Shown here: in pieces, positions 1-42,500 of the stretch | Position numbering within the stretch: position 1 is the first letter of the stretch | Layout of the letters: each line of letters opens with the position of its first letter | From: Hadesarchaea archaeon | Lineage (GTDB): Archaea; Hadarchaeota; Hadarchaeia; Hadarchaeales; Hadarchaeaceae | DNA: 42,500 bases | Direction of reading: 5' to 3' | NCBI GenBank assembly: GCA_030601675.1 | Contig: JAUWBN010000009.1 | Span: 1-42,500, forward strand | The notes under the pieces: model-generated | What the model saw: only the letters and a program-made list of their open reading frames with translations | The model's database searches: none | What the model was told of the DNA's origin: nothing | Position numbers and translations under genes: made by a program

Positions 1-142
1 GCGGAACATCCTTCAAGATGGACTGAATGAAATAGGTCGGGAACCGGCCGAATTCGCGCCTGTGGAGATCGGGCATCTACCCGCGAGGGCAAGCCTAATC
101 GTCGAAGCAGGAAGCCCCGTCCTTTAGGGCGGGGTAGTTCAC
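1..142 (+). mobile_element. Right end of IS200/IS605-family element, including presumptive omega/reRNA 3' hairpin
   Basis: TnpB tail overlaps a GC hairpin CCCCGTCC-ttta-GGGCGGGG (115-134) followed by GTAGTTCAC, the usual layout of IS605 right ends. Confidence 0.7.
2..127 (+). CDS. tnpB: TnpB (IS605/IS1341-type) C-terminal end, 5' truncated by window edge
   Basis: Frame 2 reads RNILQDGLNEIGREPAEFAPVEIGHLPARASLIVEAGSPVL*, with the typical TnpB tail (PVE..LPARAS.VEAGSP). Confidence 0.8.
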   Translation, partial: RNILQDGLNEIGREPAEFAPVEIGHLPARASLIVEAGSPVL

Positions 143-571
143 TGAAGAATGCGATACACTTTTTTGGTACTTGAGTTGCCTCGACGAAAATACGGGCATA
201 TGGTTGGACCACTCCCGGTCCCACCTAAACCCGAAAAGTGCCGCTTCTGCAGGCTGGGGCGCCCTTGCCCCTTTCATAAGACGAGCAAAACTCCCCTCAA
301 AAAAACGGATTAAGGCGCTTACCTTAGTTCAAGCACATCCTGCACAATCAAGCTTTGAACCCTAACACACACAAAGGTGCTTATGCGGGCTGCATGCGGG
401 GAAACTTGGATTAAACGAACCCACATGGTGTGCAAATCAAAACCAAGCGACCCCACCACTCCGGCTGCCCAAAGCACCATTTAATCATCGGCGAAGAGCA
501 TCGGTGACATTCAATTTTGACACTTTACATGTCGGATAGACCGCGCTAATGCCTAGTGGGAATCTTGCAAT

Positions 572-1528
572 TCACGCAATCTCCTTTCTCCCAAAGTAAA
601 AGGTAGCCGAGGCTAGCACGGCCACAGATACAAGCAATATTCCTATGAAAGACCCTAAGGGGGATACATAGCCTTTCAGCGGTAAAGAAGCAGGCATCCC
701 CCCAATAAGAGGATCAACTCCAGCTCCTGAGATATCATAAGTCCCCGCCATCGCGCCGAATTCGGACTGAATTGGAGGATCAAGTTGCGCACCGAGGGAG
801 TCATGAATAAAAACATAGGAATTTCCAAGATGATAGTTGACATCTACAGAATAGAGACCGTATCCCTTATACACCCCTGTAGGTTCAGTGGCCAAACGAA
901 CAATAATAAACCCAAAAAACATGAGTGCGAACACAACTATTACCACCAACAGGGTTTTGGTTTTACTTCCCGTCAAAACTGCAATCCCTGTAGCTATACT
1001 GCCAACAAAGAAGGACGTGAAAAGCGCGTACACTATTTTAGGGAGCATAGGACTCACTACGCCCGTACTCAACGCTGTTGAACTCGCCCCCAAGACGCTG
1101 TAACTAAACAGTGAATGAATGAACAAACCTGCAAGCATAATTAGGAAAGTAAAGATGAGGATTCCTAAGAATTTGCCGAGAATTACCTCCCATCGCCTCA
1201 CGGGCTTGCTCAATAATATTCGTAGGGATCCCTCTTCCTCTTCTCCAGCGATGCACTTTGCTGAAATTACGCCTACGAGAGCCATCACAGGTATTCCCAG
1301 GGTCCATATGAATGATATCATGGCAGAGAGACCGGCCAACGTTTGCTCTTGCATCCTAAGAGGAAGGCTTGAGAAGTAGACCCCGGAAGGAAGTGTCTGA
1401 GTGATTCCTACTGAGGCTCCTGCTGATATCAATAAAGCTATCAACAAGAAGGGAATTAGGAAGAATAGGAGTAATTTAGGGCTTGAAAAATCCTCTAAAG
1501 TCTTCCTTAAAACTATATGTATCCGCAC
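572..1528 (-). CDS. ABC-2 type transporter permease
   Basis: 318 aa, six or so TM segments, motif CIAGEEEEGSLRILLSKPVRRWEVILGKF typical of ABC-2 permeases; adjacent to the ATPase gene. Confidence 0.88.
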   Translation of the reverse strand: MRIHIVLRKTLEDFSSPKLLLFFLIPFLLIALLISAGASVGITQTLPSGVYFSSLPLRMQEQTLAGLSAMISFIWTLGIPVMALVGVISAKCIAGEEEEGSLRILLSKPVRRWEVILGKFLGILIFTFLIMLAGLFIHSLFSYSVLGASSTALSTGVVSPMLPKIVYALFTSFFVGSIATGIAVLTGSKTKTLLVVIVVFALMFFGFIIVRLATEPTGVYKGYGLYSVDVNYHLGNSYVFIHDSLGAQLDPPIQSEFGAMAGTYDISGAGVDPLIGGMPASLPLKGYVSPLGSFIGILLVSVAVLASATFYFGRKEIA

Positions 1529-1529
1529 C

Positions 1530-2447
1530 TTATTTCCCCTCCTGCTCGATAGCTGCGATGAATGCCTCCTCCAACCCTCCCGCTGGCTGAAGCAGGTCCA
1601 ACCTAACTTTTTCCTTTGTTATCAGTCCCACAAGTTTGGATTTAAATTTCTCTGGCTCAGAAGTGATGACTCTTATCTCATTATCCTCGTCCAGCCACGC
1701 TCGCTCAACAGGGGCCTCTTTCTTAATCAGCTTGAGTACTTTTTTATTATCTGAGGTTGAGACGATGTAAGACTCACCACCATATACATCAGCTAAACCC
1801 TTGATGCTATCTGATGTAACTATCCTGCCCTGATTTATTATTGTGACATAATCCACGTATTTTTCTAACTCAGTCAGGATATGGCTACTCACGAAGACGG
1901 TCATACCCTCCTTAGTGAGCTTCTCCAGAGAATCTATAATTGCGATTCTACCAACGGGATCGAGAGTTGCAGTGGGCTCATCTAAAATCAGTAACTCGGG
2001 TTCGTGAATCATAGCTTGGGCGAGACTTAACCTTCGTCGCATGCCCTCGCTAAATCCACCTATCTTTTTATCTTTGAATTTCTCCAGCTCAAGCCATTTC
2101 AAGAGATCCTTCGCTCTTTTCTCGACTTCCGAACCCATTCCAGCCATTTGCCCCATGTACTCCAAATACGCGAGGGATGACATTGAATCATAGAATATTG
2201 GGCGCTGTGGGGAATAGCCTATTACCTCCTTAGCAGCCAGAGTTCCGGCTCTCTCTCCCTTGATATAGGCCTCCCCCTCAGTAGGGTTAAGGGTGCCAAC
2301 AAGCATTCTCATGGTTGTCGTCTTCCCCGCCGCGTTAGGCCCCACAAACCCGTGAATGCGGCCTCCCTTAACCTTTAAGTTAACTCCGTCGACAGCCACT
2401 AACTTCCCGAACTTCTTCGTTAGATTCTTCGTTTCAATTATATTCAC
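1530..2447 (-). CDS. ABC transporter ATP-binding protein (DrrA/CcmA-like)
   Basis: Walker A GPNAAGKTT, signature GFSEGMRRRLSLAQAM, Walker B LLILDEPTATLDP. Confidence 0.93.
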   Translation of the reverse strand: MNIIETKNLTKKFGKLVAVDGVNLKVKGGRIHGFVGPNAAGKTTTMRMLVGTLNPTEGEAYIKGERAGTLAAKEVIGYSPQRPIFYDSMSSLAYLEYMGQMAGMGSEVEKRAKDLLKWLELEKFKDKKIGGFSEGMRRRLSLAQAMIHEPELLILDEPTATLDPVGRIAIIDSLEKLTKEGMTVFVSSHILTELEKYVDYVTIINQGRIVTSDSIKGLADVYGGESYIVSTSDNKKVLKLIKKEAPVERAWLDEDNEIRVITSEPEKFKSKLVGLITKEKVRLDLLQPAGGLEEAFIAAIEQEGK

Positions 2448-5400
2448 CTAATCCTCCCCCACACTCGTTTCACGAAACGCGGTATCCCCCACACTCTTTT
2501 CACGTAACGCGGTGCAAACAGCACGACAACCAAACACACTGCAATTACACCGAGTACCAAATCAAGGGAGGATCCGCCCCGAACATTTACATTCACTACA
2601 TCATAGGTGAATACCCCCTCTGAATTGACTGACTGGACAGTTATTTTGTGTTTACTTGGAGGAAGTCTCACAGTGGCGGAATTACCAGTAGTCACAACCA
2701 GTGAAAATCCATCTACTTTGACCGTCGTGACGCAGGCCTCCTCAGTGCTCCAGCTAATGGAAAGTGGAGATTCTTCCCCAAAGGACGTTATTTTGACGCT
2801 CTTCGTGGGATCAATCAGTACCAAGCTCGCATCGGACCCAAGGATACCTACCTGTTCCCCCATATCCAAAATCTCGGCAGGTTGTGAATCGAGTCCAGCG
2901 AGGGGTTCGCCCTCTTGAGGATCTATAACGTAGAAGGTAACGCTCCCATCCGTCAGAGCTACCACGCCAAGTTCGGGACTTCCATCCCCAGTAAAATCTG
3001 AGAGCTTCTTAGTGAGTATTCCCGGAGTCCCTGTTGTTCTTCCCCTCTCAACCTCGGTGATGGCTATAGTCTTCAATACCTCATCATTAGTTACATCATA
3101 AATATCTATTTTAGCTCCCTCTCCCCATCCACAGGTCTTAACCACGGCCAGTTCTTCCCTCCCATCCCCATTAATGTCACCAACAGACGCTGCGGGCATT
3201 GCTTGCTCGTAACCAAATTTCTCAAGAGGGCCCGAATCGCTGAAAATGTAGCTCCAAACCACCTCCGAGCTCGCATAGACAGAGAGTTTTGGACCGGCCT
3301 CCGACCACATCCTAAAGTTTATGGTGTCTTTTAAACCGTCACCTGTGAAGTCGCCTGCCGCCCAAGAGGTCCCCGCACCATCTCTGACAACGCTAAGCAG
3401 TATCTCTCCGGATTTAGGGGATAATACCGTCCATTGGCTTGGGGCGCCTTCAATATACGTGTCGAAAATGACTTCCCCGCATCCATCTCCGTCTAGGTCT
3501 CCTATTGAACTGATACGATTCCCGACGTGACGATCGGAACTTACTTCAGAACGAATCGAAAAACTCAACTCCCCTCCAGACTCGTTGGTTTCCAGAACCA
3601 CCAGATTGCGATCACTAGCGTGGCACACGAGATCCTTGTACCCGTCATCGTTAACATCATCTATGATTAGGTACCGCGCTTCCCAATGTTCCACCCAATC
3701 CCACCTATAGGCTGCTGGAGCATCGTCATGGTAAACGCGCTCCCACAAGAGCTCCCCGTTTTCACCGTCAATAATAAATACGCGCCCTCTTGAACCTACG
3801 AGGACATCTAAGGACCCATTTCCATTTATGTCTTCAGTGGATTCGAGAGAGAATACCCACAAATACTCTCCTTCTTCCGCCCAGAGATGCTCGCCATCCT
3901 CATTGACGAGTTCACGCTCCCAAATTACCTCCCCGTTATCTCCAGAGAAAAGGATCACCTTGGGGGAAGCTTGGGAGTCTTCCATCTCACTGGTTTCGAC
4001 TTCCCTGCACACTAGAACGTCGGCTCCTCCTTCCCCAAACATGTTTTCTACCTTAGAAATTCGAGTGAATCCGCCATTTTCGAGGAAATCCCTGAGTGGA
4101 AGAATTTTCGACCAGAGAACTGTTCCATTATCTCCGTCTCTCAGAATGAGGCTTCTGCTCCAAGTGAAGTCATCACTGGCTGCCTCAATGGAATAAATCA
4201 AAAAATCCTCGTTACCATCGCTCGTGAAGTCACCTTTCACTACGTTGAGATTGCTGATGCTTGGGAAGTCCCACAAGAACTCTCCATCAAAATCCGTGGC
4301 TACAAGACCGCCAGCTGAGGCCAACACAAGTCCATTCTCAAGCGCTACCAGATAGCTTTCTCCGGAAGCCGTAGCCGCCATCCCAATAGTGTTCTCGATG
4401 CTACCAGAACTGATATCTATCACAGAAATTGTAGCGCCCGAGTATACGAGTAAGCACTTCTCCCCACCTATGGAAGTGTAAACCAGGTTGCCAGCTTGAC
4501 TCATATCGACAGCCAGGTTCTGCCATTGAACCTCGCCCGTACTCCCCTCCAAAAGGTATAGGCCTAGTTGAGTTCCGCCATAACTACGGCCAGTGGGATT
4601 GGACTGAGGATCAATTGCCGCGACTATCTCTTCACTCCCATTCCCATCCACATCATCAATTATCGTAAGGCGTATGTTGAAGAAATTTGCGTCCGTCGGG
4701 ATGGTTGGATTCGCCTCATTTCCAAAAGGACCACCCCTGATCCCGCTCCCGCTTTCGTAGTACTGGAGCAGTAGAGCATCGTTGTATTGGAGAACCATCC
4801 TTTCCCATTCTACGTTCCCAGTTCCAGGGTCAACGAGCTGAACCATCCCATCCTCTGTGCTTACTGCCAATTTATTAGATCCAGACACTTGAATTGGCGC
4901 GATGTCCCAAACAGAACGGGCGGCCTTCCCCACTGACAGTCCTGACTCCGGGTTCTTGAGTTCAACGCTTCCCGCGAGTTGTCTTTTGAAATTAATCCCG
5001 CCGCTCGATGGATTAATTGAATAAAGGTATCCATCTTGAGTCCCTGCGAAAAGGGTGTCCCCCAATCTCGTCAGTTGCCAGACGTTAAGGGTGTGAGTTA
5101 CCTCCCATAGGGCTTCTCCGCTCTCACCACTAATCCCAACTATACTATGCCCAGCACTGACTGCAACATCACTCACGCCATCCCCATTCAGGTCCCCTAG
5201 GAGTTCCACGTCAAAAGGCTGAACTTGTCGATCTATGTAGCCAAGCTCCGTATCGTAGATCGCCATCGTGTGTGAATGGGACCACAAGACTTCTCCTGTT
5301 GACAAGTCATAGCACTTGATATTAGGGAAGTATGTCTCTTCAACAGCCAATACCACCCTGTTCTCGCCGAGTTTAGCGAAATCCCGCACAGAAGACGTCT

Positions 5401-5671
5401 CGATATAGGTCTCTAAGGTGTTATCTGAGAATACATAAAGCCCCTTGCTTGCACCGACAAGTAAATAGTTATCCACATAGGCCGGCTCAGTTGTGACACT
5501 ACCCTTCAAGGATATTGGAACAGAAGAATCATTCTGAGCTGCAGCACTAGGAATTGTGTTTGAAGAAGAAATAAGAACCGAACTCGAAAATGGGGACAGG
5601 GATACCAGTAAGACAGCCATGGAGAAAAAGGCAGTTATCAACACCTTCCATTTCCCCAAGCCCACACCCAT
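2444..5671 (-). CDS. Secreted/membrane-anchored beta-propeller (FG-GAP/PQQ-like repeats) protein with C-terminal TM
   Basis: N-terminal signal, many repeated D.NGDG/DVNDDG-type motifs, C-terminal hydrophobic segment plus basic tail; 4-nt overlap with ABC ATPase. Confidence 0.85.
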   Translation of the reverse strand: MGVGLGKWKVLITAFFSMAVLLVSLSPFSSSVLISSSNTIPSAAAQNDSSVPISLKGSVTTEPAYVDNYLLVGASKGLYVFSDNTLETYIETSSVRDFAKLGENRVVLAVEETYFPNIKCYDLSTGEVLWSHSHTMAIYDTELGYIDRQVQPFDVELLGDLNGDGVSDVAVSAGHSIVGISGESGEALWEVTHTLNVWQLTRLGDTLFAGTQDGYLYSINPSSGGINFKRQLAGSVELKNPESGLSVGKAARSVWDIAPIQVSGSNKLAVSTEDGMVQLVDPGTGNVEWERMVLQYNDALLLQYYESGSGIRGGPFGNEANPTIPTDANFFNIRLTIIDDVDGNGSEEIVAAIDPQSNPTGRSYGGTQLGLYLLEGSTGEVQWQNLAVDMSQAGNLVYTSIGGEKCLLVYSGATISVIDISSGSIENTIGMAATASGESYLVALENGLVLASAGGLVATDFDGEFLWDFPSISNLNVVKGDFTSDGNEDFLIYSIEAASDDFTWSRSLILRDGDNGTVLWSKILPLRDFLENGGFTRISKVENMFGEGGADVLVCREVETSEMEDSQASPKVILFSGDNGEVIWERELVNEDGEHLWAEEGEYLWVFSLESTEDINGNGSLDVLVGSRGRVFIIDGENGELLWERVYHDDAPAAYRWDWVEHWEARYLIIDDVNDDGYKDLVCHASDRNLVVLETNESGGELSFSIRSEVSSDRHVGNRISSIGDLDGDGCGEVIFDTYIEGAPSQWTVLSPKSGEILLSVVRDGAGTSWAAGDFTGDGLKDTINFRMWSEAGPKLSVYASSEVVWSYIFSDSGPLEKFGYEQAMPAASVGDINGDGREELAVVKTCGWGEGAKIDIYDVTNDEVLKTIAITEVERGRTTGTPGILTKKLSDFTGDGSPELGVVALTDGSVTFYVIDPQEGEPLAGLDSQPAEILDMGEQVGILGSDASLVLIDPTKSVKITSFGEESPLSISWSTEEACVTTVKVDGFSLVVTTGNSATVRLPPSKHKITVQSVNSEGVFTYDVVNVNVRGGSSLDLVLGVIAVCLVVVLFAPRYVKRVWGIPRFVKRVWGRIR

Positions 5672-5734
5672 ACTCTGTTCTCCGGAGTGAGTTTAAAACT
5701 TCCACGTTGACGTGCTGTGTTGCATTAACCTTGA

Positions 5735-5849
5735 CGAATTCACCTTTCCTTAACTCGATGTCGACTCCCCTCAGAGCACGCACCGTTATCTCGCCCAACT
5801 TGTAGGTTTTCTCCAAATTTGCCGATGCGACAACTAATTTCTCAGGCAT
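5735..5849 (-). pseudogene. N-terminal remnant of a LolD/MacB-type ABC ATPase
   Basis: ORF begins MPEKLVVASANLEKTYKLGEITVRALRGVDIELRKGEFV, then homology stops before Walker A. Confidence 0.65.
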
Positions 5850-5951
5850 CTTATCGCTTCCGATGATTCGATTTTTTTGATTTTTCGCCCGGGCTTTTCC
5901 GGAGCTCGGGTTGGGGTGAACGGGACGGGGAAGCGGGACGGGAGCCGGTTT

Positions 5952-6830
5952 TTAATCATAGCCGTGCGTCTCGACGCTCTCGTCCTCGCCGGCGGGACGG
6001 CGTTCCCTGTGCTTCCTTAGGATGATTTGGATTCCCGGGTGGGTTTCGAATATGCCCTCCCCTGAAATGGGTATGGTCTTCTCGATGGAAATATCCCCGG
6101 CGGAGCGGGCAACGACCATTTCCGCACCTTTCTTCACCTTCGGGATGCACCTGCCGTACGCTTTTACCCCAACGGTACGGATCCCCCTGCGAAAGCTGGA
6201 CATGATGGCCCCGCGAATAATGCAAGGTTCAAGAGACCGTGCGTCGATGAACTTGTTCTCTTTTTCCATTGTAAAGAAATCCTCCGCCGTCATTAAATCG
6301 ATAACCGGAATCTCCCCCCCATCAACGACGATGACATTGGTATCCACCTTCTCGGGGGCCAGGCCAGCCTCCCGCTCCGCCAGCATCACCTCGCCGTTGA
6401 TTATCATGAATGTGATAAATTTGTCTCGGTCGCGAACCAACGGGAACTTGCTTTCCCACTCCCAAAACGTGTCGTTGGATAGTATTTTGTACTCCGGGTG
6501 CTTGCCAGCGTATTTCAGAATCCAGCGGTCTGCCGGCGTGTGGGCTGGCACCTGCTGAACGATACCTCGGGAGATCATTCGCTCGAACACCGGCTTTTCC
6601 CTGCCGCCGAACTTGTGCCTCGCGCTCGCGTCGACAAACACAATGTATCGGTGCCCTTCCTCCTCCAGCTTTCGCATCACGAGCTGCAGGTTCTCGACCC
6701 TGGGTTTTGAGCCGCCGCTAAAGAGCACGTTGGATCCATCGACGAGAACCAGCCATCTCCCGCCGGGCCTGGTGCGCACCGACTTGGGCCTGACCTTCGC
6801 AGATCCCCTTTTGGAGGTTTTTTCCGTCAT
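5952..6830 (-). CDS. NYN/PIN-like (Zc3h12a-type) ribonuclease domain protein
   Basis: VLVDGSNVLFSGG..., YIVFVDASARHKF, PAHTPADRWILKYA, YKILSNDTFWEW: acidic-residue layout of Zc3h12a-like NYN domains; ATG at 6830 overlaps upstream stop (ATGA). Confidence 0.7.
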   Translation of the reverse strand: MTEKTSKRGSAKVRPKSVRTRPGGRWLVLVDGSNVLFSGGSKPRVENLQLVMRKLEEEGHRYIVFVDASARHKFGGREKPVFERMISRGIVQQVPAHTPADRWILKYAGKHPEYKILSNDTFWEWESKFPLVRDRDKFITFMIINGEVMLAEREAGLAPEKVDTNVIVVDGGEIPVIDLMTAEDFFTMEKENKFIDARSLEPCIIRGAIMSSFRRGIRTVGVKAYGRCIPKVKKGAEMVVARSAGDISIEKTIPISGEGIFETHPGIQIILRKHRERRPAGEDESVETHGYD

Positions 6831-7990
6831 CTCCTCGCGCGCTCCCGCCTCGGCCTCCTCCGCTTCAGGTACGCGCCCAGCCCGACGATAACTATCAAAA
6901 TAGCTAGCAAGATTATCCACAAAGGGAACGCCGCCGCCGGGGTCACCGTGAGATCCGCCGAGGCCGAGGACGCGTCGTAGCTGGCCGACCCGGGGAAGGA
7001 CGCCCCGACATCGAACGCGCCCGTTTCGGTGGCCTTGTAGCTCGCGCGGGCGGCCCCGTTTGAGTCGGTCTTAAACGTCCCCAGCTCGACACCCCCGACG
7101 GTCAGGGTGATGTTCTCGTCGGCGATGGGGTTGCCTTCTGGATCTTTAAGAACGGCCAAGATTTCCACCGTGGTGCCGTTCTCGACCGAGCTCGGCGCGG
7201 TCACGGTCAGCGTGGGCGTCAGCCGGCACACCTCGACCTCCCCGTAGATGTCCTCCTCGTGCGGCACCCCTGCGTAGTCTATGAAAGACAGGGAGAACCG
7301 AATTTGAGTCGTTCCCAAGGTCACGCTTGCGGGGGACGAGACCGCGAAGCTCGCCGAGACCTGCTCGCCGGGGTTTACGTCCCCGAGCTCGACCTCGCTG
7401 GGCATGATCGTCAGCCCGCCAGAGTCCGCGACGCTCAAAACGGCCTGGCGCATGTTCTCGTTGCCGCCGTTGGTGAAGGAGACCACGAGGGAGTTCTCCT
7501 CGAGGGCCCTAACAACTTTGGAGCTGGCATGGAGGCCAGAGACCTCCGGCTTGACGATCAAGACGTTGAATCTGTACGTGTCATGCGGCTGGGTTTCGTA
7601 CGTACGCCAGACCTCCATGCGGACCTCGCGCTCGCCCGGCTCCGGGATAGAGAGGGGTTGAGAAGCGGTGCGCACCGTGTACCACTCGTCCCCAAAAATG
7701 CTCCATGCATAGAAAGATAATTGGGTTTCATCCACCAAGACATTGTCGAGGAAGGTTCTGACCCCAAAAATTTCACTTGTTTGTTCCCCGTAGTTGCGAA
7801 CACTGGTTCTAAAAATCCAATCCCCGGCGTAGATTCTAACGGGCCCCTCAGCTGACTTGACGGAAGGATAGTTGGTTCTCGTTATGACCACGTCCTCTAT
7901 TCTGAAGTCGGACTGCGCCCGCGCTGTCCCCGGCAGGAGGGCCAGGCAGAGCAGGAACGCCAGCAAAACGCACAGCACCGAGCGCCTCAT
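6827..7990 (-). CDS. Secreted surface protein with CARDB/Ig-like domains and C-terminal TM anchor
   Basis: Signal peptide, beta-rich Ig-like repeats (LTVTAPSSVENGTTVEILAVLKDPEGNPIADENITL), C-terminal TM with basic tail. Confidence 0.75.
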   Translation of the reverse strand: MRRSVLCVLLAFLLCLALLPGTARAQSDFRIEDVVITRTNYPSVKSAEGPVRIYAGDWIFRTSVRNYGEQTSEIFGVRTFLDNVLVDETQLSFYAWSIFGDEWYTVRTASQPLSIPEPGEREVRMEVWRTYETQPHDTYRFNVLIVKPEVSGLHASSKVVRALEENSLVVSFTNGGNENMRQAVLSVADSGGLTIMPSEVELGDVNPGEQVSASFAVSSPASVTLGTTQIRFSLSFIDYAGVPHEEDIYGEVEVCRLTPTLTVTAPSSVENGTTVEILAVLKDPEGNPIADENITLTVGGVELGTFKTDSNGAARASYKATETGAFDVGASFPGSASYDASSASADLTVTPAAAFPLWIILLAILIVIVGLGAYLKRRRPRRERARR

Positions 7991-8093
7991 GTCTATCTAC
8001 CTCCACTCAATCTAGGCTCCAAAGCGCTTATATTTTGTGCTACCAATATAGGAATACAAATTGTTAGCCAGAAATTGGGATAGCGGGGAGAAT

Positions 8094-8306
8094 GTGATGA
8101 CAAATAGGGGCACCAAATTGGTATCCAAAGGCAGGGGCAAGTTCATCAACCGCCCTACGCGAACGGGCAAGCGGGCCTACGATAAGTTCTTCATCTACGT
8201 CCCGACCGAGGTGGCGAGGGACAGCACCTTTCCGCTCAAGGAGGGGGACGAGGTAGAGGTGGGGATAGACGCGAAGGGGAAGAGGTTGCTGATCAGGCGG
8301 GTCTAG
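8094..8306 (+). CDS. Small AbrB/SpoVT-like protein (putative DNA-binding)
   Basis: GTG-ATG start preceded by ggggag; IYVPTEVARDSTFPLKEGDEVEVGIDAKGKRLLIRRV resembles an AbrB-type swapped-hairpin domain. Confidence 0.55.
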   Translation: MMTNRGTKLVSKGRGKFINRPTRTGKRAYDKFFIYVPTEVARDSTFPLKEGDEVEVGIDAKGKRLLIRRV

Positions 8307-8381
8307 AGAAATTCCATCACATAGCCGCGCGTGAAGGCGCTTGAGCAATAACCTTGTGGGGTTATGTTGAAAGGTAGTAGC

Positions 8382-8816
8382 TCACCCGTACATCAGGTCC
8401 GGCTCCCCCCTCACGGTCCCGTCGTTCGTGGGGGGTCCCTCGGGTGGCCGCCCCTTCTTGAGCTTCCTTGCCCCCCTTCTCAGCTCTTCCGCGAACTTGA
8501 CCGTCAGCCTGCGGACGGCCGCGCGGTCGGCTTTCCTTTTAAGGTGGAGCCCCAAGCCGTTCTCGAAGTAGTCCTGCAGCACCTTCGTCGCCACGTAGGC
8601 CTCATCCAAATCGACGGAGTGCCGGTTGAACACCCCTCCGATGATCAGGAACGGTACCCTGTAGCACCTCTCAAGGTCGACCTGCTTCGTGGAGACCGCC
8701 GTGCTGTCCATCACGATCTTCTCGAGCTCCCCCCTTCTGTCCGGGCACTCGAACCCGGGCAGCTCGGGCCAGCCCTTCTTGGATTTTTTTCGACCGTGCG
8801 AGTTCACCTCAACCAC
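8382..8816 (-). CDS. Hypothetical protein (144 aa)
   Basis: Coherent, non-repetitive composition; divergent from the wHTH gene. Confidence 0.5.
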   Translation of the reverse strand: MVEVNSHGRKKSKKGWPELPGFECPDRRGELEKIVMDSTAVSTKQVDLERCYRVPFLIIGGVFNRHSVDLDEAYVATKVLQDYFENGLGLHLKRKADRAAVRRLTVKFAEELRRGARKLKKGRPPEGPPTNDGTVRGEPDLMYG

Positions 8817-8971
8817 CTCCGCCTAGCTTTTTCACGCCATCTCACCTAGACCACTCCCTGCACCGGGAACGGTTTTCGGCGCGCAAGCCCGTGGGGCTCG
8901 TTCCCGGTCGTGGCGCGCCCGGCCCCCAATTGGTTTACTTTTGTTCACCAAGTATCCTATTGTACACATAT

Positions 8972-9292
8972 GTGTTTAAAGTTTACGGTTCGAAACTAAG
9001 TGTAGAGAAGTATACTAAGGTGGTCGGATTGCGAGATCTCCTCAAGACTCTGTCAAGGAAGGGGGCGAGGGAGGTGCTGGAGCAGCTCAGCAAATCCCAA
9101 AAAAGGTTCAGCCAGCTCGCGAATGTAATCAAGAGCAGGCGGACCCTAGCGAAGCGGCTGAGGGAGCTGGAGGAGGTGGGCCTAATAAAGCGGGAGGTGA
9201 CGGAAGACCGACCGCCGACCACCATCTACAGGCTGACCCCCCGGGGCAAGGAAGCGCTGGACGCCATCGCCAAGTTTGGAGAGATCGGCTAA
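8972..9292 (+). CDS. Winged-helix (HxlR/PadR-like) transcriptional regulator
   Basis: LSKSQKRFSQLANVIKSRRTLAKRLRELEEVGLIKREVTEDRPPTTIYRLTPRGKEAL: classical wHTH; start uncertain. Confidence 0.78.
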   Translation: MFKVYGSKLSVEKYTKVVGLRDLLKTLSRKGAREVLEQLSKSQKRFSQLANVIKSRRTLAKRLRELEEVGLIKREVTEDRPPTTIYRLTPRGKEALDAIAKFGEIG

Positions 9293-9525
9293 CCAGATTC
9301 TCTGTTCTTCGAGGGCTTCCAACTGAGGGGGAAGGTGAGGCGGTGCGGATTGCTACACTTAATTTTGGTGGGGGTGACAAGCGATTGCGATAGAATGAAC
9401 GCCAAGCGCCTAGTTCTCACCCCCGGCGACTCCCTAGCCCGAAGGTTCGAGAGGAGGAAGGGCGGCCGCAAGCTGTCGCTCTACTCGTTTTTGGCTATGG
9501 CTGGGTGCGTGCTGGCCGATTATTT

Positions 9526-9648
9526 TCAGTGGTAGACCCCCTTGTGCCTTGGGACTTCATCCTTCCTTAGGTTCCCGACATCAAGGCGGGGGGCAGACAA
9601 CAACTTTCGGCATACCCTTTCTGCTTCTTTTGTCGATTTGAACATCAT
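9526..9648 (-). pseudogene. Possible N-terminal remnant of a small GIY-YIG nuclease
   Basis: MMFKSTKEAERVCRKLLSAPRLDVGNLRKDEVPRHKGVYH* ends at the position where a GIY motif would continue. Confidence 0.3.
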
Positions 9649-9728
9649 CCCCCCATAGGTTTGAACTCCTTTAACCCCGGAGGTTTTACAAAGATTGTAA
9701 GCAGACATTCTACAGGAGGAAGTAAAAC

Positions 9729-11144
9729 ATGGAGTCAAAAACAGGGGTCAGAAAATTCGACCTAAACGTGGAAAAAATCTTGGAGGACTGGGAGGTCCAC
9801 CACGGAATCAGGGAGATAATAGCGAATGCGATAGATGAGGAGGTCCTTACGGACTGCAAACCTATGGAGATATCTAAGGATCGCGAGGGGGGCTGGCACT
9901 TCAGGGACTTTGGTCGGGGACTGAAGTACGAACACCTGACCCAGAAAGAGAGCGATGAAAAACTGAAGAACCCGCACGTGATTGGGAAATTTGGCATCGG
10001 GTTGAAGGATGCTCTAGCGACTTTCGATAGGCGGAAAATCAAGGTGTTCATCAAGTCCCGCCACGGGGAGATGACCTTGGGCAAGTCGGAAAAGCACGGG
10101 TTCGAGGACCTGATAACGCTGCACGCCTACATCCGCCCCCCGTCAGACCCGAAGTTCGTGGGAACTGAGTTCGTGCTGAAGGGGTGCACGGCCAAGGACG
10201 TCGAGAAGGCGAAGGACCTGTTCTTGATATTCTCCGGGGAGAAGGTGGTGGAGGAGACGAAGCACGGGGCCGTCCTGGAGAGGAAAGGCAGCAGCGCCAG
10301 GATATACGTGAACGGCGTCAGGGTCGCGGAGGAGGAGAACTTCCTGTACTCCTACAACATAACCTCGCTGACGAAGGCCATTAGGAAGGCGCTGAACCGG
10401 GAGAGGACGAACGTGGGCAGGACGGCCTACACGGGAAGGGTGAAGTCGATCCTGCTCGCCTGCGGGACGAAACCGGTCGCCCGCCAGCTCGTGGAGGACC
10501 TGAAGGGGTATCAAGATGGGACGCTCCACGACGAACTCGAATGGACCGATGTCGCCGTCCACGCGTGCAGGCTCCTGAACTCCCTCGAGCGGGTCGTCTT
10601 CCTAACCCCGGACGACCTCATGCGCGCGGGGTACATCGTCGACAGGGCCAAAGGAGACGGTTACCGGGTGGTCACGATACCCGAAAACGTGAGGGAAAAA
10701 ATCCACGGGGGCTTGGACGCGGCCGGCAAGCCCATGGTGGACCTGTCGGGCTTCCAGACCCAGTGGAACAAGAGCTTCAAGTTCGATTTCATCGACGAGA
10801 AGGACATGACGCCAAGGGAGAGAGAAATATTCGTGATGACGAAAGCCATTTTGAAACTCGCCGGTGGAAAGCCGAAATGCGTGAGGGAAGTAAAGATATC
10901 GAAGACAATGAGGATCGACCCCCTCTCCCTCAGGGAGTCCAGCGGCCTGTGGGAAGAGAGCACGGGCAAGATAATAGTGAAGAGGAGCCAGCTGGAAAGC
11001 CTGCAGAAGTACGCCGGAACGCTGCTGCACGAGCTGTGCCACGCCGAGAGCGGGACTCAGGACGTCACCGGCGAATTCGAGGACGAACTCACCTCCCTCG
11101 TCGGCGCGATAACCGCGAGATTTTTGGAAGACGAAGGTGAGTGA
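9729..11144 (+). CDS. GHKL (HATPase) protein fused to C-terminal HExxH metallopeptidase-like domain
   Basis: N box EIIANAIDE, G1 DFGRGL, G2 GKFGIGLKDAL; C-terminal LLHELCHAESGTQDVTGEFEDELT (HExxH); SD aggagga upstream. Confidence 0.85.
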   Translation: MESKTGVRKFDLNVEKILEDWEVHHGIREIIANAIDEEVLTDCKPMEISKDREGGWHFRDFGRGLKYEHLTQKESDEKLKNPHVIGKFGIGLKDALATFDRRKIKVFIKSRHGEMTLGKSEKHGFEDLITLHAYIRPPSDPKFVGTEFVLKGCTAKDVEKAKDLFLIFSGEKVVEETKHGAVLERKGSSARIYVNGVRVAEEENFLYSYNITSLTKAIRKALNRERTNVGRTAYTGRVKSILLACGTKPVARQLVEDLKGYQDGTLHDELEWTDVAVHACRLLNSLERVVFLTPDDLMRAGYIVDRAKGDGYRVVTIPENVREKIHGGLDAAGKPMVDLSGFQTQWNKSFKFDFIDEKDMTPREREIFVMTKAILKLAGGKPKCVREVKISKTMRIDPLSLRESSGLWEESTGKIIVKRSQLESLQKYAGTLLHELCHAESGTQDVTGEFEDELTSLVGAITARFLEDEGE

Positions 11145-11167
11145 GGACTAATTTGTACGAATCGTCG

Positions 11168-13534
11168 TCAACCGTACTGCCATCGCAACTTCCCGCATGT
11201 GCACTGGAGTCTTTTTCGTGACTCTTGATTGGAAATCCACACCTTGTCGCCGCACACATCGCACTTGAACGCTTCAACTGCCTTTTCGCACACCTCGGCC
11301 AGCTTCTCGGCCTCCTTCTTGATCAAAGAACCAGTGTGTGAGCTGCGATTCCCCCATGTTATAATGAGTCGCTTGGCCTCGTCCCAAATACTTGACGGCT
11401 CGTCATATTTGGAGTACTTGTCAGGCTCCCCAGTCTTGATTTTGAATCGGTGGGGACCCTCCGAGATTAATGCCTCGAGGAATTCGACCGCAACGCGCTG
11501 ATCGTTCTTATCGCCCCGTCGGTACGGAAGCTTTACTTGTAGTTTTTCAATGGCAATCGATAGTTCTGTATCCATTGTCGCGCGGACCCTGTTGCCTGCA
11601 GCTTCCGCACTCTGCGGGATTAACGCTCGGGCATCCGAGAAAGAACTTCCGAAGGCGGCCCAAGTAATCCCGGTGATCGGATCCTTCCAAGGTTTGACAG
11701 CCTTGAAAATCCAGTTCTTTGCTGGTAGTCTGACTCGCAACTCAGTGTACCATTCCCTGTCGTGCGTGAACATTATAACTTGGTGGTCTGAGAACTCTTT
11801 AGTTAGCAAGTCTGCGAGCATGCCACGGTGTTCCCTGTCCAGACTGGACACTATATCATCTAAAATGATGAATCGTTCCTTGTCACGTTCCAACTTGGCG
11901 AGCGCTAAGAAAATGCAGAGCCCCAAACTGTTCCGATGACCCTCTGACAACGTGAGGCGAGGCGACGGTTGGTCGACACCATAAAATTTTAGACCGATGT
12001 CAATAGCCTTGTCTGTTTTTGGGGCGGCATAGAGATGAACTGATTCGATCGGTTCGTCTGGGTGCAACATTTCCCATAACCTCTGAACCTCGGCCGAAAT
12101 CTGTGTTAGAACCGCCTTGCTCTGTTTGCGAATCGTCTCTCGGGTAGCTTCCTCGCTCTTCTGCAGCGCTTGTAGCAGTGTTTTGATTCTGATGACCAAA
12201 TCTTGAATAATCGCTGATTCCATCTGTACCTTCGCTGCCCCTATTGCGTCCCGCGCATCCAGCAGTTTCTTGATTGAAGGCGGCCCCTTGGCGATTACAC
12301 TTTTGAGGTGCTTTAAAAGCGCCTTGGTTTTCTCCTCCAAATCGGCGGTCTCCACCTGAAGCGGATTGTGGCGGAGCATCTTGACATCAACACGCTGTAA
12401 AGCATCGAGCGCGGCGACACAGTCAGCTTGCTCAGGCATAGCTAGCCAGCTCTTCAGTTCCTCTTTCGAGAGAATTTTAATCGCGCTTTTGACCTCAACA
12501 GCAAGAGACGAGCTTGCCTCTTCGAGGACGCTTGCGGCTTCTCTGGCTGCATGCAGTTTCTCGAGTTCTGCCTGCACATGGTCCGTGAGTTCGGACGCAC
12601 GGATTACTCTGCCGCACGCCGGACATTCGATGTCGGCTTCGCCAGCTTCCAATGCTTTCAAGAACTCGCTCGTCTTTTCAAGTATTTCAAGCCGCTTTGA
12701 GATGACTTTGTTAAACGCTTGTGTTGCCCTCTGCTTGGCTTGAACAAAAGCCGTCAGCTTGTCATCCAAACCTCCTTCTTTCAGAAGGTCTTGGCAAGCT
12801 ATGTGGATCCTGATGATGGGATCTGCCTGCTCGATACGCGTAGTAACCGCGCTTTCCAACGCAACCAGCAAGTCTGGTATTGCCAAGCTCTCGTCCACCC
12901 CTAGGCGCTTTGCGTGTGGACCCAATTCGCGCTGGATTACCTCACGGTCTGTCGAACTGAAATTCTTCAGGACTGTCTCTTTCATTCCACATAGCTGGTC
13001 TTCCCTTATAGCGAGTTTACTGCGTTTCTCGATCCTGTCCCGGAGTTTTCTCAAGTTCTCGGCGGCGTTCTCGAGATGGCCCAGACCCAGCAGGGGAAGA
13101 AGAACGGAGTACTTCTCACCCTTCGACTTGAGGACGAATGCTGCGAGTTCGTCTTGGCGGAGTATAAAGCGCTCAACCGGCCACGACTGAATCTCATTTA
13201 GAAACTCTGGAGGACTACCCTTGAAGGTTGCTTTTCCGTTGGGTTTAATCTGCGCTTCAACGGCGCGATTCTGGTCGAAAAATATTCGGATTGCAGATGC
13301 TTCATCTTTAGGCGTGTGGGTGTTTCTTACTCCTTTTTCAAGGCGTTTTCCGCTGTATTCATGGGCGAGATGGTAGATTCGGCCGTCTGTCGCGATGTAT
13401 TCCATGGCATCAGTAAACGTGGACTTGCCAGCGCCGTTTGGTCCGTAGATAACAACGCTCTTACCCTCACTATCGAGCACTGTTTCTGAGGACGCGCCTC
13501 GAAACCATTTGAGGCTAATTTTGTGGATGATCAC
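11168..13534 (-). CDS. Rad50/RecF-like SMC-family ATPase with zinc hook (CPACG) and C-terminal zinc ribbon
   Basis: Walker A YGPNGAGKST, hook IECPACGR in coiled coil, signature LTLSEGHRNSLGLCIFLALAKL, Walker B FIILDDIVSSLD, tail CDVCG...CTCG; GTG start at 13534 with GGAGG 6 nt upstream. Confidence 0.88.
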   Translation of the reverse strand: MIIHKISLKWFRGASSETVLDSEGKSVVIYGPNGAGKSTFTDAMEYIATDGRIYHLAHEYSGKRLEKGVRNTHTPKDEASAIRIFFDQNRAVEAQIKPNGKATFKGSPPEFLNEIQSWPVERFILRQDELAAFVLKSKGEKYSVLLPLLGLGHLENAAENLRKLRDRIEKRSKLAIREDQLCGMKETVLKNFSSTDREVIQRELGPHAKRLGVDESLAIPDLLVALESAVTTRIEQADPIIRIHIACQDLLKEGGLDDKLTAFVQAKQRATQAFNKVISKRLEILEKTSEFLKALEAGEADIECPACGRVIRASELTDHVQAELEKLHAAREAASVLEEASSSLAVEVKSAIKILSKEELKSWLAMPEQADCVAALDALQRVDVKMLRHNPLQVETADLEEKTKALLKHLKSVIAKGPPSIKKLLDARDAIGAAKVQMESAIIQDLVIRIKTLLQALQKSEEATRETIRKQSKAVLTQISAEVQRLWEMLHPDEPIESVHLYAAPKTDKAIDIGLKFYGVDQPSPRLTLSEGHRNSLGLCIFLALAKLERDKERFIILDDIVSSLDREHRGMLADLLTKEFSDHQVIMFTHDREWYTELRVRLPAKNWIFKAVKPWKDPITGITWAAFGSSFSDARALIPQSAEAAGNRVRATMDTELSIAIEKLQVKLPYRRGDKNDQRVAVEFLEALISEGPHRFKIKTGEPDKYSKYDEPSSIWDEAKRLIITWGNRSSHTGSLIKKEAEKLAEVCEKAVEAFKCDVCGDKVWISNQESRKRLQCTCGKLRWQYG

Positions 13535-13814
13535 GAGATTCCTCCGGGGCGAGAGACTCGATGAGTTTGCCGGCAAGTTTGTTCAGCTTACCGGCGCTTA
13601 GAGGTTCGTCGAAATCACATTTCTGGGCAGTCGATAGCAGGAGTTCACGTGTAGTTGGGAACTCTATCAAGTGCTTGTCGAGGATACTCTCGATTACCGC
13701 CGATGTCGAGGCAGGAGCCGCGATTTGTGTAAGCGTGGGGCGCGATTGGATGAGTTTGTTTTCAGTCAATGATACCAAAATATACAGTGCGTGAAGATAT
13801 TTATTCCCTTCCAC
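13515..13814 (-). CDS. Small protein, candidate partner of the zinc-hook ATPase
   Basis: 99-aa ORF overlapping the ATPase start by 20 nt on the same strand. Confidence 0.6.
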   Translation of the reverse strand: MEGNKYLHALYILVSLTENKLIQSRPTLTQIAAPASTSAVIESILDKHLIEFPTTRELLLSTAQKCDFDEPLSAGKLNKLAGKLIESLAPEESRDHPQN

Positions 13815-13978
13815 CCCTTCTCAGCCAGAAAACCTTGAAGCACTCTGGGAACCGTGCCACTTTTTACTACCTCCACCTTCCGCAAGGCTTCCTCAATTTC
13901 CGAAAGCAGGCCCTTCTCCCTCAGGATAACCCCGGCGTTTCCGTAATCATACGTCCTCACCTCAACCACCCTTGTCAC
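13766..13978 (-). pseudogene. Truncated BglII/BstYI-like restriction endonuclease N-terminus
   Basis: MTRVVEVRTYDYGNAGVILREKGLLSEIEEALRKVEV...FLAEKGWKG resembles the start of BglII-family enzymes, then ends abruptly. Confidence 0.45.
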
Positions 13979-14147
13979 CTCCTGCCTCCTGGAGCATCTC
14001 CCTTTTGAAGATGAAGTAAACGCTACCTGTTATCCCGAGTTCGGTCTTGGGCACCGCCGCGACCAGCTCCCACCCTTTCCTGCCCAGCTTGTTGGCCTCC
14101 TCAAACCCCGCGAGGTCAGGGTCGGACTTGGAACTTTGTATTCCCAC
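13962..14147 (-). CDS. Small DUF4177-like protein
   Basis: EEANKLGRKGWELVAAVP...VYFIFKR matches the usual 'LN.LG.eGWElV....YIfKR' layout. Confidence 0.45.
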   Translation of the reverse strand: MGIQSSKSDPDLAGFEEANKLGRKGWELVAAVPKTELGITGSVYFIFKREMLQEAGGDKGG

Positions 14148-14300
14148 TTCCTCATCCGAATCCCATGCCGAGTCGTCCGAAGGTCGCCTGATATTTAGTC
14201 GCTTGTTTTATCCGCGAAATCCAGCGATTCTTACCAAGCCCGAGATCGAGACCAACGACTTGGGATAGTCCCCCAACTTTGTTTAAAAAGCGAAGGGGAT

Positions 14301-14336
14301 GTTAAAAAAGTGGTCGGAAATTAGGACTTTTTTAAC
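14301..14336. repeat. Perfect 11-bp inverted repeat (GTTAAAAAAGT...ACTTTTTTAAC)
   Basis: Direct reading of 14301-14311 and 14326-14336. Confidence 0.85.
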
Positions 14337-14408
14337 AAAGCCACTTGGAGCAAAGCCTTTAAAACTCAAACGTCAATAAATAAAAAGAGGGAGAGGGGTT
14401 CGTAAAAA

Positions 14409-14597
14409 ATGAGTAATGGCGAGTTTAGGTTGATTGACATATTTCTCGCAGTCTTCATTTCATGCATGGCAATCGGCGGTATTTGGATAATTGCCGAGAC
14501 GGTGGGGCAGTTTCTTAAACCAGAATATTGGCTACTAATCATTGGAGTTATTGGTTTTTTGGCGATCTACACTTTTTTGAAAATAAGAAAGACATAG
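14409..14597 (+). CDS. Small membrane protein (two TM segments)
   Basis: 62 aa with two hydrophobic stretches; purine-rich agggagaggggtt upstream. Confidence 0.5.
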   Translation: MSNGEFRLIDIFLAVFISCMAIGGIWIIAETVGQFLKPEYWLLIIGVIGFLAIYTFLKIRKT

Positions 14598-14696
14598 GGT
14601 TACAGAGTTCATACATATCGATTTGTATCTACATTTTCGGAAAAATAGTTTTAAGTTTTAAGAGTTTAAAAAACATAGCTAAACATGAGGATTTAA

Positions 14697-15401
14697 ATGT
14701 TGGCATCAGAAAAAAATCAGTTGAGATCTAAGTTGGATGAAGTTTTCATCATCCATTATGCTTGTTCAAGTTATCATGAAAAACTTGTAAAAATTAGCTG
14801 TATAGCAGTTGAGGAGGCAAAACCAAACGGAAAAACGCACACTTATTCTAGAAGCGAATATTCCGAAAAAGTGGTGCTTGAAAAATTTTATTATTCTATT
14901 AAAATGAATCAGGAGGCTATTTATGTTGGATGGGATTTTAGAGATACAACTTATGGTCTTCCTGTATTGGAAAAACGTTATCGCCAATTGTTTAAAAAAA
15001 GACCTCCTGAAATTCGCGATTTAAAAAATCTTAAAAGCATGATTGAGGAAGAATATGGGGCATTGGACCATGGATCTCGTGGTAAACTTCATCATTTAAT
15101 GGAGTTAAATGGTATTTCGGCAGATAATTTCATTCAGGGAGAAGATGAAGCTAAATATTTTAAAGAGAAAAAATTTCGCGAAATAGAGATGTCTACAAAT
15201 AGAAAAGTGCACGGGATTACCGCAATTCTTCGTCTCTATCTTGAGTCTAAGCTAAAAACCCAAATTGGAGTGCCTATGACAATTTGGAGGAAGCTCAAAA
15301 CATTTGTTAACAAAATAGTCGAGTCAACTGTAGCAAAAATAATACTTTTAATATCAGCAATTCTTGCGATTATTTATTTTGTAATGTATCTCTGGGGTTA
15401 G
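14697..15401 (+). CDS. Putative RNase-H-fold/3'-5' exonuclease-like protein with C-terminal TM segment
   Basis: DEVFIIHYACSSYHE...ISCIAV... YVGWDFRDTTYGLPVLEKRYRQL; C-terminal AKIILLISAILAIIYFVMYLW. Confidence 0.45.
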   Translation: MLASEKNQLRSKLDEVFIIHYACSSYHEKLVKISCIAVEEAKPNGKTHTYSRSEYSEKVVLEKFYYSIKMNQEAIYVGWDFRDTTYGLPVLEKRYRQLFKKRPPEIRDLKNLKSMIEEEYGALDHGSRGKLHHLMELNGISADNFIQGEDEAKYFKEKKFREIEMSTNRKVHGITAILRLYLESKLKTQIGVPMTIWRKLKTFVNKIVESTVAKIILLISAILAIIYFVMYLWG

Positions 15402-15593
15402 TAGCGTTTTTAACAGGTTGGCCTTTTGATTTTGGCATCAATGGAAATTCGCCTCTTTTGATAAAAAATTTTCAAAATGCTAATATCTTTTCTGCATGGA
15501 GCGCGATTACGAACCGAAAGTTCGAGTAGCCAATAAGTTTTTTTAATCCAAACGAGAGGATAGACCCAGAATATGCGAAGCGACTAAAAGAAT

Positions 15594-15779
15594 TTAAAGA
15601 ATTTTTAAGGCTACTCCTATTGAAGTAAATGTCATTCCAGATGAGATAATTAATGCAGCTTGGAACAGTGCCCAATGTGTCACTCGGGTTCTACGTTTTA
15701 TAGATTTATAGTAAATTATGCCAACCCCGATTAAAATAAGTCCGAAGAAAATTATCAATAAAGGAAAATCTCCTTCCAT
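15594..15779 (-). CDS. Small membrane protein (two TM segments)
   Basis: 61 aa with two hydrophobic segments separated by KSIKRRTR. Confidence 0.4.
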   Translation of the reverse strand: MEGDFPLLIIFFGLILIGVGIIYYKSIKRRTRVTHWALFQAALIISSGMTFTSIGVALKIL

Positions 15780-15835
15780 TAGCTCACGCTATTTGTTAAT
15801 GTGATCTGTTACTTAATAACTTGTTCTTCAAGTGG

Positions 15836-15870
15836 TGCGGGGGATGGGATTCGAACCCCCGAACCAAGAC
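15836..15870 (-). repeat. tRNA 3'-end relic (tRNA-Leu/Ser-like acceptor/T arm)
   Basis: Reverse complement GGTTCGGGGGTTCGAATCCCATCCCCCGCACCA; no matching GCGGGGG 5' half found nearby. Confidence 0.6.
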
Positions 15871-15909
15871 ATCAATAAGCTTGTGCTTCTTGAGCTTAAA
15901 ATAAAAAAT

Positions 15910-15949
15910 GTGGGGTATAACACGACGCTTTTCCGGTGTTAGAGTGGTA
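15910..15949 (+). repeat. Diverged 40-nt direct repeat, left copy
   Basis: gtggggtataacacgacgcttttccggtgttagagtggta, 32/40 identical by hand alignment to 24474-24513. Confidence 0.7.
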
Positions 15950-16014
15950 CCCTCCAGAACCTTTCCGGAAAATATTCTCTAAAAAAACTAGCTGATCTGC
16001 TTCGGAATGCCTAT

Positions 16015-16048
16015 GGTGCGGGGGAGGGGATTTGAACACCTCTGCCTA
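16015..16048 (-). repeat. Second tRNA 3'-end relic
   Basis: Reverse complement GGCAGAGGTGTTCAAATCCCCTCCCCCGCACCA; no intact tRNA body recognisable. Confidence 0.55.
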
Positions 16049-16250
16049 TCGTTTTCCGCTCCTCTGGCTAATGAAGTGAGTTAGCTTTCCAGCAGGAGTC
16101 ACTGCATGGGAGTGATCATGGTGCCCTGCATCCTCTATTTTGCTGGAGCGAAGGATGGAGTGCTTGCGGCGCTCGGGCTTTAAAATCTTGGTCTTCCCAC
16201 AAGCGGGCTAGGGAAGCGCGCGATTGTTTACATTTTTCGATTAACTGTTG

Positions 16251-16793
16251 TCATTCAAGAAGATGCGTCAGTATCGGGGCAATGACTTTGTCAGCCGCAT
16301 TGCATACATCCACATTAACCCTCAAATTTGGATTCTTTTTCCCGTGAAAAAGTCTACACCTAATATTGTACGCGATGAATACAAGATTCTTGGCTCTCAC
16401 GTAGGTATCTTCGTTTTTTAATCCTGTTAGATATCCCCCCATATGTCTTGATGTATCTCTAATTTGATTTAGGAAAACTTCTCTGATTTCGTCGGAATAG
16501 ATTTTTGCAACCAACTCTTTATCGATATACCTCTTACAGAAGTATTTAATCCGTTTCCACTCTGTATTTCTATCGACATCCTCTCGGGGATGATCCTTTT
16601 CATACAAAGCGTAATAAAGTCCGTTGAATGAAATCCACCTAAACAAAAAACGCTTGATGTTATCTTCTCTTTCGTTATTCGCAAGCTCGTTCCACTTTAT
16701 AATTCGCTCCCACGTTTCCTTTACTTTTTTGAGTTCCCAAAGAGAGGTTTTGGTATCTCGTTCGGGCATGGATGCACTTGTCATTGAACTCAT
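16251..16793 (-). CDS. HEPN-like protein A
   Basis: R-x4-H motif in AYNIRCRLFHGKK; same layout as the ORF at 23705 (FxRWxxxNxLYxALY...IRCxLFHGxK). Confidence 0.65.
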   Translation of the reverse strand: MSSMTSASMPERDTKTSLWELKKVKETWERIIKWNELANNEREDNIKRFLFRWISFNGLYYALYEKDHPREDVDRNTEWKRIKYFCKRYIDKELVAKIYSDEIREVFLNQIRDTSRHMGGYLTGLKNEDTYVRAKNLVFIAYNIRCRLFHGKKNPNLRVNVDVCNAADKVIAPILTHLLE

Positions 16794-17935
16794 GTTTTTA
16801 CCTTCTTTTTCTTTTCTCTTTCCTCAATTGCTTTCTCGGCTTTTCGGCGGAGATAGCGGTAGATGATGTAGGCTATGATCAAGAGCAAAATTATCAAAAG
16901 GATAATCCACCAGGGAAATTCCCAAGAAACGCCCCCTCCAGGACCATCTGTTGGAGTTTCGGTTGAAGTCACCTGCAAACTGTATGTAGTCGAATCGGTT
17001 TCTGCATCAGCACCAGTCCCGGTTATCGTCAAAGTGTATTGCCCGGTCGGTGTTACGGATGAGGTTGAAATTGCAATTATCGAGTTGAAAGAAGGCGTGC
17101 TTTCGAGTGGGCTAAAGTCAACTGAGGTATTACCAGGAGCACCGGTGGCTGAGAGGGTAACGGTCTGGCTATACCCGCCTACTGATATTACAGTAACATC
17201 CACATCAACAGAATTACCTGCAACTACACTACCGCTAGTTGAAGATACCTCGACTGTGAAATACGCTTCATCGGGACCAGGGCCATCTCCTGTGCTAACC
17301 GTGAATGACCAAGTGTCAGACCAATCTGTTTGGGCACTATCTCCAATGACTCTTACTCTCCAGTAGTATGTATCATCTAGAAGAGTTGGAGCGGTGTATG
17401 TATTGATACTTGTAGTTGTATTAACAACTGGAGAGCCAAACAAGCTAGACTCATCTATTTGTATTCTGTAGGAATCAGCCCCGTATCTAGAAAGCCATTC
17501 GAATGTAGGTGTTGAATCTGATGTGGTTGAACCGTTAGTTGGAGATGATAGGTACGAGCGGAGAATAACAGTTACGCTCCGTACTTCAGACCAATCGCCC
17601 CATATGCCACCAGCGTCGATTGCAAGAACCCGCCAGTAATATGTTGCGTTGCCAAGCGATATTGAATATGTATAACTAGTTGAGGTAGTCTCATCAGCAA
17701 CGAATGGTGAAAAAAATGTCGGGCTGTCGTCTATCATTATATAGTATTTATTAGCTCCAGCCACCGATGACCATGTAAATGTTGGTGTTGTGTCTGCGGT
17801 TATAGCGGCGTTTGTGGGTGAATTGAGTTCTGGTGCTGGTAGGACTGCTTGTACTATTGGTATGCTGACTATGCTTATGGCTAGGGTGATGGCCAGTATG
17901 AGTGGGATGTATTGTTTTTTCATGGTTATTCCCAT
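16790..17935 (-). CDS. Secreted surface protein with FN3-like/Ig-like repeats and C-terminal TM
   Basis: Signal peptide, repeated 'L.SPTN...T.DTTPTF.W.....A..Y.I.ID.S', C-terminal TM plus lysine-rich tail. Confidence 0.75.
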   Translation of the reverse strand: MGITMKKQYIPLILAITLAISIVSIPIVQAVLPAPELNSPTNAAITADTTPTFTWSSVAGANKYYIMIDDSPTFFSPFVADETTSTSYTYSISLGNATYYWRVLAIDAGGIWGDWSEVRSVTVILRSYLSSPTNGSTTSDSTPTFEWLSRYGADSYRIQIDESSLFGSPVVNTTTSINTYTAPTLLDDTYYWRVRVIGDSAQTDWSDTWSFTVSTGDGPGPDEAYFTVEVSSTSGSVVAGNSVDVDVTVISVGGYSQTVTLSATGAPGNTSVDFSPLESTPSFNSIIAISTSSVTPTGQYTLTITGTGADAETDSTTYSLQVTSTETPTDGPGGGVSWEFPWWIILLIILLLIIAYIIYRYLRRKAEKAIEEREKKKKVKT

Positions 17936-18037
17936 TATTTATTAATGAATTGTTTTGTCTCCAAGTAGAGTAGAGGTCTAAACTTTAAAACTAGCCATTA
18001 GGGCTCGACAAAATTTTTAAATCTGCACAATAATTGT

Positions 18038-19027
18038 TTACTCAATTGATTTAATTTCCTGACGAATAGCTTCATACCAAGACATTCGTGGAACAGATTC
18101 CCATTTCAGAATGTTTTCGATAGTGAATTCTAAACAGAACCTTGCGTGTTCTGCTAGCTTTTCTGGGTCCACTTCTTTTAGATATGAAGCTATCTTCTTG
18201 CTGATCTCTCCCACTATCTCATCCGTTATCTTACCGGCTCTAAGAGAAACATGGATTCTGGAGCGAGGTTCTAACACAGGAAAAATTTCTCGATATTTTT
18301 GATATTTTTTGTAATCTAATCTTAGCTTGAGTACTTCAAGTTCATCGAAAATTATCTTAAACTCAGGATTGCCCAGTAGGTGGATTGCTGATCCACTTCC
18401 ATAAAGTTTGTCTTGTTCCAAATTCTTCGCTGTTTCGAATGCCGCGACACAATAAATCAAACTATTGTGGAAATTCTTTGATAAAAAATTCTGCTCGGCT
18501 ATACTATAAAGTTCACCCAAATCCTTGTTTTGGATTAGCATACCAAGCGACACATCTCGTAATTCCACACCGAATACTGCTTTCATACATTCCGCCAATA
18601 CCTGTTCTGTCAAATTTTGGTAAGTTTTCAAATTCTCTGGGCAAGGGACAATTCCGTCGTGTTGCACCTTATTTCGAGCCAAGTGCAGGTTCTTGATCCC
18701 CGTTTCTGATATTTTTACTTTCAGTTGTTTTTGCTGAATCTCTATTAAAAAGTTGTTAAGTATACCATGAAAAGTATTTTCACTACTCCCACGTAAAAAC
18801 TCCAGCGCGACCGATAGCAACATTTCTATTGCGTTGTCAAAGTTCAAGATGGCTAGAGCTAAATCTACCTGCGTCCCGTTTTCCATGTGTTCAACCCCGT
18901 GCATGTAAAGTCTTTTTGCATAAGAGAGACGCCTTAGCACATGCTCGTCTAGGACCAATGATTCACCCGACAATAGGTTGTTCTTTCGGTTTTTCAATTT
19001 TGCGTGCCCTATCTTATTCAAACTCAA
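18038..19027 (-). CDS. HEPN-like helical protein B
   Basis: HLARNKVQHDG (R-x4-H) within an all-helical context (DLALAILNFDNAIEMLLSVALEFL). Confidence 0.5.
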   Translation of the reverse strand: MSLNKIGHAKLKNRKNNLLSGESLVLDEHVLRRLSYAKRLYMHGVEHMENGTQVDLALAILNFDNAIEMLLSVALEFLRGSSENTFHGILNNFLIEIQQKQLKVKISETGIKNLHLARNKVQHDGIVPCPENLKTYQNLTEQVLAECMKAVFGVELRDVSLGMLIQNKDLGELYSIAEQNFLSKNFHNSLIYCVAAFETAKNLEQDKLYGSGSAIHLLGNPEFKIIFDELEVLKLRLDYKKYQKYREIFPVLEPRSRIHVSLRAGKITDEIVGEISKKIASYLKEVDPEKLAEHARFCLEFTIENILKWESVPRMSWYEAIRQEIKSIE

Positions 19028-19229
19028 AATGTAATTTTTCAGGAAAACAGCAGTTTAATACCTAAAAATCCCAAATCTTGTCGGTGGGATTCGAACTCGA
19101 ACTAGGCGGGTTCGGTTTTGACAGGGGTCGGTGCTTTTTGTGTGCCCCCAGATGATTTCCCATGTATTTTATACTCGTAGATTAATTACAATCTAATTAG
19201 GGGAAAACCCGCCCCAAGCGGGTGACGAG

Positions 19230-22200
19230 ATGGCAAATGCTATGTATTATGAGAAGACCGATGTAGCCACGATGGAATCTGTCAAACAAATTCAAGAAGA
19301 GTTTCTCAAACGATGCCGGATTTTCCCTGCTGACTTGCGAGAGCACGGGCGGACGGAAATACACATTAGCTCAGGCGAGCAAGCTCGTTATATCCTAGAA
19401 CTTATTCAAAACGCGGACGATGCACAAACACCTGAACCGGGTTGCGACTCTGTTCAAACACGAGGAGAAGCCAAAATTGTGTTCATACTTACGCCAACGA
19501 AACTTTACTGCGCCAACGGGGGTTACCCCCTCACCCATAAAGGATTCCGTGCTATCTGCCACATGTGTCTCAGCCCAAAGGTGGGCCGACAGATTGGGTA
19601 CAAAGGGGTCGGATTTAAATCAATTCTAGAGTTAGCAAGTGAAGTGGAAATTTTCTGGCCACTTGGAGCCGCCAAATTTTCGCGGGAGGCCACCTTTGAG
19701 TTGCTGAAATCCGAAAGGTCCAAACTTTCGGAACTCGTATCTTTTGAGGATGTGCCGCTTCTACGTTGCCCATTCCAAATGGACCTGCAGAGGGAATTAG
19801 AGGGGGACCCGATTCTCCGGAAGCTTTGGGAAAACAATGCCACTGTGTTCCGATTTACACTCTCCCCGCAAACCTTGATAAAGGAAGTTCAGAACCGGCT
19901 CGGAGAAATCGCCCCTTCTACTCTTCTTTTCATGAACAGGTTGGCTTCAATCGAAATCGATGAAAAAGCGGTTGGGGGGATCCGACATGCGTTTAAACGA
20001 AACGATGGCCCTAACCAATCATCTCTTCCAAACAATGGCCAGCGGGTGACCATCGAACACAAAGGTGGCAGTTCGTCTTGGATTCTTTATTCGGAAACTT
20101 TCGATTTGGAGGAGGCTGTGAAGAAGAAACTCCCTCGCGATTGGCGAGATAAGGATTCGGCACAAATCACATTCGCTTTCCAGACGGATTCTCATTCAAA
20201 TCATGCAATGCCATTTGTAGGAAATGGTGGGCACCCCAATTTACATGTCTTTTTCCCCACGAATGAACGTCTTCCCATAAGAGTGCTGGTGCATGGTACT
20301 TTCCGAACGAACGTGGACAGACGTCTACTTACGGAAGACCTCGATGAAGAGTTTTCATACAACTCATTTGTATTGCAACGATCGGTGAATATTTTCATCG
20401 AGAAGGTCATGCCGCTGATACTCGAGCACCTCGATGACCCAGCCGCCATCTTGGATTTTTTGACGCCCCCTGACCCAGATAGCCTCACAGGTTTTTCGAA
20501 AGCGTTTTGGGAGAAACTTAAAAACACGCTAAGAAAACGTCGTTGTATCCCAGCGCATAAAGAGGGCTGGATTTTACCCACGCACGCTGTTATCGTGCCA
20601 AAAGGGGTGCCTCTTGAAAATTTCAAACGCTTGCTGGGAGAGCCCGGAGGGGGAAAGAGATTCTGCCACAATTCTGTTGAGTCCTTCCCCCACCGTGCAA
20701 ATACCGCGATACTGCTCGGTGCCCAGGTTTTTAACCCTTCAGAATTTTTTGATTTACTAGAGCCCAAAATCTCATCACTTTCTCCATCGCAAGTTGCCTC
20801 GGCCTATGTAATAATCGAAAAGTTAGACTCCTTGGTTCCTAATCAATCGGAATTCAGAGAAAAGGCAAAACGAGCCGAGATACTGCGGTTGTCTGGTGGT
20901 CAACATGTTTCAGCTGAGAGCGTGACGGTTGGGGGGCCAATCTTCTTCCCGCCAGCTACTGAGACTTTTGAAATTAACATCCCGCAGGGCATACGTTTAC
21001 GGTTTTTGGATTCACGGATCACGGAAGCTTATCGTAAAGTAGTTGAGGGACGCATAAGTGGCAGTTTTCTTGCACGCGCAATAGGTGTAGAAGAATTTGC
21101 AGCGTCCCCGATACTAACAAATGCAGTTATCCCCGCCGTTAAACGGTACTGGAAAAACAATAAAGAGTTCAATCCTCGATTATTACTACAATTTCTCTTT
21201 CAACTTTTTGAAGACAAATTTCGAGAGGGGAGCCGTCCGCTGGAGTTAACCGATAAGCTAAGAGCACTTGGCATCACACCAGTGCCCACCACCAAAGGCG
21301 ACTTTACCCCAGCTTTCTCGGTTTACGCATCACAGGACTGGACTAAAAACGACGATTTAGAAGCCCTCTATAGTTTCGATCCAGCGAGCCGCTTCCTCGA
21401 GCCACCTAATCAAGCATGGGATGAGACCGAACGCTTGGCGTGGGAAGGCTTCTTCAAATGGTTGGGGGTGAATTGGCTTCCTAGACTAGTGCCACAGTTC
21501 GGGCCCGGAGAGGAAAACCGCTGGCAGACATGTGTGTGGGATCGACAGACCCGAACGTGTATAACTAGCCCGCACTCTAGGTTACCGCGTTGGAATGATT
21601 ATTGCGCGGAAATTTCTTCCAAGTCTCGAGAAATTCCTTATGATGACCCCGTGGGGCGGCCGCGCTGCGATTTCAAATCTTCCTTTGCCCTTGATAGGTT
21701 TGAAAGAGTGATCCGAGATTCAGAGCGGGCAAAGCGGCTTTATAGGGTCTTGGCGGAGAACTGGACTAGCTATGCGCAATTTCTAAACTGCGAACTAAGC
21801 TTTGTGAAGACGACAGGGGGTCCAAAATATTCGTATGATTTTGAATCATATTTTAACTGGGCGCTGAAGACTTTCGCATGGATTCCCAGCACCCACGGTT
21901 TCCGGTCACCGAGGGAAGTCTTCGAGCGAGCCCCAGAACTCGAAAGGTTATTTGGAAATCTTATTCCTTACATTACAACACCAATCGTTGAGGCATCTTT
22001 CGCAGCCTACCTTGGCATTCGAAAATCATTCGATGACATGTCCTCAGCCGATTGGTGGAAGATTGCGCTTTCCATGCCTGAACTGATAGAGCGTAAAGTA
22101 GAGTCTATCAAGCCAATCTACCGTAAAATGTTACAAGCGATTGATGAATCTACAGATTCTCCCGAACGCCAGCAATTCTTAAAACAAGGAAAATTATTTT

Positions 22201-23561
22201 GTTATGTGAATGGTAAAATAGAAGCTGTCCATCGTGGGCAAGTGTTCTATGCTGACGATACCGAATTGCTTGAGTTGTTTTGTAATTATGTTCCGATTTT
22301 TGTGATGATGCATGAGGAAAGAAGAGGTACAAAGGTTTGTAGAGTATTCGACGCCCCCAAACTAAGCGATGAGGTACTCCGCACTCCAGCAATTGGAGAT
22401 ACCGACACAGCTCTCTCCCAAGACTTAGATCGTTATCTCGACTCAAGAAAGTCGTTGATATTAGCCCGTCTTTATGTGGAACGGCCAAAGTCTGAGAAAG
22501 AAGATATTTCCAAACTCAAGCGTATAACGATAAAGGCCGTTAAGGAGCTAAGCGAGACTTATAAGTTGGATGCTCTCGATGTACCAATTGAATTAAAACA
22601 GGAGAAAAAACGAGCACTCATTCAAAAGGAAGACGAAAATCGCTACGCTTTGTTAGTCAATTTAGCTGCGCTTCCAGTAGGACGGGGTTCAGAAGAAGTA
22701 TGGAATGATGATTTGGCTTCCGAAGTTGCCAAGCAGTTAACTAACTATCTTGAAACCAATTTGGCGTCTGATTTTCTCTCGATACTCTCCCGCCCTTACG
22801 AGATAGCAAAGAGGGCTTTAGCTTTGAGTAATGTCAGGAACGAAGACATTACGTACTGCGAACAACGACTTGCCGCCCCCGAGCAACCTCCTCCGGTTAC
22901 CCTCCCCGAACCACAACCGCCTGAAGAGACATCGCTGGTCCCGACAGTCGGTGTTTCGCCCGAACCACCCGCACCCGCTCAGAGTCCCGCGGCCGGATTG
23001 AAATTATGGCAACCGGAAGAGCTAGGGTTTGGAACCCCCTCTGTATTAACTCCGCCTCCCGCTACAGGAGGACAGGACGGTGCCGCGGAGGGCAGAGGCG
23101 GCACACCTGGGCGTCGTCCCATTCAGGAAAGGGATCTTATCGACAAGGCCGGAATGCAGATTGTGATGGCGTGGGAGATGGAGCGAGAGAAACGGAGAGT
23201 CAGGGACGTTTCAGACCCGAGTTTACGCATGGGTTATGACATTCAATCGGTAGGTGAAGACGGATTGAGGATGATTGAGGTCAAATCCTCAGGTAGTGAT
23301 ATAAGGGTGATTGAAATAACAGCCAATGAATGGGAGACTGCTCGGAAGCCAGAAAACCGAGAGCGATACTATGCATACCGGGTGCGCCATTTGGACAAAA
23401 AATACAATCGACCCCCTAGCATATTGCGAATTAAAGATCCATACGGTCAATTCACCGCTGAGCCGACCATGTTCAAAATTAACATCAACACATTCAAGGA
23501 CAAAATTGAAATACTTCCACTCGTAGATAGACCAGGAACGAGTAAAGGAGAACAAAAATAG
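19230..23561 (+). CDS. Sacsin-like HATPase protein with C-terminal DUF3883 (PD-(D/E)xK-like) domain
   Basis: ARYILELIQNADDA, CANGGYPLT, GYKGVGFKSI sacsin-type HATPase motifs; C-terminal GYDIQSVGEDGLRMIEVKSSG DUF3883 signature. Confidence 0.85.
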   Translation: MANAMYYEKTDVATMESVKQIQEEFLKRCRIFPADLREHGRTEIHISSGEQARYILELIQNADDAQTPEPGCDSVQTRGEAKIVFILTPTKLYCANGGYPLTHKGFRAICHMCLSPKVGRQIGYKGVGFKSILELASEVEIFWPLGAAKFSREATFELLKSERSKLSELVSFEDVPLLRCPFQMDLQRELEGDPILRKLWENNATVFRFTLSPQTLIKEVQNRLGEIAPSTLLFMNRLASIEIDEKAVGGIRHAFKRNDGPNQSSLPNNGQRVTIEHKGGSSSWILYSETFDLEEAVKKKLPRDWRDKDSAQITFAFQTDSHSNHAMPFVGNGGHPNLHVFFPTNERLPIRVLVHGTFRTNVDRRLLTEDLDEEFSYNSFVLQRSVNIFIEKVMPLILEHLDDPAAILDFLTPPDPDSLTGFSKAFWEKLKNTLRKRRCIPAHKEGWILPTHAVIVPKGVPLENFKRLLGEPGGGKRFCHNSVESFPHRANTAILLGAQVFNPSEFFDLLEPKISSLSPSQVASAYVIIEKLDSLVPNQSEFREKAKRAEILRLSGGQHVSAESVTVGGPIFFPPATETFEINIPQGIRLRFLDSRITEAYRKVVEGRISGSFLARAIGVEEFAASPILTNAVIPAVKRYWKNNKEFNPRLLLQFLFQLFEDKFREGSRPLELTDKLRALGITPVPTTKGDFTPAFSVYASQDWTKNDDLEALYSFDPASRFLEPPNQAWDETERLAWEGFFKWLGVNWLPRLVPQFGPGEENRWQTCVWDRQTRTCITSPHSRLPRWNDYCAEISSKSREIPYDDPVGRPRCDFKSSFALDRFERVIRDSERAKRLYRVLAENWTSYAQFLNCELSFVKTTGGPKYSYDFESYFNWALKTFAWIPSTHGFRSPREVFERAPELERLFGNLIPYITTPIVEASFAAYLGIRKSFDDMSSADWWKIALSMPELIERKVESIKPIYRKMLQAIDESTDSPERQQFLKQGKLFCYVNGKIEAVHRGQVFYADDTELLELFCNYVPIFVMMHEERRGTKVCRVFDAPKLSDEVLRTPAIGDTDTALSQDLDRYLDSRKSLILARLYVERPKSEKEDISKLKRITIKAVKELSETYKLDALDVPIELKQEKKRALIQKEDENRYALLVNLAALPVGRGSEEVWNDDLASEVAKQLTNYLETNLASDFLSILSRPYEIAKRALALSNVRNEDITYCEQRLAAPEQPPPVTLPEPQPPEETSLVPTVGVSPEPPAPAQSPAAGLKLWQPEELGFGTPSVLTPPPATGGQDGAAEGRGGTPGRRPIQERDLIDKAGMQIVMAWEMEREKRRVRDVSDPSLRMGYDIQSVGEDGLRMIEVKSSGSDIRVIEITANEWETARKPENRERYYAYRVRHLDKKYNRPPSILRIKDPYGQFTAEPTMFKININTFKDKIEILPLVDRPGTSKGEQK

Positions 23562-23704
23562 ACTGTTAACCGCTTTTTTCCTAAATCTAACATGTCCCCT
23601 TTCTGGATGTTACTTCCTTTTCGATGTGCTCCGACAATCCTTATTTCCACCGTGACTTCACTACTTCGAGCCACCACGATACGACCTTTTTGGACCTCAA
23701 CCTT

Positions 23705-24325
23705 TCAGTCCCCGACTTTAACCCTCTCCCTGCTTACCAAACCAGAAAGAATGTTAGTCAAAACTTTATCGCCTAACTCAACCAGTTCTTTATCACGCTT
23801 GCTATACCCAAATTTATCCCCATGGAAGAGGTTACATCGAATTTGATAGACGATTCGTATCAGAGCACTGAACTCATCAATTTTTATTTCCTTGTTGAAT
23901 TCTTTATAACCGGGAGAGGGCTTTTTCTCGCACCCATCTTTCTTTCCACACTTGCTACAGATGGGTTTTGAATCTATGTCAAAAAAATTCCTAAGATAGA
24001 GCGTGGCATCTAACACTTGTTCATCTGGTTGCTCGTCTTCGCTACCACGACCAACGCATTCATGTGAGACAAGTTCTCTCGCTTCATTTCTAACTTCGCC
24101 GAATTCGTATCCATAGTAAGTAGCAAATGCCAAGACTTTTCTTTTATCCCCTTCAAATTTGTATAACGCATTGTAGAAAAGATTTAGTAAAGCCCACTTC
24201 CTGAAGAAATCGGAGTATGATGCTTGGAAATCCTCTCTTGGTTCCAGCCATCTTTCTATTGTCCTCAACGCTTGGCGTTTTTCATCCTCCGAAGTCTTTC
24301 TGGACGATTTCCCCACCATTTTCAC
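23705..24325 (-). CDS. HEPN-like protein C
   Basis: RIVYQIRCNLFHGDK (R-x4-H), similar layout to protein A, internal CxxC..C residues. Confidence 0.65.
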   Translation of the reverse strand: MKMVGKSSRKTSEDEKRQALRTIERWLEPREDFQASYSDFFRKWALLNLFYNALYKFEGDKRKVLAFATYYGYEFGEVRNEARELVSHECVGRGSEDEQPDEQVLDATLYLRNFFDIDSKPICSKCGKKDGCEKKPSPGYKEFNKEIKIDEFSALIRIVYQIRCNLFHGDKFGYSKRDKELVELGDKVLTNILSGLVSRERVKVGD

Positions 24326-24473
24326 CCATTTCCAGCCTACGTGCAGCCCCTACATACACTATTCTTGAGCCCTTATTTTAAACAAGCCCCGGTCAGCATG
24401 AAGCGCGAACATAGCTGATCGCCCTTTCGAAAACTTTCATCGCCATGTAAAAAGCAAAAAAAAAAAGAAAAGG

Positions 24474-24513
24474 GTGGGGTACAATGCACTGCTTTTCCAA
24501 TGTTAGAGTGGTA
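24474..24513 (+). repeat. Diverged 40-nt direct repeat, right copy
   Basis: gtggggtacaatgcactgcttttccaatgttagagtggta; see 15910-15949. Confidence 0.7.
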
Positions 24514-24610
24514 TAATGGGGACTAAATTTTAGATCGCCAAAAAGAAATAAGTGGTATTGCCTAGTTCTAACCTAATGGGGAGTTTGATGATTAAATTAG
24601 GAGGATTTCA

Positions 24611-25861
24611 TTGGAGAGGAGAATAGTCTGTCTGGAAGGCCTCAATGGATTTGAGTTTGAGGATCTTTGCACGGAGCTTTTCAAAAGATTGGGGCACAAA
24701 AATGTGAGACTTGCACCAAGAGTAGCGGATACGGGCAGAGACATATTAATGGATGTCGTCACTCCATCTAGAAAGATCGAGCCAGTAATAGTCGAGTGCA
24801 AGCACCACTTGGGTAAAACCATCGGAAGACCGGTTATCCAAAAGCTTCATTCCGCGATCATAACCTTCTCCGTTAAGAGGGGGTTAGTGATAACTACTGG
24901 ACACTTCAGCGATGAAGCCAAAAAGTACGCAAAAATAATCAAAGATGTAAGAATAGAGCTTATAAATCTCTCAGATTTGAAAAGACTTGGAGAGGGGGTT
25001 GGATTCGAGATTTATGAAACTTCTGCTGATGTGCCCTCTCAAAGTTTTCACATATGCAAACCTAGCGAGCTCGATAAAATTTTCAGAAGAGAAACAAATC
25101 GAATGATAAGCTACCCAAAATCTCCCAAGGAAATAATTCAATTTTTAGGACACGATGTTCAAGTTAAGCCTGCATATCTCCTAACTTATTCGATAGATCG
25201 TGACTTCGTGACTTCCACTGGTAGAATGATTCATTCAATTCATGTTAATGATGCTCAATTACTAGCGGATGGGAGAAACGGAGAACTCTACGCTGACAAC
25301 GTGTCAGAATTTCTTGGAGGATGTGAAAAAATGCCCCTAAAAAATGTGGAGCGTTTGAGGATTCCAAGGCCTCCTTTTCTACTTAGTGAAAATGAAATCA
25401 GGAAAGGGACCGTAAAGGAGCTGGTACAGCGTCACACCAAACCCGTTGTTTATCATGCGGGGAAAGGAGACGGAAGAAGGTTCGAGAAAGTTTGCTCGCC
25501 ATCTTCTAGGGATATAAAAATATTATATGCTGAGAAAGTTTATGTACCTAAATGGGAGCTCAGATACAAGGCTTTGAAGACCTCATACTCCGTAGCGGTA
25601 TATGCTAAACCTAGAGATTTATTGCTCCTCCAAAATGATTTTGAGAAATGTTCGGTATGCAAGAAAGAAATAGCGCCAGGAAAACGCATTATATGTAACG
25701 ATTGTGGAAAAATAGGACACGCTGAATTTTTCACGAAGCATTCATTTAGATGTAAGAATTGTAAGAAAACCATATGTAGAAGTTGTGCTATTGAAAAGAG
25801 AGAATGGCTCATCCTTAAGAGAAGGTATTGCAGGGAATGTTATAGAAGGATACTCAAGTAA
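24611..25861 (+). CDS. Mrr-type restriction endonuclease with C-terminal zinc-finger region
   Basis: GFEFEDLCTELFKRLGHKNV..DTGRDILMDV...VIVECKHH; four CxxC pairs at C-terminus; TTG start with AGGAGG upstream. Confidence 0.82.
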   Translation: MERRIVCLEGLNGFEFEDLCTELFKRLGHKNVRLAPRVADTGRDILMDVVTPSRKIEPVIVECKHHLGKTIGRPVIQKLHSAIITFSVKRGLVITTGHFSDEAKKYAKIIKDVRIELINLSDLKRLGEGVGFEIYETSADVPSQSFHICKPSELDKIFRRETNRMISYPKSPKEIIQFLGHDVQVKPAYLLTYSIDRDFVTSTGRMIHSIHVNDAQLLADGRNGELYADNVSEFLGGCEKMPLKNVERLRIPRPPFLLSENEIRKGTVKELVQRHTKPVVYHAGKGDGRRFEKVCSPSSRDIKILYAEKVYVPKWELRYKALKTSYSVAVYAKPRDLLLLQNDFEKCSVCKKEIAPGKRIICNDCGKIGHAEFFTKHSFRCKNCKKTICRSCAIEKREWLILKRRYCRECYRRILK

Positions 25862-26075
25862 TCTCTCTTATTACTTCACCAACTCGATTTGCTAGTTCAG
25901 GCCTTTGCTTTTTGAGCTTAGATCGCTTCAGCGGGCTTGACCGCCGCGTACCCTTCGCTCCCGCATTTCTGACACCAAGTAAAAATAGTGGCTCTGGTTT
26001 AAGTGGGCATCGTAGAATGACCTAATAACCAAAATCCTGATTAAGTAGTGTTCTAAAACATTCTGGGGCAGACAG

Positions 26076-26774
26076 GTGAAGAAGAAAAAAGCACCCACAG
26101 CCGCAATTGCGATCGCAGCAATTGTCCTCGTTGTTATAGGAGGTATTAGTTATTATTTCTTGGTGATAGAAAAAGAAGGGCCACCCGGAGAGGGGCCCAC
26201 ACCAGAAGAGGGCGCCCCTGAAGCGAGGATTTTTGAGCTACCAAACTGGGAAGCTGCCGCTGGATGGAGCTTCAATCTTTTTTCAGAACTGGAAAATAAG
26301 GCATACGCAATGACGGTTGACTTTATCGGTGAAAGCACCCTGGGTGGGGAAGCATACTACCAACTAAACTACTCTTTTAATCCGCCAATTGGGGATCTCG
26401 TAACAAACTCTAAAGCCTGGTTAAAGAAGGACACGCTAATGCCAACAAAAGTTCAATACTTACAGGGCGATAATTTGCTTACAGAAAGTATTGCTATTTA
26501 TACCTTTTCAGAAAATATGTGGCCGCTAAGGGTCGACAAGGAATTCACCTTAATAGAAAACCGCGTCAGTGAGGGTACAGTACTATCCTACTTGGTGAGA
26601 GTTGAAACCATTGAAAATGTGACTACCCCTGCTGGCGTGTTTGAATGCCCAAAAATTGTATATTATCGTAACAACACTGCCACAAAAAATGAGTGGTACT
26701 CGCCCCAAATAAAATGGTATGTAAAGACCGAAGACAAACAGTTCAAACAAACCATTGAACTCCAATCTTACTAA
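26076..26774 (+). CDS. Membrane-anchored extracellular protein of unknown function
   Basis: N-terminal TM (AAIAIAAIVLVVIGGISYYFLV), Pro/Glu linker, beta-rich domain; GTG start. Confidence 0.65.
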   Translation: MKKKKAPTAAIAIAAIVLVVIGGISYYFLVIEKEGPPGEGPTPEEGAPEARIFELPNWEAAAGWSFNLFSELENKAYAMTVDFIGESTLGGEAYYQLNYSFNPPIGDLVTNSKAWLKKDTLMPTKVQYLQGDNLLTESIAIYTFSENMWPLRVDKEFTLIENRVSEGTVLSYLVRVETIENVTTPAGVFECPKIVYYRNNTATKNEWYSPQIKWYVKTEDKQFKQTIELQSY

Positions 26775-26810
26775 TATAGCCGATGCATGGTCTTGTGTTT
26801 CTTGCCCTCG

Positions 26811-29135
26811 TCATTCCCTTGGGTACACCTGAAATTCATAGCTAGCGCTCGCATCCCAAAGAGTGTAGCTGAAATAACCAAAAATGTCGAGATTAAGTTC
26901 AAGCTCCGCCTCTACTCCAGCAAAAACTAACCATGAATTATTTTCCATGTGATATTGGACCCGCAAATAGGGCTTAATAGTCCCCTCTGGCCCAAAAATA
27001 GAGTAAAGATAAGCTTGGACAATGCCTTTAAAGTATGGCTTGAGTTCAATGTTGCCAGTCTGACCTACTTGACTGCTGCCATCAACTTCAATTCCAACCA
27101 AGATTCTGTATTCCACGTGTATTATTACTGGAACTGGGCCTGCAAAAATCCAGATATCATGTTTCCCCGATTTAATCGTCACTTCTGCCTCACCATCTAT
27201 ACTCCAATAAGTGAGTTGCCCTCCACTATCCCATGTCGCTGCAACCTCTGCGGATTCTAATTTGAAGTAAAGCTCCTTACTCCCCTCAGAAGTTTGAGTG
27301 AAGCGGAATACAAAATCTGAGAACTCAATACCTGTACCGAAATCAAGACCGCCCACTACTTTTTGAAGAGAACTTAAGTCGAAGTCCTCTACGGTGGTGG
27401 GCTTCTCCTCAATAAATAACCTGCTTACCGAGCTTTCGGATTCTTTGAATCTCGCGTTTCCTACAAATCTAGCATATGCCTCCACGTCCAAATCAAACCA
27501 GTCCATCGGCTTAGCGGTCCAGGTTATGGAGAAGTAGCCATTGGCATCGGTGGTATCAAAATCTAGACGATCATGGGGGATAGGCCAATCGTTGGCATCG
27601 TAGAGATAAATATTTACGTTAGCGATCCCTTCACCTGTGTCAACCTCTGTTAGGCGCCCTGTAAAGATAACATTACTGCCTTCCAAGACGGTAGCAGGTG
27701 GGCTATCAAGTGTTAGTATTGTACCTCTTTTTCCTGTCACTGTGATTGTGTACGTCAGGCTCTGCGATGAAGCCCAGTACGTCGACCCTCCATATTTCGC
27801 GTAGACTTCTATCTCCCTGCTCCACAAGTCCATCGACTTGGCGGTCCAACTAATGCTGAAGTAGCCGTTGCTGTCTGTGGTATCCGAAGCCATCAAATCA
27901 TCAGCATTGGGCCAAGTATCCGCCTCATAAATCTTGATTTCGGCATTAACAATTCCCTTTCCAGTGTCGTCCCTAGTCAGTCGACCGGTGAAGGTTACGG
28001 AATCTCCCTTATACACACTGCTCGAAGGGGTATCTAAAATCAGCGTGGTGCTATGTTTCTCCGAAACCGTGAAGGAGTAATACGAGCTCACGGATGACGC
28101 TAGGGTCGTCGACCCGTCGTACGTTGCCTTAACTTCGACGCTCAGATCTTCAACATCCATCGGCACGGCGGTCCATGTAATCGAGAAGTAGCCGTTGCTG
28201 TCGGTGGTGTCCGAGGCCATGAGGTCATCGCCGATTATGTCATCGTCCCAGATCTTGACGGTGGCACTCGGCACCCCGGCCCCCGTGTCGTCCCTGGTCA
28301 GTCGACCGGTGAAGGTGATGTTCTCCCCTTCAGGGACGCTGCTCTGCGGTTGATCCAGCGCCAAAGTAGTGCCCGGCTTCTCGGTTATGTTGATGGTATA
28401 CACGCTACTCATGGACGACTTGAGCTGGGTCGAACCATCGAACTTCGCGACCGGCTCGGTCGTTGAATCCCATGGATCCGCCGCTTCGGCAGTCCATGTA
28501 ATCGAATAATCGCCGTTGCTATCGGTGGTACCAGAGGCCAGAAGATCGTCTGTGTCGGGCAAGGTATCGGAATCCCAGATTTTAACGGTGACGCCCTCCA
28601 CCCCAGCTCCCGTGTCGTTTCTGGTCAGTCGACCAGTGAAGGTCACGGTCGTGCCCTCGACCGCGGTGCTCGGGGCGCTTAAGGTCAGGGTGGTGCCCGG
28701 CTTCTCGGTTATGTTGATGGTATACACGCTACTCATGGACGAGTTGAAACTGGCAGTCCCTTCAAATTTCGCGACTGGCTCGGTCGTTGAATCCCATGGA
28801 TCCGCCGCTTCGGCAGTCCATGCAATCGAGAAATAGCCGTTGCTATCGGTGGTACCAGAAGCCAGAGGATCATCGCTATCAGGCCACGTATCGGAATCCC
28901 AGATTTTGACGGTGACGCCCTCCACCCCAGCTCCCGTGTCATTTCTGGTCAGTCGACCGGTGAAGGTGACTGTGCTACCCTCTGGTGCCGCACTCGGGGG
29001 GGCATCTAGCGTTAAGGTTGTGCCCGTACCAGCCACCACCGTTCCAACGGTTACGTAAGAGGACAGAAACAGAAACGCTAAAGCAAGTGCTGCAACTCGT
29101 GCTATAAAAACTCTCTTTTTCACCCAGCCCCTCAC
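26811..29135 (-). CDS. Secreted protein with five tandem Ig/transthyretin-like repeats plus C-terminal beta domain
   Basis: Signal peptide; five ~105-aa repeats beginning (G)TTL.LD.P.S.V.EG..V.FTGRLTR.DTG. Confidence 0.82.
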   Translation of the reverse strand: MRGWVKKRVFIARVAALALAFLFLSSYVTVGTVVAGTGTTLTLDAPPSAAPEGSTVTFTGRLTRNDTGAGVEGVTVKIWDSDTWPDSDDPLASGTTDSNGYFSIAWTAEAADPWDSTTEPVAKFEGTASFNSSMSSVYTINITEKPGTTLTLSAPSTAVEGTTVTFTGRLTRNDTGAGVEGVTVKIWDSDTLPDTDDLLASGTTDSNGDYSITWTAEAADPWDSTTEPVAKFDGSTQLKSSMSSVYTINITEKPGTTLALDQPQSSVPEGENITFTGRLTRDDTGAGVPSATVKIWDDDIIGDDLMASDTTDSNGYFSITWTAVPMDVEDLSVEVKATYDGSTTLASSVSSYYSFTVSEKHSTTLILDTPSSSVYKGDSVTFTGRLTRDDTGKGIVNAEIKIYEADTWPNADDLMASDTTDSNGYFSISWTAKSMDLWSREIEVYAKYGGSTYWASSQSLTYTITVTGKRGTILTLDSPPATVLEGSNVIFTGRLTEVDTGEGIANVNIYLYDANDWPIPHDRLDFDTTDANGYFSITWTAKPMDWFDLDVEAYARFVGNARFKESESSVSRLFIEEKPTTVEDFDLSSLQKVVGGLDFGTGIEFSDFVFRFTQTSEGSKELYFKLESAEVAATWDSGGQLTYWSIDGEAEVTIKSGKHDIWIFAGPVPVIIHVEYRILVGIEVDGSSQVGQTGNIELKPYFKGIVQAYLYSIFGPEGTIKPYLRVQYHMENNSWLVFAGVEAELELNLDIFGYFSYTLWDASASYEFQVYPRE
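28380..28985 (-). repeat. Near-identical tandem DNA repeats encoding Ig-like units 1 and 2
   Basis: Long shared blocks, e.g. cttctcggttatgttgatggtatacacgctactcatggacga occurs twice about 325 bp apart. Confidence 0.75.
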
Positions 29136-29594
29136 AATATTTGTAACCCCACATTAATAAATGCCCTAAATGCTCGCTCTTGTCTATCTGGCCATCACAA
29201 AAATTCGATTTCTGGTTATTCCTTGAAAAACAACGGCAACTCCTGCTCAGCACTTTCCGGACATCATTATAACATTCCTAACGCCAACATTAGCAACAAA
29301 AAGGCGACGATTGGGGAATTCCTTAAGGATATATGGAACCCGAAAGAAGAAAGGAGTATCGTTAAGGTTCGCCGAAAGTCTTGTCGCAGTCTTCCTCATT
29401 CTAGCTTGGAGTAAGGGTAGAGAGTTGACAAATTGGCACTCTCTCGAGGAAGAAAAACCTCCCCCTCGTTCTTGCTGAATAGTGTAAACTCCGCTCCCTT
29501 GGGAAGGTCAGGTCGCAGTATAGTGGGAAGCAACTCGGGCACTGACCCGTTCAATGCGCAAAAAACAAAGGACCCGAACCCGTCCGGGCGCTGG

Positions 29595-29610
29595 TCCCGT
29601 CCGGCCCGCT
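29595..29610 (+). repeat. 16-nt direct repeat (tcccgtccggcccgct), left copy; tRNA 3'-end-like
   Basis: Identical to 30947-30962. Confidence 0.8.
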
Positions 29611-29719
29611 TGATTAAGTTTACCTCGAGCGAGGGTTCCGTTGCGGGTTCGAATCCAGCTTGCAGCACTAAAGGGTTATCTCGAGATAAACTGAAACTTG
29701 AGAAAACCTACTCGTGAGT

Positions 29720-29896
29720 TCACCGCCGCCCCGCTTTTTTGCGTTTTTTCCTCGCCTGCTTTGCATATATGTCCACTTCTTTGAGGGCGAAGAGTTTTCG
29801 GTGACCTGAAAGGCGTTTGGCCTTCTGCTTGTGCTCCCATGCCCGCAGGTCAAGGCTTCTAGCGCCCTTCAGCAGCCGCTTTTTTCGCTTCGGCAA
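29720..29896 (-). CDS. 58-aa basic protein (not in the ORF track)
   Basis: TTG start with GGAGGTG 7 nt upstream; MPKRKKRLLKGARSLDLRAWEHKQKAKRLSGHRKLFALKEVDIYAKQARKKRKKAGRR*; overlaps upstream gene by 38 nt. Confidence 0.6.
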   Translation of the reverse strand: MPKRKKRLLKGARSLDLRAWEHKQKAKRLSGHRKLFALKEVDIYAKQARKKRKKAGRR

Positions 29897-30827
29897 TTCT
29901 TTTCACCTCCTTTGCGCGTTTTAGCCCTACCCCGCATGCTTCGAGAATCTCGTGTCGTCCGATGCGTGTGCGAACTGCCACGCGCACACCGCAGCTCAGC
30001 GCAAGTTTCTCGGCCCTGTAAAGCTGATTTATCTCGTTGAACCTGGGCCCTAACGCAGAGCCTATCACTTTTGAGATAGCCGACATTGTGAAGGGTTCAT
30101 CCCCAAGCATGAGTTCCGCCACAACTATTCGCCTCCATGCGTCAATCGCCAGATATGTCAGGTCTCGAAGGGTGAGTCGTTTCTCGCCCTTTAGGCAGGC
30201 GTTGAAGGAAGCCCGCGCCTCCGCCAGCTCCATCTGGACGATTCCGTAGAAGTTTTCCTCCAACCCTCTGAGCACGGCGCATCGGTATGTTCCGTCATCG
30301 ACTAGTACCATTGAATCGATGAGGGTGACGAATGGGGAAAATGAACCCCTACACAAACGTTCAAAATCATCCCTGCTGAAAACATCTGGGGCGAGCCGTG
30401 TTCCAAAATGTTCGTTCATCGACTTTGCCATACGTTCTATCTTTGCGCCTGCATCTCTGCTTCTCGTAACGATAAATAGGTCAACATCGCTTAGCCGGTC
30501 CTGCTCACCCCTGTAAACAGATCCGCACAGACGGGCAGAGTGAATCTCTTGGACGTATTCCATTAACAGGGAGAGTATTTGAGGGGCCAGCTTTGGAAAG
30601 AGGATGCAAAATCTCCGTAAGGAAACCCAGTCCCGGCTGCCAATCAAGCGATAACGTCCTCTTGAAACCCGGTAGCAGCATCTAGTTTTGAGCAATCTAT
30701 CCACGATGAAGCGTGCGTGGCCGTTCCCCAACCCCAGGTACTCCGCAACGTCGCCGATTCCAAACTCGTTCTGCCCTAACGCATGCTCAAGGGAGAAATA
30801 CCTCTCCGAAAGCTTGGATCTAAGCAT
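29859..30827 (-). CDS. wHTH + MNT-type nucleotidyltransferase + C-terminal helical (HEPN-like?) protein
   Basis: N-terminal wHTH (FGIGDVAEYLGLGNGHARFIVDRLLKTRCCYRVSRGRYRL); LCGSVYRGEQDRLSDVDLFIVT nucleotidyltransferase motif; helical C-terminus. Confidence 0.7.
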   Translation of the reverse strand: MLRSKLSERYFSLEHALGQNEFGIGDVAEYLGLGNGHARFIVDRLLKTRCCYRVSRGRYRLIGSRDWVSLRRFCILFPKLAPQILSLLMEYVQEIHSARLCGSVYRGEQDRLSDVDLFIVTRSRDAGAKIERMAKSMNEHFGTRLAPDVFSRDDFERLCRGSFSPFVTLIDSMVLVDDGTYRCAVLRGLEENFYGIVQMELAEARASFNACLKGEKRLTLRDLTYLAIDAWRRIVVAELMLGDEPFTMSAISKVIGSALGPRFNEINQLYRAEKLALSCGVRVAVRTRIGRHEILEACGVGLKRAKEVKRIAEAKKAAAEGR

Positions 30828-30946
30828 GAATAACGTTATAAATTTTATAACATTTAAGGTTTACTATTCGGGCAACAAAACATTCGACAAAAAAATAAAA
30901 AGGTAAATCCACTCTCCAGCCCAAACCGTGCAATTTTGGGTCGGAA

Positions 30947-30962
30947 TCCCGTCCGGCCCGCT
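30947..30962 (+). repeat. 16-nt direct repeat (tcccgtccggcccgct), right copy; tRNA 3'-end-like
   Basis: Identical to 29595-29610, context gtcggaatcccgtccggcccgct resembles a T arm/acceptor 3' strand. Confidence 0.8.
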
Positions 30963-30973
30963 CCCTTTCGGGT

Positions 30974-31762
30974 TTACTTCGCCAAGGCCTCCCCGACCAG
31001 GACGTCGAGCATATCCTGCACAACTCCGGGCTTGCCCTTTTCAACAACATGTCGAACCGCCTTCATCGCCCCAGCCGCAAACGTCTCACGGCTCTGCGCA
31101 CGGTGGACGATCTCGACCCGCTCCTCCGGGGCGGAGAATATCACCGTGTGCTCCCCGACGGTGTCGCCCTCCCGAATCGATTTGATTTTGATTTTATTCA
31201 CGCTCCAGCCGAACTCCTCCGCGATGATCTGCGCCGCCCTCAGCGCGGTTCCGCTTGGGGCATCGCGCTTGTGTACATGGTGCACCTCCACAATCTCTAC
31301 CCCGTAATCGCTTCCCAACATCCTCGCGGTCTCCTTAACCGATTTGAAAAAAACGTTCACACCAACCGACATGTTTGGTGAGATTACCGCTTTGATTCCA
31401 CCTTTGTTGATCGCCCTTTCCAACTCGGCTTGTTGCTCCACCGTAAAGCCTGTGGTGCCCACGACCACAGAAACGCCAGCTTCGGAGGCGGTCTTAACGT
31501 TTTGAACTGCGGCATCCGCTTTTGTGAAATCCACCAAGACATCTAGTTTTGATTTTTTCAACACCTCAGCCAGTTTGTCCGCACCGACAATTTTCACACC
31601 AAGTTTGCCCACGCCAGCGAGCTCTCCAGCATCCTCTCCAGCGCTCGGAGTACCGGGGGCATCGATGCCCGCGACCAACTTCATGTCATCCTGTTTTGCG
31701 ACCTGACGAACGATCAGTTTGCCCATTCGCCCGCAGGCACCACAAACGGCAACCCGGATCAC
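30974..31762 (-). CDS. dapB: 4-hydroxy-tetrahydrodipicolinate reductase
   Basis: VAVCGACGRMGKLI, VVGTTGF, SPNMSVGVNVFF, EVHHVHKRDAPSGTAL. Confidence 0.97.
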   Translation of the reverse strand: MIRVAVCGACGRMGKLIVRQVAKQDDMKLVAGIDAPGTPSAGEDAGELAGVGKLGVKIVGADKLAEVLKKSKLDVLVDFTKADAAVQNVKTASEAGVSVVVGTTGFTVEQQAELERAINKGGIKAVISPNMSVGVNVFFKSVKETARMLGSDYGVEIVEVHHVHKRDAPSGTALRAAQIIAEEFGWSVNKIKIKSIREGDTVGEHTVIFSAPEERVEIVHRAQSRETFAAGAMKAVRHVVEKGKPGVVQDMLDVLVGEALAK

Positions 31763-32637
31763 TTCACTAACCCCATGTCGACCAAAACTTTGCGCAATTT
31801 CTCTTGGTTCTCAGGCTCCAGCTCGACCAACGGGAGCCTGAGCCCTCCCGCCGCCATCCCCATCCAGTTCATCGCCATCTTGACCGGCCCTGGATTCGTT
31901 TCGATGAAAAGCGCCTTGAACAGCGGTGCCAGTTCCTCGTTAATCCTTTTGGCCGTCTCAACATCACCAGACCGGAAGGAGTCTACCATCTTGGCCACCT
32001 TATCGGGTACGAGGTTTAACGTGACCGAGATGACACCCACACCGCCGAGCTTCATGATTTCGAGCGTCAGCGAATCGTCACCAGAGATCACCGAAAATTC
32101 TTTGCCTGCGAGCTCGATTATCCGCGCGACCTGCTTCAAATCTCCGCTCGCCTCTTTTACCCCCACGATGTTTTTGACCTCGGCCAATTTCGCCATGGTC
32201 TCGGGCAGCATGTTGAGGCTTGTGCGCGAGGGTATGTTGTAAATCACTTGGGGCAGGTCGATCTCCTCGGCGATGCGCTTGTAGTGCTGATAGAGGCCTG
32301 CTTGGGTGGGCTTGTTGTAATAGGGCACCACAAGCAGCGCTCCGTCTGCTCCGACCTCCTTCGCGTGTTTCGTGAGCATGATCGCCTCCCAAGTGCTGTT
32401 GCTCCCCGTCCCCGCGAGTACTGGTACCTTTCCTTTTGCTGCATCGACCACCACCTCAACAACACGGTTATGCTCTTCGTAGGAAAGCGTCGCGCACTCC
32501 CCCGTCGTCCCAACCGGAACCAAACCGTGGGCGCCGCATTTTATCTGAAATCGGACGTTCTCACGTAGTCCCTCTTCATCGACTTTGCCCTCTTTATCGA
32601 AGGGCGTCACCATAGCCGTCAGGGCGCCCTCGAACAT
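31759..32637 (-). CDS. dapA: 4-hydroxy-tetrahydrodipicolinate synthase
   Basis: GTTGECATLSYEEH, VVPYYNKPTQAGLYQHY, VIYNIPSRT, GVKEASGDL. Confidence 0.98.
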   Translation of the reverse strand: MFEGALTAMVTPFDKEGKVDEEGLRENVRFQIKCGAHGLVPVGTTGECATLSYEEHNRVVEVVVDAAKGKVPVLAGTGSNSTWEAIMLTKHAKEVGADGALLVVPYYNKPTQAGLYQHYKRIAEEIDLPQVIYNIPSRTSLNMLPETMAKLAEVKNIVGVKEASGDLKQVARIIELAGKEFSVISGDDSLTLEIMKLGGVGVISVTLNLVPDKVAKMVDSFRSGDVETAKRINEELAPLFKALFIETNPGPVKMAMNWMGMAAGGLRLPLVELEPENQEKLRKVLVDMGLVK

Positions 32638-33876
32638 TCACCCTACCCCCTTCATGACCTGCCTGAGCAACTTCAGGGCTTCCTTTCGATCGTTCCAGTT
32701 GACGAAAAAGCTGACCGACGCTCGGCTCGATAGAATCTCGATGATGTTAATCCGCGCTCGCGCGAGGGGCTTCGAAAGCTTGGCTATAGCACCTGGGGTA
32801 TAGATGAAGCGCTCGCTCTCTGCCATGAGCAACGCGAGGTTACCTTCGCTCGTCACCGATTTCATGAGTTTGTGCTTGGTTATGGTGTTGTGCAGCAGCT
32901 TGAGTGCCCGGCGGGAGTCCTCCTCCGCGACGTAGACCGAGAACGACCTAGGACCGATCGAGACACCGAAAATGTTTATCCCGGCCTTGCCCAACGGTGC
33001 CGCTGTTTTCACGAGGATTCCCGGCGTGGTTTGCATCTCCCTGCCGATGACCGTCAGCATCGCCAGCGGTTTTTCATACGCCCGAACACCCACGAATTCA
33101 GCCTCCTTTGCACCCACGATAACTGTACCACGGACAGATAAATTGCCGTAGCGGAAGTGTATAACCTTGGCGCTCATATTAGAGTCCTTGTAATTCATCG
33201 CCCGCGGATGCATCACCTGCGCCCCAAAGCGTGCTAGGTCCCTCATCTCCTCGACCGAGATGCGTTCGATGAGGCGAGCTTCCTTGATTTTATCGGGGTC
33301 TGCGCTCATCACCCCCTCGGCATCAGTGACTACGATTACTTCGTCAGCGTCTAGGCATTTTCCCATGAGGAAGCCTGTTATATCGCTTCCCCCTCGCCCG
33401 ACCGTCGTTATGTTCCCCCGTCGGTCCTTGCCCAAGAAGCCGCATATCACGGGAATCACGCGCTTTTTGAGGAGGGGCAGGATGTATCGTTGGGTTCGCC
33501 GCCTCGTTTCAGCCAGATCGATGTTCGCCAAGCCGAAGTTGCTGTCGGTCACCACGGGCCACTCCTTCTCTCCTGGGTCGATGTGTTTCGCTTGTGCCCC
33601 GAGATTGCGCAGCGCGGAGGCGAAGACTCGGGCGCTCGTTCGCTCGCCCATCGCCATGATTTCGTCGAGCTCTCGTGCGCTTATCTTGCCACCCGTGCTC
33701 GCTTTCGCCGCTTCGATCAACTCGTCGGTAGTGTGCCCCATCGCCGACACCACCACCGCAACTTGGGTACCCTTTCGGTGCTCCCGATGAACGGCCTCCG
33801 CCCCCAAGCGTACACGTTCGTCATCGGCTACGCTCATCCCGCCAAATTTCACGACGATTCGCTTCACTTCAGCCAC
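32638..33876 (-). CDS. lysC: Aspartate kinase
   Basis: VVKFGGMSVAD, GRGGSDITG, VVTDAEGVMSADP; C-terminal ACT domains. Confidence 0.96.
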   Translation of the reverse strand: MAEVKRIVVKFGGMSVADDERVRLGAEAVHREHRKGTQVAVVVSAMGHTTDELIEAAKASTGGKISARELDEIMAMGERTSARVFASALRNLGAQAKHIDPGEKEWPVVTDSNFGLANIDLAETRRRTQRYILPLLKKRVIPVICGFLGKDRRGNITTVGRGGSDITGFLMGKCLDADEVIVVTDAEGVMSADPDKIKEARLIERISVEEMRDLARFGAQVMHPRAMNYKDSNMSAKVIHFRYGNLSVRGTVIVGAKEAEFVGVRAYEKPLAMLTVIGREMQTTPGILVKTAAPLGKAGINIFGVSIGPRSFSVYVAEEDSRRALKLLHNTITKHKLMKSVTSEGNLALLMAESERFIYTPGAIAKLSKPLARARINIIEILSSRASVSFFVNWNDRKEALKLLRQVMKGVG

Positions 33877-35177
33877 CCAGGAATTTGGTCGAGGCGTGTC
33901 AGGTCCTCATAACCTTCCCGCTTTCGGATGATCTCGGTCTTGCCACGATTTACCAAGACCATCGCGGGTCGGGGCTGCGCGGTATGCTGGCTCGACATGG
34001 CCAAGCCGTAAGCCCCGACATCGAAGATCGCGACGAGGTCTCCAGGTTCGGCGGCTGGTAGCCTGCGCTCCTTGCCCAAGAAATCGCCGGACTCACAGAG
34101 GGGGCCAGCGATGTTGACAAGTTGCTCATTTTTTTCTCGGATTTTGTTCGCGAGTTCGATGTGGTGATATGCGCCGTAGAGGGCCGGCCTGATCAACGCG
34201 TTCATCCCCGCATCGACCGCCACCCAAGTCGGCATGTCCGGACGCTCCTTGGTATAGCCAACGCGGGCCAGCAGCACACCGGCGTCAGCGACGATGTACC
34301 GCCCAGGCTCGAGGATCAGCGTGGGCCTAGCGAGATCCTTTTCCTCGACGACCCGCTTGACCACCGATACGACATGCTCCGCGACCTCTTCGGGTTGAAG
34401 CTCGGGGTCATCGGGCTTGTAGGGTATGCCAAGGCCGCCCCCTAAGTCGACGAATTGGACGTGAATGTTCAGCCTCTGCTTGACCTCCACAACGAGTGCC
34501 ATTAGCTTCTCAGCCTCCTCCTCGAAGGGCCCTGCATCGAGGATCTGTGACCCTATGTGGGAGTGGATGCCGACGACCTCGACGTTCCGCATTCTCGAAG
34601 CCAACTCATAGGCCTCGAACGCCTGCCCGCTCGCGACGTCGAAACCGAACTTGCTCTCCCGCAGCCCGGTGGCTATGTAGGGATGGGTCAGCGTCTTCAC
34701 GTCGGGGTTCACCCTAAGCCCGATCCGCGCTCGCTTGCCCAAGCGGGAGGTCAATCCCTCGATGGCCGTGAGCTCTTGGAGGCTGTCGACGTTTATCAGG
34801 ACATCGTTGGTTACGGCCAGCTCGAGTTCCGAGAGCGTCTTGTAGTTGCCGTTGAAGACCACACGATTTCCAGGGATCCCCACCCCAAGGGCATTTCTGA
34901 GTTCGTTTTCTGAGCTGACCTCGGCTCCGGCGCCATCCCCTTGTAGAATCTTGCACATCGCCAAGTTGAAGTTCGCCTTGAGGGCGTAGCAGACAAGCAC
35001 GCTCGGCCATCGCTCGGCGAAGGCACGGTAGAAGCGCTGGTAGTTTTCGCGCACACGCTGCTCATCGACCACGTATAGAGGCGTTCCGAATTGCTCGGCA
35101 AGCTCGACCGCGTCGGCGCCACCAATCACGAGATGTCCTCGGGTGTTGGTGCCGAAGTGCTGTTTCAGCATCAGCAT
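33864..35177 (-). CDS. lysA: Diaminopimelate decarboxylase
   Basis: TPLYVVDEQRVRENY, CYALKANFN, HSHIGSQI, EPGRYIVADAG, CESGDFLG. Confidence 0.97.
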   Translation of the reverse strand: MLMLKQHFGTNTRGHLVIGGADAVELAEQFGTPLYVVDEQRVRENYQRFYRAFAERWPSVLVCYALKANFNLAMCKILQGDGAGAEVSSENELRNALGVGIPGNRVVFNGNYKTLSELELAVTNDVLINVDSLQELTAIEGLTSRLGKRARIGLRVNPDVKTLTHPYIATGLRESKFGFDVASGQAFEAYELASRMRNVEVVGIHSHIGSQILDAGPFEEEAEKLMALVVEVKQRLNIHVQFVDLGGGLGIPYKPDDPELQPEEVAEHVVSVVKRVVEEKDLARPTLILEPGRYIVADAGVLLARVGYTKERPDMPTWVAVDAGMNALIRPALYGAYHHIELANKIREKNEQLVNIAGPLCESGDFLGKERRLPAAEPGDLVAIFDVGAYGLAMSSQHTAQPRPAMVLVNRGKTEIIRKREGYEDLTRLDQIPGWLK

Positions 35178-36526
35178 TTACGCTCGACCTCGCGAAGGGC
35201 TTCCCCGAAGATGTCTAGGCCGAGCTCGAGTTCTCGTCGGTTTATGGTGAGTGGCGGGGCTATGCGAATCACCGAGCGCCCTCCCCGGAAGACGATGAGC
35301 CCCCGGTTCAGGGCTTCGCGCACTACCGCGTTGCGCTCCTTGATCGCCCGCTCCTTCGTTCGGCCATCCTTAATCATTTCCACCGCCAGCAGCAGCCCCT
35401 TGCCCCTGACTTCGCCGATAAAGCGGGACCCCTCAGCGAGTTCCTGCAGCCGCTTGAGCGCCAGCTTGCCTAGCTCGGCAGCTCGATGAACGAGCTTTTG
35501 TTTTTCCAAAATGTTTAATCCCTCGAGGGCCGCTGCACAGGCGATCAGGTTTCCACCAAAAGTCGAGGCGTGTGCTCCCGGCTCCCAGTCCATAATTTTT
35601 GCACTGGTTATCGTTGCTCCTATCGGGGCCATTCCACCGGCTAGGGCCTTCGCAATGCAGACAATATCGGGAACCACTTTCCAGTGCTTCATCGCAAACA
35701 TCTCTCCCGTGCGCCCGAGTCCGGTTTGGATCTCGTCGGCTATGAAGAGCCAGTCGTGCTTCTCACAGAGTTCCTTGAGCATGGGGTAGTACTCGGGTGG
35801 GGGGATGATGTACCCCGACCCCCCTTGGATTGGCTCGGTGATGACTGCGGCAACCTCCTCGGGCGGTATCACCTTTTGAATGTATTCGCGGATGAACTCG
35901 AAACACAGGAAGTCGCACCCAGGGTAACTTTGACCGAAGGGGCAGCGGTAGCAGTAGGGGTAGGGCATGAAGCTCACCCCTGGCACGAGGGGGGCGAAGT
36001 AGCGATGGTGCAGGGCGTTCATTGAGGATAAGCTCATCGCCCCGAAGGTTCGGCCGTGGAATGCGCCGGTATACGCGATCATGCGCGGCCTCCGGGTGTG
36101 CCAGCGAGCGCACTTGAATGCAGCCTCAACCGATTCGGCACCCGAGTTCCCGAAGTAAACGCGTTTGGCGAACTTGCCCGGGGTGATCGCGACGAGTCGC
36201 TCCGCGAGCTCGACCTGCGCTTCGTAGTAGAAATCGGTCCCGGCGAAGTGTGTGAGCTTCGTTGCCTGCCGTTCGACGGCGCGGATGAGCTTGGGGTGGG
36301 AGTAACCGTAATTGAGGACGAACATACCCGAGGTGAGGTCGAGTAAGACGTTCCCGTCCACGTCGCGCACGTAGCAACCCCAGCCCTCCTTTGCCACGAT
36401 CGGCTCGGTTCGGGTGTAGGAAGGGGACATCACCCGCTCGTCACGTGCGACTATCCTCTTCGCTTGCGGGCCGGGAATCGGTTTTACTATGCGTGGACCG
36501 CCTTTGACCCACGTAGGTTTCGACAG
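35171..36526 (-). CDS. Class-III PLP aminotransferase/amino-acid racemase family protein
   Basis: FGNSGAESVEAAFK, AFHGRTFGAMSL, FIADEIQTGLGRTG, HASTFGGN; start extended to CTG at 36526 (see findings); ORF-track start is 36433. Confidence 0.88.
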   Translation of the reverse strand: MSKPTWVKGGPRIVKPIPGPQAKRIVARDERVMSPSYTRTEPIVAKEGWGCYVRDVDGNVLLDLTSGMFVLNYGYSHPKLIRAVERQATKLTHFAGTDFYYEAQVELAERLVAITPGKFAKRVYFGNSGAESVEAAFKCARWHTRRPRMIAYTGAFHGRTFGAMSLSSMNALHHRYFAPLVPGVSFMPYPYCYRCPFGQSYPGCDFLCFEFIREYIQKVIPPEEVAAVITEPIQGGSGYIIPPPEYYPMLKELCEKHDWLFIADEIQTGLGRTGEMFAMKHWKVVPDIVCIAKALAGGMAPIGATITSAKIMDWEPGAHASTFGGNLIACAAALEGLNILEKQKLVHRAAELGKLALKRLQELAEGSRFIGEVRGKGLLLAVEMIKDGRTKERAIKERNAVVREALNRGLIVFRGGRSVIRIAPPLTINRRELELGLDIFGEALREVERKC

Positions 36527-36638
36527 AGTACCACCTCACAGCTTTACTCAAATGGTATCTCTTAAATAATTGCGGCAGCGCAACACGGCAAACTAAGTTT
36601 TTATATCCAGCAGAGCCCTTTCCTTCAGAGGTGCACCC

Positions 36639-37529
36639 GTGGTAACTCCCAAAATGCGCGTCGAAAAAAAGGATGTGGTGACCGTTTTGCCGAAACGGAG
36701 GCGGGAAGCGCACAAGGGCGACTACGGCAGGTTGCTCATCATCGGTGGGGGCTCGCGCTACGTTGGAGCTCCAGCTCTCGTGGGCTTGGCTGCGCTGCGC
36801 TCGGGTGTCGACCTATCCATCATAGCCGCACCTGAGAAGGCGGCTTGGACGATCAACTCATTCTCCCCCGATCTCATCACCATCAAACTCCCCTGCCGCG
36901 ACCTCGAGCCTGCCGCACTTTCAGAATTGCGGAACGAATTCAAGAGCGCGGCAGCCGTGGTCGTGGGTTCTGGGCTGGGCACGTTGGCGAAGACGCGCGA
37001 TGCAGTTATCGAGCTCGCACGCACGCTCAAGGAGGGGCACTCGAACTTGCCCGCGCTGTTCGACGCGGACGGGCTGAAGGCGCTGGCGTCCGAGCGGGGC
37101 TTGCCTCAGGGCATGCCGTGGGTCCTGACGCCCCACACACGTGAGTTCGAGCTGCTGACGGGCGTGGACTTGCCGACCGACATCAAGGGACGGGCCCAGC
37201 AGGTCAAGGCCGCCGCAAAAGAACTCGACTGCACGGTGTTGTTGAAGGCGTGGGTCGACATCATCGCCTCACCCGCTGGGGAGGTGAAGCTTAACTACAC
37301 GGGCAACTCCGGGATGACCGTCGGGGGCACGGGTGATGTGCTCGCGGGGGTCGTCGGCGCATTTCTGGCCCAGGGGGCGGAGCCCTTCGGGGCGGCGGTC
37401 GCGGGAGCTTGGGCATGCGGTCGGGCAGGCGATCTGTGTTATAAAGAAAAGGGTTACGAGCTCTTGGCATCGGACCTGATCGAGAAGCTACCCGCGGTCC
37501 TCAAGGAGGTCAGGGGAAGGAAGCGATGA
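36639..37529 (+). CDS. nnrD: ADP/ATP-dependent NAD(P)H-hydrate dehydratase
   Basis: [45 protein letters not shown]. Confidence 0.92.
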
Positions 37530-37533
37530 CGTG

Positions 37534-37677
37534 GTGAAGTTCGAGGTGGCTGGGCGGCGCCTGTTCAACGTGAAGATATGTATGAAGTGCAACGCCCGCA
37601 ACCCCTGGAAGGCGACCAAGTGCAGAAAATGCGGATACGGCGGGCTGAGGCCGAAGTCGAGGGAGCCACGTGGGTAA
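37534..37677 (+). CDS. rpl40e: 50S ribosomal protein L40e (47 aa, not in the ORF track)
   Basis: [47 protein letters not shown]. Confidence 0.92.
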
Positions 37678-38425
37678 GGTCGAAAAGCGCTTGCTTGATA
37701 CAATTGCTCGAAACGGCGCTGCTCATCTGACGCTTATCGACCCAGCGAAACAATCACCAAAAATCGCCGGTGAAATTGCCTCGGATGCGGCAGCCGCTGG
37801 GAGCGATGGTATCATGGTTGGAGGTTCAACCCGCGCGGTAGGTGAGCTCCTCGACGATACGATACTCGAGATAAAAAAAGCCGTTGATCTGCCAGCGATT
37901 TTGTTTCCGGCGAGCGAAGCGGGCATTAGCAGGCATGCCGACGCGATTTTCTTCATGAGCATGCTCAACTCCCGCGACCCCTACTTTATCACCGGCGCCC
38001 AGCGCCGCGGCGCACCGCTCGTAAAGAAATTAGGGCTCGAGATTTTACCCATGGCCTATCTGTTGGTCGAGCCTGGCGGGGCGGCCGGGCGGGTCGGGAA
38101 GGCAGACCTAATCCCTCGCACCAAACCTGAGCTGGCCGTGGCCTACGCGCTCGCGGCGCAATATCTGGGCATGCGGTTCGTCTACCTCGAGGCGGGCTCA
38201 GGAGCTGAACAGCCGGTGCCGGTGGGGATGGTAAGGGCGGTGCGGAAAGCGACGCAGGTGACGCTCATCGTGGGGGGCGGGATAAAAACACCAGAAGTAG
38301 CTGTCGAGCGCGTGAAAGCCGGCGCTGATATTATTGTAACTGGGACCCTCGTCGAGCACGCAAAAGACAGGGTAGCAAAAATTCGCGAAATGGCGAAGGC
38401 GATCAAATCAGCCCGCGGTGCTTAG
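37670..38425 (+). CDS. Geranylgeranylglyceryl phosphate synthase
   Basis: [71 protein letters not shown]. Confidence 0.95.
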
Positions 38426-38621
38426 CGCAGGAGATGCACGCGTAGCCCTTGAAGCTGGGCATAAAAACGCGCCTCCGATCGATACCTGGAATTCTAGGGT
38501 CGACCCTGAAACCCTTCCTCACCGACACGGCTTTTATCCTAGGCACCAATCGCCCGCAATAGACACATGAAACTGGCTGACTTCGCCCGCCCGCCTTGTA
38601 GCGACCCCATTTCTTCCCCAT
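38403..38621 (-). CDS. rps26e: 30S ribosomal protein S26e
   Basis: MGKKWGRYKAGGRSQPVSCVYCGRLVPRIKAVSVRKGF...[19 protein letters not shown] upstream of ATG 38621. Confidence 0.8.
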   Translation of the reverse strand: MGKKWGRYKAGGRSQPVSCVYCGRLVPRIKAVSVRKGFRVDPRIPGIDRRRVFMPSFKGYACISCAKHRGLI

Positions 38622-38635
38622 TCGAATCACCTTGC

Positions 38636-38930
38636 GCCGGCGAATCAGTCGTAACCCGTCTTCTGTTTTCAGACGACATTGAGCTGAGCGGGCTACCACC
38701 CGCCTTCAGCAGGCATTCCTCGGCGGTTGCTTGCCCTTGCATCCCGCGGATTGGCCGTTTCATCCCCGTCGGCACGACCTCAGCGTCGCCGCATCCTCGC
38801 GCGAGCCGGGGGGTGTCGTTTCTGTGCCATCGTCCGGTCTCTCAACCGTGCTCTTTCGAGCCCGCGGACCTGTTAGATGGACGGAGTTTCCTCAGGCTTT
38901 CGCCCGGAAGTCGTCCACTGACTCGCCGGC
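38636..38930 (-). ncRNA. rnpB: RNase P RNA (archaeal)
   Basis: P1 pairing GCCGGCGAGTCAG/CTGATTCGCCGGC, 5' GAGGAAACTCCGTCC (CR-I), CACAGAAACG, GGGATGCAAGGGCAAG, 3' ACAGAAGACGGGTTACG; ~295 nt. Confidence 0.85.
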
Positions 38931-38977
38931 ACTATAATTTTTAGCTCTCCAAGTTTAAGAAGGTAGCTGGTGGGTGG

Positions 38978-39421
38978 ATGAAAGTGTTCATCGCGGGGCC
39001 GCTCTTCTCGCAGGCCGAGCGGGAGTTCAACCTGAAGGTGGACAAATACCTTGACAAACATGGGTTCGAGACCTTCCTGCCACAGCGCGAGGTGGGCGAT
39101 CTCTTGAAGCGGATTCGCAAGCGAGGCCGTAAGGCATACCGCATGATCTACGAGGAGGACCTTCGCGGGCTCGAGGGGGCAGATGTCGTGGTCGCGATCC
39201 TCGATGGCCCGGATGTCGACTCCGGCACGGCTTTCGAAGTGGGGTACGCGTGCGCCCGGGGGAAACCAGTGATCGGGCTGAAGACCGACATGCGGGTGTT
39301 CGCCCGGGAGGAGGAGGTCAACAACATGCTCGCCCAAGGGGTGAGAAAGATAGTCGAGAACTTCGATGATCTCCTACCCGCCCTGAACGCTACTAAGAAA
39401 ACGAAGAGGGGGCAACCTTAG
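38978..39421 (+). CDS. Nucleoside 2-deoxyribosyltransferase family protein
   Basis: VFIAGPLFSQAEREFN, DLRGLEGADVVVAILDGPDVDSGTAFEVGYACARGKPVIGLKTD. Confidence 0.9.
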   Translation: MKVFIAGPLFSQAEREFNLKVDKYLDKHGFETFLPQREVGDLLKRIRKRGRKAYRMIYEEDLRGLEGADVVVAILDGPDVDSGTAFEVGYACARGKPVIGLKTDMRVFAREEEVNNMLAQGVRKIVENFDDLLPALNATKKTKRGQP

Positions 39422-39431
39422 AGGAGGTGAA

Positions 39432-39818
39432 TTGATGACTGGAGAGCTCAACAAAGAAATTTTAGGCGTCGTGCTGAACACGTTGCCCGTGGAGATAACC
39501 TTTGTGGACAAAGACGATACGGTACGATATTTCAACAAAAACGGAGACAGAATATTTCCGCGCCCTCCTGCTGTTCTCGGCAGGAAGGTCCAAGACTGCC
39601 ACCCCAAGAAAAGCTTACACAAGGTGAACCAAATACTGGACGATTTCAAAAACAACAGGAAAGATTCCGCCGAGTTCTGGATAGATTTAGACAATAGAAA
39701 AATTTACATAAGGTATTTTGCCGCAAGGGACAAAAACGGAAACTACTTGGGCTGCCTTGAGGTTACCCAGGACATCACGAAAATTCAGACGATAAAAGGA
39801 GAAAAAAGGCTTTTGTAG
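39432..39818 (+). CDS. PAS-domain sensor protein (DUF438/PAS_10-like)
   Basis: LNTLPVEITFVDKDDTVRYFNKNGDRIFPRPPAVLGRKVQDCHPKKS. Confidence 0.85.
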   Translation: MMTGELNKEILGVVLNTLPVEITFVDKDDTVRYFNKNGDRIFPRPPAVLGRKVQDCHPKKSLHKVNQILDDFKNNRKDSAEFWIDLDNRKIYIRYFAARDKNGNYLGCLEVTQDITKIQTIKGEKRLL

Positions 39819-39856
39819 TTCATTCAATAAGGAAATCTAACAAAAAATGAGGGAAG

Positions 39857-40201
39857 GTGAAACTTGTGGAAAAATGGAGATGTACTGTATGCGGCTACAT
39901 CCACGATGGGACTGAATCACCTGAAAAATGTCCAAATTGTGGGGCACCCAAGGAGAAATTTGAGAAACTCCCTGAAGACAAGGAAAAACTGATCGAGAGA
40001 TCTAGGCTCTCGAACTCGCTGCACGTCAAACTCTCGGCGCTGTGGGGTGAAGTAGAGGAAACAGCGACAAGGGGCATTGAAGACAATTTAGATCCTAGAT
40101 GCGTTGAAATTTTCACGCAGGCTAAAGAAGTGGCGTGGATGTCGCGGCAGAGGTCGAAGGCTGAAATACAAAGCCATGTGAACAAAGGGAAATGGGGTTG
40201 A
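39857..40201 (+). CDS. Rubredoxin-like domain protein
   Basis: KWRCTVCGYIHDGTESPEKCPNCGAPKEKFEKL. Confidence 0.85.
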   Translation: MKLVEKWRCTVCGYIHDGTESPEKCPNCGAPKEKFEKLPEDKEKLIERSRLSNSLHVKLSALWGEVEETATRGIEDNLDPRCVEIFTQAKEVAWMSRQRSKAEIQSHVNKGKWG

Positions 40202-40213
40202 GGAGGTGAAAAA

Positions 40214-40798
40214 ATGGCAGCTAAACGGGAACTGAAGGGGAGCAAAACCGAGAAGAACTTGCTCGCGGCATTTGCGGGGGAGTCGCAGGCCCGGAACCGC
40301 TATACCTACTTCGCAGAGGTAGCGAGGAAGGAGGGATACGAGCAGATCGCGGCGATATTCGAGGAGACGGCGTGGAACGAACGGGCGCACGCCCAGCGGG
40401 AATTTGAGTTCCTGAATGGCGGCGAGGTGGAGATCCAAGCGGCGTATCCGGCAGGGGTTATCGGCGACACCAAGGCCAACCTCAAGGCAGCGGCAGCGGG
40501 GGAACACTACGAGTGGACGGAGATGTATCCGGGGTTCGAAAAGGTGGCTCGCGAGGAGGGATTCACCGAGATAGCTGACGTCTTCAAGGAGATCGGGGAG
40601 GTCGAGGAGCAGCACGAGAAACGATATCTGGCGTTGTTGAAAAATGTCGAGGCCGAGAAGGTCTTCAAGAAAGATCGCCCGGTGAAATGGAAGTGCCGAA
40701 ACTGCGGGTATGTTCATGAGGGAACTTCTGCACCAGAGAAATGTCCCGCGTGCGGGTATCCACAGAGTTACTATGAACTCCTCTGCGAGAACTACTAG
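40214..40798 (+). CDS. Rubrerythrin
   Basis: [28 protein letters not shown].. di-iron motifs plus C-terminal rubredoxin [10 protein letters not shown]...[12 protein letters not shown]. Confidence 0.95.
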
Positions 40799-40892
40799 CT
40801 CTCATAGGAATGCAAAGTAAAGTAGACCTCGGGGTAAAGAGGTAAGGGCGTGGGCTAGACTACTAATTCTGAGTCAGTCCAGGGGAGATTTG

Positions 40893-41729
40893 TCAAATTA
40901 CCCATCTGATTTCTTTCCGTATTTTACTCAGCATGTTCTCGGGCAAGCCAGTTACCCTCTTTAAATCCCCTAACCCATAGTCGAGCAAATCTTTCGCCAG
41001 CATTATTTTTGCTTGAAATAGTCTATCCTTGGTAAATCCGGTGACCGATCTCAAAATCGTCACAGGGTACAATTTTTTCCTCTCTATCATCTTTTCAAGG
41101 CTTTCCTTCCCAGGATATCTCCAGCTAGTTATCTTTAAGCCCACGCACTTTGCGTATTTCCTCGCGTCCCTCGAACATTTGGTATTGCAGATCAGCCAAG
41201 TATGATCAAAATTTTCATCTAGGTCTAGGAACCGGGCGTAGCTGTACATAACGACCTTTAGGTCCGTGTGTATCCCAGGGGCGTTATGGTACTTGCATTC
41301 TATCAAATAGCGTTTGTTTCCCTTCTCCGCAACAATGTCAACCTCATGGGAGATGCATTTTCCCTTTAAAATCTTACCGACCGTGGTTTTGTAACCGTAA
41401 TTTCGAAGCGTCTCCGCCATAAACTCCTCAAAGGGGAAACCAGATGGGCCGAGCGACATGATCGCTCGTTTTAAATCGTACCTGGTCGCAGCGCGCGGTT
41501 CCTTTCTGAGCAGCCGGAGGGTGAGGTTTAATATTTTCTTGGTGGTTATTCCATCGTAGGCCCTCTTTTCAACCTCTTCAACGATCTCATCCGCGAGCTT
41601 CCTCGACGCCCCAGCCCTCAAGCAGGTGTTTCGGATCTTCTCGGCGTTGAACTCTTCCCTTTCGCCCGACGCTTTTACCACGTACATCTTCGCCGCCGTA
41701 CTACTAATGTCATTCCAGCTTAATATCAA
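40893..41729 (-). CDS. ATP-cone domain fused to PD-(D/E)xK restriction-endonuclease-like domain
   Basis: VVKASGEREEFNAEKIRNTCLRAGAS (ATP-cone) then HEVDIVAEKGNKRYLIECKYHN (D..ExK). Confidence 0.82.
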   Translation of the reverse strand: MILSWNDISSTAAKMYVVKASGEREEFNAEKIRNTCLRAGASRKLADEIVEEVEKRAYDGITTKKILNLTLRLLRKEPRAATRYDLKRAIMSLGPSGFPFEEFMAETLRNYGYKTTVGKILKGKCISHEVDIVAEKGNKRYLIECKYHNAPGIHTDLKVVMYSYARFLDLDENFDHTWLICNTKCSRDARKYAKCVGLKITSWRYPGKESLEKMIERKKLYPVTILRSVTGFTKDRLFQAKIMLAKDLLDYGLGDLKRVTGLPENMLSKIRKEIRWVI

Positions 41730-41796
41730 CAGCTTGAATCGAGCGTAAAGCCTTTAAATTTATGAGTTAGAAGAATGAGCTTATGAATGAATTTGA

Positions 41797-42330
41797 ATGA
41801 TCGAGATAAGGTTTCACGGTCGCGGTGGGCAGGGCGCAGTCACCGCTGCACGGCTGCTCGCTGAGGCAGCTTTTTTAGAGGGCAAGCACGCTCAAGCTTT
41901 TCCATTTTTCGGTGCAGAGAGGAGAGGAGCACCCGTGCTGGCTTTCGCGCGCATAGACGACAAGCAAATCCGTGTCCGCACTCAGATATACGACCCCGAT
42001 TACGTCGTGGTACTGGATCCATTGTTGCCTGAAGTCGTGGATGTGGCTTCCGGTATAAAACAAGGAGGGATAATCGTGCTCAACTCAAAAAAATCTATGA
42101 AATTCCCGCACGCCCAAACCGCTTTCGTCGATGCCACTTCGATAGCGATGGAGACATTGGGGGTGCCAATAACCAATACCGCCATGCTTGGAGCGTTTGC
42201 AAAAGCCACAGGATTGGTAACACTGGAGTCGCTCATCGAGGTGATCAAAAGATACTTTTCCAGTAAACTTGCCGAGAAAAACATATCCGCAATAAAAGCG
42301 GCGTATGAGCAGACGAGGGCGGCTGCATGA
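41797..42330 (+). CDS. porG: 2-oxoacid:ferredoxin oxidoreductase gamma subunit
   Basis: [40 protein letters not shown]. Confidence 0.93.
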
Positions 42331-42500
42331 GTTCTTCAAGTGCCCGCAGGAAATTGCCCCCGGGCGCAGTAATCCTTAAAGCTGGAAGCACGGTACAAAC
42401 TGAAACTGGTAGCTGGCGTAGTCTTAAGCCAGTTATTGATGAGAAAAAATGCACGGGGTGCGGGTTATGTTGGCTATATTGTCCGGACGCAGCAATTAGC
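42327..42500 (+). CDS. porD: 2-oxoacid:ferredoxin oxidoreductase delta (ferredoxin) subunit, 3' truncated by window edge
   Basis: ATGA overlap with porG; ...[26 protein letters not shown]. Confidence 0.9.

Follow-up and report, generated by a model that had tools for sequence, protein, structure and literature searches.

A single gene of a Hadesarchaea archaeon joins the motifs of a GHKL ATPase to those of a zinc metallopeptidase, and the locus raises the question of what a protein of this construction does. The window, meaning the whole stretch of DNA analysed, comprises 42,500 nucleotides of contig JAUWBN010000009.1 (assembly GCA_030601675.1), and it belongs to a small metagenome-assembled genome of 0.94 Mb and 35 contigs in which archaeal ribosomal protein S19e is present. 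The open reading frame has exact bounds and encodes 471 residues, and its ATG is preceded by a strong ribosome-binding site, AGGAGGAAGTAAAACATG. An earlier note, made from the DNA sequence, had placed a GHKL ATPase and an HExxH metallopeptidase-like domain on this one chain, a description supported by the motifs, the structural model and the homologues; that the protein has this architecture together with an intact predicted zinc-protease site is close to certain. The positions of the features are given in Table 1.

Table 1. Features of the gene, of its predicted protein and of the neighbouring gene, in window coordinates.
Feature	Position	Strand	Evidence
Whole gene: Hsp90-like GHKL ATPase with C-terminal minigluzincin-like metallopeptidase	9729-11144	+	ORF; near-full-length homologues; AF2 pLDDT 90.9
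GHKL N box, REIIANAIDE, aa 28-37	9810-9839	+	R28, E29, N33, D36 and E37 100% conserved
GHKL G1 box, DFGRG, aa 60-64	9906-9920	+	D60, G62, R63 and G64 invariant
GHKL G2 box, GKFGIG, aa 86-91	9984-10001	+	G86, F88, G89 and G91 invariant
Probable Hsp90-type middle domain, aa 151-351	10179-10781	+	PDB profile; Foldseek; hhalign
NRERTNVGR loop, aa 223-231, candidate catalytic-arginine loop	10395-10421	+	N223, R224, E225 and R231 invariant
Minigluzincin-like metallopeptidase domain, aa 352-471	10782-11141	+	AF2 pLDDT 94.5 for the domain modelled alone; fold matches; Wss1 sequence match
HELCH zinc-binding motif, aa 434-438, predicted active-site helix	11028-11042	+	H, E and H invariant, 83/83
D445, candidate third zinc ligand, second His +7, like D194 of NleC	11061-11063	+	Invariant, 83/83
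E451, alternative third zinc ligand, start of C-terminal helix (448-470)	11079-11081	+	Invariant, 83/83
Rad50/SMC-like ATPase, 802 aa, candidate partner	11168-13576	-	Pfam SMC_N 4.8e-17; PADLOC LmuB 5.3e-30

Domain architecture and the predicted zinc site

The N, G1 and G2 boxes of the GHKL domain are all complete, as the earlier note had reported, and they are invariant among the aligned homologues, although the weight of this conservation is limited by the N-box and G2-box motifs having formed part of the homologue search pattern. Together with fold matches to HtpG, GyrB and MutL, the boxes place the protein in the GHKL ATPase superfamily, and 61 of 65 family members match the Pfam family HATPase_c_3. 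The best Foldseek matches of the full-length model are to HtpG/Hsp90 (E 5.9e-9), followed by GyrB, MutL and MORC3, and the N-domain profile is likewise closest to HtpG in hhalign (P 95.5%, versus 51% for GyrB and 22% for MutL).

The middle region, whose kinship the earlier note had missed, points to the same relative. When a profile of aa 150-356 was compared with the PDB, the ten best matches were all to the middle domain of Hsp90-beta, at a modest E of 0.0026, and among the plausible matches the region pairs only with Hsp90 middle domains. The hhalign alignment with HtpG is in register (E 0.01-0.02, versus 0.08-0.37 for GyrB and MutL), and a GyrB- or MutL-type transducer was rejected because HtpG fits better in both comparisons. 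The region is probably an Hsp90-type middle domain lying between the ATPase and the protease, rather than a spacer, and its NRERTNVGR loop may be equivalent to the SRE of HtpG, which is seen in L108. The profile, fold and hhalign results therefore lead to a reading of the protein as an Hsp90-like clamp in which a protease replaces the dimerisation domain. The likeness to Hsp90 and HtpG extends over the N-domain profile, the full-length fold, the modest middle-domain match and the conserved arginine loop, whereas neither the window protein nor the family members match Pfam HSP90 (PF00183) above the curated cut-off, and the HExxH domain stands in place of the C-terminal dimerisation domain, with no hhalign match of the C-terminal part to HtpG. 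HtpG was not detected in the window's own genome.

The AlphaFold model, built with 65 sequences, confidently places HELCH inside helix 425-441 and E451 in helix 448-470, in agreement with the zincin-like helix anticipated for the motif; HELCH lies about 343 residues after the G2 box, not the 280 or so first given. All ten of the domain's best PDB fold matches are minigluzincins, namely selecase, proabylysin and projannalysin (Foldseek probability 0.97-1.00, with modest E-values of 0.013-0.038 and a TM-score of about 0.5), and the domain is predicted to share the compact fold of about 110 residues of abylysin and selecase, with HExxH in a helix of an alpha/beta zincin fold. At the level of sequence, Wss1 ranks first among PDB entries in a profile comparison (E 0.22) and the S. 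pombe WLM domain second (0.44), neither being near significance, and these are followed by an unrelated protein, astacin and AIP56. Sub-threshold Pfam matches of the domain among the members comprise SprT-like, DUF6782, M76, MPTase-PolyVal, M85 and WLM, of which SprT-like is the commonest (15/65), and no member exceeds the curated cut-off for SprT-like or WLM (best E 0.0031 and 0.036, respectively).

Wss1 and Spartan have been described as minigluzincin-like, and Wss1 as a protease that DNA activates and that acts on DNA-protein crosslinks (PMC4559962, PMC5557861). The predicted compact fold, the HExxH helix and weak sequence similarity are shared with Wss1, Spartan and SprT, as well as with the minigluzincins abylysin, jannalysin and selecase, but the present domain has an ATPase clamp as its fusion partner in place of ubiquitin-like, SHP or zinc-finger parts. 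The third zinc ligand of Wss1 is a His at +6 (PMC5557861), a position that is not His here, and the three-His site of Wss1/WLM is thus missing; the 83 aligned proteins have instead an invariant Asp at +7, the spacing found in NleC, whose zinc site comprises H183, E184, H187 and D194 (PMC11475232). D445 (+7) and E451 (+13) are the candidates for the third ligand in this family.

The C-terminal domain is probably an active protease. The alternative that it is no protease, being either metal-free or another zinc hydrolase such as a YbeY-like RNase, is highly improbable: YbeY structures do appear among the lower fold matches (1oz9, E 0.15; 7y7o), and a homologue on a Halorussus plasmid (L011, 6998-8437) has lost HExxH and kept all the GHKL boxes, a natural protease-dead copy, but the catalytic Glu of HExxH is invariant in the alignment, the ten best fold matches are proteases, and the metal motif of YbeY differs from the HExxH site.

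Conservation, spread and phage relatives

Relatives were collected by a profile scan of genome contigs with the patterns KFG[VI]G[LI]KD and RE[IL][IL]ANA[LI]D, which are ATPase motifs only. The scan returned 228 relatives, and the best 80, which are nearly full length and 47-70% identical, represent numerous phyla of bacteria and, among archaea, Bathy-, Thor-, Loki-, Aenigma-, Nano- and Nanohaloarchaeota and Nitrosopumilus. H434, E435, H438, D445 and E451 are invariant in all 83 aligned proteins, as are the GHKL residues, N223-R224-E225 and G459; the conservation of the H/E/H triad, on which the earlier note had made its proposal depend, is thereby upheld. Because the scan used ATPase-motif patterns only, the search cannot account for the conserved C-terminal site, and a chance HExxH, expected in about 1 in 80 random proteins of like size by a rough estimate from typical residue frequencies, is ruled out by the conservation of the motif, D445 and E451 throughout the alignment. 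Compared with its nearest relatives, the gene shows a dN of 0.23-0.32 and a saturated dS, and it is under strong purifying selection.

The full-length architecture, whose extent the earlier note had left to a search of homologues and neighbourhoods, is widespread. Full-length homologues of 41-52% identity are found on plasmids of Bacillus, Priestia, Croceicoccus, Euzebya, Salinibacter and haloarchaea. Matches were obtained in 2 of 100 relatives, the second being weak and partial, and a full-length copy is present in just 2 of 160 genomes of one archaeal phylum. Archaea and bacteria are intermixed on a maximum-likelihood tree, with at least seven forced label changes, and the partner of the window protein is a protein from Nitrospiria (100/89). 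The patchy distribution, the plasmid copies and the mixing of domains in the tree indicate that the gene is patchy and mobile.

Several members depart from the common layout. L014 and L015, both plasmid proteins, are longer versions (959 and 1105 aa) with the same C-terminal motif, HExxHxxSGAxDRTREFExAL. On a Citrobacter plasmid, the protease end stands alone in an IS-rich region, annotated as a hypothetical protein (L012, 7001-7348); it was rejected as a free-standing protease, being a remnant that covers only residues 385-469 with IS elements around it. A Sulfobacillus homologue (L069, 8001-9593) ends in a UvrD/PcrA tudor/CarD-like domain, comparable to those of RNA-polymerase-binding repair proteins. 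An aromatic/basic C-terminal tail, such as GFWxRLFG, which the window protein lacks, is present in 16 of 84 homologues, including L040, L043-L045, L048, L049, L060, L091 and L095, and is possibly a membrane or partner anchor.

Tails that could bind membranes would suit a general chaperone-protease that depends on ATP and deals with damaged or misfolded proteins, unrelated to DNA and an Hsp90-like counterpart of FtsH or Lon, as would the joining of an Hsp90-type clamp to a zinc protease and the solitary position of most copies. Such a role is nevertheless clearly unlikely, given a patchy, mobile distribution unlike that of housekeeping proteases and the recurrent Mre11-Rad50 operons described below. 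FtsH also carries an ATPase and an HExxH zinc protease on one chain, but its motor is an AAA+ ring and it is anchored in the membrane, whereas the present protein uses a GHKL/Hsp90-like clamp.

Relatives of the clamp also occur in phages. Four viral contigs carry a near-full-length homologue, a Moorella phage encodes a distant full-length one (25% identity), and a single-protein scan of viral contigs gave no match. Some phage proteins, about 360-400 aa long, possess the clamp but lack HExxH, and others, of 435-493 aa, have the motif; since phage and plasmid forms exist both with and without it, the HExxH domain is a module that a clamp can gain or lose. One relative on a viral contig (L102) has HEFAHDFGEDGTVSH at the same position with another ligand spacing, suggesting that the zinc site may vary among phage forms.

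Among viruses, the main fold match is to the RIIA family, many members of which were recovered in a BFVD fold search, and T4 rIIA orthologues consist of a GHKL ATPase with a highly variable C-terminus (PMC7824862). The protein might accordingly be related to phage RIIA, serving as a GHKL protein in counter-defence or in guarding the membrane, and its HExxH domain would then be one C-terminus among many exchangeable ones. This is improbable: the fold of the GHKL and middle domains is shared with T4 RIIA, and some phage relatives possess HExxH, but RIIA C-termini differ, the likeness is by fold only (strong fold matches, with a weak PHROG RIIA sequence match of E 0.12), the HExxH domain is kept in 83/83 aligned members of the cellular family, and the close relatives are cellular or plasmid-borne, the exceptions being a single long phage protein and a small number of viral contigs.

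Gene neighbourhoods

The neighbourhoods of the family are mixed, and most copies stand alone, with no adjacent Mre11-Rad50. An operon in the order Mre11/SbcD, Rad50/SbcC and clamp-protease gene, a partnership missed in the earlier note, recurs in Aenigmatarchaeota/Nanoarchaeota (L029, L030 and L036), Nitrosopumilus (L041) and Novosphingobium (L089 and L090), on one strand and with gaps ranging from a 1-base overlap to 63 bases. The Rad50 proteins of these operons are of three kinds (570-577, 809 and 1024 aa), and the three operon-bearing groups occupy separate parts of the tree. Among immediate neighbours, AAA_23 (8/143) and SMC_N (7/143) are more frequent than among control genes, which were taken near housekeeping loci (at most 1/142 each; Fisher p 0.019 and 0.034, respectively); when genes farther away in the family's own loci serve as the comparison, some of them being SbcC of those very loci, the AAA_23 enrichment is not significant (8/143 versus 2/121, p 0.086). 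A constant small operon partner was sought across the family and rejected, such partners being shared only within sub-clades. A common protein of 166-169 aa is encoded directly upstream of the gene in one genome each of Gemmatimonadota and Chitinophagaceae (L020, 2384-2890; L046, 2819-3316).

In the window, a Rad50-like gene lies convergent, tail-to-tail, 23 bases from the stop codon of the clamp-protease gene. Its product has a CPAC zinc-hook-like motif at aa 318-321, and a CxxC...CxC stretch is present at its C-terminus. PADLOC recognised no LmuA among the adjacent proteins scanned, and with the LmuB-like gene convergent the pair does not form a Lamassu operon; the clamp-protease itself matches neither canonical Lamassu nor any other PADLOC system. 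Further downstream lie a gene for a 1443-aa sacsin-type GHKL and NOV_C protein that strongly matches TmtA of the Tiamat defence system (19230-23561, +; PADLOC E 1e-122) and, beyond it, one for a protein with an Mrr-type restriction endonuclease domain (24611-25861, +).

These neighbours would fit an anti-phage or anti-plasmid effector whose clamp senses invasion, alone or via a Lamassu-like SMC sensor, and sets the protease loose on proteins of the phage or the host, in parallel with GHKL-gated nucleases. The very patchy distribution, the transfers between archaea and bacteria, and the plasmid relatives that stand beside restriction-modification, Piwi or OLD-like genes are in keeping with such a role. 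A precedent is the Shedu protein VcSduA, in which a GHKL clamp precedes a C-terminal hydrolase and which is read as an ATP-gated effector (PMC12137116), the hydrolase being a nuclease there and a predicted protease here, and a peptidase domain is found among Lamassu effectors (PMC10586767). The defence role is possible but doubtful, given that the protein has no PADLOC match and no constant partner gene, that a family 47-70% identical with many invariant residues displays no toxin-like turnover, and that the LmuB-like gene is convergent and without a recognised LmuA; the partners in other lineages are Mre11-Rad50 pairs, and their operons point to DNA processing.

Two features of the wider window may be recorded. 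The GC content of the 14-28 kb block, at 0.36-0.48, is below that of most of its surroundings, suggesting an island. Large predicted surface proteins are encoded at 26811-29135 (-), with repeated transthyretin-like/Big_3_5 domains, and at 2444-5671 (-), where an FG-GAP/PQQ beta-propeller protein adjoins an ABC-2 transporter.

Proposed function and significance

The reading preferred here, with a probability of roughly 0.4, is that of a clamp-protease, gated by ATP, which together with Mre11-Rad50 frees DNA or its ends of bound proteins, perhaps in defence. The GHKL N-domain and the Hsp90-type middle domain would form the ATPase clamp, and the C-terminal part would act as a Wss1/Spartan-like minigluzincin zinc protease. 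On binding ATP, a dimer clamp would close around its client, a misfolded or DNA-bound protein, and closure would present the client to the zinc site for cleavage. Where a Mre11-Rad50-type partner is present, recognition of the DNA end or of blocked DNA, and the nucleolytic cut, would fall to it, and the clamp-protease would remove the protein part of the block. The earlier note had spoken of an effector logic with an ATP-gated clamp; a toxin or defence weapon would be one possible form of effector. The architecture, the invariant catalytic residues, the predicted folds, the purifying selection and the recurrence of the operon are results of the computation; ATP gating, protease activity, dimerisation, a DNA-bound protein substrate and joint action with Mre11-Rad50 are inferred.

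The clearing of DNA-bound protein jointly with Mre11-Rad50 is put forward tentatively, at somewhat less than even odds. The UvrD/PcrA tudor-type domain of the Sulfobacillus member counts in its favour; counted against it are the small number of Mre11-Rad50-adjacent members, the non-significant Wss1 matches, the missing +6 His and, in the window, a Rad50-like gene that is not co-transcribed and that in PADLOC matches LmuB, a defence protein, best. DNA clearance and defence do not exclude each other, because Mre11-Rad50-like and SMC-like machines serve defence too (PMC10586767). A more specific proposal, that the protein is a mobile prokaryotic protease of DNA-protein crosslinks, or roadblocks, driven beside Mre11-Rad50 by an Hsp90-type GHKL clamp and not by an AAA+ ring, is speculative and rather unlikely; one chain would then, with the same low expectation, join the remodelling and cutting that are divided in eukaryotic Cdc48-Wss1.

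No Pfam, NCBIfam or PADLOC family spans the architecture, in line with the earlier note, which had given no characterised function for it, and RefSeq-type annotations of the relatives read 'ATP-binding protein' or 'hypothetical'. Open-access literature on GHKL/Hsp90 proteins with a metallopeptidase or a defence role yielded no description, although subscription journals may hold one, and the paper on prokaryotic MORC proteins names no peptidase (PMC2292703). The family is uncharacterised and consists of scattered archaeal, bacterial and plasmid proteins that combine an Hsp90-like clamp with a small zinc-protease domain.

To our knowledge, all known ATP-dependent proteases are powered by AAA+ motors. 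If a clamp of the GHKL/Hsp90 type does feed or license the zinc protease built into its own chain, regulated proteolysis would have an engine of another kind, and the idea is easily tested on a protein that consists of one chain of 50 kDa. Were the protein a defence effector, a protease would join the growing set of GHKL-gated effectors. If, as preferred here, it acts with Mre11-Rad50 on protein-blocked DNA, it would be an ATP-gated prokaryotic counterpart of Wss1 and Spartan, and the clearance of DNA-protein crosslinks in archaea and bacteria would become directly testable.
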